Of a stretch of 64,000 nt of DNA, positions 1-64,000 are shown one piece after another; position 1 is the stretch's first letter, and the number at the start of each line of letters is the position of its first letter. Under the pieces are notes generated by a model. That model saw only the letters and a list, made by a program, of their open reading frames with translations. It made no database searches and was not told the origin of the DNA. The position numbers and the translations under genes are program-made. The stretch comes from an uncultured Pelagibacteraceae bacterium. Its GTDB lineage: Bacteria > Pseudomonadota > Alphaproteobacteria > Pelagibacterales > Pelagibacteraceae. The stretch spans positions 1 through 64,000 of the forward strand of contig CACIDF010000002.1 of the NCBI GenBank assembly GCA_902585365.1, written 5' to 3'.

Positions 1-944
1 CATTCGAACAGATGGATTACGCTTTTGAAAAGAATGTAAATTTTTGGGACACTGCTGAAATTTATGCGATACCGCCTAAAGAAAGCACTTACGGCAAAAC
101 AGAGGAAATAATTGGTAATTGGTTTGCAAAAACAAAAAAGAGAAACAAGATAGTACTTGCAACTAAAGTATCTGGTCCTGGACCAGGTTGGATTAGAGGT
201 GGTGGAAATCAATATGATGAAAAAAATTTAAATGAAGCTGTTGATAATAGTCTTAAAAGATTAAAAACTGATTATATCGACTTATATCAATTACATTGGC
301 CTGAAAGAAAAACAAATTTTTTTGGAAGACTAGGTTATGAACATAAAGATGATAATGATTGGAATAAATTTGAAGATATTCTCAACGCTTTAGATAAAAT
401 AATCAAAAGTGGTAAAATTAGATATATCGGCCTTTCAAATGAAACAGCATGGGGATTATCAAAATTTTTGGAAATTTCAAAGTTAAAGAAACTTCCTCGA
501 ATGATGTCTGTTCAAAATCCTTATAGTCTTTTAAATAGATCTTATGAAGTAGGATTAGCAGAAATATCGGTAAGGGAAAGAAGTGGTCTTCTAGCTTATT
601 CACCCCTTGCGTTTGGTTATTTAACTGGGAAATATAGAAATGGAGAATTGCCAAAAAATTCTAGGATGCACTTGTTTGGAGACAAGTTTTCAAGGTATAA
701 AACCGAAAATGGCCAATTAGCCATTGAAAAATACTTTAGTATTTCAAAAAAATACAATTTAAATTTATCCCAAATGAGTTTAAAATTCTGCGAACTGCAG
801 CCATTCATAACCAGTGTAATAATCGGCGCAACAACTATGGAGCAGTTGAAAACTGATATAGAAAGTGTAAATATAAATCTTAATAACGAGATAATTGATG
901 AAATTAATGAAGTACAAAAACTGTATCCAAATCCATGTCCATAA
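1..944 (+). CDS. Aldo/keto reductase (Tas-like), 5' truncated by window edge
   Basis: ORF 12..944 stays open upstream to the window edge (FEQ-MDYAFEKNVNFWDTAEIY); motifs NFWDTAEIY, DYIDLYQLHWPER, GKIRYIGLSNE, LLAYSPLAFGYLTGKY. Confidence 0.9.
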   Translation, partial: FEQMDYAFEKNVNFWDTAEIYAIPPKESTYGKTEEIIGNWFAKTKKRNKIVLATKVSGPGPGWIRGGGNQYDEKNLNEAVDNSLKRLKTDYIDLYQLHWPERKTNFFGRLGYEHKDDNDWNKFEDILNALDKIIKSGKIRYIGLSNETAWGLSKFLEISKLKKLPRMMSVQNPYSLLNRSYEVGLAEISVRERSGLLAYSPLAFGYLTGKYRNGELPKNSRMHLFGDKFSRYKTENGQLAIEKYFSISKKYNLNLSQMSLKFCELQPFITSVIIGATTMEQLKTDIESVNINLNNEIIDEINEVQKLYPNPCP

Positions 945-1441
945 TTAAAAAAACAATTTTTATATTAATTCTTATTCTTAGTTTTACCTCATTGAATGCA
1001 CAAGAAATAAAAAAAATTGGTAAATTTAAAGATTGGGAAACAATAGTTGTAACAGATCAAGCTGCAAAATTATGTTTTGCTCAGTCTAAGCCTGTTTTGC
1101 AGTCCCCCAAAAATAATGTTCGAGAAGCAAGACTATTTATAAGTTTTAGACCGTCAGAAAAAATTTCTGACGAGGTAAGCATTACCTCAGGGTACGAGTA
1201 CAATGTACAAAATGCAATACTAGCGAAATCAGGAAAAAATAAAATTAAGTTCGATATATCCAAAAATAATTTTGCTTGGATTACTAACAATAAAATTGAA
1301 AAAAAAATGATTAGTGTAATGAAAAAAGGATCACGAATTATGATCACAGGTTATAACAAATCTGGTTCTCAAACAATTGATCACTACTCTCTAATGGGTT
1401 TTACAAAAGCATACAATAGCGCAAAAAAAAATTGTAGCTAA
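935..1441 (+). CDS. Secreted protein, invasion-associated locus B (IalB)-like
   Basis: Signal peptide followed by KKIGKFKDWETIVVTDQAAKLCFAQSKP, typical of the IalB family. Confidence 0.65.
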   Translation: MSIIKKTIFILILILSFTSLNAQEIKKIGKFKDWETIVVTDQAAKLCFAQSKPVLQSPKNNVREARLFISFRPSEKISDEVSITSGYEYNVQNAILAKSGKNKIKFDISKNNFAWITNNKIEKKMISVMKKGSRIMITGYNKSGSQTIDHYSLMGFTKAYNSAKKNCS

Positions 1442-1462
1442 TGAACACCAAGTAACAACCTA

Positions 1463-2638
1463 ATGAAAAAAATAGTCTTAGCTTACTCTGGTGGTTTAGA
1501 TACATCTATTATTCTTAAATGGTTACAAGAAAACTATAAAGCTGAAGTGATTGCTTATACAGCTGATATTGGCCAGGAAATGGATAGAAAAAAGATTATT
1601 AGAAACGCAAAAAAATTAGGTGTTAAAAAAATAATAATTAAAAATCTTAAAAATATTTTTGTAAAAGATTACGTATTTCCAATGATTAGAGGTCATGCGA
1701 TTTATGAGGGAGTTTATTTGCTTGGTACATCTATTGCCAGACCATTAATTGCAAAAGATCAAATTCAAGTTGCAAAGAAATTCAAAGCATTTGCGGTTTC
1801 GCATGGCGCAACGGGCAAAGGAAATGATCAAGTAAGATTTGAATTAGGGTATCATTATTTTGGTCCAAAAATAAAAGTTATAGCCCCATGGAGAATTTGG
1901 AAATTAAAATCAAGAACTGATCTAATTAAATATGCAAAAAAACATAAAATTTCAATTCCAAAAGACAAAAAAGGAGCCCCACCTTTTTCAGTAGATGACA
2001 ACCTATTTCATACATCAACTGAAGGTAAAGTTTTAGAAAATCCAAAAAATTCGGCTCCTCAATTTATATTTCAAAGAACAACTTCGCCTGAAAAAGCACC
2101 TAATAAACTTACTTACGTTACAATTGGATTTAAAAAAGGTGATCCAGCTTCTATTAATGGGAAGAAATTAACTCCAGAAAAACTGTTAGAAAAATTAAAC
2201 CAACTCGGTGGAAAAAATGGAGTTGGAAGAGTTGATCTAGTTGAAAATAGATTTATCGGAATTAAATCAAGAGGAGTTTATGAAACTCCTGGAGGAACAT
2301 TACTTTTAATCGCTCATAGAGCAATGGAGTCTGTAACACTAGATAAAGAAACTATGCATAAAAAAGATTCGATAATGCCAAGATATGCAGAATTAATTTA
2401 TAATGGTTATTGGTTTTCAAAAGAAAGATACAAATTACAAAAAATTGTGGATCTAAAAAGAAACAAGGTAAATGGAAGTGTTAAGCTTAAACTTTATAAA
2501 GGAAATGTTACAATTCAATCGAGATTGACAAAAAGTAGTGCTTATTCAATGAAAAAAGTTTCTTTTGAAGAAAATAAAACTTTTAATAAATCCAATGTTG
2601 AAAGATTTATTAATTTCCACAAAAAAAGATTAAAATAA
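1463..2638 (+). CDS. argG: Argininosuccinate synthase
   Basis: MKKIVLAYSGGLDTSIILKWL; SHGATGKGNDQVRFE; APWR. Confidence 0.97.
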   Translation: MKKIVLAYSGGLDTSIILKWLQENYKAEVIAYTADIGQEMDRKKIIRNAKKLGVKKIIIKNLKNIFVKDYVFPMIRGHAIYEGVYLLGTSIARPLIAKDQIQVAKKFKAFAVSHGATGKGNDQVRFELGYHYFGPKIKVIAPWRIWKLKSRTDLIKYAKKHKISIPKDKKGAPPFSVDDNLFHTSTEGKVLENPKNSAPQFIFQRTTSPEKAPNKLTYVTIGFKKGDPASINGKKLTPEKLLEKLNQLGGKNGVGRVDLVENRFIGIKSRGVYETPGGTLLLIAHRAMESVTLDKETMHKKDSIMPRYAELIYNGYWFSKERYKLQKIVDLKRNKVNGSVKLKLYKGNVTIQSRLTKSSAYSMKKVSFEENKTFNKSNVERFINFHKKRLK

Positions 2639-2644
2639 AGAATT

Positions 2645-3787
2645 ATGAATTTTGAAGCCTCAAGAGCGAAAGCTGTAGATAAATTAAATCAATTTGTTGA
2701 AAAAAATCTTTCTAATTATTCAAAGCTAAGAAATTTTGATTTTGGTCCTGATAAGCGAGATAATGTTTCGTGTTTGTCACCTTATGTTACACATGGCGTT
2801 CTTAATGAAATTGAAATTATAAAAAAATCACTAGAAAAGTTTTCATTTTCAAAAAATGAAAAGTTTATACAAGAAGTGCTTTGGAGAACGTACTGGAAAG
2901 GATGGTTAGAGTTGAGGCCTAATGTTTGGAGTGACTATTTAATTGATTTAAGAAATATTAAAGAAAAATATAAAGATGACAAAAATTATCAAAATGCAAT
3001 AGAAGGTAAAACAAATATTGATTGTTTAAATGAATGGGTTAATGAGTTAAAAAATAATAACTACCTCCACAATCACACTAGAATGTGGTTTGCCAGTATT
3101 TGGATTTTTACACTTGATTTACCTTGGCAACTGGGTGCTGAATTTTTTATGCAACACCTTTTTGATGGAGATGCTGCATCAAATACTCTTGGATGGAGAT
3201 GGGTTGCAGGAGTTCAAACACAAGGAAAACATTATCTTGCAAGTGAATGGAATATAAAAAAATTCACGAATAATAGATTTAAAAATATTAAATTAAATGA
3301 AAATGCTACTCCAAAAATTTCTGAAAGAACTTATACAATAATAAAACAAGATTTTAAAAATTCTGAAAATATTGAACCAATTAATTTGCTAATTTTTGAT
3401 AATAATTTGTCTTTTGAATTCACAGACTTTAGAAATAATAAATTCAAAAAAATATATTTAGTCTCTAACAAAAATGAAAACAGATCAATCAAACTCAATG
3501 AAAAAGTAGCAAAATTCAAGCACCTTCTATTTGAAGATCAAGAAAAAAGATTAAAAGACCAATCAATTGATTGCGAAATAATTGATATAAGCCAAATTAA
3601 AAAAATTGACGAAAAAAACATAGGATTGTATCCAAATGTTGGAGAAAACCTAGATTATCTAAATTTAAATAATTTAAAAATAAATTTTTTATATAGAAAA
3701 CTCGATCAATATTCTTGGCAATATTGCAATAAAGGTTTTTTTAATTTTAAAAATTATATTCCCAAAATTATTTCAAACTTTACTTAA
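2645..3787 (+). CDS. Photolyase/cryptochrome FAD-binding-domain protein; FAD module at N-terminus, alpha/beta-like segment at C-terminus
   Basis: WRTYWKGW, HNHTRMWFASIWIF, LFDGDAASNTLGWRWVAGVQTQGKHYLA match the photolyase FAD-binding core. Confidence 0.85.
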   Translation: MNFEASRAKAVDKLNQFVEKNLSNYSKLRNFDFGPDKRDNVSCLSPYVTHGVLNEIEIIKKSLEKFSFSKNEKFIQEVLWRTYWKGWLELRPNVWSDYLIDLRNIKEKYKDDKNYQNAIEGKTNIDCLNEWVNELKNNNYLHNHTRMWFASIWIFTLDLPWQLGAEFFMQHLFDGDAASNTLGWRWVAGVQTQGKHYLASEWNIKKFTNNRFKNIKLNENATPKISERTYTIIKQDFKNSENIEPINLLIFDNNLSFEFTDFRNNKFKKIYLVSNKNENRSIKLNEKVAKFKHLLFEDQEKRLKDQSIDCEIIDISQIKKIDEKNIGLYPNVGENLDYLNLNNLKINFLYRKLDQYSWQYCNKGFFNFKNYIPKIISNFT

Positions 3788-3800
3788 TTTTTGTTAATTT

Positions 3801-4490
3801 TTATCTTGCAAGTTTTATGAAGATGTCACCCATACCAGCATCTAGTTCCTCTAGAGGTGTATTATTTCTTAATTCGCAGTACCGACCAGTAATTTGATGA
3901 TTTTTGACTAAATCAATATCATCATTTTTACATGTTCTTCCGTTATGTAATAATCCTATAACTATTCTATTATTTAGATTAAACACTTGATCGCTATTGA
4001 TTTTTTTACCATCGCAAAAATATTCTTTATTTACTCTATTTGGAAAATCATTTTTGTTGCAAGGGTTTTTAATTGTTATAACGTAGAATTCTCTCGAGCC
4101 ATCTTTAAATTTATATTTCATTTTTTGAACTTCTGAATACTTCATTACATCGCAAGAACATGGAACGCAGCATCTATAATAATTACCACAGATTTTATTA
4201 TTTGATTTACTCTCTTTAACAAATAAAAACTCCGAGTCACTATCAGGATCAATTAATGATCCAGATACAGCGCAAAATAACTTATTATACTCGAGGAAAT
4301 CCTTGTATGTATTTTCTTTGTCTATGATATATTTAAAAAATTTAGGTCCAGCAGCATTTCTATTTTTATCTGGAAATATTCTAGACCAATCAGTTATTAG
4401 CTCTTTATGATAATTTTTTTCTTCAGCAATTACTTCAATATGAAATAAAATTGTCAATAATAGTAAGCATTTAACTAAAATTTTTTTCAT
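3801..4490 (-). CDS. Secreted cysteine-rich protein of unknown function
   Basis: Signal peptide; cysteine cluster KICGNYYRCCVPCSCD; stop/start overlap with the downstream-numbered FG-GAP gene. Confidence 0.6.
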   Translation of the reverse strand: MKKILVKCLLLLTILFHIEVIAEEKNYHKELITDWSRIFPDKNRNAAGPKFFKYIIDKENTYKDFLEYNKLFCAVSGSLIDPDSDSEFLFVKESKSNNKICGNYYRCCVPCSCDVMKYSEVQKMKYKFKDGSREFYVITIKNPCNKNDFPNRVNKEYFCDGKKINSDQVFNLNNRIVIGLLHNGRTCKNDDIDLVKNHQITGRYCELRNNTPLEELDAGMGDIFIKLAR

Positions 4491-5932
4491 TTTTGTTTGA
4501 TAGTAATTGTTTGATTAATTTTAATTTTATCTATAAAATCTTTTTTACCATTTGTCCATTTAACTTCTATTTTAAAATCTTTTTCATTTTTTCTAATTCC
4601 AAAATGTGCCACAGGTTCCATTTGGCATAAATAACCAGATCCAGCATCTATTGTTTTTGAATGCTTTCTTTGATTAGATATTAAAGTTACAGTTGCTCCC
4701 CTAGCAGGAGCTCCAAATTTATTGACGGGCTTAATCCTTAAATATTTATTATTTTTTTCTACTTTTGCTTTATACAATGTCAAAGGTTGTGCTTTACTTT
4801 CGCCGTGAGAGACTAATAATTCTAAAATACCATCATTATCAATGTCAGCTACAGCTGCTCCAGTGCCAAATCCTTGAGTCTCAAGCGCCGTTTTTAATTT
4901 TATTTCCTCAAATTTTCCATTTTCATTTATTTTAAATAATTTGTTTGGTTCTGCGATATTGTTCATGAAAACTTCATCAAAACCGTCGTTGTCAAAATCA
5001 GCGGAGATAATTGTTCTTATTCTAGATGGTCTATCGAAAGCTTTGTTTCCTATGTCCTTAAATTCGTTATTTTCTAAAACGTATGCTCTATGATATCCAT
5101 TCCAATTACCACTCAAAATGTCTAATCTTCCTCTATAATAGATATCAGATAATGCAGTTCCCCTTCCATTCTGTATTACATCATCAACTCTGTAATCAAA
5201 AGCAACATCCTCAAATTTACCTTCATTATTTTTTAAAAGAAAGTTAGCGCCTCTTTCATTTGCTGCAAATATGTCAGCTCTATCTGTTAATATGTGTCCT
5301 GATACTACTGCTCTTCCACCAGTAACTTTATCCAAATTTAAGGTTTTTGCTTTATCTGTTATTGTGTTATTTTCAATTTCATAGAATCTAGTTGGTCCTC
5401 CATAATTGGCTACATAAATACCGTATTCACCATCACCCTTTCTATCAACACAAACTACAGATCTACCTGCTGTTAAGTTTAAATTTTCTATATTTTTTTT
5501 TAACTCAAATAAGTCAAAATAATTATTGTTACTTTTATCGATTAGTCTATCAGAGTATTTTTTTGTTCCACTATAGGTATCTGTATTTAAAAAATAAATT
5601 TCCTCAAAACCATCTTTATCTATATCACAAGCTGCAACACCAATAGTTTTTCTATCTCGATCCAAAAAAACGTCCTCTTGGATTATGTTTTTTAATTTTC
5701 CATCAATGTAACCTAAAGCTAAGTTTGGATAACCAAAACCTGTGACTATAAACTCATTATTTCCATCTTCATTAATATCCGTAACCGAAACCCCATAACT
5801 AAGCCTGCTTTCATTAATCGTTATAATATTTGAAATATCTTTAAAAAATTCTGCACGAGAACTGTTAATTGGTAGTATTAAAGAAAAAATAATTAAAAAT
5901 TTATATAAATAATTTACCTTTTTGATGAACAT
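4487..5932 (-). CDS. FG-GAP/VCBS-repeat secreted protein with C-terminal ASPIC/UnbV-like domain
   Basis: Repeated acidic loops [45 protein letters not shown]-terminal [11 protein letters not shown]...[16 protein letters not shown]. Confidence 0.85.
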
Positions 5933-6042
5933 CTTTTAGAGCAATATTTAACTTTTTCCCAGTTCAGCTTCCATTTTTTTCTCCATTTAAAAGGCCTTTC
6001 ACAAACTGGGCACAACTTAGTTGGTAGGTTTTGTTTTTTCAT
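5914..6042 (-). CDS. DUF2256-like zinc-ribbon mini-protein (42 aa), not in the supplied ORF track
   Basis: Manual translation [42 protein letters not shown]; overlaps both flanking genes. Confidence 0.8.
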
Positions 6043-6388
6043 TAAGTTGGTGTTTGTTTTTTAAAAATAAAAAATAAGCTACAAATTCATAAGCATAATG
6101 AAATAAGATAAACAAAGGTTTAAAACTCAAAATTTTTGCTAAAAAATTATATTTTGGTATTTTTGACCAGATAATTATAAATGCTTTAGCTCCCCCAACA
6201 ACTTGTCCATTGTCAATCACATGCAATCTCCTTAAAAGTTCTTCTTTAGATTTTGATGTTAAGTCAACTGCTTGTTGATTGTTTGTAATATCAACCCATT
6301 CTAAACTCTCGTCAGAATTTTTTTTGTAGTGATCAATTTCTAGTTTACAAATATTACAAGAGTTATTAAAAAAAACTTTAACTGGCAT
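6017..6388 (-). CDS. DCC-family thiol-disulfide oxidoreductase (DUF393)
   Basis: [33 protein letters not shown]. Confidence 0.85.
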
Positions 6389-7871
6389 TAGTATTTTCCT
6401 TTATAAATTTATCTGCTGCGGCTAGTATAACTTTTTTTCTTTGGGCATTCATTTTGTCATATATTCTAACCATCATTGATAATCTTGGATTTTTTAAAAA
6501 AAAGGATCTATTCTTATTTATAAATCTCCAGTAAAGACCATCCATAATGTTGCACCATTCACCTTTTTTAAAATCCATCATTTTAAGAAAATAACTTGAT
6601 CCACAAATGTAAGGTTTGGTGGCAAAAATTCCTCCATCACTAAATAATCCCATTCCATAAACGTTTGGAGACATTACCCAATCAGATGAATCAACGAACA
6701 TTTCCATAAACCATTTGTAAACATATATCGGTTTAATTTCACAGAGATTCATAATGTTTGATAAAATCATTAATCTCTCTATGTGATGTGACCAACCATG
6801 ATCATTGGCATTTTTTATCGCATAGTCTAAAGGTGGAAGTCCTGTGTTCCCTTGGTACCAAGTAGGTTTCATTTTACGATTATGTTTAAAAAAATTACCA
6901 GTTTCTAATCTGTTACAAAAATTTTGATAAATTCCTCTCATAAATTCTCGCCAGCCAATTACTTGTCTTATATAACCCTCTAAAGAATTTATTCTAATCT
7001 TTTTCCTTTTATGACTATCTAAAATTTTCTCTATAATTATTTCTGGAGTTATTAAACCCAAATTTATGTAGGGACTAAGAGCACTATGGAACAATATATT
7101 ATTATTTTGATCAACAGCGTCCTCATAATCTCCAAATAAATTAGATTTTTCTTTTATAAAAAAATCTAGTAATTTTAGAACTTCTTTATATTCAGTCGCA
7201 AACCAAAAATTTTCTGTTGAACCAGGGTGTGTTGCAAATTTTTTTTCTATAATGCTTTTCAGTTTTTTTGTGTGAACTGTTTGATTGATTTTAGGAAATG
7301 AGGGAACTTTAGTTCCTTTTGGCAGTTTCTTTCTATTATCTTCATCAAAACTCCATTTACCACCAACAGGATCTTCGCCATTCATTAAGATGTTCATTTT
7401 TCTTCTCGTTTCTTTATAAAAAACTGCCATGAATGGTTTTTTTGATTTATATAAATATTTTTTAAAATCATCTCTAGTATTAAGAAACATCGGAGATGTA
7501 ATTATATTGAGCTTTACTTTATTTTTCTTTGAAAAATCTATCATTTTTTTTTCAAATGGTTTGTCTTCAATTTCAAAACACGAAATTTCATTGATTTTAT
7601 TTTTTTTTAAAATTTTTTTTATTTTTAAAAGATAATCATCTTTAAATGCTGAATCCTCAATTTTAGAATAAGTAATTTTAAAGCTATTTTTTTTTAAATT
7701 TTCATAAAATGATCTCATTGATGAAAGAAATAAAAGGATTTTAAGTTTGTGATGTTTTTCATAGGTGCATAAACCGTTATCTTCTGCCATAAAAAAAAGA
7801 TGGTCTTTTTTGAAGCGGTTTAGGTATTTTAATGGAAATAATTGATTTCCAAGTATAATAAATAATTTCAT
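6378..7871 (-). CDS. Cryptochrome/photolyase-related protein, (6-4)/FeS-BCP-like family
   Basis: LFIILGNQLFP N-terminus; GWREFMRGIYQ, HHIERLMILSNIMNL, WFMEMFVDSSDWVMSPNVYGMGLFSDGGIFATKPYI. Confidence 0.9.
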   Translation of the reverse strand: MKLFIILGNQLFPLKYLNRFKKDHLFFMAEDNGLCTYEKHHKLKILLFLSSMRSFYENLKKNSFKITYSKIEDSAFKDDYLLKIKKILKKNKINEISCFEIEDKPFEKKMIDFSKKNKVKLNIITSPMFLNTRDDFKKYLYKSKKPFMAVFYKETRRKMNILMNGEDPVGGKWSFDEDNRKKLPKGTKVPSFPKINQTVHTKKLKSIIEKKFATHPGSTENFWFATEYKEVLKLLDFFIKEKSNLFGDYEDAVDQNNNILFHSALSPYINLGLITPEIIIEKILDSHKRKKIRINSLEGYIRQVIGWREFMRGIYQNFCNRLETGNFFKHNRKMKPTWYQGNTGLPPLDYAIKNANDHGWSHHIERLMILSNIMNLCEIKPIYVYKWFMEMFVDSSDWVMSPNVYGMGLFSDGGIFATKPYICGSSYFLKMMDFKKGEWCNIMDGLYWRFINKNRSFFLKNPRLSMMVRIYDKMNAQRKKVILAAADKFIKENTNAS

Positions 7872-7899
7872 AATTTATTTATAAATACTATTATACGAT

Positions 7900-8616
7900 A
7901 TGTCAGGAAAATATTTAATTTTTGGTGCGACAGGTTCTATCGGTTCAAACTTAGCCAAATTAATGGTTGGCAAAAATCATGATGTTCAACTCATAGGTCG
8001 GGATGAAAACGGTCTAAATGCATTATCATCTGAGCTGAACTGTAAATACAGTGTCGTTGATGTTTTAGATGAACAATCTGTTAAAAATTTAAAAAATGAA
8101 TTTGAGGGACAGAAAATTGCTGGTATTGCATATTGTGTTGGCTCTATTGATCTTAAACCTGTTCGAGCAGTTAAAAAAGATGATTTTATGAAGTGTTTTG
8201 ATTTAAATTTTTTTCCAATAGTTGAGACTGTTAAAAACTTTCAGGACAATTTAAAAAAAAATAAGGGCTCTATAGTTATGTTTTCAACAGTCGCTGTTCA
8301 AAGAGGATTTACAAATCATAGTATAATTGCATCAGTGAAAGGTGCTATCGAAGGACTAACAGTATCTTTAGCAGCTGAGTTCGCACCTAATATTAGAGTT
8401 AATTGTATTGCTCCCAGTTTAACAAAATCGAAAATAGCTGATCCAATATTAAAAAATAAATTAATTGCAGAAGGCGTAGCTAAAGCTCACCCAATGAAAA
8501 GAGTAGGTGAAGGAAAAGATGCTGCTGCAATGGCGCAATTTTTATTATCTGAAGATAGCTCGTGGATAACTGGTCAGATAATAGGTGTAGACGGTGGAAG
8601 ATCTAAATTATCATAA
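7900..8616 (+). CDS. SDR-family oxidoreductase
   Basis: LIFGATGSIGSNLA; GWITGQIIGVDGGRS-like C-terminus (SSWITGQIIGVDGGRSKLS). Confidence 0.92.
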   Translation: MSGKYLIFGATGSIGSNLAKLMVGKNHDVQLIGRDENGLNALSSELNCKYSVVDVLDEQSVKNLKNEFEGQKIAGIAYCVGSIDLKPVRAVKKDDFMKCFDLNFFPIVETVKNFQDNLKKNKGSIVMFSTVAVQRGFTNHSIIASVKGAIEGLTVSLAAEFAPNIRVNCIAPSLTKSKIADPILKNKLIAEGVAKAHPMKRVGEGKDAAAMAQFLLSEDSSWITGQIIGVDGGRSKLS

Positions 8617-8663
8617 TATATTTTTATTTTTTCGTATTAGTGTAATAATGTTCATTAACAAAC

Positions 8664-10343
8664 TTGATCGTGAATAAAATTTCTACAGAAGAATTATTTA
8701 AAATTGCTTATAATCATTTACTAAACAAAAATTACTCTAAATCGATTGAACTATTTAATAAGATCCTAACTCATTTTCCAGAAAATTTATCTGTTTTAAG
8801 AAATTTACTGCACGCGTATGCTTTTTCTGGAGACTTTCACAACGCAGAAAATACGATCAAAAAAGTTTTAAGATTAAATGAAAAAGAGCCTTATGTTTAT
8901 CAATTTTATGCATCAATTTTGAAAAACCAGGACAAAATTGATGAGATGATTAATCTAATTGAAGAGGGTTTAAGCAAAAATTTAATGAATCCCAAGTGGA
9001 AATACCAAAAAGAATTATTGTTTCCAGTAGTTGTAAAGGATAACGATGAAATTGATAAATATAGAACAAAAATAAGTAAATGTTATGACCAAATTTTAGA
9101 AAATAGCGAACAACTAGATTATGATAATGATCAGATAATACAGACACCTCACTATGAGTCATCTTATAATCAACATGATAATCTTGAACTAAATATCAAA
9201 AGTGTAAAGGCTTTAAGAAAAATTTATAGAGAATTAAATGAAAATTGTGTTGTTGAAAAAAAAGAAAATGAAAAAATAAAAATAGGTTTTATATCTGAAT
9301 TTTTTACTAATCATACAATTGGTAAATTATTTAAGAATATTATTTTCAGTCTAGACCAAACAAAATTTAATATTTTTATATTGCATTCTAAAAAAACAAA
9401 GGCCAGTAAACTTTTTAATGAATTTATTGAAAAAGAAAAAAATGGTTTTTTGAAAAATGTTAGACTTCCAGAAAAATTGGTTGATAAAATTAATTTTTTT
9501 AAAAAGGAAAAATTCAATATTTTATTTTATCCAGACATCGGTATGTCGGTTGAGATGTATTATTTGTCTCTAATCAGACTTGCCAAACACCAGATAATGT
9601 CATGGGGTCATCCTGAAACAACAGGTAGTGAAAGTATAGATTTTTTTCTATGTTCTAAAAGTTTAATTACAGATGAAACTTCAAAAAGCTACTCTGAAAA
9701 ACTATTGTTGATGGATCACTTGCCAATGATTTATGAATTTCCAAAAATTGAACAAAAGATAAATGATTCAGAATTATCTAAAAATAATATTTACTCCTGT
9801 CCGCAAACAATGTTTAAGTTTCATCCTGAATTTGATCATATTTTAGCTGAAATACTAAAAAAAGATAAAAAAGGTGTTTTATATTTAATTAAAGATAACA
9901 ATAAAATTTATTTCAATAAATTAATTGATCGTTTCAAGAAAATTAAATTTTTTGATCTGGATAGGGTTATTTTTCTTGATCCACTCAGTAGAGATAATTA
10001 TGTAAATCACTTAGGAACATCGTCTGTATTATTAGATCCATTATTTTTTGGCGCAGGTAACTCATTTCACGAATCTATGGTATATGGAACACCAACAGTT
10101 ACAATGCCAACTAAGTATATAAAATCTAGAATCGTTAGTGCTGCTTATATGCAGATGGAAATTGAGAAACCACCGATAGTTAAAAATAAAAATGAATATG
10201 TAGAATTAGCTATCGATATCGCAAATAGTGATAATTTATTAGAAACAAAAAAATACTATCAAAAGAAAGCTATTGAAAAACTATTCAACACTACAAAAGC
10301 TGGTGAGGAATTTAATCAAATACTTCTAAATTTATACCAATGA
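8664..10343 (+). CDS. TPR protein with O-GlcNAc-transferase/SPINDLY-like glycosyltransferase domain; start TTG 8664 or GTG 8670 uncertain
   Basis: N-terminal TPR repeats; IGFISEFFTNHTIGKLF; VIFLDPLSRDNYVNHLGTSSVLLDPLFFGAGNSFHESMVYGTPTVTMP. Confidence 0.75.
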   Translation: MIVNKISTEELFKIAYNHLLNKNYSKSIELFNKILTHFPENLSVLRNLLHAYAFSGDFHNAENTIKKVLRLNEKEPYVYQFYASILKNQDKIDEMINLIEEGLSKNLMNPKWKYQKELLFPVVVKDNDEIDKYRTKISKCYDQILENSEQLDYDNDQIIQTPHYESSYNQHDNLELNIKSVKALRKIYRELNENCVVEKKENEKIKIGFISEFFTNHTIGKLFKNIIFSLDQTKFNIFILHSKKTKASKLFNEFIEKEKNGFLKNVRLPEKLVDKINFFKKEKFNILFYPDIGMSVEMYYLSLIRLAKHQIMSWGHPETTGSESIDFFLCSKSLITDETSKSYSEKLLLMDHLPMIYEFPKIEQKINDSELSKNNIYSCPQTMFKFHPEFDHILAEILKKDKKGVLYLIKDNNKIYFNKLIDRFKKIKFFDLDRVIFLDPLSRDNYVNHLGTSSVLLDPLFFGAGNSFHESMVYGTPTVTMPTKYIKSRIVSAAYMQMEIEKPPIVKNKNEYVELAIDIANSDNLLETKKYYQKKAIEKLFNTTKAGEEFNQILLNLYQ

Positions 10344-11177
10344 TCTTTTAAAACACTCTATTGTATTTTTTAATAAACAAGCAATAGTCATTGGTCCAAC
10401 TCCACCTGGGACTGGGGTTATTGCTTTTGCAAATTTTGAAACTTCATCGAAATCAACATCACCAACTATTCCTTCTTCAGTTTTATTAATACCAACATCG
10501 ATTACTATAGATCCTTTCTTAATCCAGTCACCTTTAACAAGTTTTGGAATTCCTACTGCAACTACTAAAATGTCTGCTTTTAAGCATTCTTCTTTTAAAT
10601 TTTTTGTTTTTGAATGAGCAATTGTCACTGTACAGTTTTCCTTTAGTAAAAGTTGAGTCATTGGTTTTCCATTTAAATTGGATCTACCTAAAACAACTGC
10701 TTTTTTTCCATTTAAATTTGGCTCTATTTTTTTAATCAACAAATGACATCCTAGTGGTGTACAAGGAACCGAACTTTCATACCCAGACGACAAATTTCCT
10801 ACATTGTTAGGATGAAAACCATCTACATCTTTGTTTGGATCGATTGCATCTATAATTTTTTTGTTATTAATGTGTTTTGGAAGTGGCAACTGTACCAAAA
10901 TGCCAGAAACATTTTCATCTTTATTAAGTTCACTAATCTTTTCTAAAACAGTTTTTTCATCTACTGTATCGGGATACTTAATAATTTCTGATTTAAGACC
11001 AATTTCTATTGCTGATTTTTCTTTATTACGTACATAAATTTTGCTTGGAGCATATTCACCTATAAGTATTACAGTTAAGCCTGGAACTCTATTAAATTTT
11101 TTTTTTAGATTATCTACTTCATTTTTTAAATTTGATCTTAAATCCACAGCAATTTTTTTTCCGTCTATTATAGTCAT
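10332..11177 (-). CDS. folD: Bifunctional methylenetetrahydrofolate dehydrogenase/cyclohydrolase
   Basis: GILVQLPLPKHIN; DPNKDVDGFHPNNVG; VLGRSNLNGKP; TPVPGGVGPMT. Confidence 0.97.
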   Translation of the reverse strand: MTIIDGKKIAVDLRSNLKNEVDNLKKKFNRVPGLTVILIGEYAPSKIYVRNKEKSAIEIGLKSEIIKYPDTVDEKTVLEKISELNKDENVSGILVQLPLPKHINNKKIIDAIDPNKDVDGFHPNNVGNLSSGYESSVPCTPLGCHLLIKKIEPNLNGKKAVVLGRSNLNGKPMTQLLLKENCTVTIAHSKTKNLKEECLKADILVVAVGIPKLVKGDWIKKGSIVIDVGINKTEEGIVGDVDFDEVSKFAKAITPVPGGVGPMTIACLLKNTIECFKRSLV

Positions 11178-11183
11178 TCTAAA

Positions 11184-11474
11184 TTAAAAAATTAATGGTG
11201 CTATATAAAGTTTCATACACATTTCTATAAACCATATCAACAAAAGAAGAATGACCGGGGATATATCGATAGCTCCCAGATTAGGCAGAAAACCTCTAAT
11301 CTTTCTTAAAAAAGGCTCTGTTAGTCTGTATGTAAAATCCAAAACTAAATAAACAAATCGATTTGTAGTATTTAAAATATTAAAAGCTACTAACCAGCTA
11401 ATTATTACGTTAGCAATAACAATATAAGAATATAATTTTAAGATTTGTAATGATAAGTAAAATAGAGCTATCAT
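11184..11474 (-). CDS. YggT family membrane protein
   Basis: ANVIISWLVAFNILN; LTEPFLRKIRGFLPNLGAIDISPVILLL. Confidence 0.9.
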   Translation of the reverse strand: MIALFYLSLQILKLYSYIVIANVIISWLVAFNILNTTNRFVYLVLDFTYRLTEPFLRKIRGFLPNLGAIDISPVILLLLIWFIEMCMKLYIAPLIF

Positions 11475-12556
11475 TTTTTTTCGACGTAGATAGATTGACT
11501 TGGAAAAGCAAAAGATGCTTTGTTTTTTTCAACTATCTGCTTTATTTCAATGGCTAATTTTTCTTTGACTTTCAGCCATTCATTCCAACTATTAGTTTTG
11601 GTGAAGCATCTTACATACATATCTATCGAGCTATCTGAAAATTTATCTACTCTAACTGCGATCCCTACTTTTTTATCGTAGTCATCATTTTCCGTAATAT
11701 GTTTTTCGATTTGGTCTCTTATATTTTTTAACTGATCAACCGTTGTGTCATATTGCAAAGTAATAATCCAACTTATGAGCCAATTAGTTGTTTGGCTTAC
11801 ATTAATAACAGCATTTTCTGCAAACTGAAAATTAGGAATTATAGCTAATGATTTATCAAACTTTCTAATAGTTGTTGATCTAAATCCTATTTTTTCGACA
11901 ATTCCTTCGATTGTGCCCTCTACTAATATCCAATCACCCATTTTAAATCTTTTTTCTACAAGAACTAAAATTCCAGATATCAAATTTTTAAATAAATCTT
12001 GGGCTCCAAGTGCAACAGCTACTCCAAATAGACCTAACCCAGCAATAATTGGTCCAATTTTTATTCCCCATAACTCTAAAACAGCGGCAGCACCTAAAAT
12101 AAATATTAGAATTTTTAAAGACTTAATTATCCATCCTATCAATTCTCTTGTAAGAATTTTATCTAATCCGCTTAAAATGTATGAAATTGGTTCAATTATT
12201 TGATGAATAATCCAAAATAATAAAATTGTAATTAAGGTTCTGTTTATTGTGTCTACAAAAGATCTGGTGTCCTCAGCAAACGTCATATAATAACTTGCAA
12301 AGAAAAAACCTAAAACTATAGGTAAAAAACGTGCCGGTCCTACCATAGCTTTTACAAAAGTGTCATCTAACTTGTTGGTTGTTCTTTTTGAAATAAGCTC
12401 CAGTTTTTTTATAATTAGTTTGCTAATTAAACCTCTAAAAATTAGAAATATTAAAAAAATTCCTAACCCGATTAATATCTGACCTATATCAATTCCTAAA
12501 ATTCCTTTATCCCAAACAGAAAGAAATAAATTTTTTAAATTAATAAAAACTTCCAT
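11471..12556 (-). CDS. Mechanosensitive ion channel (MscS) family protein
   Basis: GLGLFGVAVALGAQDLFKNLISGILVLVEKRFKMGDWI...GTIEGIVEKIGFRSTTIR. Confidence 0.93.
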   Translation of the reverse strand: MEVFINLKNLFLSVWDKGILGIDIGQILIGLGIFLIFLIFRGLISKLIIKKLELISKRTTNKLDDTFVKAMVGPARFLPIVLGFFFASYYMTFAEDTRSFVDTINRTLITILLFWIIHQIIEPISYILSGLDKILTRELIGWIIKSLKILIFILGAAAVLELWGIKIGPIIAGLGLFGVAVALGAQDLFKNLISGILVLVEKRFKMGDWILVEGTIEGIVEKIGFRSTTIRKFDKSLAIIPNFQFAENAVINVSQTTNWLISWIITLQYDTTVDQLKNIRDQIEKHITENDDYDKKVGIAVRVDKFSDSSIDMYVRCFTKTNSWNEWLKVKEKLAIEIKQIVEKNKASFAFPSQSIYVEKK

Positions 12557-12559
12557 ATT

Positions 12560-13258
12560 TTAAATTTTATATAATAAAAATTCCTCTTCACCAGGATTAA
12601 ATAAAAATATTTTTTTCCATTTTATCACATTTAAAATTGTTGATGTTTTTTCACCAATGCACATTAAGTTAGTATTCATCCAGTAGTCAACTAATTCATA
12701 TTTTTTAATTATTTTTAAAAAGCTTTTCGCACTATTTTCTGAATAAACATACACTAAATTTGGTATATCTATCTTTAAAGACTCTAAAAATGATAAATCT
12801 AAATTTTCGTTATGTTTTACAGTATAATTTATCAATCTCTCAACATTGTACCCTTCAGAAATTAACTCTTTGTCTAAGGGATATGACACAACATCTCCAC
12901 TCACATAAAGTATTTTGTTATCTTTTTCTGATAAATTTTGTTGTATAAGTTCTTTCAAATTTCTAACATTTCCATCAGCTGCAAATACATTTTGGAAACC
13001 ATAGGACCTTGCAGTTTTTTCTGTATATGAGCCAACACAAAAACATAAAATATTCTTATTAATATTCTTTAAATCTAAAAATCTAATTGCATTAGAACTA
13101 GTAAAAATGATTGCGTTATGATTATAAATTTTTGTTTCATTATAATCTGATTTTCTAATCTCTAATAAGGGCAAGTTTGATACTTTAAATCCATTAGATT
13201 TAAATTTTTGAATTAAATCTTTTGAATCTTCTAATTGACGAGTTAATAAAATGTGCAT
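12560..13258 (-). CDS. hemD: Uroporphyrinogen-III synthase
   Basis: ILLTRQLEDS; NAIIFTSSNAIRFL; adjacent to hemC. Confidence 0.85.
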   Translation of the reverse strand: MHILLTRQLEDSKDLIQKFKSNGFKVSNLPLLEIRKSDYNETKIYNHNAIIFTSSNAIRFLDLKNINKNILCFCVGSYTEKTARSYGFQNVFAADGNVRNLKELIQQNLSEKDNKILYVSGDVVSYPLDKELISEGYNVERLINYTVKHNENLDLSFLESLKIDIPNLVYVYSENSAKSFLKIIKKYELVDYWMNTNLMCIGEKTSTILNVIKWKKIFLFNPGEEEFLLYKI

Positions 13259-13259
13259 T

Positions 13260-14171
13260 TCAGTTTTTATAATTGCCTTGAGATATTTTTTTCAAATAAT
13301 TTCCAACAATTGATCCAATTTTTAATGCTTTCCCAATTGTATCAGAATATTCATAAAAATATCTAGACTTTCCATCAACAGAAAATAGCTCAGCTTTTAA
13401 AACTAGTTTTTTTTTTTTAAAGAATGAGTAAATGCCAACTGCTGTACTACAGTCACCTTTTAAAATTTTTAAAACTTGTCTCTCAGTCTTTGCTCTAATT
13501 TTAGTATTTTTGTCATTAACTTTTTCTAAAAGTCTATTAATTTTATTATCATTTTTTCTTGATTGTAGAGAAATTATACCTTGGCCTGCTGATGGGATAA
13601 TCTTGCTACAATTAAATTCCTGAGTAATAAATCTAGTCATCTTTAAAAACTTTAATCCCGCCTTAGCTAAAATGATCGCATCATATTTTTTTCCATAAGT
13701 TTTTTTTATTCTACTGTCAATATTTCCTCTTATAAGTTTGAATTTTAAATCAGGCCTCGCCCTTTTTAATTGAAATTCTCTCCTAAAAGAAGATGTACCA
13801 ATAACAGAATTTTTTTTTAACTTTTCAAAAGGTAACTTATTTTTACTTATTAACACTTCATTCGGAGAATTTCTTTTAAGAAATGTTTTTATAATCAGAC
13901 CTCGTGTCTGTTTATATGGAACATCTTTTAATGAGTGAACAGCTATATCAATTTTTTTTGAAATTAACTCTTTTTCAATATTTTTCACAAATTCTCCTTT
14001 GCCACCAATGTCAGAAGTTCTTCGGTCTAAAATTCTATCACCCTTTGTAACAATTTTTTTTAACTCAATTTTCCCATTATAAAATTTTTTAATTTTTCTT
14101 ATAGCAAGTTCAGCATATTTAATAGCTAATTTACTTCCTCGAGCTCCTATGATTATTTTTTTTTTATTCAT
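13260..14171 (-). CDS. hemC: Porphobilinogen deaminase
   Basis: IIIGARGSKLAIKYAE; GKGEFVKNIEKEL; DIAVHSLKDVP; VIGTSSFRREFQL. Confidence 0.96.
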   Translation of the reverse strand: MNKKKIIIGARGSKLAIKYAELAIRKIKKFYNGKIELKKIVTKGDRILDRRTSDIGGKGEFVKNIEKELISKKIDIAVHSLKDVPYKQTRGLIIKTFLKRNSPNEVLISKNKLPFEKLKKNSVIGTSSFRREFQLKRARPDLKFKLIRGNIDSRIKKTYGKKYDAIILAKAGLKFLKMTRFITQEFNCSKIIPSAGQGIISLQSRKNDNKINRLLEKVNDKNTKIRAKTERQVLKILKGDCSTAVGIYSFFKKKKLVLKAELFSVDGKSRYFYEYSDTIGKALKIGSIVGNYLKKISQGNYKN

Positions 14172-14206
14172 AATATTTAAATTTACCTATATTAATTAAA
14201 TTATTT

Positions 14207-15274
14207 ATGAAAAAAAAAATACTTATAATGGGTATAGAAACAAGCTGTGATGAGACTGCTGTTTCAATAATCCAAGATAATGGATCAAAACCACCAAAAA
14301 TATTAGCTAATATTGTATCTAGCCAAGAACAGGTTCATAAGAAATTTGGAGGAGTAGTGCCAGAGTTGGCTGCAAGAAGTCATTTAGAAAAAATTGAAAT
14401 GATTACAAAAAAGGCTCTAAAAAAAAGCAAAGTAAAATTAAATGATATAAACGCTATATCAGCAACAGCAGGACCTGGGTTAATCGTGTGTTTGTCTGTT
14501 GGTTTTAGTTTTGCAAAATCATTAGCTTTAGCTTTAAAAAAACCATTAATAGCTGTTAACCATTTAGAAGGTCATGCTTTAAGTCCAATGTTTGAAAATA
14601 AACTTAAGTATCCATATTTGCTTTTATTAATTTCAGGAGGTCATACTCAATTTCTAGTAGTCAAAGGTTTAGGTAAATACAAAAGAATAGGTACTACGAT
14701 TGATGATGCTCTTGGTGAAGCTTTCGACAAAACATCAAAAATGTTGGGCTTTGGATTTCCAGGAGGGCCTAAAATAGAAAAATATTCAAAAAAGGGAGAT
14801 CCAAAAAAATTTGATCTTCCTATGCCTATAATCAATAAAGGTGGTTGTAATTTGTCTTTCGCAGGATTAAAAACAGCGGTGTTACGAGCAAAAATTTTAT
14901 TAAAGACAAAAAAAGATAAATATGATTTAGCTGCTTCTTTTCAGGCTACAGTTTTAAAAATAATTTATAAAAAGACAAAAATAGCAATAGGGAAATTTCG
15001 AAAAATTTCAAAAGGCAAATCTTTAGTTATAGCCGGTGGTGTTGCATCTAATCAGGAGATTAGAAGAATAATAAAAAAAATTTGTTATGAGGAAAAATTT
15101 AAATCATATTTCCCTAAAATGAATTTATGTAGCGATAACGCTGCTATGATTGCAATCACTGGATTAAAAAAATTTAAAAAAAGGAAATTTGATAAATTGA
15201 ATTTTCCAGTAAGACCTAGGTGGCCATTGGATAGAAGAGCAAAATTTTTAAAAGGATCTGGTGTCAAATTATAG
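14207..15274 (+). CDS. tsaD: tRNA N6-adenosine threonylcarbamoyltransferase
   Basis: IMGIETSCDETAVSI; NHLEGHALSP; LLISGGHTQFL; VIAGGVASNQEIR. Confidence 0.97.
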   Translation: MKKKILIMGIETSCDETAVSIIQDNGSKPPKILANIVSSQEQVHKKFGGVVPELAARSHLEKIEMITKKALKKSKVKLNDINAISATAGPGLIVCLSVGFSFAKSLALALKKPLIAVNHLEGHALSPMFENKLKYPYLLLLISGGHTQFLVVKGLGKYKRIGTTIDDALGEAFDKTSKMLGFGFPGGPKIEKYSKKGDPKKFDLPMPIINKGGCNLSFAGLKTAVLRAKILLKTKKDKYDLAASFQATVLKIIYKKTKIAIGKFRKISKGKSLVIAGGVASNQEIRRIIKKICYEEKFKSYFPKMNLCSDNAAMIAITGLKKFKKRKFDKLNFPVRPRWPLDRRAKFLKGSGVKL

Positions 15275-17248
15275 ATAAACATCATCAGGATCTTGATTTT
15301 CGATATGTTTTTTTAAAACAATTTCATAAGCTTCTTCTAATTTTCTCGTGTATAATTCACTATTAAATAATGGGTTAGTATCCCTTGAAGTATTTAATTT
15401 GTCTTTTAAGTGTTTTAAATATTTTTCATCATTTGCTATTTTTAGAGCTTTTTCAATATATTCTTCATCTGAGTTAGTTATTAATTCATCTAAGCCACTA
15501 GTTCTCAATAAACTTGATGCTACTCGACTGTGAAATGATTTTCCTTTTTTTGTTAAAACTGGAACACCTGCCCAAATAGAATCACTACAAGTTGTGTGAG
15601 CGTTATATGGAAAAGTATCTAAAAATAAATCTGCAAATTTAATTCTTGCTAAATGTTTTTCTAAAGGTATAGACTCACTAAATATAATTCTTTCCGATTT
15701 GATATTTTTTTTCTCAAATTCTTCTTTTAGATTTTTTATAAAATTTTTATTTTTAGAAAGAAGCCATAGTATACTTTTTGGAGTTTGTTTTAAAATTTCG
15801 ACCCAAAGATTAAGGGCTTGCTTTAAAATCTTTTGATTTGAATTAAAGCAACAAAAAATAAATTTGTTCTCTGGTAAACCTAATTCTTTTTTAGTCAACT
15901 TAATATCGGATATTAAACGATCTTTTTCCGAAGGTTGGTAAGAATTTGGGAGAAAAATTATTTTTTCTGAGTAAAATTTTTTATCGTTTTCATCTATAAC
16001 AGTTTTGTCAGCAATTATATAATCCATTTTATCAGTTCCCGCCGTTCCAGGATAACCTAGAAAATTAATTTGAACTGGTGCACATTTATATAAGAAAATT
16101 TCCAGTCGATTTTCAAATCCACCGGTATGTCCCATTAAATCAATTGCAATATCTATTTTTAAATTTCTTGATAAATTTACAATTTCCTCGTTACTCATAT
16201 TTGCAATATCATGAAATTTGTCGAAAGCCTTTTTAAATCTTAAATAATAAATATCATCTTTTTTTTGTTTTTTGCCAAAATAAAAACCATGCAAATTAAA
16301 TTTTGATTTGTCATGTAGCTCTATTGTTTTTGATATTAAGTGACCAACGGGGTGATTTCTAAAGTCTGCTGAATAATATCCAATATTTATTTTTTCATTC
16401 TGTTTTACATTAGGAAATAAATGATTCTTATGTTCTCCCATTTTTTTAAAATTTACGAAAATTTCCGCTGATTTACTTTGCAATGAAGGTGAATCACAAA
16501 TATATGATATCATCAACGGGTCTGCTACTTGTTTTTCGCTTTTTACTTTATAAATAATTTCTTCAAAGTCTTCATCTATCTTGTGCCACTCACAATTCAT
16601 CAATTTATCAAAAACAATATTTCCTAAAACAAATGGATAATCAGGATCAATTAAATAAGCACTTTTATAAGAGTTTATTGCCTCAGTTTGTTTGTCCATT
16701 TGAGATAGAATTAACGCTTTTTCGTTATATAAATAAGCATTGTCAGGTGTTAAATTAATCATTTCATCTAAAAATTTTAAAGCATCATTTTTTTTATCCA
16801 TCACTTGTAAAAGATGTAACTTACTTTTTATAACTGGTAAAAAGTTAGGTTTAATTTTTAATGATTTATTTAAGTGAATTAGTGCATCTTTATAATTTTG
16901 AATTTTAAAATAAACATCACTAATTCCAAACAATGCTTCGAAATAATCTGGTTTAATCTCTAATGCTTTTTTAAAAAATTCAATAGCTTCGGTATGTTTG
17001 TTTAATTTTGAGTAAACGTTTCCTAAATTGTTTAATGCAAATATATAATCAGGCTTAATGATAATTGCTTTCTTCCAGAGTTTTATTGCGTCTTGATAAT
17101 CATTAAGATGGAACAAAATATAACCATGAATATTAATGAATTCAAAATTTTTATCTAATTTATTTTTGATATTATCACAAATAATCTTAGCTTCGATAAA
17201 GCTATTATCTTTAATTAATTCCAATATTTTTTTAATTTTATCTTTCAT
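15269..17248 (-). CDS. TPR protein with O-GlcNAc-transferase/SPINDLY-like catalytic domain
   Basis: Multiple TPRs; IGYYSADFRNHPVGHLI; QINFLGYPGTAGTDKMDYIIAD; DLFLDTFPYNAHTTCSDSIWAGVPVLT. Confidence 0.93.
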   Translation of the reverse strand: MKDKIKKILELIKDNSFIEAKIICDNIKNKLDKNFEFINIHGYILFHLNDYQDAIKLWKKAIIIKPDYIFALNNLGNVYSKLNKHTEAIEFFKKALEIKPDYFEALFGISDVYFKIQNYKDALIHLNKSLKIKPNFLPVIKSKLHLLQVMDKKNDALKFLDEMINLTPDNAYLYNEKALILSQMDKQTEAINSYKSAYLIDPDYPFVLGNIVFDKLMNCEWHKIDEDFEEIIYKVKSEKQVADPLMISYICDSPSLQSKSAEIFVNFKKMGEHKNHLFPNVKQNEKINIGYYSADFRNHPVGHLISKTIELHDKSKFNLHGFYFGKKQKKDDIYYLRFKKAFDKFHDIANMSNEEIVNLSRNLKIDIAIDLMGHTGGFENRLEIFLYKCAPVQINFLGYPGTAGTDKMDYIIADKTVIDENDKKFYSEKIIFLPNSYQPSEKDRLISDIKLTKKELGLPENKFIFCCFNSNQKILKQALNLWVEILKQTPKSILWLLSKNKNFIKNLKEEFEKKNIKSERIIFSESIPLEKHLARIKFADLFLDTFPYNAHTTCSDSIWAGVPVLTKKGKSFHSRVASSLLRTSGLDELITNSDEEYIEKALKIANDEKYLKHLKDKLNTSRDTNPLFNSELYTRKLEEAYEIVLKKHIENQDPDDVYL

Positions 17249-17336
17249 AAAATGAAATAGTAGTATTAGCTTATATTATATCAAAATGATTCAAATAAAT
17301 TTAGAAAAGTTATATAAACTATATTAGGTTGTTAAA

Positions 17337-17756
17337 ATGAAATATTGGTTGCTAAAATCAGAACCTGACGTTTGGTCTATTGATCAACAAATTAAAGCTG
17401 GGGCTAAAGGTGTGATTTGGGACGGAGTAAGAAATTATCAAGCGGCCAAAAATTTAAGAAATATGAAAACTGGTGATCTTTGTTTTTTTTATCATTCTAA
17501 TATAGGTAAAGAAATTGTCGGTATTGTAAAAGTTATAAAGGAAGCCTTTATTGACCCAACAGATAAAAAGAAAAAATTTGTTGCAGTGAGAGTTAAATTT
17601 AAAAGAAAATTAAAAAAACCAGTAAGTTTAGAAAATATAAAGAAAATTGAGCATCTAAATCAATTACCCCTTGTAAAACAAAGCAGATTATCAGTAATGC
17701 CTATTGACTCAAAAAGCTGGAAGATTTTAAATAATATGAGTAATATTAATAAATAA
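17337..17756 (+). CDS. EVE domain-containing protein
   Basis: MKYWLLKSEPDVWSIDQ; WDGVRNYQAAKNLRNMKTGDLCFFYHSN. Confidence 0.95.
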   Translation: MKYWLLKSEPDVWSIDQQIKAGAKGVIWDGVRNYQAAKNLRNMKTGDLCFFYHSNIGKEIVGIVKVIKEAFIDPTDKKKKFVAVRVKFKRKLKKPVSLENIKKIEHLNQLPLVKQSRLSVMPIDSKSWKILNNMSNINK

Positions 17757-17759
17757 ATT

Positions 17760-19826
17760 ATGGCAAAAAAATCAAAAAAAAGAAAAACTAAGCAAAAAGT
17801 TAAAAAAAAATATAAATCTAAGACTAGATCTAGAAAAGTTAGAAAATATAAAAAAAAAGTTAAAAAGTTAAAATCCAAAGATAACAAATCATCAGAAAAA
17901 ATTTATAAAGTTAAGTCTGAATGGTTAAAAAAGGCTCTGGTTAGTAAAACTATCTACGAAAAAAAGTATAGCCAATCTATTAAAGATAACGACGGATTTT
18001 GGAGAAAAGAGGGAAAAAGAGTTGCCTGGATTAAGCCATACACAAAAATTAAAGACGTTAAATATAGTAGTTCAGACGTAAACATTAAATGGTTTTACGA
18101 TGGAACGCTCAATGCTTCAGCTAATTGTATTGATAGACATTTAAAAAATAATAAAGATAAAACTGCAATTATGTGGGTTGGAGATGATCCAAAAGTACAA
18201 AAGAAAATCACATACAAACAATTGCATAACGAAGTGTGCAAAATAGCAAATGGTTTAAGAAATATAGGTGTACAAAAAGGAGATAGAGTCACAATTTATT
18301 TAACAATGATACCAGAGCTAGCTTATACAATGTTGGCTTGCGCAAGAATTGGAGCAATTCATTCGATAATATTTGGGGGTTTCTCTCCTGACAGTATAGC
18401 TGGTCGTATAAATGATTGTGAGTCAGATTATGTTGTAACTGCCGATGAAGGTTTGAGAGGAGGAAAAACTATTCCTTTAAAATCAATTACAGATGAAGCA
18501 TTGATGAGTTGTCCTAATGTAAAAAAATGTGTTGTTGTTAAAAGAACTGGTAATGATATTAGTTGGGATAATAGTAGGGATGTTTGGTATCACGATATAA
18601 TTAAGAACGTCTCATCATATTGTGAACCTGAAGAGATGAATGCAGAGGATCCACTTTTCATATTATATACATCGGGATCTACAGGTAAGCCTAAAGGAGT
18701 TCTTCATACAACAGGTGGTTATTTAGTGTATGCATCAATGACACATCAATATATCTTTAATTATAAGCCAAAAGATATTTATTGGTGTACTGCCGATATA
18801 GGTTGGGTAACTGGCCATAGTTATATAATTTATGGACCATTAGCTAATGGTGCTACAACTTTAATGTTTGAAGGAATACCGACATATCCAGACTCATCTA
18901 GATGGTGGCAAATCGTAGATAAATATAAAGTGAATATTTTTTACACTGCGCCAACTGCGATTAGAGCTTTAATGAGGGAGGGAGATAAACCTGTAAAGAA
19001 AACTTCAAGAAAAACACTTAAACTACTTGGAACTGTAGGCGAACCAATAAATCCTGAGGCATGGGAGTGGTATTACAAAATTGTTGGGGATTCTAGATGT
19101 CCAATAGTTGATACTTGGTGGCAAACGGAAACAGGTGGTATTTTAATTAGCCCACAAACTGGTGCAATAGATCTAAAACCAGGGTCTGCTACAAAACCTT
19201 TCTATGGAATTAAACCTGTAATAGTCGATAAAAATGGAAAAGTATTAAAAGGAGAAGCTCAAGGGAGACTTTGCATTGCTCAATCTTGGCCTGGGCAAAT
19301 GAGAACGGTTTATGGTGATCATAACAGATTTATCGAAACTTACTTTTCTCAATTTGATGGAAAGTATTTTACTGGAGATGGATGCAGAAGAGATAAAGAT
19401 GGATATTATTGGATAACAGGAAGAGTAGATGATGTAATAATTGTATCAGGACACAACTTAGGTACAGCTGAAATTGAAAGTGCTTTCGTTGCACATCCTA
19501 AGGTAGCAGAAGCTGCAGTAGTTGGGTACCCTCATGATATAAAAGGTAACGGTCTTTACTGTTATGTCACTCTTAATGTGGGTGAAAAGGCAGATGGTGA
19601 TTTAGAGAGAGAATTAAAGCTATGGGTTAGAAAACAAATTGGTCCAATTGCAACACCTGATCTAATACATTTTTCACCAGGTTTACCAAAAACAAGATCT
19701 GGAAAAATAATGAGAAGAATTTTAAGAAAGATTGCAGCAAACGAACATGATCAACTTGGTGATACAACAACCTTAGCTGACCCAAGTGTTGTTCAAAGTT
19801 TAGTTGATGAGAGAAAAAATGTTTAA
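17760..19826 (+). CDS. acs: Acetyl-CoA synthetase with Lys/Arg-rich N-terminal extension
   Basis: [46 protein letters not shown]-terminus [41 protein letters not shown]. Confidence 0.96.
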
Positions 19827-20449
19827 AACTTTATCAGTTTTATAAATTCATCTTTAATATTATCCCATTTAAGTATCATAGAGTTTAAAACAATTTTTCT
19901 GTCCAAAGTTTTTAATTCTTCTGCAATGGGAGCCCATTTATAAAGTGCCAGTGCACTAGGATTAAATGGAAGTGAGTTATAATACTTTTTCCAATCAGTT
20001 TTTTCATATCTTTCAAAAAAAGTTTTTTTTCCGTGAGCTGCTATGTCTTCTGGCATACCATTCTTAATTTCTTCGTCAATAATTGTTTCATAAATTCTTT
20101 TAGACTTTTCAAAATCATTAAGGTTAAAATTATTATGGATATAAGAAAATGTGAAAAAAGTTAGATCTTGTAGAGAAACTATATAGATGTTCCATTTTGC
20201 TAAATTAATTGAGTCAATAAAAACATCATTATCAAAATGTAAAACGTATTTTGTACCCATTCTTGTTTTTAAATAATTGTACAAAGTTACTTGAGTAACC
20301 CACGCAGATTTTTTTTGGATAAATTGTTCGAGATCTAAAAAATTTTTAATTTTTTTTTTTGGCAAAATTCCCTTGAACATTGCCAATAGATAAACCTTGA
20401 AATCCTCTAATTTTATATCTTTGAGATTGAATCTATATTTTAGGGCCAT
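19823..20449 (-). CDS. Conserved hypothetical protein
   Basis: Long ORF in a transcriptionally sensible gap; no family recognised. Confidence 0.6.
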
Positions 20450-20567
20450 ATGTATACTAAAAGTTGTAATATATTATAAAATAACAAAAAATACGAGAAT
20501 TTTAGGGGTTCCAATATTTTTCATAATGAGTAATCTTTCGTCTTTTAACCTATAGGGAGGGAAAAAA

Positions 20568-20831
20568 ATGTCAAAACAAGCACAACATTGGGAAAAGACT
20601 AGAGGTCTGCTATTTGTAACGCTAGCCATCTGGTTCGTTTTCTCTATTGGCATCTTCCTCTTCGGTGCCGAAATGGAAGCATCATCTATTAGACCTTTTG
20701 GATATCCATTGTCATATTATATGACATGTCAAGGTTCTCTTGGAATTTTCGTAATACTAATTTTTTGGTTTGCGGGAAGACAAGAAAAGATTGATGAAGA
20801 GTTCGGCTTTTCTGAAAGAGAGGATGACTAA
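20568..20831 (+). CDS. DUF4212 small subunit of sodium/solute symporter
   Basis: HWEKTRGLLFVTLAIWFVFSIGIFLF; immediately upstream of the symporter; strong purine-rich RBS (tagggaggg). Confidence 0.9.
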   Translation: MSKQAQHWEKTRGLLFVTLAIWFVFSIGIFLFGAEMEASSIRPFGYPLSYYMTCQGSLGIFVILIFWFAGRQEKIDEEFGFSEREDD

Positions 20832-22651
20832 TGTTTAAGGGTAATTTTATAAACAATCTCCCCAAGATTTATGGAACATATACTGGTGGTTTCATAGTTT
20901 TCATAATCTTGATGGCGATTGCCGAACAAGCTGGAATGTCTGCAAAAGTAATTGGAATTTGCTTTGTAGCATTTACAGTTTTAATTTATGCACTAATTGG
21001 TTACCTATCTCGTACAATTCAAGTTGATGCATATTACTTAGCTGGAAGACAAGTTCCAACAGTGTTCAACGGTATGGCTACAGCAGCAGACTGGATGTCT
21101 GGTGCTTCATTCGTTGCGATGGCTGGAGGAATTTACTTCAAAGGTTATGGTTATATGGCACTACTTGTTGGTTGGACGGGTGGATACGTTCTAGTTGCGT
21201 CACTACTAGCACCATATTTAAGAAAATTCGGTTGCTACACAGTTCCAGATTTCATCGGAACTAGATATGGCGGAAACTTAGCTAGACTATCTGCGGTAAT
21301 AGTCTTAACAGTTGCATCATTCACTTATGTGACAGCACAGATTAATGCTACAGGAACAATTGCATCAGTTGCACTTGATATTCCTTTTAACATTGCTGTT
21401 TACGTAGGATTAGCAAGTATATTGATGTGTTCAATGCTTGGTGGAATGAGAGCAGTTACATGGACTCAAGTAGCTCAATACATTGTATTGATTATAGCTT
21501 ACTTGATACCTGTATTCTGGATCAGTAACAAAATGGGTGCTGGAGTATTTCCACACTTAATGTTAGCAGATGAAGTTGCTAGAATCGCTGAGTTAGAAGC
21601 TCAGTTTGGTCTTGGCAGTGTTAAAAATTCTGCAGCTGATTTAAAACAGGTTCCTAAAGGACTATCAGGTATTACCAAAGCGCACGCTGAAGTTAACACT
21701 ACACCTTGGAAATTTATTTCATTAGCGGTTTGTATGATGGCTGGAACAGCTTCATTACCACACGTTATGATGAGATATTTCACTACTCCAAGTGTAAAAG
21801 CTGCTAGAAGATCAGTAGGTTGGTCACTATTCTTTATATTCCTACTTTATTCATCAGCTCCAATGTTAGCTACATTATCTAAACTATCGTTAATGGATCC
21901 AAACTTAGCAACAGGAATTATTGGTAAGTCAATTTCTGAAGTTCAAGCAATTGACTGGTATCAAAACTGGAACCAAGCAAACTTAATGTTTGTAAGCGAC
22001 TTTAACGGAAATGGAACGCTCGAATTAAACGAGTTCTTCATGGGTGGTAAAGCCGTTGTATTGGCAACTCCAGAGATAGCAGGATTACCATATGTAATTT
22101 CTGGTCTAGTTGCTGCTGGAGGTATGGCTGCTGCCATGTCAACAGCTGACGGATTAGTGTTAGCGATATCTAATGCATTATCTCACGACATTTACTACAA
22201 GATGATTAACCCTAAAGCGGAAACAGCTAAAAGATTGTTAATCGCAAGGATATTACTTGTATTAATTGGTTTCGCTGGAGCAACAATTGCAGCTCTTGAA
22301 ATTCAAGGTATCTTAGGTTCGGTTATCTGGGCTTTTGACTTTGCGATGTCAGGATTATTCTTCCCGCTTGTACTAGGAGTATGGTGGAAGAGAGCAAATG
22401 CTCAAGGAGCAGTCGCAGGAATGCTAGGAGGACTAGCCGCTGGAACAGCATACTTAATTGCTGTAAGAAGTGGTTACCCTGGTTTCTTAGATATTACTCA
22501 GTTAACATTTGGTATAGTTGGATCAGTAGTAAGCTTAGTACTTATGATCGTAGTCAGCTTGGCAACTAAAGCGCCAGACGCTGCTACTCAGAAAATGGTG
22601 GACGATGTTCGTGTACCAAGTGGTAAAGCGATACTAGGAAGACAACACTAA
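20831..22651 (+). CDS. Sodium:solute symporter (VC_2705/ActP-like)
   Basis: YYLAGRQVPTVFNGMATAADWMSGASFVAMAGGIYFKGY; DFIGTRYGG; SSS family topology. Confidence 0.93.
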   Translation: MFKGNFINNLPKIYGTYTGGFIVFIILMAIAEQAGMSAKVIGICFVAFTVLIYALIGYLSRTIQVDAYYLAGRQVPTVFNGMATAADWMSGASFVAMAGGIYFKGYGYMALLVGWTGGYVLVASLLAPYLRKFGCYTVPDFIGTRYGGNLARLSAVIVLTVASFTYVTAQINATGTIASVALDIPFNIAVYVGLASILMCSMLGGMRAVTWTQVAQYIVLIIAYLIPVFWISNKMGAGVFPHLMLADEVARIAELEAQFGLGSVKNSAADLKQVPKGLSGITKAHAEVNTTPWKFISLAVCMMAGTASLPHVMMRYFTTPSVKAARRSVGWSLFFIFLLYSSAPMLATLSKLSLMDPNLATGIIGKSISEVQAIDWYQNWNQANLMFVSDFNGNGTLELNEFFMGGKAVVLATPEIAGLPYVISGLVAAGGMAAAMSTADGLVLAISNALSHDIYYKMINPKAETAKRLLIARILLVLIGFAGATIAALEIQGILGSVIWAFDFAMSGLFFPLVLGVWWKRANAQGAVAGMLGGLAAGTAYLIAVRSGYPGFLDITQLTFGIVGSVVSLVLMIVVSLATKAPDAATQKMVDDVRVPSGKAILGRQH

Positions 22652-22660
22652 ATACTTAAT

Positions 22661-22699
22661 TTTTAAGGGGCGAGAATTTATCGCCCCTTAAGTTTTTTT
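22661..22699 (+). terminator. Rho-independent terminator downstream of symporter
   Basis: ttaaggggcga-gaattta-tcgccccttaa followed by gttttttt (11-bp perfect stem). Confidence 0.92.
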
Positions 22700-22706
22700 C
22701 TCAGAC

Positions 22707-23057
22707 ATGTACGCAAATTTTCACCCAATGATTTACCTAATTGACTACGTCATGGGTATGATCATGTGGACTTTAATTGGTAGAGTTGCAATGAACATAT
22801 TTCAAAGGGAAGACTCTAGTTTTTTCTTTATGAAGGTTTTTGTTAAATTGACAGATCCTTTTATAACTATGTTTAGATTTATAACCCCGTCCTTCATCAT
22901 AAAACCTCTGGTTCCTTTATATGTTGCCTGGTTTTTCTATATGTTCAGATTTTATCTAATGCCTTACTTAATGGGTTATTCGGTAATGGGTATGCTTTCT
23001 TTTCCATTGGAAAGTGAAATTGCGTCTCAAATTTATCAAATATTTGGTAAAAAATAA
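22707..23057 (+). CDS. YggT-like small membrane protein
   Basis: Hydrophobic; VFVKLTDPFITMFRFITPSFIIKPLVPLYVAWFFYMFRFYLMP resembles YggT TDPF...P motif. Confidence 0.6.
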   Translation: MYANFHPMIYLIDYVMGMIMWTLIGRVAMNIFQREDSSFFFMKVFVKLTDPFITMFRFITPSFIIKPLVPLYVAWFFYMFRFYLMPYLMGYSVMGMLSFPLESEIASQIYQIFGKK

Positions 23058-23099
23058 TTCAAAAAAAAAACAAAAATTGATACTAGTAAATAAGTATCA

Positions 23100-23759
23100 A
23101 TGAAAAAAATAAAAATATCACCATCAATTTTATCCGCAGATTTTAGTCAGCTTGGAAACGAAATTAAAAATTTAGAGAATAGTGGGGCTGATATGGTCCA
23201 TGTGGATGTTATGGATGGACACTTCGTACCAAATCTAACTATAGGTCCTCCTGTAATAAAAGCTTTGAGGAAATATACTAATATTCCATTTGATGTACAT
23301 TTGATGATCAATCCTGTGCACAGGTACATAAAAGATTATGCAGAAAGTGGTGCTGATATAATTACGATACATCCAGAGGCAACTACTTCATTACAAGAGT
23401 CTATTGATGAGATAAAAAAATTTAAAAAAAAAGTGGGTTTATCTTTAAATCCAGACACAAAAATTGAAGTAATAGAAAAATATCTAGACCAAATTGATTT
23501 AGTTTTAATAATGAGTGTTTTTCCAGGATTTGGAGGTCAAAAATTTATAAAAGATGTTCTTAAGAAAATAGAAAAAATAAGTGAAATCAAAAATAAAAAT
23601 GGTTTTAAATTTGATATTGAAGTTGATGGTGGAATAAATTTCTCAAATTTTAAGGAAGTACTTGAAGCTGGAGCAAATGTTTTAGTGTCAGGTACAACAA
23701 TTTTTAAAGAAAACAATGGAGACATAAAAAAAAATATAAATTTTTTAAAAACTATTTAG
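23100..23759 (+). CDS. rpe: Ribulose-phosphate 3-epimerase
   Basis: ISPSILSADFSQLG; HVDVMDGHFVPNLTIGPPVIKALR; IMSVFPGFGGQKFI; EVDGGI. Confidence 0.97.
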   Translation: MKKIKISPSILSADFSQLGNEIKNLENSGADMVHVDVMDGHFVPNLTIGPPVIKALRKYTNIPFDVHLMINPVHRYIKDYAESGADIITIHPEATTSLQESIDEIKKFKKKVGLSLNPDTKIEVIEKYLDQIDLVLIMSVFPGFGGQKFIKDVLKKIEKISEIKNKNGFKFDIEVDGGINFSNFKEVLEAGANVLVSGTTIFKENNGDIKKNINFLKTI

Positions 23760-23766
23760 TTGCTAC

Positions 23767-25392
23767 ATGGGTTACAAAGAAAGTTCTATAATCAATCCCT
23801 TTTTATATATTACAAAACAAATAAGAAAATTTTATTTAAACTCAAGTATTTACAATACCAAAATTTCAAAAGTTTTTGATGGTGGCTTTGAATATATGCC
23901 ACACCTTAAAATATTTGATTGTATTGTAAAAGTTAAGGATAGAAGAAATAGAATTGAAGATTACGATATAGAGAGTATTTGGGAAAATCAAAATTTATTG
24001 GAAAAAGATTTTAAAAAACTTCATAGTTTTTTTTGGTTATTTACCATCGATTTAAAATCCTCAAAAAAAATTACTAGATCTGTAATTTCTAATTGGACAA
24101 ATTTAAATCAAAACTATAGTTCCAAAAGCTGGGAGCTAGATACACTCTCAAAAAGAGTTATTTCTTGGATAGCAAATAGTAATAACTTTTATCATGAAGG
24201 TAACGAACAGTTTAAAATGAATTTTACAAAAATTATAAAAAAACAATTAAATCATTTAACTAATGAAATTGAGAATACCGAATTTGTTAATGATAAAATG
24301 ATTGGGTGTTCTGCAATAATTATGGGTGGCTTATGTTTTAAACAACAATTGAATTATTTAAATATTGGATTTCAATTATTAAAAAAAATAATTAATACAA
24401 TTTTTGATAATGATGGTTTTCCAAAATCTAGAAATCCGAGACAGGTATTTTTTTACTTAAAGTATTTAGTTTTTATAAGAGAATTATTAAAAGATTCTAA
24501 TACTGATATACCAGAGTTTTTAAATGAAATTATATTCTATCTTGGTCAATCCTTTAATTTTTATTTTGAAGAGAACGACGGTACTTCTTTATTTAATGGC
24601 AACCATAATTTAGATACTAATGAATTCAAAAAATATATTAAAGAATACGGTTATAAATTTAAGAACAAATTTAATAGTAATGGAGGCTATACAATACTTA
24701 AAAATAAAAAAGATAAAATCATAGTTGATCTTGGACCAACGCCAGATAAGAAATATTCTGCTGATTATCAATCTGGTGCCTTATCGTTTGAGATTTTCCA
24801 TGATAAAGAAAAAGTAATCACTAATTGTGGGTACTTTCAAAATTATAATCACAAATTAAATATTTTATCTAAATCAACAGCTGCACACTCTACCCTCTCG
24901 ATCGATGATAGGTCTTCGTGCAAATTTAAAAAGGATAAAATAGGTCACTTTACTTTGGAAAATAATATTAAAGTAACAAATAAAAAAATTTATCACGATG
25001 ATGAAATTTGGGAAATACAAGGCGTACATGACGGTTATTTGAAAGAATACGGTATTCTACATCAAAGAAATATTAAATTTTTTCCAAAAGAATTTAAGTA
25101 TGTTGGAGAAGATACAATAATTAGCAAAAAAAATTTTCAAAAGATATGTTTTGACATAAGATTTCATTTGCTGCCAAGTACTAATGCAATAAGGACACAG
25201 GATAAGCAGTCTATTTTATTACAACTGAATAAATCTGGATGGAGATTCGCTTGCGACCATAACAGTTTTGGCATTGAGACGGGATTATATTTTGGCAAAA
25301 AAGATACTTACACTGAAAATAAAAATATTTATGTAAATGGAGAAATTAAAAACGAAGAAGAAAAGATAAAATGGGAAATTAAAAAAATATGA
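23767..25392 (+). CDS. Heparinase II/III family protein
   Basis: ADYQSGALSFEIFHDKEKVITNCGY...STAAHSTLSIDDRSSCKF, typical of alphaproteobacterial heparinase II/III-like proteins. Confidence 0.85.
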   Translation: MGYKESSIINPFLYITKQIRKFYLNSSIYNTKISKVFDGGFEYMPHLKIFDCIVKVKDRRNRIEDYDIESIWENQNLLEKDFKKLHSFFWLFTIDLKSSKKITRSVISNWTNLNQNYSSKSWELDTLSKRVISWIANSNNFYHEGNEQFKMNFTKIIKKQLNHLTNEIENTEFVNDKMIGCSAIIMGGLCFKQQLNYLNIGFQLLKKIINTIFDNDGFPKSRNPRQVFFYLKYLVFIRELLKDSNTDIPEFLNEIIFYLGQSFNFYFEENDGTSLFNGNHNLDTNEFKKYIKEYGYKFKNKFNSNGGYTILKNKKDKIIVDLGPTPDKKYSADYQSGALSFEIFHDKEKVITNCGYFQNYNHKLNILSKSTAAHSTLSIDDRSSCKFKKDKIGHFTLENNIKVTNKKIYHDDEIWEIQGVHDGYLKEYGILHQRNIKFFPKEFKYVGEDTIISKKNFQKICFDIRFHLLPSTNAIRTQDKQSILLQLNKSGWRFACDHNSFGIETGLYFGKKDTYTENKNIYVNGEIKNEEEKIKWEIKKI

Positions 25393-26927
25393 AGAGAAAA
25401 ATAAGAAGAGCTCTAATATCTGTTTCTGACAAGTCTGAACTTATTAAAATTTTACCAACATTGAAAAAATTTAAAGTTGAAATTATAAGCTCTGGAGGCA
25501 CTTTTAATTATATAAGAAAGCATAAATTTGAATGTTCTGAAATAAGAGATTTTACAGGTTTTCAAGAAATTCTTGACGGTAGAGTAAAAACTCTACATCC
25601 TAAAGTGCATTCTGGAATACTTTATAAGAGAGATAATAAAAAACATCTCAATCAAATAAAAAAACAAAACTTTAAAAATATAGACCTTGTAATTGTAAAT
25701 TTTTATCCTTTCGAAAAAACTGTTCTTGAAACTAAAAAAGAAAATAAAATAATCGAAAATATTGACATTGGTGGTCCAGCGCTGGTGAGATCTGCTGCAA
25801 AAAACTTTAAAGATGTGGTTATAATTACATCTAATTATCAATTGAGTAGTTTAGTTAATGAAATGAATAATAATAAAGGGTCAACATCGCTTAAATTTAG
25901 GAAAGAGTTATCACAAGAAGCTTTTAATGAAACTGCCTACTACGATGCAAATATTTCAAATTACTTTAATACAATTATGGAGAATAGATATTCTAACAAG
26001 ATTACTTTTAATGGAACATTAATCAGCAAATTAAGGTATGGGGAAAATCCACATCAATCGGGAGCATTATACTCTAGAGGAAATATTAGTGAATTAGAAA
26101 AATTAAGTGGTAAAGAATTAAGTTACAACAACTATAACGATATTTATTTTGGACTAGATATTATCAATAGTTTACCAAAAGGGGTGGGAACAACTATAAT
26201 TAAGCATGCTAACCCATCAGGCGTATCTATTGATAAAAATCAATTTTCTAGCTTCAAACAAGCTTTTAATAGTGATCCAATAAGTGCATTTGGTGGGGTT
26301 ATTATTTGTAACTATAAAATTAAGTTAGAAACTGCTAGGGAGATTAACGATAAATTTTTTGAAGTTGTAGTTGCAAAAGATTTTGATGCTAAAGCTTTGT
26401 CAATTTTAAAGAAAAAAAAGAACTTAAGAATTATTAAAAATAATCAAAAACCTGGCACAAATCACTTAATCATGAATACACTTTGTAAAAACTTTATTTT
26501 ACAAAGTTCTGACAATAAAAATTTTAATAAAAAGATGTTTAAAGTTGTATCCAAAAAAAAACCTAGTAAAAAAATTTTTAGTGATCTTATTTTTGCTTTT
26601 AACATATGTAGATTTGTAAAATCTAACGCAATTGTATTAACAAATAACAATTCGACGGTAGGTATTGGCTCGGGGCAACCTAGTAGATTAGATAGTTGTG
26701 AAATAGCTTTGAATAAAATGAAAAAGTTTAATCATAAAACAGAAAATTTAGTTGCAGCATCGGATGCTTTTTTTCCTTTTGTTGATGGTATTGAGACACT
26801 TGTCCAATCTGGGGTAAAAGCAGTTATTCAACCCTATGGTTCTATAAGAGATAAAGAAATTATAAAGTTTGCAAATGACACAAAGACTATATTGGTTTTT
26901 TCAAAAACTAGGCATTTTAGGCATTAA
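25389..26927 (+). CDS. purH: Bifunctional AICAR transformylase/IMP cyclohydrolase
   Basis: RRALISVSDKSELI; EILDGRVKTLHPKVHSGILYKR; KHANPSGVS; SDAFFPFVDGIE; C-terminal RHFRH. Confidence 0.97.
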   Translation: MKRKIRRALISVSDKSELIKILPTLKKFKVEIISSGGTFNYIRKHKFECSEIRDFTGFQEILDGRVKTLHPKVHSGILYKRDNKKHLNQIKKQNFKNIDLVIVNFYPFEKTVLETKKENKIIENIDIGGPALVRSAAKNFKDVVIITSNYQLSSLVNEMNNNKGSTSLKFRKELSQEAFNETAYYDANISNYFNTIMENRYSNKITFNGTLISKLRYGENPHQSGALYSRGNISELEKLSGKELSYNNYNDIYFGLDIINSLPKGVGTTIIKHANPSGVSIDKNQFSSFKQAFNSDPISAFGGVIICNYKIKLETAREINDKFFEVVVAKDFDAKALSILKKKKNLRIIKNNQKPGTNHLIMNTLCKNFILQSSDNKNFNKKMFKVVSKKKPSKKIFSDLIFAFNICRFVKSNAIVLTNNNSTVGIGSGQPSRLDSCEIALNKMKKFNHKTENLVAASDAFFPFVDGIETLVQSGVKAVIQPYGSIRDKEIIKFANDTKTILVFSKTRHFRH

Positions 26928-27262
26928 TTGATCCTATCAATCTTCGCGGCAAGAATAAAATCACTTTCTGCAAGGCCATTAATAGCGTGTGTAAATATTT
27001 TAATTTTTGCATAGCCCCACCCAAACCAAATATCTGGGTGATGCCCTTCAGTTTCAGCAATTGTTCCAACTTTATTAACAAAATTTTGAGCACTTATAAA
27101 ATTTTCAAACTTAAATTCTTTTATCAGGTAAAAATTTTCGTTTTCATTTTTTTTTACATCCCATCCATCAATCTTCTTAAGATATTTATGAATTTCACTT
27201 AAATTAAATGATGGAATACCGCCTTCGCAAGGTACACACTTTTTTTTTGATAAATCATCCAT
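26924..27262 (-). CDS. Pterin-4a-carbinolamine dehydratase (start trimmed from 27337 because the longer ORF runs through a tRNA)
   Basis: MDDLSKKKCVPCEGG; TEGHHPDIWFGWGYAKIKIFTHAINGLAESDFILAAKID. Confidence 0.92.
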   Translation of the reverse strand: MDDLSKKKCVPCEGGIPSFNLSEIHKYLKKIDGWDVKKNENENFYLIKEFKFENFISAQNFVNKVGTIAETEGHHPDIWFGWGYAKIKIFTHAINGLAESDFILAAKIDRIN

Positions 27263-27276
27263 AAATTTTTTATTCT

Positions 27277-27351
27277 TGGAGCGGGCAATGGGACTTGAAC
27301 CCACGACCTTCTCGTTGGCAACGAGACGCTCTACCACTGAGCTACGCCCGC
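27277..27351 (-). tRNA. tRNA-Gly(GCC), CCA end encoded
   Basis: Reverse complement gcgggcgtagctcagtggtagagcgtctcgttGCCaacgagaaggtcgtgggttcaagtcccattgcccgctcca; complete cloverleaf. Confidence 0.97.
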
Positions 27352-27409
27352 ATATTAAAAATATTTTGAAATTAGATGCTTTTTACAAATTAAGCAATAG
27401 ACTTTTTTA

Positions 27410-28852
27410 TTAAAAATTATCAAAATATTCTTTGTAGGGGGAAAATTTAGCGCTATCGTATTTAAAAATTTTTTTTCTTATTTGTATATTGCTTGCTGTA
27501 GTGCATATAAGATCTTTTCTTTCATAATATTTAAGGACATTTTCAGACCATTTTAGATTGCAAAAAGACATTAATTCTTTTGAAGTATTTTCCGGAAATT
27601 CGGTTAGTTTTTTCAATTCAACATTCAATATATTTTTACTATAAATATTTTCCAGTTTTTTTAATTTTGAATTATATATAGAAATATATTTTTTAATATC
27701 TTGAACATTATGGGACCACGGTAAGTTATTTAAACACTGCTGATAAATTGCAACAAGATTATGAAAACTATCTCTTTTACAGTTTATAATTTTAGCGTTA
27801 GGAAAAAGCTCTAATAAAATCTCAGAAAAGAAAAAGTTTGTCATTGTTCTATCTATAAACTTAAATTTTTCAGATTTTATTAAAAAATATTCCATATAAC
27901 TTTCAATAATATTTTTTCTCAAAAAACTTATATCCACTTCGAGAGAATCATCAGTCTCATATATTTTTTTGTTTAATTGAGAATTTTGTAAGGCTTTTTG
28001 TATAATAAAATTTTCACCAGCATTATAAATTTTTTCTTCTCCAGAGGTAATTATAGTCTCAACTAAAGTTGTTCCTGATCTTGGTATTCCAAGAATAAAT
28101 ATTGGTTCAAAGTTGCTAGATTTAAATTTATTTTTGTCAATATTATTAAAAATAATTTTTTTATTCATTTTTTTAGGAACTTTTTCCAACCAATAATCAA
28201 CAGCATTTTTATTAATTGGATTTGAGTCAAAAAAAATTTTATGCCCTTTAGATAATTCTTTTACCTCCATATTTATTTTATTTTTTTTTCTATAATATTT
28301 TGCGAGTACAAAGTGACCGTATGCAATATTTTTGTCATGTGAGTCTTTATTAAATTTTATTTCATTTTCAATTTTTATAATTGTTTCTTCTGTTACTGAA
28401 TTGTCGTCAAGTCTTAGTAAATTAAAATATGCTGCGTAATTTTTATTGTCAATTTCAATGACGTTAAGATAAAGACCTTTTGCAAGTTTTAACTCTCCCT
28501 TGTCTTCATAAAGTGATGCTAAATTAAAATATCCTGGAACAAAATTTTTGTCATAAAAAATTGTTTTTTTATAAAATTTCTCCGCAATATTATATTTTTT
28601 TTTAAGCCTATTTAAATCTCCCAAAGAATTTAGGGCAAATAAGTTCTCTTTATCAAAACTTAGAATTTGATTTAAAGTTAACTCTGCATTCTTAAAATCA
28701 TTTTTCTTTATGTGTATATTTGAAATTAATTTGTATGTGTTTAAATTTTTATTTTTAATTTTAATTAGGAAATCATACGAATTATCTAGCTTATTTTTCT
28801 TATAATGTTCTAAGCCTAAAGAATATAATTTATCGTCATTTATACTATTCAT
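27410..28852 (-). CDS. TPR-repeat protein with sulfotransferase domain
   Basis: N-terminal TPRs; PIFILGIPRSGTTLVETIITSGEEKIYNAGE (PAPS 5'-PSB-like loop); INCKRDSFHNLVAIYQQCL. Confidence 0.9.
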   Translation of the reverse strand: MNSINDDKLYSLGLEHYKKNKLDNSYDFLIKIKNKNLNTYKLISNIHIKKNDFKNAELTLNQILSFDKENLFALNSLGDLNRLKKKYNIAEKFYKKTIFYDKNFVPGYFNLASLYEDKGELKLAKGLYLNVIEIDNKNYAAYFNLLRLDDNSVTEETIIKIENEIKFNKDSHDKNIAYGHFVLAKYYRKKNKINMEVKELSKGHKIFFDSNPINKNAVDYWLEKVPKKMNKKIIFNNIDKNKFKSSNFEPIFILGIPRSGTTLVETIITSGEEKIYNAGENFIIQKALQNSQLNKKIYETDDSLEVDISFLRKNIIESYMEYFLIKSEKFKFIDRTMTNFFFSEILLELFPNAKIINCKRDSFHNLVAIYQQCLNNLPWSHNVQDIKKYISIYNSKLKKLENIYSKNILNVELKKLTEFPENTSKELMSFCNLKWSENVLKYYERKDLICTTASNIQIRKKIFKYDSAKFSPYKEYFDNF

Positions 28853-28952
28853 GAATTAAGATATTTTTTTAATAATAAATAACCTTTTTTAATATAATAA
28901 TGCATCAATATGAACATAGATCTTTTAATAATAATTTGTTAAATTTTATTAC

Positions 28953-29597
28953 ATGAGTAAAATTAATGATTTACCTGATATAATCCCAATTTTTCCGCTT
29001 TCAAATTTTATTTTTTTTCCTAACACTTCCGCGCCTCTAAATATTTTTGAGCCAAGATACATTCAAATGATTGACCAAAGCATAAAATCAAATCGAATGA
29101 TCGGAATGATTCAGCCAAAAGGATTGTCAAATCCACAAAAAAATGAGCTCTTTAAAGTTGGAAGCTTAGGAAAAATATCTAGCTTTAATGAAACAGATGA
29201 TGGAAGATATGTAATAATACTTAATGGAATATCTAGATTCAACATAGTCGATGAAGTAGATAATGGAAAACCTTTTAGAGAATTTCAAATAAATTACAAA
29301 GGATTTGAAAACGATTTAAAAATTGACGAAACAGATATAAATTTTTCCGATCTAAATCTTATCTTTAATGATCTTAAAAAAATTTTTGAAAAACAAGGTT
29401 ATGTAATAAATTGGAACGAGCTTGAAAAACAAAATTTGGATCAGACCATAAATACTCTTTCAATGGCCTCTCCATTTTCGAAAGAGGAAAAGCAAATGCT
29501 TTTGGAAGCCAAAAGTTTGGAGTTAAGGAAAAAAAAATTAGAACAGATAATTAAACTTTATTCTTCAGATAATTTCAGCAACAAGACTATACAATAA
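28953..29597 (+). CDS. LON peptidase substrate-binding domain protein
   Basis: IPIFPLSNFIFFPNTSAPLNIFEPRYIQMIDQ; GRYVIILNGISRFNI. Confidence 0.9.
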   Translation: MSKINDLPDIIPIFPLSNFIFFPNTSAPLNIFEPRYIQMIDQSIKSNRMIGMIQPKGLSNPQKNELFKVGSLGKISSFNETDDGRYVIILNGISRFNIVDEVDNGKPFREFQINYKGFENDLKIDETDINFSDLNLIFNDLKKIFEKQGYVINWNELEKQNLDQTINTLSMASPFSKEEKQMLLEAKSLELRKKKLEQIIKLYSSDNFSNKTIQ

Positions 29598-30692
29598 TTA
29601 GATAATAAGTCCTTTATTGGCAAAATTTTCTATTTTCTTTTTAATATACAAATTTTTGTTCATAAGTTTAAAAAGATTATCAATGGATTTCATATTATAT
29701 TTGTTATTAAATTTAAAAAATTCATGCACAAAATCTACCCCCATTGCAAAAATAAAATTTGAGTTTTTTCTGTTAATCTCAAATTTATCTAGAATAGTAT
29801 CTAAATTTATTCCAAGATCTAAATTCTTTTGAATTAACTTAGATAAAATTTTAGTATCTCTAAGGGTCATATTGAATCCTTGGCCAGCAAGAGGATGAAT
29901 TTTATGCAGGGCGTCACCAAATGATAGAATGTTTCTATAAAAATAATTTCGTGAGAGAGATAAATTTATCGGGAATTTTTGTAATTCACTAATTTTTTTA
30001 ATATTATATAAACGGTTGTAATGTTTAATCAATTTTACAATTTTAGCATTGTCTTTTATTAAATCTCTATTAAATACAGAGAACACAATTGAAGTTTTAG
30101 TGTTTGACATGGGTAAAAAAGCCAAAGGCCCAACACCAGTAAAATATTGTTCTGCAGTATTATTTTTTACATAGTCATGATTAATCATAGCAGTAAATGC
30201 CATACTGTTGTAATCTTTTTTAATATGTTTACTAAAATATTTTTTAAATAAAAAATTATTCGTATCACTAATAATAATAATTTCATAATTTTTTTTAAGT
30301 AGATTCAAAAAGGATTTTTGATCATTTTTTTTCTTAATTTTAATTAGTTTTTTTTTTTTAATTGCGGTTTCCAACGATTTAAAAAAATTATTATAAGAAA
30401 CCATAAAAAAACTATTTTTTTTAGATCCAAAATTTAAAAAACTTTTAGAGTTTTCACCTTTGTATAAATTAATGTTTTTTATGCTCCAACAATTTTTTTT
30501 TAATAAAATATTATGGCTTTCTAAAAATTCTATGCTGTCATTAGATAATCCAATCGTTCTAGAAATTGTATTAGACCTCTTCACAGATATATTATTATTG
30601 GAGTAATACAAATCTACATTAATACCTTTATTAATTAAAATTTTTGATAATACCAATGTTGTTAAATTTTTTCCTATTAAGCAAATAGTCAT
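29598..30692 (-). CDS. FAD-dependent ubiquinone-biosynthesis hydroxylase (UbiH/COQ6-like)
   Basis: LSFGDALHKIHPLAGQGFNMTLRD; FAD_binding_3-type architecture. Confidence 0.85.
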   Translation of the reverse strand: MTICLIGKNLTTLVLSKILINKGINVDLYYSNNNISVKRSNTISRTIGLSNDSIEFLESHNILLKKNCWSIKNINLYKGENSKSFLNFGSKKNSFFMVSYNNFFKSLETAIKKKKLIKIKKKNDQKSFLNLLKKNYEIIIISDTNNFLFKKYFSKHIKKDYNSMAFTAMINHDYVKNNTAEQYFTGVGPLAFLPMSNTKTSIVFSVFNRDLIKDNAKIVKLIKHYNRLYNIKKISELQKFPINLSLSRNYFYRNILSFGDALHKIHPLAGQGFNMTLRDTKILSKLIQKNLDLGINLDTILDKFEINRKNSNFIFAMGVDFVHEFFKFNNKYNMKSIDNLFKLMNKNLYIKKKIENFANKGLII

Positions 30693-30750
30693 TTTTTTTT
30701 AATTTTAACAATAAATATTAAATGATACAAAGTGATAAATTTGATTCTTT

Positions 30751-32820
30751 ATGAATATTAAAAATAGTATTGAAAAAGTTAAGGATTTCGCGCTAAAAAG
30801 ATTAATTGAACTTAGTGGAATTTTAATACTAATAGTCTCAGTTCTTTTATTAATAGCCTTAATTAGTTATAATCCTAATGATCCAAATTTTATTTACCCA
30901 GAAAATCAAGAGATAAATAATATTTTAGGCATAAATGGAAGTATTGCGGCTGATTTTTTATTTCAGTCGATTGGTCTAGTATCTTATTTTTTACCAATAA
31001 CTTTAATATTTCTATCAGTAACTATAATTTACCAAAAAAATTTAACACATATTTTTAGTAGTTTATTTTACATAGTTTGTTATTCGATTATTGGAACTAT
31101 TTTTCTAACGCAATTTTATACAGATGCTTTTTTTCTAATAATAAATGGAAATGGAGGTTTTGTTGGAAACTATTTCTACAATAAAATATTTTTTAAAATT
31201 GCAAATTTTAACACTGAATTATCCTATTATTTGCAATTATTGCTATTCATTTTATTATTTCTTATAAGTATTAATTTTAAATTAATTTGGTTATCTTTTT
31301 TCAAAAAAATTTTTAAAAGCAAAAAAACAATTGGTCAGGAACAAAATCAAAAAATCGAAAAAGAAGTTTTGGTTGATAACGATAATATTCAAGAAACGTT
31401 CTCTTTTGAGGTAAAAAGTGAAATAAAAGATAATCATAAAAAGATATTTAGTTTACCAAAACTTGAATTACTGGAACAACCAAAAATTAAAAATAAAAAA
31501 AATAATTTAAGAAGTGACATAAATGAGGATTTTCTTGAAAAGATACTTTTAGATTTTGGTGTAGAAGGAAAAATTAAAAAAATTAGCTCAGGACCGGTTG
31601 TGACATTAAATGAATTTGAGCCTGCAGCTGGTGTTAAAGTTTCTAAAATTGTGAATTTATCTGATGATATAGCTAGAAATACAAGTTCGGAGTCTGCAAG
31701 AATTTCGGTTATCCCAGGCTCAAGTTCTATTGGTATCGAATTACCAAATTTACAGAGGGATAACGTGTTATTAAGAGAAATTTTGAGCAGTTCAAAGTTT
31801 AACAACAAAGATTTAATTTTACCTATAGCACTCGGAAAAAGTATTTCCGGCCAACCTATAGTCAGTGACTTATCAGCAATGCCTCACTTGCTAATAGCGG
31901 GCACAACAGGCTCAGGTAAATCAGTATGTATAAATACTATTCTTCTATCTCTTTTGTACAGACATAAACCAGATTTATGTAAATTTATATTGATCGACCC
32001 AAAAATGCTTGAGCTTTCAACTTATGAAGGGATTCCACACCTTTTATGTCCAGTAATCACTGAAGCTAAAAAAGCTGCAACGGTTTTGGGTTGGGTAGTT
32101 AAAGAAATGGAAAATAGGTACAAATTAATGACAAAGGTTGGTGTAAGAAATATTGGTGGATATAATTCTAAACATAAATTTCCTATGCCATATATTGTTG
32201 TCATAGTTGATGAAATGTCGGATTTAATGTTGGTCGCAGGTAAAGAGATTGAAAGTTACATTCAAAAACTATCACAAATGGCTAGAGCAGCAGGGATACA
32301 TATAATAATGGCTACTCAGAGACCAAGTGTTGATGTTATAACAGGAACCATTAAAGCAAATTTTCCAACAAGAGTATCTTTTCAAGTTTCCTCAAAGATA
32401 GATAGTAGAACTATACTAGGTGAACAAGGTGCAGAACAACTTTTAGGTAAAGGCGACATGTTATATATGTCCTCTGCAAACCGAATAACTAGAATTCACG
32501 CTCCTTTTGTGTCTGAAAATGAAATTGAAAATATTAATAATTTTTTGAGATCTCAGGGTGAACCAGAATATGTCGATGAAATATTAAATCTATCTGATAA
32601 AGATGAAAAAAATTTGTCCGATGGCGAAAACAGTGATCAATTAGATGAACTATATGAAACTGCATTGAATATTGTAAAGTCCGAGGGAAAAGCCTCAACA
32701 TCATTTCTACAACGAAAACTGCAAATTGGTTACAACAGAGCAGCTAGAATAATTGATGTAATGGAGGAAAAGGGAGTAGTAAGCAAGGCAAATCATGTCG
32801 GCAAAAGAGAAGTTCTTTAA
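30751..32820 (+). CDS. ftsK: DNA translocase FtsK
   Basis: HLLIAGTTGSGKSVCINTILLSLLY; IVDEMSDLM; TQRPSVDVITGTIKANFPTRVSFQVSSKIDSRTILGEQGAEQLLGKGDML; gamma wHTH C-terminus. Confidence 0.96.
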   Translation: MNIKNSIEKVKDFALKRLIELSGILILIVSVLLLIALISYNPNDPNFIYPENQEINNILGINGSIAADFLFQSIGLVSYFLPITLIFLSVTIIYQKNLTHIFSSLFYIVCYSIIGTIFLTQFYTDAFFLIINGNGGFVGNYFYNKIFFKIANFNTELSYYLQLLLFILLFLISINFKLIWLSFFKKIFKSKKTIGQEQNQKIEKEVLVDNDNIQETFSFEVKSEIKDNHKKIFSLPKLELLEQPKIKNKKNNLRSDINEDFLEKILLDFGVEGKIKKISSGPVVTLNEFEPAAGVKVSKIVNLSDDIARNTSSESARISVIPGSSSIGIELPNLQRDNVLLREILSSSKFNNKDLILPIALGKSISGQPIVSDLSAMPHLLIAGTTGSGKSVCINTILLSLLYRHKPDLCKFILIDPKMLELSTYEGIPHLLCPVITEAKKAATVLGWVVKEMENRYKLMTKVGVRNIGGYNSKHKFPMPYIVVIVDEMSDLMLVAGKEIESYIQKLSQMARAAGIHIIMATQRPSVDVITGTIKANFPTRVSFQVSSKIDSRTILGEQGAEQLLGKGDMLYMSSANRITRIHAPFVSENEIENINNFLRSQGEPEYVDEILNLSDKDEKNLSDGENSDQLDELYETALNIVKSEGKASTSFLQRKLQIGYNRAARIIDVMEEKGVVSKANHVGKREVL

Positions 32821-33371
32821 TGAGACTCGTTCTAATATCTTTTTTACTTTTATTTTTAATAATCTCTAAAGCAAATTCAGATATAACAAAAGAAGTAGTC
32901 AAAACTTTAGAAAAATCAAATAATTATACTTTCAAATTTATTCAAAAAATTAATAAGAAAAAAGAAACTGGAAATTGTATTTTAGTATTTAATAGAAAAA
33001 TAAATTGTAGATACGATAATTCTAATAAAATTCTTATTTCTGATGGAAAAAATCTAATAATCAAAAATAATAATTCGAATATCTCAAACTTTTATAAATT
33101 AAAAAATACATCGTTTTATAGAGTCTTAGATAAAAAATTTTTAATTGACCAACTTAAAGTTAAAAATGTTAATACAGAAAATGATAATTTATTTATTGAT
33201 TTAAATTATCAAAATTTAGATATAAAAGTTTTTTTTGATAGGGAAAAACTATACCTTAAAGGTTGGAAAACTACGGATATTTATAATAATTCTGTATCTA
33301 CTGAAATATACATTCAAGAAGTAAATAAAATTATTTCTGAAAATTTATTCAATATAAGTAAATATAATTAG
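32820..33371 (+). CDS. lolA: Outer-membrane lipoprotein carrier LolA-like
   Basis: Signal peptide; YTFKFIQKINKKKETGNCILVFNRKINCRYDN; position after ftsK as in other alphaproteobacteria. Confidence 0.75.
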   Translation: MRLVLISFLLLFLIISKANSDITKEVVKTLEKSNNYTFKFIQKINKKKETGNCILVFNRKINCRYDNSNKILISDGKNLIIKNNNSNISNFYKLKNTSFYRVLDKKFLIDQLKVKNVNTENDNLFIDLNYQNLDIKVFFDREKLYLKGWKTTDIYNNSVSTEIYIQEVNKIISENLFNISKYN

Positions 33372-33877
33372 CTATCTAGTATATTGATATTTTCTTTTTT
33401 AAATACAGTCATCCCTCTTGCTATATAATTTTTTAAAGCATTAGGATGGTCCAAAGTACATGTGTGAAGCCAAACTCTTTTAATGTTTTTTTCAAAAGAC
33501 TTTTTTATTGCCACACTAAGAGCATAGCCACCAATTCCTTTTCCAATATATTCCTCAAGCAAACCAAAATAAGAAATTTCAGTTTCTTTTAACTCTGGAT
33601 TATATAATAATTCAAAGAAACCCGCTAATTCCTTAGATTCACTAATAATATAAGTCTCCAGGTTTTTATTTGAAATATAATTCATCCATTTTCCATCTGA
33701 CCAGCTTAGTCTATCTATCCATCTGTGTTTTTTCCCAACTTGTTTATAAAAAAATTTATTTAATTGAAAATCAGGTTTAATTTTTTTTACTAGATATTTT
33801 TTATCATTTATTGAATTGGTTTTAAGATTTTTTAAGTCTTTTAGTTCTAGAAAATTTCTTTGAACAGGAATCATCAT
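33368..33877 (-). CDS. GNAT-family N-acetyltransferase
   Basis: EISYFGLLEEYIGKGIGGYALSVAIKKSFEKNIKRVWLHTCTLDHPNALKNYIARGM. Confidence 0.9.
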   Translation of the reverse strand: MMIPVQRNFLELKDLKNLKTNSINDKKYLVKKIKPDFQLNKFFYKQVGKKHRWIDRLSWSDGKWMNYISNKNLETYIISESKELAGFFELLYNPELKETEISYFGLLEEYIGKGIGGYALSVAIKKSFEKNIKRVWLHTCTLDHPNALKNYIARGMTVFKKENINILDS

Positions 33878-34239
33878 TCGACCATTTTACCAACTTTTTC
33901 ACCACCAAAAAGATGAAAATGTAAGTGAGGTACTTCTTGTCCACCGTTTTCACTTATATTTGCCAAAGCTCGATAACCTTTTCCCGTATCAGATGAAATT
34001 TGCAATTTTTTTGCAACTAAATTTATTCCTTTTATTAATCCTGAAAACTCTTTTTCTGAAGCTTTAGATGCAAAATCATCTAAATTAATATATTTGCCTT
34101 TTGGTATTACTAATGCGTGAATTTTTTTTTGAGGATTAATGTCGTAAAAAGATAAAACATATTCATCCTCATAAATTTTTTTACAGGGTATTTCACCTCT
34201 TAAAATTTTTGCAAATATATTATTATCGTCGTAAATCAT
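33874..34239 (-). CDS. HIT-family (HinT-like) protein
   Basis: NIFAKILRGEIPCKKIYEDE; GGQEVPHLHFHLFGG. Confidence 0.95.
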   Translation of the reverse strand: MIYDDNNIFAKILRGEIPCKKIYEDEYVLSFYDINPQKKIHALVIPKGKYINLDDFASKASEKEFSGLIKGINLVAKKLQISSDTGKGYRALANISENGGQEVPHLHFHLFGGEKVGKMVE

Positions 34240-34580
34240 TCTAATATTTCAAGTTCGTTAATAATACTTACGATTTTCTTACCAACCAATACTGCCTCAA
34301 CTCTGGCACACTCATAATAAGCAAACGAAGTTTCCTCTGCGATTTGCTTCATTTCTAAACATTTAGATTTATTTTTAGTGTACAAATGTTCTTTTAATTG
34401 CGGTGGGTCTCCTAGATACATCATCAAGCCTATAACCTCACCTTCTCTTTCAACTCCTGCGCTTTCTTCAAGTATAGCTACTCTATCTCCTACGCCGATC
34501 TCGAATTCTGTAAATGCAACATATCCTTTATAAATAACAAATCCTAAAATAGTAAGGAATATAATTTTTGTTATTCTCAT
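34236..34580 (-). CDS. Hypothetical membrane-anchored protein
   Basis: N-terminal TM segment; tight operonic spacing. Confidence 0.55.
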   Translation of the reverse strand: MRITKIIFLTILGFVIYKGYVAFTEFEIGVGDRVAILEESAGVEREGEVIGLMMYLGDPPQLKEHLYTKNKSKCLEMKQIAEETSFAYYECARVEAVLVGKKIVSIINELEILE

Positions 34581-34585
34581 AGTTA

Positions 34586-34858
34586 CTATTTCTTTCTACT
34601 TTTTAGTTCAGACATTATGTCTTCAATTTTGATATCATTAGATTCTAAATATATGATTAAATGGTACAAAACATCTGCAGCCTCGTGAATTTTATTACTA
34701 TTTTTGTCTACAGATTCAATAAGTTCATTGATTTCTTCTAAAACTTTTTCTTTACTTAAATTTTTATCTTTTAATAATTTATTTGTATATGAATCTTTAA
34801 TTGGATTTTTTTTTCTTGTTCTTGCAAGATTAATAAGGTCCTCTAAGACATTAAGCAT
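34586..34858 (-). CDS. hisE: Phosphoribosyl-ATP diphosphatase
   Basis: SYTNKLLKDKNLSKEKVLEEINEL...HEAADVLYHLIIYLE; next to hisF. Confidence 0.93.
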   Translation of the reverse strand: MLNVLEDLINLARTRKKNPIKDSYTNKLLKDKNLSKEKVLEEINELIESVDKNSNKIHEAADVLYHLIIYLESNDIKIEDIMSELKSRKK

Positions 34859-34859
34859 T

Positions 34860-35615
34860 CTAAATTCTAACAGGAATCCCTTTTGAATCCAAATATTCCT
34901 TTGCTTCTTTTATTGAGTGTTTTCCATAATGAAATATTGACGCCGCAAGAACAGCACTTGCTCCTCCCAATTTAATCCCCTCTAACAAATGATTAAGATT
35001 GCCAACTCCGCCAGATGCAATTACTGGTATATTTACCTTGGATGATATTTTAGACATTAATTTAATATCATAACCAACCTGAGTCCCATCTCTGTCCATA
35101 GAGGTAACAAGTAATTCTCCAGCCCCGCACTCTTCCATTTTCTTTGCGTATTCAATAGCATCTATGCCTGTGCTATTTCTTCCACCATGGGTGAATATTT
35201 CCCATTTTTTTCCATTTTGTTTAGCATCTATTGCAACTACAATACATTGTGATCCAAATTTTTTTGAACTATCGGCAACTACTTTCGAATTTTGAACTGC
35301 CGCAGTATTAATCGAAACTTTATCAGCACCACAATTAAGTAACTTATTGATATCTTCTATACTCCTTATTCCGCCACCAACAGTTAAAGGAACAAAACAT
35401 TTTTTCGAAGTTTTTTCTACTACTTCGTAGATTGTGTCTCTATTTTCGTTTGAAGCAGTAATATCTAAAAAGCAAATTTCATCTGCCCCACCATCACTAT
35501 AGATTTTTGCTTGCTCGACTGGATCGCCTGCATCCTTTAAGTCGACGAAGTTAATACCTTTTACAACACGTCCATTCTTTACATCTAAACAAGGTATAAT
35601 TCGATTTTTAAGCAT
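34860..35615 (-). CDS. hisF: Imidazole glycerol phosphate synthase subunit HisF
   Basis: [41 protein letters not shown]. Confidence 0.97.
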
Positions 35616-36324
35616 CCTCTTTAACTAACTCCTCCAGTTTAATATCACCATCATAAATAGCTTTGCCAACTATTATACCCTCAATATTCTCCATGTTCCT
35701 TGCTTTTATGACATCATTAATTGATGAAACTCCGCCCGATATTATAACTGGGCAATTAGAAATACTTGCAACTTTTGATGTTTCATCAAAATTTGGGCTT
35801 TCTTTAGTTCCATCTCTATTAATGTCTGTAAAAATTAATCTACTCACACCATAATTATTTACTTCTTTTAGAAAGTCTAAAGTAGAATTATTTGAGCTTT
35901 CTCTCCATCCAGACACTGAAAGTTTTCCATCCTTTGAGTCTAAACCAAGAGCGATCTTTCCAGGAAATTTTTCACACGTTTCTTTTAAAAATTTTTTATC
36001 TTTAATTGCAGCACTTCCCAAAATCACTTTATCTACACCAGCATCAATATATTTTTTAATACTATCAAAATTTCTAATACCCCCTCCTATCTCTACCTTA
36101 AGATTAGATTTTTTTACTATTTCTTGAACAATATCAATATTAACTGTTTCTCCAGTTAAAGCTCCATCTAAATCAACAATGTGTAGATTTTTAAATCCAT
36201 GAATTTTATAGCTGTTAGCTTGGTCTATAGGAGAATTTTTATACTCTGTTTTATTATCAAAATCGCCTTTAACTAATCGTACACATTTTTTATCTTTTAT
36301 ATCAATTGCTGGAAATATTTTCAT
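35608..36324 (-). CDS. hisA: HisA ProFAR isomerase
   Basis: [37 protein letters not shown]. Confidence 0.97.
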
Positions 36325-36954
36325 TTATAAATTTATAAAATTATTAATAATTTTTAATCCTGTTTTATCACTTTTTTCTGGGTGAAATTGAGTTCCAAAA
36401 ATGTTTTCTTTTTCTACAACGCAGACATGGTTCGAAGAATAATTGGTTGTTGCTAAAATAACATTTTTATCATCCGGTATGAATTCATAACTATGTACAA
36501 AATACATATGAGAGTTATCCTCTATATCTTTAAAAATTTTACTTTCCTTTACAATATTAATTTCATTCCAACCTATATGAGGTAATTTGTATTCTCCATT
36601 TTGATTGTTTATTTTTGTAACTTTTCCAGGTATCCAGCCTAATCCTTTTGTTTCTATTTCTTCATATCCAACATCTGCGAACATTTGTAAACCAACACAA
36701 ATTCCAAGTAGAGGTTTTTTAATGTTTATTGCAAAATTATCTAAAGTTTCAACTAGTCCATTAATTGTATTTAAAGCATCGATGCAACTCTTGAAGGAGC
36801 CTTGACCTGGTAAGACAACCTTATCGCTGGATTTTATTTTGTTAAGATCAGAAGTAACTTCAATTCTAACTTTTTTATTTTGTGCTACCTCTTTAAATGA
36901 GTTTATAACAGAACTTATGTTCCCTGATTTGTAATCAACAATTGATACGTTCAT
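36325..36954 (-). CDS. hisH: Imidazole glycerol phosphate synthase subunit HisH
   Basis: VDYKSGNISSV; GICVGLQMFAD; FGTQFHPEKS. Confidence 0.97.
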   Translation of the reverse strand: MNVSIVDYKSGNISSVINSFKEVAQNKKVRIEVTSDLNKIKSSDKVVLPGQGSFKSCIDALNTINGLVETLDNFAINIKKPLLGICVGLQMFADVGYEEIETKGLGWIPGKVTKINNQNGEYKLPHIGWNEINIVKESKIFKDIEDNSHMYFVHSYEFIPDDKNVILATTNYSSNHVCVVEKENIFGTQFHPEKSDKTGLKIINNFINL

Positions 36955-36960
36955 TAATTC

Positions 36961-37551
36961 TTATAAAGAACCTTTAGTCGATGGTATTACGTTCTTGTTA
37001 CGTGGATCAATCTCAAGTGCACTTCTTAAAGACCTTGCTAATCCTTTAAAACAAGACTCAACTTTGTGATGACTATTGTCGCCATATAAATTTTCTATGT
37101 GTAGCGTGATTCCCGCTGCTTGTGAAAATGCTTGGAACCACTCTTTAAATAATTCGGTATCCATTTCACCTAGCTTTTCTACCTTTAAATCAACCTTCCA
37201 AATTAAGTATGGTCTATTTGAAACATCTAAGGCAACTCTTGTTAAAGTTTCATCCATTGGAATCATTGCATGAGCATATCTTTTTATACCTAAAAATTTT
37301 TTTGATGCTTTTTTTAAACATTCACCAATTGCAATACCTGTATCTTCAGTTGTGTGATGAAGATCAATGTGTGTATCTCCCTTAGCTTTTACTTTTAAAT
37401 CAATTGAAGAGTGCTTTGATAGTTGTTCTAACATGTGATCTAAAAAACCAATGCCAGTATCAATTTTAAACTTGCCCTTACCGTCGATGTTTATAGCTAC
37501 ATCGATTTTGGTTTCCTTAGTTTTTCGACTTATTTCTGCCTTTCGCTTCAT
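36961..37551 (-). CDS. hisB: Imidazoleglycerol-phosphate dehydratase
   Basis: [44 protein letters not shown]. Confidence 0.97.
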
Positions 37552-37606
37552 ATTAATTTAGATATATATGCATTATCCATTGATATCAATAACAGTTAAT
37601 TTAGCA

Positions 37607-37634
37607 CTTGAACATTTAAAATTAATATCCATTT
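37607..37634 (+). promoter_or_regulatory. Candidate RpoH (sigma-32)-like promoter for hslVU
   Basis: CTTGAA - 16 nt - CCATTT just upstream of hslV; manual match only. Confidence 0.35.
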
Positions 37635-37641
37635 AACTGAG

Positions 37642-38157
37642 ATGACAACAATAGTACTAGTAAGAAAAAATAATGACGTAGTTGTGGCAAGTGATGGTCA
37701 GGTAAGTATGGGAAATACAGTGATCAAAAGCAATGCTAACAAAGTTCGAAAAATTGAGAAAAGAAATGTGATCGCTGGTTTTGCTGGATCAACAGCTGAT
37801 GCATTAACTTTATTTGAAAGATTGGAGGCTAAACTTGAAAAACACGCAGGAAATTTAACAAGAGCTGCTGTTGAATTAGCTAAAGATTGGAGAACTGATA
37901 AATACTTAAGAAGATTAGAAGCTCTTATGGCGATTGGTGACAAAGAAAAAAGTTTTATAATTTCAGGTACAGGAGATGTTTTAGAGCCTGAAGGAGATGT
38001 AATTGGAATTGGATCAGGTGGAAATTATGCGTTAGCTGCTGCAAAAGTATTGATGGATACAGAATTAAAAGCAGAAGAAGTTGCAAAAAAAGCTATAAAA
38101 GTTGCAGCTGACATCTGTGTGTTTACAAATAACAATATTAGAGTAGAGAAAATTTAA
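37642..38157 (+). CDS. hslV: ATP-dependent protease peptidase subunit HslV
   Basis: [38 protein letters not shown]. Confidence 0.97.
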
Positions 38158-39521
38158 TGGATAAATCAAATGTAAAAAAATTCCCAAAGAAAACTGAGGA
38201 AAAAAAACAAAATCATATTGATTCATTATCACCAAGAGAAATTGTATCTGAGTTAGATAGATATGTTGTTGGTCAAAATAAAGCTAAAAGAGCTGTAGCT
38301 ATAGCATTAAGAAATAGGTGGAGAAGACAAGCCTTAATAGGAGATATGCGAGATGAAGTACTTCCTAAAAATATTTTAATGATTGGTCCAACAGGAGTTG
38401 GTAAAACAGAAATATCTAGAAGATTATCAAAGTTAGCTGAGGCACCTTTTGTAAAAGTTGAAGCTACAAGATTTACTGAGGTTGGATATGTAGGAAGAGA
38501 CGTAGAACAAATTATAAGAGATTTGCTTGAAATAGCTATAGCAATGGAAAAAGTTAAAAAAAGAAAAGAGGTTCATGCTAAAGCACAAAAATTAGCAGAA
38601 GAAAGAGTATTAGATGCTTTAGTTGGAAATAAAGCGTCTGTTGCGACAAGGGAGAGTTTTAGAAAAAGATTAAGAGATGGAGATTTAGATGATAATGAAA
38701 TTGAAATTGCAACAAACGAATCTAACAATATGCCAAGTTTTGAAATTCCAGGAATGCCAGGCGCTAACATTGGAATGATAAATATTGGTGACATGTTAGG
38801 TAAATCGATGGGTGGTAAGATAAAAAAGAAAAAAATGACTGTTAAAGAATCCCATGAAATTTTACTTAATGAAGAAGCAGATAAATTAATTGAGCAAGAC
38901 AAAATTATAAAATCAGCAAAAAATGTAACTGAGAACAACGGCATAGTTTTCTTAGATGAAATAGATAAAATCTCTGGAAGAACAGATAGAGTTGGTGGAG
39001 ATGTTTCAAGAGAAGGTGTTCAAAGAGACTTGCTTCCATTAATTGAGGGCACAACGGTTAGCACAAAATATGGACCTATTAAAACTGATCACATTTTGTT
39101 TATTGCATCTGGAGCCTTTCAATTAGCGAAACCATCAGACTTATTACCTGAGCTTCAAGGTAGATTGCCAATTAGAGTAGAATTAGATGCACTTACAAGT
39201 GAAGACTTTAAAAGAATCCTAAAAGAACCAGATAATAGTTTAATCAAACAATACCAAGCATTACTTAAAACGGAAAATGTAGACCTTGAATTCTCTGAAG
39301 ATGGCATTGAGACCATTGCTAATCTTGCAACAGAGGTTAACTCATCTGTAGAAAATATTGGTGCGAGAAGACTTCATACAATAATCGAGAGAATTCTTGA
39401 CGAAATTAGTTTTACAGCAACTGACAGATCTGGAGAAAAAATTGTAATAAATTCTGAATATGTTAAAGAGAATCTTGGGCAACTAGTTAAAGATAATGAT
39501 TTGTCAAAATTTATTCTTTAA
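38157..39521 (+). CDS. hslU: ATP-dependent protease ATPase subunit HslU
   Basis: [53 protein letters not shown]. Confidence 0.98.
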
Positions 39522-39924
39522 TTTTTAAAAATAAAGTAAAGAAACCTGAATTTTTATTTTCAGTATTATCCTCAATTTTTTTTATAATCCTCATTAATTC
39601 TAAGTTAGATTTAATAAATTCAGGAACTGAATATTTCAAAATACCCAAATCTTTTGATTGGTAAGGATTCTGCTCAACTTTAGATCTTAGTCCTTTTCCA
39701 GTAATTATGTTCAACTTTTCAATTTTTTTTTCAAAGCAACTTGTTATAAATTTTTCAATTTTTCTATTAGCTTGGTCTAGTGAAAAACCATGAAGATCTA
39801 TTGTTGATTCTTTTTTTTTATATTTAGTGTCTTTATTAATATTATCTTTGTTGTAAAGCTTCTCTTTTCCCTCGATAAAGTCTTTCCAAACTTTTAGATC
39901 TTTTTTGGATAACTTTTTATTCAA
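39511..39924 (-). CDS. Smr/MutS2 C-terminal domain protein
   Basis: [21 protein letters not shown]...[12 protein letters not shown]. Confidence 0.92.
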
Positions 39925-40511
39925 TTAATATTTGTCTCAATCAAAGCCCAATTTGGATCATTTGATTTCACGTTTTTGGAAAATTTCCAGGTATCGTAAA
40001 CTTTTTTTACTTTTTCTGGATCTCCAGCTATTATTTTAGAATTTTTATCTTTAACACATGAAATAATTTCACTAACGAAATCTACTGTAACTTCAAGAAA
40101 ATTTCCATTTCTCTCATGATTTTTAATTTCTGCTGAATTTATTCCTATAAAAGTTGTTTCGGATATATTGCCTTGTTTTTTTCTTTCGTTAATTGCCGCC
40201 TCAAATTGTTTGAATACATTTTTTTCTAAAAGGTTTTTAATGCCCTTTAAGTTTCCTTTAGAAAAGTCAGTTATTATATTCTCATACGCAATCTTCGCAC
40301 CTGATAAAAATTCTGTTTTGGCTTTATCATCAAAGACGTCAAAGTTTGTTTTTTTGACTGGATTGACATTTGGAAATTCGTGTGGAAAACTTTGAGCAAT
40401 ATCCTCTTCAAATCCAGATTTTTTACCTAGAATGCCTCTTAGTCTCAAAAATATGAAACCCGCAATCATGGCCAAAAGTATTATGTCTATGTATTCAAAG
40501 CTATAACTCAT
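39921..40511 (-). CDS. Tim44/TimA-like domain protein
   Basis: FIFLRLRGILGKKSGFE; FLSGAKIAYENIITDFSKGNLKGIKNLLEKNVFKQF; WKFSKNVKSNDPNWALIET. Confidence 0.9.
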   Translation of the reverse strand: MSYSFEYIDIILLAMIAGFIFLRLRGILGKKSGFEEDIAQSFPHEFPNVNPVKKTNFDVFDDKAKTEFLSGAKIAYENIITDFSKGNLKGIKNLLEKNVFKQFEAAINERKKQGNISETTFIGINSAEIKNHERNGNFLEVTVDFVSEIISCVKDKNSKIIAGDPEKVKKVYDTWKFSKNVKSNDPNWALIETNIN

Positions 40512-40569
40512 ACATATATATTATTTACTCTATTGCTTAATTTCAACTAGCAAATTAGATTAATGACAA

Positions 40570-40974
40570 ATGAACACACTTTTATTAATTATTTTATTTA
40601 TTCCTCTTGTTGAAATTTACCTTTTTATTCAAATTGGAGCTCAAATAGGAGCTTTTAACACTATCCTTATAATTCTTTTAACCGCCGTTATTGGTATCTA
40701 CTTTGTTAGGTTGCAGGGTTTGAGCACATTAAAATCAGGGGTTACACAACTTTACAGAAACCAAATACCTATCTATGAAATGATGTCCGGAGCTGCTTTG
40801 GCCTTCGCAGCTTTGCTTTTGATCATTCCAGGATTTGCAACGGATGTAATTGGGTTTCTTTTAATTCTTCCAGTAACTAGAAGTTTAATATTTAAATATT
40901 TAGGAAGAAAATACAAAAAAGAAAAAGTTAAAGATGATTTGATAGAAGGGGAATATGAGGATAAGGATAAATAA
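40570..40974 (+). CDS. FxsA family membrane protein
   Basis: FIPLVEIYLFIQIGAQIG; LIIPGFATDVIGFLLILP. Confidence 0.92.
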   Translation: MNTLLLIILFIPLVEIYLFIQIGAQIGAFNTILIILLTAVIGIYFVRLQGLSTLKSGVTQLYRNQIPIYEMMSGAALAFAALLLIIPGFATDVIGFLLILPVTRSLIFKYLGRKYKKEKVKDDLIEGEYEDKDK

Positions 40975-41396
40975 TGGAAAAAAAATATAAAATTCTAGGA
41001 GAATTTATAAAAGATATATCAGCTGAAACTAAAGACGTTGAAAGTTATATATACACCAAAGAAAATATTTCAAAGTTTAAATTATTTATTGATATAAACA
41101 CTAAACCTTTAAAAAATAAAATGGCAGAAGTTTCAATATCAACAAAGTTCAAGGAGACAGATGAGAATAAAAAAAATACTTATTTTGAAATGATTTATGC
41201 TGTTATTGTTAAAATAGATGAAGATGTAAATACTAAAGAAATTTTAGAGCCCATTTTTTTAAAAGAAGTTCCCACAGAAGTTTATCCTAAAATTGAAAAA
41301 ATTTTACTAGACTTACTTAAACATTCTGGTTATCCAAATGTGAAGTTTGAGAATAAAGTAGACTTTAACGAGCTTTATAAAAATAGAGGGAATTAA
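40974..41396 (+). CDS. secB: Protein-export chaperone SecB-like
   Basis: YKILGEFIKDISAETKD; EVSISTKFKETDENKKNTYFEMIYAVIVKI; synteny with fxsA/tim44/dnaQ. Confidence 0.85.
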   Translation: MEKKYKILGEFIKDISAETKDVESYIYTKENISKFKLFIDINTKPLKNKMAEVSISTKFKETDENKKNTYFEMIYAVIVKIDEDVNTKEILEPIFLKEVPTEVYPKIEKILLDLLKHSGYPNVKFENKVDFNELYKNRGN

Positions 41397-42052
41397 ACAA
41401 TTTTTTTTAAAGATTTTTTCATGAAAACTTTGTAATTTTCTAATTCATCTTCTGTTGGTTGAATTATTTTTTTACAATAGTCTATTTTATTAGAATTATT
41501 TGTATTAGTAATTTCCTCTGTATGAAAATTTAATCTAGGTTCTTTCTGATCAGTTAAATTAATATAAACCTTAGATAAAAGCTCACAGTCAATTAATGCT
41601 GTGTGAAATTTTCTTCTAGAATTGTCAATCCTGAACCTTTTACATAATGCATCCAAGCTTATTGAAGATCCAGGAAATTTTTCTCTTGCTATGTCTAATG
41701 TATCAATAACATTATCTTTAGATATTGTGGGTTTACCTATTAATTTAAGCTCGTTATTAATGTGTGAAATATCAAATTCTGCGTTATGTATTACTAGTTT
41801 TTTATTTTGTATAAATTTTAGAAAATCATCAACAACATCAAAAAATTTCTTTTTATCAGCAAGAAATTCATCAGTATAACCGTGAACTTTAATAGCATCT
41901 TCAGATACTTTTCTTTGTGGATTTAAATAACAATGAAAAGTTTTATTAGTTGGTAATTGATTTTTTAATTCGATACATCCTATTTCAACAATACGATGAC
42001 CTTTGGCAACTGACAAACCTGTTGTTTCTGTATCAAGTACTACTTCTATCAT
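41393..42052 (-). CDS. dnaQ: DNA polymerase III epsilon subunit
   Basis: EVVLDTETTGLSVAKGHRIVEIGCIEL; HNAEFDISHIN; HTALIDCELLSKVY. Confidence 0.96.
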   Translation of the reverse strand: MIEVVLDTETTGLSVAKGHRIVEIGCIELKNQLPTNKTFHCYLNPQRKVSEDAIKVHGYTDEFLADKKKFFDVVDDFLKFIQNKKLVIHNAEFDISHINNELKLIGKPTISKDNVIDTLDIAREKFPGSSISLDALCKRFRIDNSRRKFHTALIDCELLSKVYINLTDQKEPRLNFHTEEITNTNNSNKIDYCKKIIQPTEDELENYKVFMKKSLKKIV

Positions 42053-42620
42053 TTAATATCTTAGCTTTAAGTATTCTAACTTTTCTCTTCATAATAGCAC
42101 TATTATAATTATTCACCAAAACATAGTTTGATTTATTTTTTTTTTGTGTCAATGTAAGTTGGGATTTTCTAAGAATATTTATTAGCTTTTGATTAAAGTT
42201 TTTTCTCTTTTTTAATTTTTTATCCACATCTTTTTTTTTAGTTTTAAGAAATATGATAACGTCATTACTTTTGTACATTTTATTTTCTAAATATAACGGT
42301 ATGTCTAGAACAACAATTTTCTTTTTTCTATTTTTTTTTAAAAACATATTTAGCTTTTTTCTAATAAAGGGATGAACTATCAAACCAATACTTTTTAGGT
42401 TGGAAGAATTACTTTTAATCGTGTTTGATAGCTCAATTTTTTTAATTGGAAAAGTTTTTATAAATTGAGGAAATTTTTTTTTCAATTTGTTGAAGCACTG
42501 TCTATCGCTTTGGTATAGTCTTTCGACCTCTATATCTGCAAAAAAACAAGGCGCTTTAAATAGTTTTGAAATATACGTTTTGCCTGAACCAATATCCCCT
42601 ACTAAGCTAATTTTGATCAT
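42033..42620 (-). CDS. coaE: Dephospho-CoA kinase
   Basis: ISLVGDIGSGKTYISKLF; VVLDIPLYLENKMY; between dnaQ and aroE. Confidence 0.92.
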   Translation of the reverse strand: MIKISLVGDIGSGKTYISKLFKAPCFFADIEVERLYQSDRQCFNKLKKKFPQFIKTFPIKKIELSNTIKSNSSNLKSIGLIVHPFIRKKLNMFLKKNRKKKIVVLDIPLYLENKMYKSNDVIIFLKTKKKDVDKKLKKRKNFNQKLINILRKSQLTLTQKKNKSNYVLVNNYNSAIMKRKVRILKAKILNDRSST

Positions 42621-43399
42621 CCCAATAAATTTAAAACTTCCTCATCAATTTTTGGTATTACGTTGTTCCATATTGAAAAAGATTGGTTTGCCTGATAAAT
42701 AAACATGAACATACCGTTCTCAATTCTGTTACCATTTTCCTTAGCTTTTTTTAAAAATTGGGTTTCTTTTGGATTGTAAATTATATCGTAGAAAATTTTA
42801 TCCTTTGTCTTAAGATCTAAATCTAAACTATCGTCATTTAGACCAACGCTTGTAGCATTTATAACTATATCGAAATCGGGTATTTTTCCCCATTTTAATA
42901 CTTCGACTTCATTAAATTTCTTTTTGATATTTTCAGCCTTATCAATAGTTCTGTTTGATAAAAATATTTTTTTACATCCCATACTTAGTAAAGAATAAAT
43001 TATTGAGGGAACAACGCCGCCTGCTCCTAAAATTAAAATTGATTTATGTAGAACATTAATTTTCGAGTGTCTTAAACCTAATTCAAACCCAGCAACATCT
43101 GTATTGTGCCCGATTATATCGTCTCCACTTTTATAAATAGTATTAACAGAGTCAGTCGTTTCAACTTCTAGACTAAGTTTATCTAAATATTTTATAACTT
43201 TATTTTTAAAAGGAACTGTTACGTTTATTCCGTGTATCTCATCATTTCTTAATTTATTGATAAAATCTTTCAATTCTGATTCTTCTAATTTAATTTTGTC
43301 ATAAACAGCATTAATTTTGTTTTTTTTAATCCAAAAATTGTGCAATTCGGGAGAAAGGGAATGGCTTATAGGGTTGCCAATTACAAAAAATTTTTTCAT
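42617..43399 (-). CDS. aroE: Shikimate dehydrogenase
   Basis: FFVIGNPISHSLSPELHNFW; GINVTVPFK; GHNTDVAGF; ILGAGGVVPS. Confidence 0.96.
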   Translation of the reverse strand: MKKFFVIGNPISHSLSPELHNFWIKKNKINAVYDKIKLEESELKDFINKLRNDEIHGINVTVPFKNKVIKYLDKLSLEVETTDSVNTIYKSGDDIIGHNTDVAGFELGLRHSKINVLHKSILILGAGGVVPSIIYSLLSMGCKKIFLSNRTIDKAENIKKKFNEVEVLKWGKIPDFDIVINATSVGLNDDSLDLDLKTKDKIFYDIIYNPKETQFLKKAKENGNRIENGMFMFIYQANQSFSIWNNVIPKIDEEVLNLLG

Positions 43400-43983
43400 T
43401 TATGCTCCTGTAGATAACTTTTAATTTTTGTTATCGGTAGTCCCATTATGGTATTTTTATCACCCTTTATTTCACTAAATAATTTTTTTCCTTCACCCTC
43501 TATTTGATACACATTATATGCGTAAAGATTCTTGTCAGATATTTTGGATAAATAATTTTTTAACTCGCTTTCATTAAAATCTTTCATAACTAATTCTGCT
43601 TTACCAGTATAATTCCATATCATGCTCCCCTTTTTAGAAATACAAACTGAACTAATTAAAAAATGACTTTTGCCACTCATTTTTTTCAAAATATTAAAGG
43701 CTTCTTCTCGCGATTTTGGTTTTGAAATTATTGTACCATTTAAATCTATTACACTGTCCGCACCAAGAACTAGCTCATTCGGGTTTTTGTTACTTATTTT
43801 ATTGGCTTTTAATTCTGCAAGATTTTTGGATATTATTTCTGGCGTTGCACCCTCCTTTAAAAGCGCTTCCTTAATAACATCTTCGTCAACTTTGGATGGT
43901 TCAACATGACAAGGAATGCCATTCTCCAATAAAATTTTTTTTCTAACCTCACTTTTTGAAGCTAATATTATCTTATTCATCAT
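43396..43983 (-). CDS. Maf-family nucleotide pyrophosphatase
   Basis: IILASKSEVRKKILLENGIP; VLGADSVIDLNG; SKPKSREEAFNILKKMSGKSH. Confidence 0.95.
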   Translation of the reverse strand: MMNKIILASKSEVRKKILLENGIPCHVEPSKVDEDVIKEALLKEGATPEIISKNLAELKANKISNKNPNELVLGADSVIDLNGTIISKPKSREEAFNILKKMSGKSHFLISSVCISKKGSMIWNYTGKAELVMKDFNESELKNYLSKISDKNLYAYNVYQIEGEGKKLFSEIKGDKNTIMGLPITKIKSYLQEHK

Positions 43984-44797
43984 GGTTAAATATATCGTGA
44001 ATTTTAAGTATTGAGGCTGCAGTTTCCTCTACTGATTTTCTCGTAACATCTATAGTTGGCCAGTTATATTTTTGAAAAAGTTTTTTTGAAACTTCTATTT
44101 CATTTTTAATTTTTTCAAAATTTATGTAATTTTTATTCTCATTCTCTTTTATAGATTGCATTCTATTTTTTCTTAAGTCTACCAACCTGTCTGGTTCTGC
44201 CGTTAAACCTACAACGCAAGTTAAATCTGGTTTCTCTTTTAAAAATTCTGGAACTGATTGTTCATTTACTAATGGTATATTGGAAATTTTCATACCTTTA
44301 TTTGCTAAATAAATTGAAGTAGGCGTTTTACTTGTTCTACTAACTCCCAATAAAATAATATCAGATTTATCTATATCATCTAATGAATTTCCATCATCAT
44401 GATTCATAGTGAATTGTATAGCTTCAATTTTCTTATAATAATCTTCATTCATAACATGTTGTCCGCTAGGAATGTGACTTGCTTCTTGATTTAATAATTT
44501 TGAAAAAGTTAAAATAAGATCTCCTAATACACCAAAACAAGGAATCTTTTTTTTATTACATTCTGTTGATAAAAATTGAGCAAGTTTATTGTCTACTATT
44601 GTATACAAAAAAATAGAATTTTTGCTTTGGGCAGAATTTTCTATTATTTTTAAAATTTGATTTTCAGTTCTTGTAAAAGAGAAGTAGTGAGTTTTATAAC
44701 TGAAATTTTTAAATTGGGCTTTAATGGCTAAGAATATTCTTTCCAGTGTCTCACCGGTTGAATCTGAGACTAAATAAATTTCATATGTATTACTCAT
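43973..44797 (-). CDS. ppsR: Kinase/pyrophosphorylase (DUF299, PpsR/PDRP family)
   Basis: YLVSDSTGETLERI; ILLGVSRTSKTPTSIYLANKGMKISNIPLV. Confidence 0.95.
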   Translation of the reverse strand: MSNTYEIYLVSDSTGETLERIFLAIKAQFKNFSYKTHYFSFTRTENQILKIIENSAQSKNSIFLYTIVDNKLAQFLSTECNKKKIPCFGVLGDLILTFSKLLNQEASHIPSGQHVMNEDYYKKIEAIQFTMNHDDGNSLDDIDKSDIILLGVSRTSKTPTSIYLANKGMKISNIPLVNEQSVPEFLKEKPDLTCVVGLTAEPDRLVDLRKNRMQSIKENENKNYINFEKIKNEIEVSKKLFQKYNWPTIDVTRKSVEETAASILKIHDIFNHDE

Positions 44798-45081
44798 GTA
44801 TAATTAATAAAGAATTTTTGTATTAATGTTAAATTATAAACAAACTTACAAATTCTAGCATCCAAAATCAAAAAAAAGCTTTTTAATAACATTATAAAAC
44901 ATGTTTATAACCAATATACCGTTTTTTGAATAAAATTATATTATTCAGGATCATCCTTATTTTTTAAGAATTATTAAACAAATTAAATGTGAAAAAGATG
45001 TTATAAAAGTGTTAGAAAATAGTAATATTCAATATTAACATCTCTAATACAAATAATATAAGTATTACTTAATCTATTAAT
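44798..45081 (+). other. Putative chromosome replication origin region (ppsR-hemE intergenic)
   Basis: 284-bp AT-rich non-coding gap between divergent ppsR and hemE; repeated TTATAAACA-type 9-mers; inverted repeats. Confidence 0.6.
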
Positions 45082-46083
45082 ATGACTGTTTTGCAGGATT
45101 GTATAAATAAAAAATTGAACATTAATTGTATATGGTTAATGAGACAAGCAGGTAGGTATTTACCAGAATTTAGGGAAATAAGATCTAAAAATCAGGATTT
45201 TGTAAAATTATGTTTAAATGAAAATTTATCATCTGAAATTACAGTTCAGCCATTAAGAAGATTTGATATAGATGCAGCAATAATATTTTCCGATATTTTG
45301 TTAGTGCCTTTTGCCTTAGGTCAACCAGTAAAATTTAAAAAAGATTTTGGACCATTATTAGGTAATATAGATTTTAACAAAATGTTGAATATAAATGAAA
45401 TGCATTTTACAGATAAATTAAAACCCGTCTATAATGCTATAAAAAAAACAAGAGATAAAGAAGAACTAAAAAATAAAGATCTAATAGGATTTGTTGGGGG
45501 ACCATGGACGATCTTAATTTACATGTTAAACCAAAAATCACCTAAAAACGAAGACATTGAACTTAATTTAAAAGATAAAAAATTTATAGAGGATTTATTA
45601 AAAGTTATTGTAAGGTTTCTTAAAATTCATATTAATAATCAAATTGAAAATGGAGCAACGATTATTCAAATATTTGATAGTTGGGCTGGGCTTTTAAATA
45701 AAAAAGATTACGATAAATATATATATAGTCCCACCAAGGACTTAGTCAATTTTGTTAAGTCTAAAAAAACACCAGTCATATGCTTCCCCAAAGGAATTAA
45801 TGACTACAAAAGTTATGTAAGTTTAGTTAAACCAGATGTAATCAGTATAGATTATGATGTTGACCCAAAGAAAATTTCAGAAAGTATAGATATAACAGTG
45901 CAAGGAGGATTAAATCCTAATTTTTTAATTGGCGATAAAGAAGAGCTCAAAGTTAATGTTAAAAAATATTTAGATATATTCAAGGATAAACCATATATTT
46001 TTAATCTTGGTCACGGCGTACTACCAAATACCGATCCAGGTATGGTAGATTATTTAGTTAAATTTGTTAAAAATTACTCATGA
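45082..46083 (+). CDS. hemE: Uroporphyrinogen decarboxylase
   Basis: IWLMRQAGRYLPEFREIR; AAIIFSDILLVPFALG; FVGGPWTILIYML; NLGHGVLPNTDP. Confidence 0.97.
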   Translation: MTVLQDCINKKLNINCIWLMRQAGRYLPEFREIRSKNQDFVKLCLNENLSSEITVQPLRRFDIDAAIIFSDILLVPFALGQPVKFKKDFGPLLGNIDFNKMLNINEMHFTDKLKPVYNAIKKTRDKEELKNKDLIGFVGGPWTILIYMLNQKSPKNEDIELNLKDKKFIEDLLKVIVRFLKIHINNQIENGATIIQIFDSWAGLLNKKDYDKYIYSPTKDLVNFVKSKKTPVICFPKGINDYKSYVSLVKPDVISIDYDVDPKKISESIDITVQGGLNPNFLIGDKEELKVNVKKYLDIFKDKPYIFNLGHGVLPNTDPGMVDYLVKFVKNYS

Positions 46084-47081
46084 ACCAAGATCATCCAAAA
46101 GTGAATTATGGTAAAACTGGAGTTTTATTAATTAATCTCGGTACACCAGATAGTACTGGCTGGTGGGACATAAGGAAATATTTAAAAGAATTTTTATCTG
46201 ATAGAAGAGTAATAGAAGTAAACCCTATTCTTTGGCAAATAATATTAAATCTTTTTATATTAACATTTAGACCTTCTAAAACTGCAAAAGCCTATAAAGA
46301 GATTTGGATGAAGGATAAAAACATGTCTCCGCTTAGATATTATACCATGATGCAAACTCAGAAATTATCAAAAAAATTTAATATGGAAAACCTAATAATT
46401 GACTTTGCAATGAGATATGGGTCACCAAGTATCAGTGGAAAAATTAGAGATCTTAAGGAAAAAGGTTGTGAGAATTTAATAGTATTACCTCTTTATCCTC
46501 AATATGCATCACCCACAACCGCAACTGTTTGTGATGAAGTATTTAGATCTTTAATGAAATTGAGATGGCAGCCGAGTCTTCAAATTGTATCTCACTATGA
46601 GGAAAATCCCCTTTATATAGATGCAATTGTCAATTCTATAAAAAAAAAAATTTCAGAAATTAATTGGAAACCAGACTTAATTGTTGCATCGTATCACGGA
46701 ATACCAAAAAAATATTTTGATAGAGGTGATCCATATCATTGTTACTGTATGAAAACTACGAGGCTTTTAAAAGAAAAATTTAATAGTATTGAAATTATGA
46801 CAACATTTCAATCAAGGTTTGGCCCACAGGAATGGCTAACGCCCTATACAGATAAAACGTTAGAAGAAATTCCAAAACAAGGTAAAAAAAATATATTAGT
46901 TATTTGCCCTGGCTTTGCCTCAGATTGTGTAGAAACATTAGAAGAAATAGCGATACAAGGAAAAGAGTCTTTTTTTGATGCGGGTGGTGAAAATTTCGAT
47001 CTAATACCGTGTTTAAACGACAATGAAGATCATATAAATTTGCTAAAAAATTTAGTGGACTCATACTTGGTAAGGAAATGA
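46080..47081 (+). CDS. hemH: Ferrochelatase
   Basis: GVLLINLGTPDS; ASYHGIPKKYFDRGDPYHCYC; CPGFASDCVETLEEI. Confidence 0.97.
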   Translation: MNQDHPKVNYGKTGVLLINLGTPDSTGWWDIRKYLKEFLSDRRVIEVNPILWQIILNLFILTFRPSKTAKAYKEIWMKDKNMSPLRYYTMMQTQKLSKKFNMENLIIDFAMRYGSPSISGKIRDLKEKGCENLIVLPLYPQYASPTTATVCDEVFRSLMKLRWQPSLQIVSHYEENPLYIDAIVNSIKKKISEINWKPDLIVASYHGIPKKYFDRGDPYHCYCMKTTRLLKEKFNSIEIMTTFQSRFGPQEWLTPYTDKTLEEIPKQGKKNILVICPGFASDCVETLEEIAIQGKESFFDAGGENFDLIPCLNDNEDHINLLKNLVDSYLVRK

Positions 47082-47512
47082 ATATTTACTTAATTTTAAA
47101 ATCATTACATTTGATAGCGGTAATCTCTTGGATGGCTGGACTTTTATATTTACCGAGAATTTTTGTATATCATTCTGAAAATAAATTAAACAACGACATA
47201 TCTGGAGTTTTTAAAATAATGGAAAGACGCCTATATTTTTACATTATGTATCCAGCAATGTTATTATCTTGGATTTTTGGAGTATCAATTATTCACTTTC
47301 AAGGAATAGAATTATTAAAGGCTAAATGGTTTTTGATAAAAATTATTGCTGTGATTATTTTAACAGGCTATCATTTTTATCTTGGACATTGTTTAAGATC
47401 ATTTAATCAGGATCTAAATAATAACAGCCCTAAATTTTTTAGAGTAATTAATGAGATTCCTACAATTTTACTAATATTGATAGTCTTTTTGGCGATTTTA
47501 AAGCCTTTGTAG
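47078..47512 (+). CDS. hemJ: Protoporphyrinogen oxidase HemJ
   Basis: LKSLHLIAVISWMAGLLYLPRIFVYH; downstream of hemE-hemH. Confidence 0.93.
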   Translation: MNIYLILKSLHLIAVISWMAGLLYLPRIFVYHSENKLNNDISGVFKIMERRLYFYIMYPAMLLSWIFGVSIIHFQGIELLKAKWFLIKIIAVIILTGYHFYLGHCLRSFNQDLNNNSPKFFRVINEIPTILLILIVFLAILKPL

Positions 47513-47570
47513 GGTTGAAAAATTCATAATAATGTTTATATTTTAATTATCTTAACAAAAATTCCCTTTA

Positions 47571-48842
47571 ATGAAAATCGAAGAGCTTAAAAAAAACCCC
47601 CCGGCACAGCTTATTACGCAAGCAGAAGAGCTTGGAATAGAAAACGCTAGTACTTTAAGAAAACAAGAAATTTTATTCGCTATACTCAAAAAACTTGCTG
47701 AAAAAGGCGAGGAGATAACTGGTATGGGTGTTTTACAATTATTGCAAGATGGCTTTGGTTTTCTCAGGGCATTAGAATCAAATTATTTACCAGGCGCAGA
47801 TGATATTTACGTAAGCCCGAGCCAAATAAGGAAATTTGGTCTTAGAACTGGAGATACTGTAGAGGGACCTGTGAGAGCTCCTAAAGAGGGTGAAAGATAT
47901 TTTGCTCTATTGCAAGTAAGCAAAATTAATAATGAAGATCCAATGAAATCTAGACACAAAATTGCTTTCGATAATTTAACACCGCTTTATCCAAACAAAC
48001 AATTAGTTATGGAAGTAGAAAATAACAAAATAGAGAAAAAACCAGACTTAACTTCAAGATTGATAGATTTAGTAAGCCCTATTGGAAAAGGTCAAAGATC
48101 ATTAATTATCTCTCCTCCCAAGGCTGGAAAAACCATGATACTTCAAAGTATTGCAAACTCAATAACAGCAAATCATCCTGAGTGTTCATTAATGGTATTA
48201 TTGATTGATGAGAGACCAGAGGAAGTTACAGACATGCAAAGAACAGTCAAAGGAGAGGTTATCAGCTCAACCTTTGATGAACCAGCTCAAAGACACGTTG
48301 CTGTAGCAGAAATGGTAATAGAAAAAGCCAAAAGGCTAACGGAGCATAAAAAAGATGTGATTATATTATTAGACTCCATAACTCGTTTAGGAAGAGCATA
48401 TAATGCGGTTGTCCCAAGCTCAGGTAAAGTTTTAACAGGAGGTGTTGATGCTAACGCTCTTCAAAGACCCAAAAGATTTTTTGGTGCCGCAAGAAATATT
48501 GAAGAGGGAGGATCATTAACAATTATAGCCACAGCATTAATTGATACTGGAAGCAGAATGGATGAAGTAATTTTTGAGGAATTTAAAGGGACAGGAAATA
48601 GCGAAACAATACTTGATAGAAAGATTTCAGAAAAAAGGATTTTCCCAGCTATAGATATAACTAAATCAGGTACAAGAAGAGAAGAATTATTATTTGATAA
48701 AAACGATCTTCAAAAAATGAATGTTCTAAGAAGAATTATTGCCCCAATGGGATCAATGGATGCTATTGAGTTTATAAATTCTAAATTAAAGGCTACAAAA
48801 TCTAATACAGAATTTTTTAATTCAATGAATAAGCCAGCTTAA
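47571..48842 (+). CDS. rho: Transcription termination factor Rho
   Basis: [65 protein letters not shown]. Confidence 0.98.
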
Positions 48843-48912
48843 GCTGGAAATCTTCACATCAAATCTTAAAATTATTTATGTTCTTTAAAAATTCACATTA
48901 TATACTCAAGTA

Positions 48913-50244
48913 ATGACGATTTTTGCACTATCTTCAGCACCAGGACAATCAGGAGTGGCTGTATTTAGAATCTCAGGTCCAGAAACAGGTAATATTATTA
49001 AATTAATAACGAACAAGGATTTACCATCTCCTAGAAAAGCAAAGCTGCTAAAAATAAACAATATCAACAATTCTAGCTTAATAGATGAAGGTATAATTTT
49101 ATGGTTTCCTGCCCCAAATAGCTACACAGGTGAGGATATGGCAGAACTTCATGTTCATGGAAGCAGGGGTGTAATTAAAGAAATACAAAACAACCTTTTG
49201 AGTACAAAAAAATGTAGAATGGCAGAGGCAGGAGAGTTTACTAAGATAGCCTTCGTTAACGGTAAAATAAACTTATTAAAAGCAGAAGCAATAGGAGATT
49301 TAATAGCCGCTGAAACACAAATTCAGATTGATCAAGCACAAAGTATTATAAGAGGAAAAAGTTTTTTAAAATTTGAAAATATTAGAAAAAAAATTATTAA
49401 AATATTAGGGACTATGGAAGCTAAAATTGACTTTCCCGAAGATGATATTCCTGAAAATGTGACCACAAATATAAAAAATGAAGTCGAGAATATCGAAATA
49501 GAAATAAAAAAAATTCTTGATGACAATAAAGTTGGTGAGAAGATTAGGACTGGTTTTAAAATTGCTATTGTTGGACCACCGAATTCAGGAAAATCAAGTT
49601 TAATGAATTACTTTTCGAAAAGAGATGTTTCAATTGTTTCTGAAATAGCTGGCACAACTAGGGATGTTTTAGAAACCCATTTAAACTTTGATGGATATCC
49701 AGTTATAATTTCAGATACTGCAGGTATTAGGGAGTCAAAAGATATAATAGAGAAAAAAGGTATAAAATTAGCGTTTAAAAAAGCAGAGGAAGCGGATCTA
49801 AGAATAGTAATAATAGAGCCAAAAAATGTTGAATTCTTTGGTTTTTTGAATGATTTATTCGATAAAAGCTCAATTTTATTAGTTAATAAAACAGATTTAT
49901 ATGATTTTAAAGTTCCTGAGCAATTAAAAAAATATAATCCTTTTCTTATATCTGTTTTTAAAGAAACCAATATTGATAAAGTAATATCAGAAATCAAATA
50001 TATTTTAAAAAAATCATTATACACAAGTACAGATGTTTTTATTACTAGAGAACGTCACAGGATTGATTTAAATAATTGTATTCTTTCTTTACAAGATTTC
50101 AAAAATAAAAATTTAAATGAAGAATTTGATAAAGCTACAGAGGATTTAAGAGTTGCTGTAAGAAATTTAGGTAAGGTTGTCGGAAAAGTTGATGTAGAGG
50201 AGATTTTATCTAGTATTTTCAATGATTTCTGCATAGGTAAATAA
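48913..50244 (+). CDS. mnmE: tRNA modification GTPase MnmE
   Basis: TIFALSSAPGQSGVAVFRISG; GPPNSGKSSLMNYFSKRDVSIVSEIAGTTRD; C-terminal CIGK. Confidence 0.98.
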   Translation: MTIFALSSAPGQSGVAVFRISGPETGNIIKLITNKDLPSPRKAKLLKINNINNSSLIDEGIILWFPAPNSYTGEDMAELHVHGSRGVIKEIQNNLLSTKKCRMAEAGEFTKIAFVNGKINLLKAEAIGDLIAAETQIQIDQAQSIIRGKSFLKFENIRKKIIKILGTMEAKIDFPEDDIPENVTTNIKNEVENIEIEIKKILDDNKVGEKIRTGFKIAIVGPPNSGKSSLMNYFSKRDVSIVSEIAGTTRDVLETHLNFDGYPVIISDTAGIRESKDIIEKKGIKLAFKKAEEADLRIVIIEPKNVEFFGFLNDLFDKSSILLVNKTDLYDFKVPEQLKKYNPFLISVFKETNIDKVISEIKYILKKSLYTSTDVFITRERHRIDLNNCILSLQDFKNKNLNEEFDKATEDLRVAVRNLGKVVGKVDVEEILSSIFNDFCIGK

Positions 50245-50247
50245 ACC

Positions 50248-50269
50248 GCTAATTACCTATTAAATTAGC
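50248..50269 (+). terminator. Weak hairpin after mnmE (possible intrinsic terminator/attenuator)
   Basis: gctaatt-acctatta-aattagc followed by ttatttt; AT-rich 7-bp stem. Confidence 0.3.
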
Positions 50270-50339
50270 TTATTTTACATTTAATTAATAAAATTCAAGA
50301 TAGTCTTGTAAAAAAAGATTTCAAATATAAATTCAGGTA

Positions 50340-52211
50340 ATGGAAAATAATAAACAGTACGATGTCATAGTAATTGGTGGAGGTCATGCAGGCTGCGAGG
50401 CTGCTGCCGCGTCTGCAAGATTAGGAGTAAATACAGCTCTTTTTACTAATGATAAATCGTCTATTGGTGAGATGTCTTGTAATCCAGCAATTGGTGGTTT
50501 AGGTAAAGGCCATTTAGTTAGAGAAATAGATGCTTTAGATGGTGTTATGGGAGATGTGGCTGATAAATCTGGTATTCAATTTAAGCTATTAAATAGGAGT
50601 AGAGGACCAGCTGTAAGAGGGCCCCGTACCCAAAGTGATAGATCATTATATAAAAAATATATGCAAGAAAAACTTATAAACTACTGTAATTTAAGCATTT
50701 TTTCTGACTCCGTAAATGGCTTTATATTTAATAAAAATAGTATAAACGGTATATTAACTTCCTCTGGAAAAGAAATTCACTCTAACAAGGTTATACTTAC
50801 AACAGGAACATTTTTGAATGGAATGATACATATAGGTGACAAAAGAACTCCCGCAGGTAGATATAATGAAAAGCCTACTATTGGATTAAGTGAACAATTG
50901 CATAAATATAATTTTAAAATTGGCAGGTTAAAAACAGGTACCCCGCCTAGGTTAGATGGTAGGACAATTGATTATTCAAATTTAGAAGAACAACATCCAG
51001 ATGATCAAATATCATTTTTCTCTTTCCTAACCAAAAAAAATATTAACAAACAAATTAGATGTGGAATTACTTACACCAACGAAAAGGTTCATGAATTGAT
51101 TTCTAAAAATATTAAACAAAGCGCAATGTATTCGGGAAGTATTAAAGGAGTAGGGCCAAGGTACTGTCCTTCCATAGAGGATAAAATCTATAAATTCAAG
51201 GATAAGACTAGGCACCAAATCTTTCTGGAACCCGAAGGACTTGAAGATAACACAGTGTACCCCAACGGAATTTCAACATCGCTTCCAGCCAATTTACAAC
51301 AAAAAATATGCAATAATATCAATGGTTTAGAAAACGTTAAAATATTACGCCCAGGTTACGCAATAGAATATGATTATGTTGATCCAAGGGAACTTTTTTT
51401 AACATTAGAAACTAAGAAGATAAAAAACTTTTACCTCGCTGGTCAAATTAACGGCACAACAGGTTATGAGGAAGCTGCAGCTCAAGGACTAATAGCTGGA
51501 GCTAATGCTGCTTTATCAATCAAGGGTAAAGAGCCATTAATTCTAGATAGATCCCAGGCATATATTGGCGTGATGATAGACGATTTAGTTACAAAGGGAG
51601 TTGCTGAACCTTACAGGATGTTTACCTCAAGAGCCGAATACAGATTATCTCTAAGATGTGATAATGCTGACCTAAGGCTCACTCCTGTTGGAATTAAGTT
51701 CGGTTTAGTTAAATCAGAGAGAAGGAAATTATTTGAGGATAAATCAAAAGAATTGGAGAAATTAAACAAAAAAATGGATAAATTGAAGATATCACCGTCA
51801 GAAGCAGAAAAACATGGAGTTAAAATCGCAAAAGATGGAGTTTATAGGTCAGCAAACTCTGTATTAGCTCAAAAAGGAGTAAAATTTAATAAAATTAGGG
51901 ATATTTGGCCTGAAATAGGTGATTATAGTAGAGAAATTGAGGAGCAGATTGAAATTAACGCTCACTATAAAGGTTATATGAAGAAACAAAAGGCGGATAT
52001 TCTAGCTTTTAAAAGAGATGAGAGCCTTAAAATACCATCTGATATAAATTATGATAGTTTTTCAGGGCTTTCTAATGAAGTTAAGTCTAAATTTAAGCAA
52101 ATTAGGCCAAAAACAATGGGCCAAGCTTTGAGAATAGATGGAATTACCCCAGCAGCTGTATTTATTCTATTGTCACATCTTAAAAGAAAGTCTATTAAGC
52201 ATATAGCTTGA
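50340..52211 (+). CDS. mnmG: tRNA uridine-5-carboxymethylaminomethyl modification protein MnmG
   Basis: [67 protein letters not shown]. Confidence 0.98.
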
Positions 52212-52843
52212 TCGAATCGAATCTTAAAAAATATTCTGAATTAGAAACATTAAACGTTTCACGTGAAACATTTCCTGCCTTAGAAGAGTTTAGATCATTA
52301 TTGTTGAGTGAAAACAAAAAAATAAACTTAATAAGCAAATCAACCGAGAAAGACTCAATAAAAAGACATATAATAGACTCAGCGCAAATAATTGATATTA
52401 TTGATAAAAATACTAAAACTTGCCTAGATATAGGCTCAGGTTCTGGCCTTCCAGGCGTAGTTCTTGCAATTATCTTAAAAAAAAAGGGATCAAAAATAAA
52501 ATTCAAACTTTATGAGAAAAGTATGAAGAAAAGCAATTTTTTAAAAAAAATGATCAAGCACTTCGAATTAAATGCTGAGGTAAGGCAAAAGAATATTTTT
52601 GAAGAAAGGGAATTAGAAGCAGACATAGTAGTAGCTCGAGCTTTTAAACCACTGCAAACAATATTAGAATTAATAAACAAAAATTTTTCTCATTATAACA
52701 GTTTAATACTTTTCTTAGGAAAGAGTGGCAGGGAAAATATTAATGAATGTTTAAAATTATGGAAGTTTGATTATGAAATTTTAAAAAGTTTAACAGACGT
52801 AAATTCAGTCATTGTAAAAATAAATAATTTAAGAAAAACATGA
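52208..52843 (+). CDS. rsmG: 16S rRNA (guanine527-N7)-methyltransferase
   Basis: [38 protein letters not shown]. Confidence 0.95.
52255..52270 (+). promoter_or_regulatory. parS: parS centromere site inside rsmG
   Basis: cgtttcacgtgaaaca, 15/16 match to canonical TGTTTCACGTGAAACA; adjacent to parA/parB. Confidence 0.93.
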
Positions 52844-53640
52844 AAGAAAAAATTATATCAATAATAAATCAAAAGGGTGGGGTTGGGAAAACTACGACAG
52901 TAATAAATTTAGCGGCAGGACTTTCTTTGAATAACAAAAAAGTTTTGGTAATTGACTTAGATCCCCAAGGAAATGCTACAACGGGTTTAGGATTATCTAA
53001 TATAGATCAAACATCTAATTCAATTTATCAAGTGTTGATCGGAACAAAAAAAATTGATGAAGCAATTTCGAAAACAAATTTTTCTAACCTGGATATAATC
53101 ACTTCAAATGTGGATTTATCTGGATTGGAAGTGGAAACAGCAGATGATGGTCGTAGAGCTTATATTCTAAAGGAGAAATTGACCGCATATTTAAATGATT
53201 CTAGAGCTTCATATGATTATGTGCTTATAGACTGCCCTCCTTCCCTAAGTTTGTTAACTGTAATGGCCTTGGTAGCCTCTCAATCTCTTTTAGTCCCTCT
53301 TCAAACTGAATTCTTTGCTTTAGAGGGCATAACTCAACTGATCAAAACTATCGATAGGATTAAACTTGGATTAAATTCAGAACTTACCATTAGAGGAATA
53401 CTTCTGACTATGTATGATAAGAGAAATAAGCTTTCTGGAGAAGTTGAAACTGAAGCAAGAAATTATTTTAAAGATAAAGTATACAAAAATGTTGTTCCAA
53501 GGAATGTAAGATTGTCCGAAGCCCCTTCACACGGTATGCCAGTTATATTTTATGATAAGGCTTGTCCAGGAAGTAAATCATATATCAATTTTACAGAGGA
53601 ATTTTTAGCGCAAGAAGAAAGTTTCGAGACAGCAGCATGA
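52840..53640 (+). CDS. parA: Chromosome partitioning ATPase ParA/Soj
   Basis: IISIINQKGGVGKTTTVINLAAGLS; DLDPQGNATTGLG; RNVRLSEAPSHG. Confidence 0.98.
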   Translation: MKEKIISIINQKGGVGKTTTVINLAAGLSLNNKKVLVIDLDPQGNATTGLGLSNIDQTSNSIYQVLIGTKKIDEAISKTNFSNLDIITSNVDLSGLEVETADDGRRAYILKEKLTAYLNDSRASYDYVLIDCPPSLSLLTVMALVASQSLLVPLQTEFFALEGITQLIKTIDRIKLGLNSELTIRGILLTMYDKRNKLSGEVETEARNYFKDKVYKNVVPRNVRLSEAPSHGMPVIFYDKACPGSKSYINFTEEFLAQEESFETAA

Positions 53641-54479
53641 TAGGATTTAAAAATAAAAAAGGACTTGGTAGGGGCTTATCATCTTTAATTGGAGAAGGTA
53701 AATTTGTAGAGAGCACTAAAGCTAATATAAGTGATCTTAAAAGAAATAAATACCAACCGAGAAAAAAGTTTGATGAAATAAGCTTAGAGGAATTAACGGA
53801 GTCTATAAAATCAAGAGGAATTATTCAGCCAATAATAGTTAGAAACTCAAATACAGACATTAAATACGAAATTATTGCAGGTGAAAGAAGATGGCTTGCT
53901 GCACAGAGAGCTGGGTTACATGAAGTACCAATTGTTGTTATAGAGGCAGATGATAAAAAAGCATTAGAGTTTGGAATAGTTGAAAATGTTCAAAGACATG
54001 ACTTGAATGCAATAGAAGAAGCAGAAGGTTATAAAAGACTTATTGATGAATTTTCTTATGATCAAGAACAAGTTGCCAAATTTATAGGGAAAAGCCGAAG
54101 CCACATAACAAATTGTTTGAGATTGTTAAGCTTACCTGTTGAACTTATTGAATTTGTTAAAGATAACAAAATATCCCCAGGCCATGCAAAAATCCTGGTT
54201 GGTCTTGAAAATTCTATTTTTATTGCAAAAAAAATAATTTCAAAGAGATTGTCTGTTAGACAAGCTGAAACTTTAGTTAAAGCTTATAAAGCTCCTAGTA
54301 AAAAACATATAAGCAAAAAAGATCCTAACATAAAGGTTTTAGAGCATAAACTAATGGAAAAAATTGGTATGAATATTGAGATAAAGAATAAAAAAAATAA
54401 TAAAGGATCAATAACTTTTCATTATAATGAATTAGATCAATTAAATAGAATTATAGAGTCTATAAAAAAGAGTTACTAG
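53637..54479 (+). CDS. parB: Chromosome partitioning protein ParB/Spo0J
   Basis: KKGLGRGLSSLIGE; KYQPRKKFDEISLEEL; GERRWLAAQRAG; VENVQRHDLNAIEEA. Confidence 0.98.
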   Translation: MIGFKNKKGLGRGLSSLIGEGKFVESTKANISDLKRNKYQPRKKFDEISLEELTESIKSRGIIQPIIVRNSNTDIKYEIIAGERRWLAAQRAGLHEVPIVVIEADDKKALEFGIVENVQRHDLNAIEEAEGYKRLIDEFSYDQEQVAKFIGKSRSHITNCLRLLSLPVELIEFVKDNKISPGHAKILVGLENSIFIAKKIISKRLSVRQAETLVKAYKAPSKKHISKKDPNIKVLEHKLMEKIGMNIEIKNKKNNKGSITFHYNELDQLNRIIESIKKSY

Positions 54480-55461
54480 TTTTCCGATATAATATTTCAT
54501 ATATGAAATTTTTCATTAAAATTAAATTTTGAGAATTATTTTTTTTAATTTTAATTTCAATATCATTTAATTCACAAATTAAATTTATAATATTTTCAAA
54601 AGACCAAAGTTGAAGTTGTTTTTTTAAAATTGGTTTATCCTTCCAAAATATGGGTGGTTTATATTCGTTTATTGCTTTTTCTACATTGTTTTCGTTATTA
54701 ATAATCTCTAATAAACTTAATATCTTTTTTGTTTTTTGCAAAAAAACCCTTAATATTAAAAAAGTATCTTCTTGAGAATAAATATTTTCATTCAATATTT
54801 CTTTTACTTTTATATAATTTTTAGTCAAAGAGGCATCAACTAATTCTGAAGCACTGTAATTTTCAGATAAATTTGTTAATACAGCTATTTCTTTCAATGA
54901 TATAATTTTTTTTTCTGATATGTAATTTGAAATTTTATCCAATTCTTTATTTAAATTACCTCTGTCACCCATACACCTATTAACTAACAAATTTAATGTT
55001 TCTGTTGAAATACTGATTTTTTTCTCACTAAAAAATTTTCTTGCAATATTTATTAAAGATTGAGAATTATCTTTGTAGGTTGGTATCACCACCACATTGC
55101 TAGATCTTTCTGCATAATTTCTTAATTTTGATTTTTTTTCTAATATACTACAATTTATTATAAATAGATCATCAGAGGCAACTTCAAATATTTCTATTAA
55201 TAGTTCCGATATTTTTTCTGTACATCTTTCTAAAAAAAAAATTCTTTTTTCATCAAATAAAGATTTGTTTTTTATTTCATTATAAAACTCACTTTTGCTT
55301 TTTAAAATTTGTGCTTCTTCGTACTTAATTTCTTTTCCATTTTGATTTTTTTTTATTTTATTAATTATTTCTTCTTTTAATCCTTCATTTTCACCATAGA
55401 GAAGAAAGAATTTAAATTTATCAATATTATTTTTTTTTAATTCGAAGGTTTTTAATATCAT
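54460..55461 (-). CDS. holA: DNA polymerase III delta subunit
   Basis: FFLLYGENEGLKEE; LVNRCMGDRGNLNKELDKISNY; downstream of leuS-lptE. Confidence 0.9.
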   Translation of the reverse strand: MILKTFELKKNNIDKFKFFLLYGENEGLKEEIINKIKKNQNGKEIKYEEAQILKSKSEFYNEIKNKSLFDEKRIFFLERCTEKISELLIEIFEVASDDLFIINCSILEKKSKLRNYAERSSNVVVIPTYKDNSQSLINIARKFFSEKKISISTETLNLLVNRCMGDRGNLNKELDKISNYISEKKIISLKEIAVLTNLSENYSASELVDASLTKNYIKVKEILNENIYSQEDTFLILRVFLQKTKKILSLLEIINNENNVEKAINEYKPPIFWKDKPILKKQLQLWSFENIINLICELNDIEIKIKKNNSQNLILMKNFIYEILYRKTSNSFL

Positions 55462-55913
55462 TTTATATTAGCCAAAAATACAAGTATTTCTTGGGTAATT
55501 TGTTCAACTAGATTAAACTTAATATTTTTTTCGTATTGTTTTAAATTAAACTTATTATCATCAATATTATATTCAAAGTTTTCCGAAAAGACATTTGATG
55601 CTATTAAATTTTGATTAGTATCTAAAACAGATAAATTAACTGTAATATTTAACCTACTTTTTGAGGGATTACCTTTTGAGTCTTTCAAAACCGTAATAAC
55701 TTCCTCTTCAAATTCAAATTTTATATTTAAACTTTTATTAGCATCATCGTTTGAAAAAGCATTTATGGTATTTTGAATGTAGTTCGTAAGGTTATTATTA
55801 ATGTTTTTTTGAAAATTTATAATTTTGTAATTACTATCCTTAGATGAGTATATTGGTGTGTATCCACAACTGTTTAATAAGAATATCAAAAAAATTAAAA
55901 TTATTTTTTTCAT
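55458..55913 (-). CDS. lptE: LPS-assembly lipoprotein LptE-like
   Basis: Lipobox [13 protein letters not shown]; position between leuS and holA. Confidence 0.85.
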
Positions 55914-58453
55914 TTTACAATAAGATTAACTAATCTATTTTTCACTATAATATGCTTTAATAAATTTTTATCACTTAAAATATTTGATATTTTTTCGTCA
56001 TTTTTAATTTTGTTGATAACTTCTCTATCTTGTAAATCTCTTTCAATTTTAATTAACGATTTTTTCTTCCCATTAACTTGAATTACAATATTTACAAATT
56101 TATCCTCTAAATATTTTGACTCAGCCTTAGGCCATTCAATTTTTTTGTCATATTCTAAATCATTAATCGCCTCTGAAATTATATGTGGTATTACTGGCAT
56201 CATTAAAATTAAAATTTTAATGTAATTTTCTTTAATTATTAAGGCTTTATAATCTTTATCAATCTCTTTAACTAAAAAATTATAAGTTTCATAAATATTA
56301 GCAATAATTACATTGTAATTAAATTTTTCAAGATTTAATGAAATTTTTTGAATTAATCTATTTGTAAATACTGTAAGATCATTAATATCTTTACCACTTT
56401 TGTTTAATTTAATTTTTTCTAAAATTTTATTGTGTAGTGTCCAAAATTTATTAACAAATTTATAAGAAGCAACCATGCCTTGTTCTGACCATTGTATATC
56501 CTTTTCTGGCGGACTATCAGATAATATAAAAAGTCTTACTGCATCAGCTCCGTATGTCTCGATTATTTTTTCTGGGTCAATAACATTTTTTTTTGATTTT
56601 GACATTGATACTGATGGTCCGACAATAATCTTTTCTTTTTTATTGCTAACCTTAAAAAAATTCTTTCCATCTTCAGAAAACACTTCGTTGGGACTTAACC
56701 AATTATTATTCTTATCCTTATATGTTTCATGGCAAACCATACCTTGAGTGAATAATCCATCAAATGGTTCTTTTGATATAAAATTTTTATTCTTATGACC
56801 GAGTGCCAACATAAAAAATCTAGAGTATAATAAGTGCAATATCGCGTGTTCAACACCACCAATATACTGATCCACCGGCATCCAATATTTAATTTCCTCG
56901 AGATCATACCCGTAAGACTTATTATTCGGAGAGCAGAAACGAAGATAATACCAAGATGAGTCTACAAAAGTATCGAGTGTATCTGTGTCTAATTTATATT
57001 TTTTTCCCCTGATTGTAATTTTTCTCCATTCTTCTTGATGGTCTAAAGGATTTCCTCTCGTTTTAAGATTTATATTTTCAGGCAGTTTAATTGGCAATTG
57101 ATCTTCCGGGACAGTTTCATAATTTCCTTGATCATCATAGGCAATAGGTATTGGACAGCCCCAATATCTCTGTCTAGATATTCCCCAGTCTTTTAATCTA
57201 AAATTAATTTTTTTTTTGCCAGACTTTATTTCCTCAATTTTAGCAATTGCTTTAAATATAGCTTCATTTGGAGTATTTAATCCGTCTAAAAAAGAGGAAT
57301 TAACCATTATACCATCACCAACATAAGCTTCATCTTTTACCTCGAAATCTTCATTAACATTTTTGGGTTTTACAACGGTTTTAATCGGTAGATTGTATTT
57401 TTTTGCAAATTCGAAATCTCTTTGATCATGAGCGGGACACCCAAAGACCGCACCAAAACCATAGTCCATCAATACAAAATTTGCAAAATAAACTGGAACT
57501 TTTGTGTTATTGTCAAAAGGATTTATGGCTACCAAATCTGTTTTAAAACCTATTTTCTCAGCTTGCGCGATTGACTCCTCTGTTGTTCCAGTTTTTGAAC
57601 ATTCTTCTTTAAATTTTTGAAATTTCTTATCCTCTTCATAAAACTTTGAAATTGGATGATCAGCTGAAAGTGCCAAGAAAGAAAATCCAAATAAAGTATC
57701 TGGTCTAGTAGTGAAACATTTAATACTATTTATTGTTTTACTACCCTCGATTTTGAAGTCAATCTCACATCCAAATGACTTTCCGATCCAATTTTTTTGC
57801 ATCACTTTTACTTTATTTGGCCATTTTTCAAGCTGATCTAGACCTACCAAAAGTTCATCAGAGAATTCAGAAATCTTAAAAAACCATTGACTTAATTTTT
57901 TTCTTTCAACTGTAGCACCTGACCTCCATCCTTTGCCGTCGATTACTTGTTCATTAGCTAGAACAGTTTGGTCAACAGGATCCCAGTTTACATAATTCTC
58001 TTTTTTGTAAACTAAACCTTTTTTGTAAAGTTCTATAAAAAAAATTTGCTGGTGTTTATAATAATCAGGTGAACAAGTTGAAATTTCCCTATCCCAATCG
58101 ATTGAAAGACCTAACTTTTTAAGTTGGGATTTCATTACAGATATGTTTTTTTCTGTCCAATCCTTTGGATCTAAATTATTTTCCTTCGCAGCATTTTCCG
58201 CAGGCATACCAAAAGAATCCCAGCCCATGGGATGAAGAACATTAAAATTTTGAAGAGACTTATATCTAGCAAGAACATCACCAATTGTATAATTTCTTAC
58301 ATGTCCCATGTGTATCTTACCAGATGGGTAAGGAAACATTTCAAGGCAATAAAATTTTTTCTTATTACTATCTTCTTCTGTTTTAAAACTTTTATTCTTA
58401 AGCCAAAAACTTTGCCACTTTTCTTCTACTGTTTTAAAGTTATATCTTTCCAC
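55910..58453 (-). CDS. leuS: Leucyl-tRNA synthetase
   Basis: [55 protein letters not shown]. Confidence 0.98.
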
Positions 58454-58480
58454 AAAATTTATTTTAAAGATAAAATGTAT

Positions 58481-59056
58481 CTATTTTCTATTTTGATCTA
58501 ATATCTTACCCTTATTTTTTCCAGTTTTCTCGTAATATTTTTCAAAACCCTCTTTTTCCATAAGTGTAGCTTTCTTTAAAATAGCAAGTTTAATTTCTTT
58601 TTCCAATTTTGACTCAATTTTATTAGTACTACAATTTTCACTTTTACAAATTTTCTCAAAAATTGTAACATCTACGGCATCGGCTCTTATTTCATTAGTT
58701 AAAAACTTGACAGTAATTTTTAAATCTCTTGAATTTTCCGGATTTTTATTTTCAGCTGAAAACCAATCTGTAATAATTATTCCGCCCGAGTAACTTGCGT
58801 TAGTTAATGGAACAAAATCGAATATTTCTATTGATGCTCTCCATAATGGATTTGAAGAGGCAAAGTCAAAATCACCACCCCTGGTAGCTCCTTTACCAAA
58901 TCTTATTCCTCTTCCCTCTTTTATGTTTTTTCTAACTCTCTCGTCGACATTTACAGGATTATCTTTAACATCAGACCTTTTATAAATTCCGCATGAGTTG
59001 AGGCCAATTAAAATAGCCAAACAAAGAATTATATAAATCAACTTAAATCTAATCAT
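58481..59056 (-). CDS. DUF3576 lipoprotein (start trimmed from 59107)
   Basis: MIRFKLIYIILCLAILIGLNSCGIYK lipobox; NPLWRASIEIFDFVPLTNASYSGGIIITDWFS. Confidence 0.9.
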   Translation of the reverse strand: MIRFKLIYIILCLAILIGLNSCGIYKRSDVKDNPVNVDERVRKNIKEGRGIRFGKGATRGGDFDFASSNPLWRASIEIFDFVPLTNASYSGGIIITDWFSAENKNPENSRDLKITVKFLTNEIRADAVDVTIFEKICKSENCSTNKIESKLEKEIKLAILKKATLMEKEGFEKYYEKTGKNKGKILDQNRK

Positions 59057-59244
59057 AAAAATAAGGTTAACGTAATAAAACTCATGAAATATAGCAAAAT
59101 ATGCCAAAATCCAATGTTTTTATTGTGACTTTTATATCACACATTATCAAAAAATGTCGATAAATTAATAATTCTAAGCGTTTTAGATCAATTTTTTGTT
59201 AAAAAACACCTGTTCATATGAATACAAATAAAAAGGAGTACTTT

Positions 59245-60324
59245 ATGAATAAATTTAAAAAACTTGGGCTTACTGCACTAGCGGGATCGTTAGTTGCATT
59301 TTCAGCTCACGCTGGTGAACTTACTGTAACAGGTGGTGCAAACATCACTTTAAAACACGGTAATGCAGCAAGCGGATCAAACACATCTGGTAGAGGTATC
59401 GGTACTGACAAAGACGTTGCTTTTACTGGTTCAGGTGAGCTTGACAACGGAACAACTTTTTCTGTTGTAACAGCTACAGTAGATAGTCAAACTGGATTAA
59501 CATCTGGTTACATTTCTATCGCAACACCATCATTTGGTTCATTCTTAATGGGTAACCACAGTGGTGCAGCTCACTACAAATACGACGAAGAAGTTCCAAC
59601 TGCTTACGAGCAACTTTCAGATATTACAGCGCTTGTAACGACAAACAAAGTTGGTGACTTTATGGATAACAACCACATAACTTATACTTCACCTACATTT
59701 GATTTTGGTGGAGCGTCAATTACACTTGACTTAGGTTATGCGTCTGACGCGAATGACACACAAACAGGTGATGGTGGAACACCAGGTGGCGGAACTTATG
59801 GTTCTGGTACAGAAGCTGGTATAACTATCGCTTATGACGCTCTTAAAATTGGTGTTTATGGTGCTGAGAGAGAAAATAATAGAACAGCAACAGCAAACGT
59901 TGATGATGTAAGAGATGAGTTCAATGGTGTATGGTATGCGAAATATTCTTTCGGTCCAGTAACTATTGGTTATTCAGAGTCATACCTAGATTCAGGTGTT
60001 ACAGGTTCTGCAGAAGGAGTAAACGCTGCAAAAACTTTGAGAACAGCTGCTGGTATCTTTGAAGGAAATCAAATGGGTATTGCGTTTAACGTAAACGACA
60101 ACCTATCAATTTCTTACTCAGAGTCAGAAGAGACATATGACGCTCAGGACAATGCTTCAACAGCAGTGGCTGACGTAGATATGGAAGTTGATGCAATTCA
60201 ATTTGCATACTCTATGGGTGGTATGTCAATCAAAGCATATCAAATGGATGTAACAAATCCTGCGTTTGATGAAAATGCTGATGATTCAAAAGTAACTGAA
60301 ATTGCTTTAGGACTTGCGTTCTAA
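59245..60324 (+). CDS. Outer-membrane porin (start trimmed from 59218)
   Basis: AAAAAGGAG RBS before MNKFKKLGLTALAGSLVAFSAHAGELTVTGG; beta-barrel repeats; terminal GLAF. Confidence 0.9.
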   Translation: MNKFKKLGLTALAGSLVAFSAHAGELTVTGGANITLKHGNAASGSNTSGRGIGTDKDVAFTGSGELDNGTTFSVVTATVDSQTGLTSGYISIATPSFGSFLMGNHSGAAHYKYDEEVPTAYEQLSDITALVTTNKVGDFMDNNHITYTSPTFDFGGASITLDLGYASDANDTQTGDGGTPGGGTYGSGTEAGITIAYDALKIGVYGAERENNRTATANVDDVRDEFNGVWYAKYSFGPVTIGYSESYLDSGVTGSAEGVNAAKTLRTAAGIFEGNQMGIAFNVNDNLSISYSESEETYDAQDNASTAVADVDMEVDAIQFAYSMGGMSIKAYQMDVTNPAFDENADDSKVTEIALGLAF

Positions 60325-60343
60325 TCTGATTTTTTACTAAAAT

Positions 60344-60898
60344 TTAAAACGGCCCAGTATTTATACTCGGGCCGTTTTTTTTTATCCAAGATATTCCTGC
60401 GAAACCTTGTACTCTGCACATCTTAAGGTGTTTGATATTTTCGTAGTTTATTCCACCTAAAGAAATAATATCTTTTTTCGTGTTTAATTTAATTATATTG
60501 AATTTAGTAACCCCTAAAAAACTTCTATTCTTCTTAGTTTTAAATATAGGACTTAAAAAAATCTTAGTACAACCTTGATTTTCTTTGATAATAACTTCTT
60601 TAACATTGTGTGCAGATCCTATTATTTCAAAATTCTTTTTTGGAATATTTTTGTAATTTAATATTTTATTAAATGCAGGAATATAAACCCCATCAAAATT
60701 AAATCTTAAAGCCAATTTCAAGCTGTTAGATATATATACTTTTCTTCTTTGTTTCTTACAAAAAGTCACTAATTGCAAAATTTCTTTTGTATTAAAACTG
60801 CTAGAGTAATTTCTATATATTATGTTTATTGTCTTATTTAATTTATAGATTTCATCTTTGTTAAATTTGTTTATATAATAGTAAATAGATTTAAACAT
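60344..60898 (-). CDS. Thiamine-phosphate synthase/TenI-like protein (start likely 60898)
   Basis: EIIGSAHNVKEVI; KIFLSPIFKTKKN; IISLGGINYENIKHLKMCRVQGFAGISWI. Confidence 0.8.
   Translation of the reverse strand: MFKSIYYYINKFNKDEIYKLNKTINIIYRNYSSSFNTKEILQLVTFCKKQRRKVYISNSLKLALRFNFDGVYIPAFNKILNYKNIPKKNFEIIGSAHNVKEVIIKENQGCTKIFLSPIFKTKKNRSFLGVTKFNIIKLNTKKDIISLGGINYENIKHLKMCRVQGFAGISWIKKNGPSINTGPF
60347..60381 (+). terminator. Intrinsic terminator of porin
   Basis: aaacggcccagtat-tt-atactcgggccgtttttttt, GC-rich stem plus T tract. Confidence 0.9.
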
Positions 60899-61540
60899 AT
60901 GGAAAACGTAGTAAAAAATTTTAATGTAATAAAGCAAGAAATTATAGATAAAAAGAATGTTAAATTAGTTGCTGTTAGTAAAACTTTCTCAATTAGCCAT
61001 ATATTGCCCATAATTAACGAAGGTCACACTGATTTTGGTGAAAACAAAGTACAAGAAGCAATGGAGAAATGGACAAGTATTAAGCAAGACTTTCCAAAGA
61101 TCAATTTACATTTAATAGGTAAATTGCAAACAAATAAAGTTAAGTTTGTTTTACCTTTATTTGATTATATACATTCCTTAGATAATCTTAAGTTAGCAAG
61201 TAAGATAGCAGACGAGCAAATAAAAAAAAATTTTAAGCCCAAAATTTTTATACAAATTAATATTGGTGAAGAATCTCAAAAAAGTGGGATTGAAATAAGT
61301 AATTTAGAAAATTTTTATAAAAGATGCATTGAGGAATTTAAATTAAATATAATTGGGCTAATGTGTATTCCACCATTTGATAAAGATTCTAAAAGTTATT
61401 TTATAAAAATGAGAGAATTATCTGAAAATTTAAATTTAAAAGATATAAGTATGGGCATGTCAGATGATTATATGGAGGCTATAGAACAAGGATCAACATT
61501 TATAAGAGTAGGCTCAAAAATATTCGGTGCAAGAGTTTAA
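60899..61540 (+). CDS. YggS-family PLP homeostasis protein
   Basis: LVAVSKTFS; DFGENKVQEAMEKW; HLIGKLQTNKVK; SMGMSDDYMEAIEQGSTFIRVGSKIFG. Confidence 0.96.
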   Translation: MENVVKNFNVIKQEIIDKKNVKLVAVSKTFSISHILPIINEGHTDFGENKVQEAMEKWTSIKQDFPKINLHLIGKLQTNKVKFVLPLFDYIHSLDNLKLASKIADEQIKKNFKPKIFIQINIGEESQKSGIEISNLENFYKRCIEEFKLNIIGLMCIPPFDKDSKSYFIKMRELSENLNLKDISMGMSDDYMEAIEQGSTFIRVGSKIFGARV

Positions 61541-62028
61541 TAAATTTTAATTTTTGAATTTTTATTAATTATTTTTAATAGTATTAATAAATCGTTTTTT
61601 TTTAGAGCTATACAACCTTCAGTAGGACTATAATTTTTTGTTAAATGAATAAAAATTGCACTTCCTTTGAATGGTTTTGTTTTTTTTGTATTATACTCTA
61701 TAACAATTAAAATATCATAAGTGCTATCTCTTCTATAAAATTTTTCACCTTTATTTTTTTTATCTAAAACAATTTCTTTATTATATTTCTTATTGTATGG
61801 ATCATCGCACCAACCCATATTTTTGGTAATCTTTTTAGTTTTTAATACTGTTTCTGGTTTATTAACTCTATCTGATCGGTAATAAACCTTACCAACTTTA
61901 AAAATTCCAATCGGGGTGCAACTATCTCCCTCAGTTTTTTTTGATTTTAAACCTTTTTTACCAATAGAGCATTTGAACTTAAATTCATCAACAATTAAGT
62001 ATTCTTTATTTTTTAATTTTAATAACAT
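61537..62028 (-). CDS. L,D-transpeptidase (YkuD-like) family protein
   Basis: KKTEGDSCTPIGIFKVGKVYYRSDR; IFIHLTKNYSPTEGCIAL. Confidence 0.88.
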   Translation of the reverse strand: MLLKLKNKEYLIVDEFKFKCSIGKKGLKSKKTEGDSCTPIGIFKVGKVYYRSDRVNKPETVLKTKKITKNMGWCDDPYNKKYNKEIVLDKKNKGEKFYRRDSTYDILIVIEYNTKKTKPFKGSAIFIHLTKNYSPTEGCIALKKNDLLILLKIINKNSKIKIY

Positions 62029-62039
62029 ATTATAATCTA

Positions 62040-62640
62040 ATGCATTCGCAAAAGTTGCATATTTTAAATATACCAGAATTAGATAAAATTATTATAGAAA
62101 TCAGAGATTATCTTAATTACGAGATTAATAACTTCACTGAAAAAAAGGAATTGATAAAAAAAATCGATGAAGACAGCAAATTTTTAGAAAATTCAATAAT
62201 TATTGTTAATCAGAAAGACTTTTTTTCATTAAAAAACAAAACTAATGAAAAACAAATTTATTGTATTACAAAATTTCCAATAAAAATCTCTAATTTATTC
62301 GATCAATTAAATGCAAGATTAATACAACAAAATTACTCAGTTCAATCAAATATTAATATAAACAAATATATATTAGATATTAATTCTAGAATGTTAAAAA
62401 AAATCAGATAAAGAATTAAAATTAACTGAACGAGAAATTGATACTATTTTATTTCTTAAAAATGAAAATAAACCAGTTAATGTGGATATTCTTCAAAAAA
62501 AGGTTTGGAAATATGGTCAAGATTTAGAAACCCATACAGTTGAGACACATATTTATAGATTAAGAAAAAAAATCAAAGACACATTCAACGATGTCTCTTT
62601 TATAGAAAGTAAAAAGGATGGATATATAATTAATGAGTAA
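62040..62640 (+). pseudogene. OmpR-type winged-helix response regulator split by a +1 frame change at an A8 run (62396-62403)
   Basis: Frame 0 (62040..62411) ends YILDINSRMLKKIR*; frame +1 continues KKSDKELKLTEREIDTILFLKNENKPVNVDILQKKVWKYGQDLETHTVETHIYRLRKKIKDTFNDVSFIESKKDGYIINE*. Confidence 0.8.
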
Positions 62641-62740
62641 GAAAAATCCTCTTAAGAGAGACCTATTTACCAAAAAATATAAACCTAGAATTATTAAACC
62701 AAAAAAAGGAAAAGGTAGTTTTAAAAGAAAAAAAAATTGA
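62633..62740 (+). CDS. Small basic ArfA-like protein (35 aa), not in the supplied ORF track
   Basis: MSKKNPLKRDLFTKKYKPRIIKPKKGKGSFKRKKN*; LF...KKGKGSF.RK resembles alternative ribosome-rescue factor A. Confidence 0.6.
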   Translation: MSKKNPLKRDLFTKKYKPRIIKPKKGKGSFKRKKN

Positions 62741-63217
62741 TTAATTGTTAGTTGATGGTTTAAATATTAAACAAAGACCATTATTACAAAACCTTTTTCC
62801 AGTTTCACTTGGACCATCTGCAAAAACATGTCCATGATGAACACCGCAATTTGCACAATGATATTCAATTCTTTTCATTCCAAATGAGTAATCAACTTTA
62901 GTTTTAAATGCACCAGGTAAAGCCTCCGTAAAAGATGGCCAACCAGTACCGCTGTCAAACTTAGCAGTAGATGCAAACAATTTTGCACCGCAGTTTGCGC
63001 AATGATAAAAACCCTCTCTTTTTTCATTCAAAAGATCACTTGTAAACGGCCTTTCTGTTCCTTCATTAAACATTATTTCTTTTTGTTTTTTGGTGAGATT
63101 TTCATTTATTACTTTTTTTGTGACAGCTTTTACAAACCTAAAAGGCATTAAAAAAAAAGATAAAAATGTTATACCAAGCAATTTTATAAAAGTTCTTTTA
63201 TTTAAATTAGATTTCAT
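62741..63217 (-). CDS. msrB: Peptide-methionine (R)-S-oxide reductase, with N-terminal export-like segment
   Basis: NEGTERPFTSDLLNEKREGFYHCANCGAKLFASTAKFDSGTGWPSF; YHCANCGVHHGHVF. Confidence 0.95.
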   Translation of the reverse strand: MKSNLNKRTFIKLLGITFLSFFLMPFRFVKAVTKKVINENLTKKQKEIMFNEGTERPFTSDLLNEKREGFYHCANCGAKLFASTAKFDSGTGWPSFTEALPGAFKTKVDYSFGMKRIEYHCANCGVHHGHVFADGPSETGKRFCNNGLCLIFKPSTNN

Positions 63218-63609
63218 TATTTTATTAATATTATTATAAGGAATATCATCTGCACCAGGTTTATCAGTACAGACACAAAATGTGATACTTTGAAGTACTT
63301 TTCTTTACCATTGTCTTTAAATTTATTTATCAATGGCATTAAAAAAAAATTAGAAACAAAAAACAAAATACAAATAGACAGCATTAAGTAAAATTTAAGA
63401 CTAAAATCACTTAAATAAGCGATCAATAAAACAACAATTAGGCTGATACTAAGATTTAGTAAGTAATATAATGGAAATATACCTCTAATAAATTTTCTAG
63501 CATATTCTTCGTTTAAAAATCTAAATGTAGATGGTGCAACAACAAATGAAAAAAAAAGCATAATCCCCAAAAGTATCGCAGTTAAATATGTAATGCTTTG
63601 TTCAATCAT
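63217..63609 (-). CDS. DUF4149-like membrane protein
   Basis: Four hydrophobic segments; SFVVAPSTFRFLNEEYARKFIRGIFPLYY. Confidence 0.65.
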   Translation of the reverse strand: MIEQSITYLTAILLGIMLFFSFVVAPSTFRFLNEEYARKFIRGIFPLYYLLNLSISLIVVLLIAYLSDFSLKFYLMLSICILFFVSNFFLMPLINKFKDNGKEKYFKVSHFVSVLINLVQMIFLIIILIK

Positions 63610-63911
63610 TATAAAACAACTTCAAATCCCTCAAAATTAGGCGCACCTAAATAAAGATCTTGATGTTGACCAGCATTCTTATGAGCTAACCTGAAGGCTT
63701 CTGATTTAGTCCAATTAATAAAGTCCTCTTTTGAATTCCATATACTATGTGATGCATACAAGGTAAATTCTTCATTAGTATTTCCTTTAACTAAATGAAA
63801 TTCTTTAAAACCTGGCACGCCTTTTAAATGAGTGTCTCTATTTTTCCAAACACTCTCAAAATCTTGTTCCTTTCCAAGTACAATTTTAAATCTATTCATC
63901 GCTATAAACAT
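63609..63911 (-). CDS. Antibiotic biosynthesis monooxygenase (ABM/HmoA-like) domain protein
   Basis: AMNRFKIVLGKEQDFESVWKNRDTHLKGVPGFKEFHLVKG; YASHSIWNSKEDFINWTKSEAF. Confidence 0.85.
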   Translation of the reverse strand: MFIAMNRFKIVLGKEQDFESVWKNRDTHLKGVPGFKEFHLVKGNTNEEFTLYASHSIWNSKEDFINWTKSEAFRLAHKNAGQHQDLYLGAPNFEGFEVVL

Positions 63912-64000
63912 TGTGACTATATATATTTATTACATATGGTTTTATAGCTTAATCAGTGTGACACTCTGTTGCTTAAAAATTATAAATAAATAACCATATT

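Follow-up and report, generated by a model that had tools for sequence, protein, structure and literature searches.

Where replication of the SAR11 chromosome begins is the question raised by a short AT-rich gap between two divergent genes of an uncultured member of the Pelagibacteraceae. SAR11 bacteria rank among the most numerous cells of the ocean. In the open literature searched, with subscription papers and predicted-origin databases outside the scope, we found no description of a SAR11 origin. The window (the whole stretch of 64,000 nucleotides that was analyzed) is part of a 124,745 bp contig, C2, in a genome of 897 kb that comprises 43 contigs and is 74% complete; those relatives of its HemE that bear a name belong to the Pelagibacteraceae. 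In the ORF list, ppsR (43973..44797, minus strand; COG1806/DUF299, the RP001 homologue; PF03618, 5.8e-89) and hemE (45082..46083, plus strand; PF01208, 3.6e-85) are divergent and enclose a gap of exactly 284 bp (44798..45081) with 16.9% GC (the ppsR-hemE gap). Under a 60-aa ORF criterion only one gap in the window is longer, and its own duplex instability stands at the 99.75th percentile of the window. The initial annotation had proposed an origin here from the length and AT-richness of this non-coding gap, the divergent gene arrays leaving it and three DnaA-box-like motifs. The first two observations were reproduced, with the orientations as it gave them and with family searches of the two flanking genes confirming PpsR and HemE. 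It had also stated that the Caulobacter and Rickettsia origins lie between hemE and the RP001 homologue, and that RP001 belongs to the DUF299/ppsR family; both statements agree with the literature, where RP001 is COG1806, i.e. DUF299, and where Cori and the Rickettsia origins occupy this position (PMC1914354). We conclude that the interval 44798..45081 is very probably the oriC of the SAR11 (Pelagibacteraceae) chromosome, with DnaA presumably acting on an array of boxes in it. The computed support comprises the conserved length of the gap, the conserved slots and the clustering of the boxes, a switch in strand bias in relatives, the proximity of parS and the persistence of the gap in the absence of either flanking gene.

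Searches with HemE and PpsR recovered 59 SAR11 loci with the divergent pair, in which the homologous gap is near-constant in size (264-289 bp). When k-mers in these gaps were counted without any prior motif, the top enriched 9-mer was TTATTAACA, with 98 copies versus 4.2 expected and a presence in 52 of the 59 gaps; TTATTCACA (28 versus 0.6 expected) and TTATAAACA (31 versus 4.1 expected) are likewise enriched. The boxes recur at characteristic distances from ppsR, namely about 9 (-), 85 (+), 95 (+), 105 (-), 189 (-), 200 (-), 211 (-) and 233 (+), with steps of 9-11 bp within clusters, i.e. about one helical turn. The conservation of such 9-mers among relatives, which the initial annotation had anticipated, is thus borne out by boxes at fixed slots across the 59 gaps. 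Between genomes, one and the same slot may hold TTATTAACA, TTATCCACA, TTATTCACA or TTATAAACA, and TTATCCACA is itself the top 9-mer in 37 homologous gaps of other alphaproteobacteria (13 copies versus 0.09 expected). Since TTATCCACA leads elsewhere and interchanges with the SAR11 spellings at the same slots, the natural reading is that these slots are predicted DnaA boxes in which the CC core has been replaced by TA. The predicted box of the clade is then TTATTAACA / TTATTCACA, with the TTATAAACA of the window as a putative further drift. A conserved motif of the AAGCTTCA type is also seen between the two box clusters in 25 of the 59 gaps (L016, L024, L027 and others), and is absent in the window genome.

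Alignment allows the slots to be located in the window's own gap. The first cluster consists of slot 85 (44883..44891, plus strand), which reads TTAATAACA for the clade consensus TTATTAACA (exact TTATTAACA in 30 of 59 genomes, TTATCCACA in two); slot 95 (44892..44901, plus), a 10-mer TTATAAAACA for the clade's TTATTAAACA; and slot 105 (44902..44910, minus), which is TTATAAACA, or TGTTTATAA on the forward strand, and is TTATTAACA in some other genomes. The second cluster consists of three degenerate slots on the minus strand: slot 189 (44988..44996; TTTTTCACA for the clade's TTATTAACA, 8.3 bits), slot 200 (44999..45007; TTTATAACA, 11 bp from its neighbours) and slot 211 (45010..45018; TTTCTAACA). 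It is followed by slot 233 (45032..45040, plus; ATATTAACA, 9.4 bits), which holds the clade's TTATTCACA in 23 of 59 genomes. Slot 9 is unrecognizable, i.e. lost, in the window's own genome, whose boxes are weaker than those of the clade, and an extra TTATAAACA (44834..44842, plus) occurs only in its closest relatives (L010-L012, at an offset of 36-37). All three motifs of the initial annotation, at 44834-44842 (plus), 44892-44901 and 44902-44910, are present and two of them fall in conserved slots; as an account of the whole array they were incomplete, as there are about seven slots and some five weaker sites had been missed. Similarly, its relaxed AT-only DnaA box stands as a relaxed, AT-rich spelling but not as a literally AT-only one, position 8 staying C.

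With a box matrix whose training set consisted of other SAR11 genomes, the window's own clade being left out, the gap ranks first among the 290-bp stretches of the window (54.6 bits versus 24.0 for the runner-up). It contains six sites of at least 7 bits versus a mean of 1.0 in dinucleotide shuffles, none of 2000 shuffles reaching six. The 9-mer TTATAAACA is common by itself (43 copies in 897 kb), and TTATNNACA shows no enrichment across the entire window; what stands out is the clustering of boxes, single copies of TTATAAACA not being rare.

As the gap parts two divergent genes, where AT-rich promoters are expected, it could alternatively be a mere promoter region of ppsR and hemE, with the 9-mers acting as transcription-factor sites. 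Such sites would, however, have to accommodate slots that accept TTATCCACA and TTATTCACA, both classical DnaA-box spellings, as well as the mapping of the skew switch to this gap (see below), and the two neighbours have each been lost from it in nature. In genus g2, represented by two complete genomes, 577-648 kb separate hemE from ppsR, and the boxes nevertheless remain in the ppsR-rho gap, where three exact copies of TTATAAACA lie within 221 bp, the sole such triple in either genome. Motif polarity in one of these genomes (G001), among 100 of the 106 places listed, agrees best with the ppsR-rho gap, being co-oriented in 69 of 100, versus 56 for dnaA and 36 for the moved hemE. In family f2 (L234-L242) ppsR was not detected, and maf and hemE are still separated by a gap of similar length: 271-281 bp in eight of nine loci. 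The ninth has 203 bp, its hemE ORF beginning farther upstream. These f2 gaps have fewer boxes with a spelling nearer TTATCCACA, the box excess not being significant in three of the eight gaps tested. Persistence of the element when either neighbour is gone fits an origin and not a promoter region, and we regard the promoter reading as very improbable.

These rearranged loci present some further features. The distant hemE of the two g2 genomes (G001 and G007; L223, L224) is only about 35% identical to SAR11 HemE, a divergence which suggests that it was replaced by a different copy in g2. The maf-hemE gap of f2 contains a conserved CACCTGTTGA/TCAACAGGTG element that resembles two facing DnaA boxes. 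In a 97%-complete genome of the window's genus, hemE matches in two pieces with stops (G058:C5:73513-74509), and it is likewise in two pieces at G142:C2:55178-56153.

The other location to be weighed is dnaA, whose distance from hemE or ppsR is 62-72 kb in complete genomes and 68 kb, on the same contig, in the window's genome. The true origin might be close to dnaA, 62-70 kb to the right, or at some other place no more than about 50 kb off, the ppsR-hemE boxes then being a titration or regulatory cluster. The complete relative G003 (1.2 Mb), with its ppsR-hemE gap at 66.8 kb, was read whole. Its raw cumulative GC skew has a maximum at 674-677 kb, opposite the gap. The minimum, which is broad, falls at 98 kb; this point is 31 kb away from the gap, with hemE (67 kb) on one side and dnaA (130 kb) on the other, and favours such a displaced origin. 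Raw cumulative skew was discarded as an origin locator, being too coarse; as gene orientation dominates it, gene strand was entered as a covariate in a model of third-position skew. The best GC3 origin in G003 is then at 65 kb, and the support interval around it is broad (30-150 kb). In the three relatives from the same genus as the window (G003, G011 and G020), the combined GC3+AT3 score around hemE peaks at -10 kb, with 69 versus a permutation maximum of 14.7 and about 42 at dnaA; the bootstrap interval of this peak is wide (-16 to +42 kb), its upper end counting in favour of an origin towards dnaA. In G009, which belongs to a separate genus, the score peaks at -4 kb with 20.9 versus 2.6 at dnaA. 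Thus, the skew minimum expected at the gap by the initial annotation is displaced in the raw curve, and strand correction gives a switch within about 4-10 kb of the gap in relatives. In the window's own contig, which extends just 45 kb to the left of the gap, the gap is without a skew signal (-0.37), and the best peak, a weak one, is at -18 kb.

The strand-corrected skew is thus strongly against dnaA, and the region upstream of dnaA has no boxes in nearly all genomes checked (that of G009 was not covered) and one 10-mer each, with no cluster, in the two g2 genomes. By contrast, the ppsR-hemE gap is the densest and strongest box cluster in the whole G003 genome, with no other of comparable strength, a rank obtained with a matrix whose training set included the gaps of the genomes so ranked (G003, G011, G020) and found again for G003 with an untrained consensus. 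An origin at dnaA was rejected on the strand-corrected skew and the lack of an upstream box cluster, and the broader proposal of a displaced origin with a titration cluster at ppsR-hemE is likewise very improbable. The placement of oriC between ppsR and hemE is supported by the conserved slots together with the strand-corrected skew in relatives. When G003 was searched for a dif site resembling that of E. coli, the best match was 21/28, not distinguished from chance.

Segregation functions are encoded close to the gap. A parS-like site, CGTTTCACGTGAAACA (52255..52270, plus strand; one mismatch, the single one in the window versus 0.02 expected), lies inside rsmG, 7.2 kb to the right of the gap and beside the parA-parB segregation genes, named from sequence (52840..54479, plus; ORFs 52840-53640 and 53637-54479). 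The whole of G003 has only one such site, 8.0 kb from hemE. One site each was also seen in G020 (7.2 kb from hemE), in G011 (9.3 kb) and in G009 (17 kb off, on the other side).

In an alignment to the E. coli domain in 1j1v, the SAR11 DnaA protein keeps the box-contact signatures RRSR..RPRQ and RDHTTV, with GGRDHTT changed to SNRDHTT in the recognition region in the window's genus. We infer that SAR11 DnaA binds the spellings described above. It would occupy an array of 9/10-bp boxes in the gap: a cluster of two forward boxes and one reverse box 9-10 bp apart (44883-44910), and a second of three reverse boxes 11 bp apart (44988-45018), followed by a forward box at 45032. The phasing of the boxes would favour a DnaA-ATP filament, leading to opening of the very AT-rich DNA in the gap, after which the helicase would be loaded and forks would proceed in both directions. 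The putative melting site is a candidate unwinding element of uncertain position, the least stable 80-mer of the gap (45002..45081), whose instability reaches the 99.88th percentile of the window. It lies near hemE here, whereas in G003 the lowest stability is found between the two box clusters.

No CtrA protein was found in 11 complete or near-complete genomes, the best score being 148 bits versus a cut-off of 350 in a curated model that was built for one CtrA group and is passed by one control genome. CtrA sites (TTAA-N7-TTAA) in the SAR11 gaps show no excess (20 versus 15.2 +- 3.8 expected). As no CtrA was detected, SAR11 is unlikely to use CtrA control of the Caulobacter kind, which raises the question of its initiation timing. 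Some accepted hemE-COG1806 origins also have few or no CtrA sites (PMC1914354), and hence the missing CtrA features lower the match to Cori rather than the case for an origin. An IHF consensus scan gave eight sites versus 11.2 expected, with three HU/IHF-family genes per genome. GANTC sites show no excess in the SAR11 gaps and are rather depleted; a supposed absence of CcrM was dropped from consideration, a homologue having been reported in SAR11 (PMC3973325). A possible synthesis is that SAR11 DnaA and its boxes co-evolved to an AT-shifted site (TTATTAACA / TTATAAACA, with A for C at position 6), perhaps in connection with the change from GGRDHTT to SNRDHTT in the window's genus, and that the origin is CtrA-independent and timed by DnaA alone; we see the chances of this proposal being correct as evenly balanced.

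Among known systems, the gap resembles Cori of Caulobacter crescentus in its flanking genes, an AT content above that of the genome and several DnaA boxes (PMC1914354). Of the features of the Cori type it displays the hemE/COG1806 flanks, the densest box cluster (in the SAR11 spelling), high AT with low stability and, in relatives, the skew shift. Cori is longer (404 bp versus about 280 bp for the SAR11 gap), and its boxes are TGATCCACA G-boxes and TCCCCA W-boxes (PMC4285127), whereas those of SAR11 are TTATTAACA / TTATAAACA; furthermore, the Cori type has CtrA control, in contrast to SAR11 with neither an excess of CtrA sites nor a detected CtrA protein. The Rickettsia origins share the flanks and the roughly 82% AT of the window gap, but measure 383-396 bp and were found in a published scan with the consensus TTATNCACA and CtrA sites (PMC1914354). 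The SAR11 boxes, mostly having A at position 6, are missed by that consensus, and the window gap contains no exact TTATNCACA; the AT-shifted boxes thus explain why TTATNCACA scans miss the SAR11 origin. In E. coli oriC, oppositely oriented box arrays comparable to those seen here are the described filament scaffold (PMC4285127); it differs in location, and the window gap lacks a TTATCCACA anchor and is 68 kb from dnaA. Thus, the location is the one expected from known alphaproteobacteria, while the boxes are spelt differently, the length is compact and constant, and CtrA features are missing. With a firm SAR11 origin, metagenomic peak-to-trough coverage could be anchored, and origin-based plasmids would have a target in bacteria that are difficult to manipulate. 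The fixed slots that accept either a CC or a TA core also present a test case for co-drift of an initiator and its sites under AT pressure.

Finally, the only longer gap in the window, 62412-62740, is no true intergenic stretch but the frameshifted end of a gene. A short DNA-binding protein of the OmpR type, lacking a normal receiver domain, is encoded there (62041-62700) with a frameshift near 62410, the N-terminal 123 aa being in one frame and the Trans_reg_C part in another. Relatives of this gene lie about 17-20 kb from hemE in complete genomes (e.g. G003:85195, G011:355104, G020:927917), and their presence there indicates that the apparent gap is part of the OmpR-type gene.

Follow-up and report, generated by a model that had tools for sequence, protein, structure and literature searches.

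An OmpR-type regulator gene conserved in SAR11 is split in this genome by a run of eight A's, and we consider it about 90% probable that the split is a non-programmed insertion of one A into an A7 run, caused either by a technical error or by a very recent mutation. Since all close relatives carry the gene intact and breaks at A runs occur once or twice per genome, the split is best seen as an ordinary base-rate indel and not as a built-in switch. Between error and real mutation, we lean slightly towards a technical origin. Within the window (the whole 64,000-nucleotide stretch of DNA analysed), the split gene is laid out as follows.

62040..62411, + strand: upstream ORF of 123 aa, predicted pseudo-receiver and linker of an OmpR-type regulator, with the C-terminal end LKKIR before the stop
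62395..62397, + strand: TAA stop of the downstream frame, its last two bases being the first two A's of the A8 run
62396..62403, + strand: A8 run and frame break point, A7 between identical flanks in the nearest relative
62398..62640, + strand: downstream frame, with a complete Trans_reg_C winged-helix domain but no start codon from which all of it could be made

The A8 run sits within ttAAAAAAAAtca. Frame 0 translates from the ATG at 62040 as MHSQKLHILN...DINSRMLKKIR to the stop at 62411, and this upstream ORF gave zero matches to Pfam. The frame from 62398 reads KKSDKELKLTEREIDTIL...ESKKDGYIINE, 80 aa with the last base of the stop at 62640; it matched Trans_reg_C in Pfam (6.6e-13). The claim of the original prediction that an A8 run splits an OmpR-type regulator was thus confirmed, in its frames as well as in the position 62396-62403, and the continuous ORF it expected from seven A's was obtained when one A was removed (a single ORF of 199 aa). 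It had also placed a TAA immediately before the run and concluded that the full DNA-binding domain could not start on its own. The stop does not precede the run, as it shares the first two A's; the conclusion itself stands, since the first ATG, GTG or TTG in the downstream frame after the TAA is a GTG at 62482, already inside the domain, leaving the whole DNA-binding domain without a start of its own. Two separate genes, encoding a receiver-only protein and an independently started DNA-binding protein, would account for the two ORFs in the window, but with the first downstream start lying inside the domain and one fused protein in every close relative, the chance of this is close to nil. The A8 run is in itself ordinary: the window holds 32 A8 and 32 T8 runs at 28.6% GC, and about 355 A8 and 143 A9 runs are located within intact genes of the same genome. 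The breakage of a gene by such a run is the unusual part.

A search of 201 genomes of the genus for the regulator protein gave matches in 172, among them each of the 29 genomes with a completeness of 90% or more; some weak matches among the 172 are probably other regulators. Among the genus-wide matches listed, internal stops occurred only in the present genome's own copy. Eleven named SAR11 records were retrieved and ten close homologues (82-95% DNA identity) were compared; all ten were open throughout, with zero stops. The comparison with other SAR11 homologues that had been proposed at the outset therefore found an intact gene in 10 of 10, and neither half of the split copy was decayed. The nearest relative, AG-917-B07 (L040; 95% DNA identity), has the same flanks around seven A's (GAATGTT-A7-TCAGATAAAG). 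Among the ten homologues the run is A5, A7, A8 (L041), A9 (L037) or G-interrupted (L038, L039), and it is in frame in every one of them because the flanking bases differ too. A pattern search for the A8 allele found it in 1 of 399 genus genomes, namely the present one, and exact matching of the allele against viral contigs gave no hit. The genome has three Trans_reg_C genes in all, and a search within it for a second copy of the regulator returned only a 24-base chance match.

The frequency of such breaks was estimated by a gene-by-gene comparison of about 740 kb of the present genome with about 785 kb from each of two relatives, AG-917-B07 (G201) and AH-324-B10 (G202). In the present genome, about 427 comparable genes (0.39 Mb) were intact, and these contain 582 A and 111 T runs with a length of at least 8. 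Two genes were broken at an A run: the regulator (A8) and a 755-aa gene homologous to sarcosine oxidase/GcvT (A9; L095, G000 contig C1, ~12052-12056), the halves of which are 99.6-100% identical to the relatives. One break was found in AG-917-B07, in ubiG at an A9 run (L054, ~5911-5945), and one in AH-324-B10, in an FkbM-family methyltransferase gene at an A10 run (L193, ~7867-7877). A third apparent split in the present genome (L155, 4367-4781) was rejected as a homopolymer event: it looks like the end of a gene that has diverged (71% identity), next to an inverted repeat. Where near-invariant or respiratory-quinone genes are broken but otherwise undecayed, the breaks have the look of technical errors or of very young mutations. 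The present record comprises 43 contigs, with 73.7% completeness and 0.02% contamination, figures from which it appears to be of the same kind as its relatives (uncultured isolates or MAGs with single-cell-style names). Thus, three partial SAR11 genomes each have one or two A-run frameshifts, some of them in presumably indispensable genes such as ubiG, and a lone A-run split without reads is consequently no basis for a claim of recoding or phase variation.

Phase variation had been among the explanations offered by the original prediction; the A run would then be a contingency tract that toggles the regulator via replication slippage. A homopolymer that lies inside a regulator gene and varies in length among close relatives is what such a tract would look like. 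However, the variants (A5, A7, A8, A9 or G-interrupted) keep the frame through flanking changes, the 399 genus genomes contain no second off-allele, comparable breaks occur in unrelated metabolic genes, and A8 runs are found everywhere in the genome. We accordingly dropped this explanation as highly improbable.

In the reading that we prefer, one extra A would have arisen in the A7 run in a single genome record. It would stem from an error during the amplification, sequencing or assembly of what is a partial draft genome or, alternatively, from a mutation so young that no further decay followed. If the A8 is truly present in the cell, translation would stop after 123 aa, the DNA-binding domain would go unmade save via rare slips of the polymerase or ribosome, and the regulator would presumably be lost, in effect, in that cell line.

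Codon comparisons support continued purifying selection on both halves of the split gene. Its dN/dS was 0.16 against L035 and 0.25 against AG-917-B07, while values between more distant homologues of the regulator family were about 0.10-0.12 and the genome-wide median was 0.07-0.08, with 3-14% of genes scoring as high as the regulator. When codon changes were polarised, 9 non-synonymous and 6 synonymous changes fell on the window branch, and 1 non-synonymous and 6 synonymous changes on the two sister branches; this amino-acid excess was not significant (one-sided p ~0.06, hand calculation). With 6 synonymous changes, neutrality would predict roughly 25-30 non-synonymous changes by a site-count estimate, compared with the 9 seen. 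The window branch thus shows a hint of relaxation, far from neutral decay. A true pseudogene, with the regulator undergoing loss in the present lineage, would draw on this mild excess and on dN/dS values against the nearest relatives that 3-14% of genes reach. Such an excess could reflect a real loss of slightly greater age, but the regulator family evolves faster than most genes anyway, and the low dN/dS (far below 1), the shortfall from the neutral expectation, the absence of a second disruption or of decay in either half, and the intact gene in 10 of 10 close relatives all argue against loss. We therefore regard a true pseudogene as unlikely, and we rejected an old one on the selection analysis of both halves. 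The preference of the original prediction for a recent mutation or an assembly error over an old pseudogene is borne out by the same dN/dS values (0.16-0.25) together with the intact A7 gene in the nearest relatives.

Programmed slippage, also put forward originally, is not supported. A programmed transcriptional slippage or ribosomal frameshift site would be recognised by a conserved slippery run and a split in homologues, and neither was found: run length and sequence are not conserved, the run is in frame in relatives, the A8 allele is confined to 1 of 399 genomes, and breaks of this type form a background in these genomes. A real A8 could still be tolerated if RNA polymerase or the ribosome slipped often enough to yield full-length protein at some level, a mechanism suggested for insect endosymbionts with AT-rich genomes. 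Rescue of A-run frameshifts has been described in otherwise undegraded Blochmannia and Buchnera genes (PMC3017870), in Citrobacter tssM it has been demonstrated at an A11 run (PMC4256274), and the undecayed state of both halves of the regulator is consistent with such a process. However, restoring the frame here would require minus one A or plus two, measured transcription errors favour single-A insertions, single deletions in runs being rarer (PMC5574713), and not a single frame-restoring case came up when the transcriptomes of E. coli and Buchnera were surveyed throughout (PMC5574713). Furthermore, A8 is shorter than well-documented sites, and neither A8 (355 observed, 286 expected) nor A9 (143 observed, 126 expected) is under-represented in coding sequence, which by the criterion of PMC1088944 speaks against strong slippage; as such runs are not avoided, there is no sign that slippage at them is harmful in this lineage. 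Slippage could in principle rescue the split regulator, but such rescue is unsupported and we rate it as decidedly unlikely.

Like the poly-A frameshifts of Blochmannia and Buchnera (PMC3017870, PMC5574713), the split is a one-base A-run indel in an otherwise undecayed gene, at low GC and with a few genes affected per genome; unlike them, it is found in a free-living SAR11 record and in one genome only, rescue is unsupported and a technical error is possible. It resembles the slippage sites of Citrobacter tssM (A11, PMC4256274) and Thermus dnaX (A9, PMC1088944) in having an A run directly 5' of a premature stop and a missing domain encoded in another frame, whereas the SAR11 run is shorter and not conserved, minus one or plus two A's are needed, and the relatives are single-frame.

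The intact regulator, a core gene of SAR11, is an OmpR/PhoB-type DNA-binding protein by its winged helix, Trans_reg_C being present in 25 of 25 homologues. The Response_reg profile matched neither the split protein nor any of the 25 homologues, nor did it match at this site in the genome, and in the SAR11 alignment rows zero Asp aligned with the DxxLPDxDG motif. Assignment as a canonical response regulator was therefore rejected. An AlphaFold2 model of the AG-917-B07 homologue (pLDDT 87; pTM 0.57, domain orientation uncertain) contains a receiver-like alpha/beta domain, and Foldseek returned full-chain matches of this model to OmpR/PhoB-type regulators, the best being RitR, with CosR, PhoP and 2hqr (HP1043, an atypical orphan regulator) also matched. 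Predicted structure and Foldseek together identify an atypical pseudo-receiver, that is, a receiver fold without a phosphorylation site, and the N-terminal half is, as modelled, a shortened receiver fold lacking the phospho-acceptor across the whole SAR11 family. The missing phospho-acceptor Asp noted in the original prediction is thus a property of the whole intact family and was not caused by the frameshift. As in RitR, HP1043 and CosR (PDB 5vfa, 2hqr, 8uvk), which are atypical OmpR/PhoB-type regulators that work independently of phosphorylation, a receiver-like domain is combined with a winged helix in a full-chain fold match; in contrast to these proteins, the SAR11 domain falls short of the length of a canonical receiver and gives no Response_reg profile match. 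RitR is described, in the structure match, as belonging to a family of redox sensors derived from response regulators. The intact SAR11 gene most likely acts as a phosphorylation-independent DNA-binding regulator.

Two genes upstream of the regulator belong to a conserved neighbourhood.

61537..62028, - strand: gene of YkuD type (L,D-transpeptidase family), oriented divergently to the regulator, a neighbour conserved in SAR11 and other Alphaproteobacteria
60899..61540, + strand: YggS-family PLP-binding protein gene, member of the conserved neighbourhood

A thiamine-phosphate-synthase-like gene, YggS and YkuD are also kept together. The start codons of YkuD and the regulator are 11 bp apart (62029-62039), with equal spacing in L040 and L042; at so short a distance, either promoters or operators must be located within coding sequence, or one true start is further in. 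The adjacent divergent YkuD gene is perhaps a regulatory target.

When the SAR11 profile was run against genomes of other Alphaproteobacteria, its best match genome-wide lay within 3 kb of a YkuD homologue in 8 of 10 genomes tested; the OmpR-type regulators beside YkuD/YggS at L121, L131 and L203-L208 are of this kind. In one of the remaining two genomes the two matches sit on separate contigs; in the second the YkuD-adjacent regulator also matches, though the genome search listed a different one. At L121, L131, L204 and L206-L208, unlike in SAR11, the receiver is still canonical and carries the DxxLPDxDG phospho-Asp motif. Among the seven regulators of genomes that are neither SAR11-like nor strongly reduced (L203-L209, a set that includes L209, which has no readable ORF), five have the canonical receiver and motif. 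The L203 regulator is intermediate, and in L202 and L210, both from reduced genomes, the receiver is degenerate, suggesting a stepwise or repeated loss of phosphorylation control. With the shared YkuD neighbourhood, the best profile match and canonical receivers elsewhere, the SAR11 gene is probably orthologous, in degenerate form, to a canonical response regulator that Alphaproteobacteria retain next to YkuD.

The YkuD/YggS-adjacent regulator of L121 and L204-L208 presumably resembles CenR. A CenR homologue has been reported absent from Pelagibacterales (PMC9275681). Taken as one account, a degenerate, phosphorylation-independent core regulator beside an L,D-transpeptidase, possibly descended from CenR and off or low here via the poly-A frameshift, is very unlikely. 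A SAR11-wide regulator that has lost its phosphorylation site and kept its L,D-transpeptidase neighbourhood is a more useful by-product of this analysis than the frameshift, and it offers a specific candidate for envelope control without a kinase in a bacterium that is free-living and very streamlined. AH-324-B10 matches the window there in two separate pieces, with about 1 kb of extra DNA immediately downstream of the regulator region (G202 contig C1, 150829-151853).
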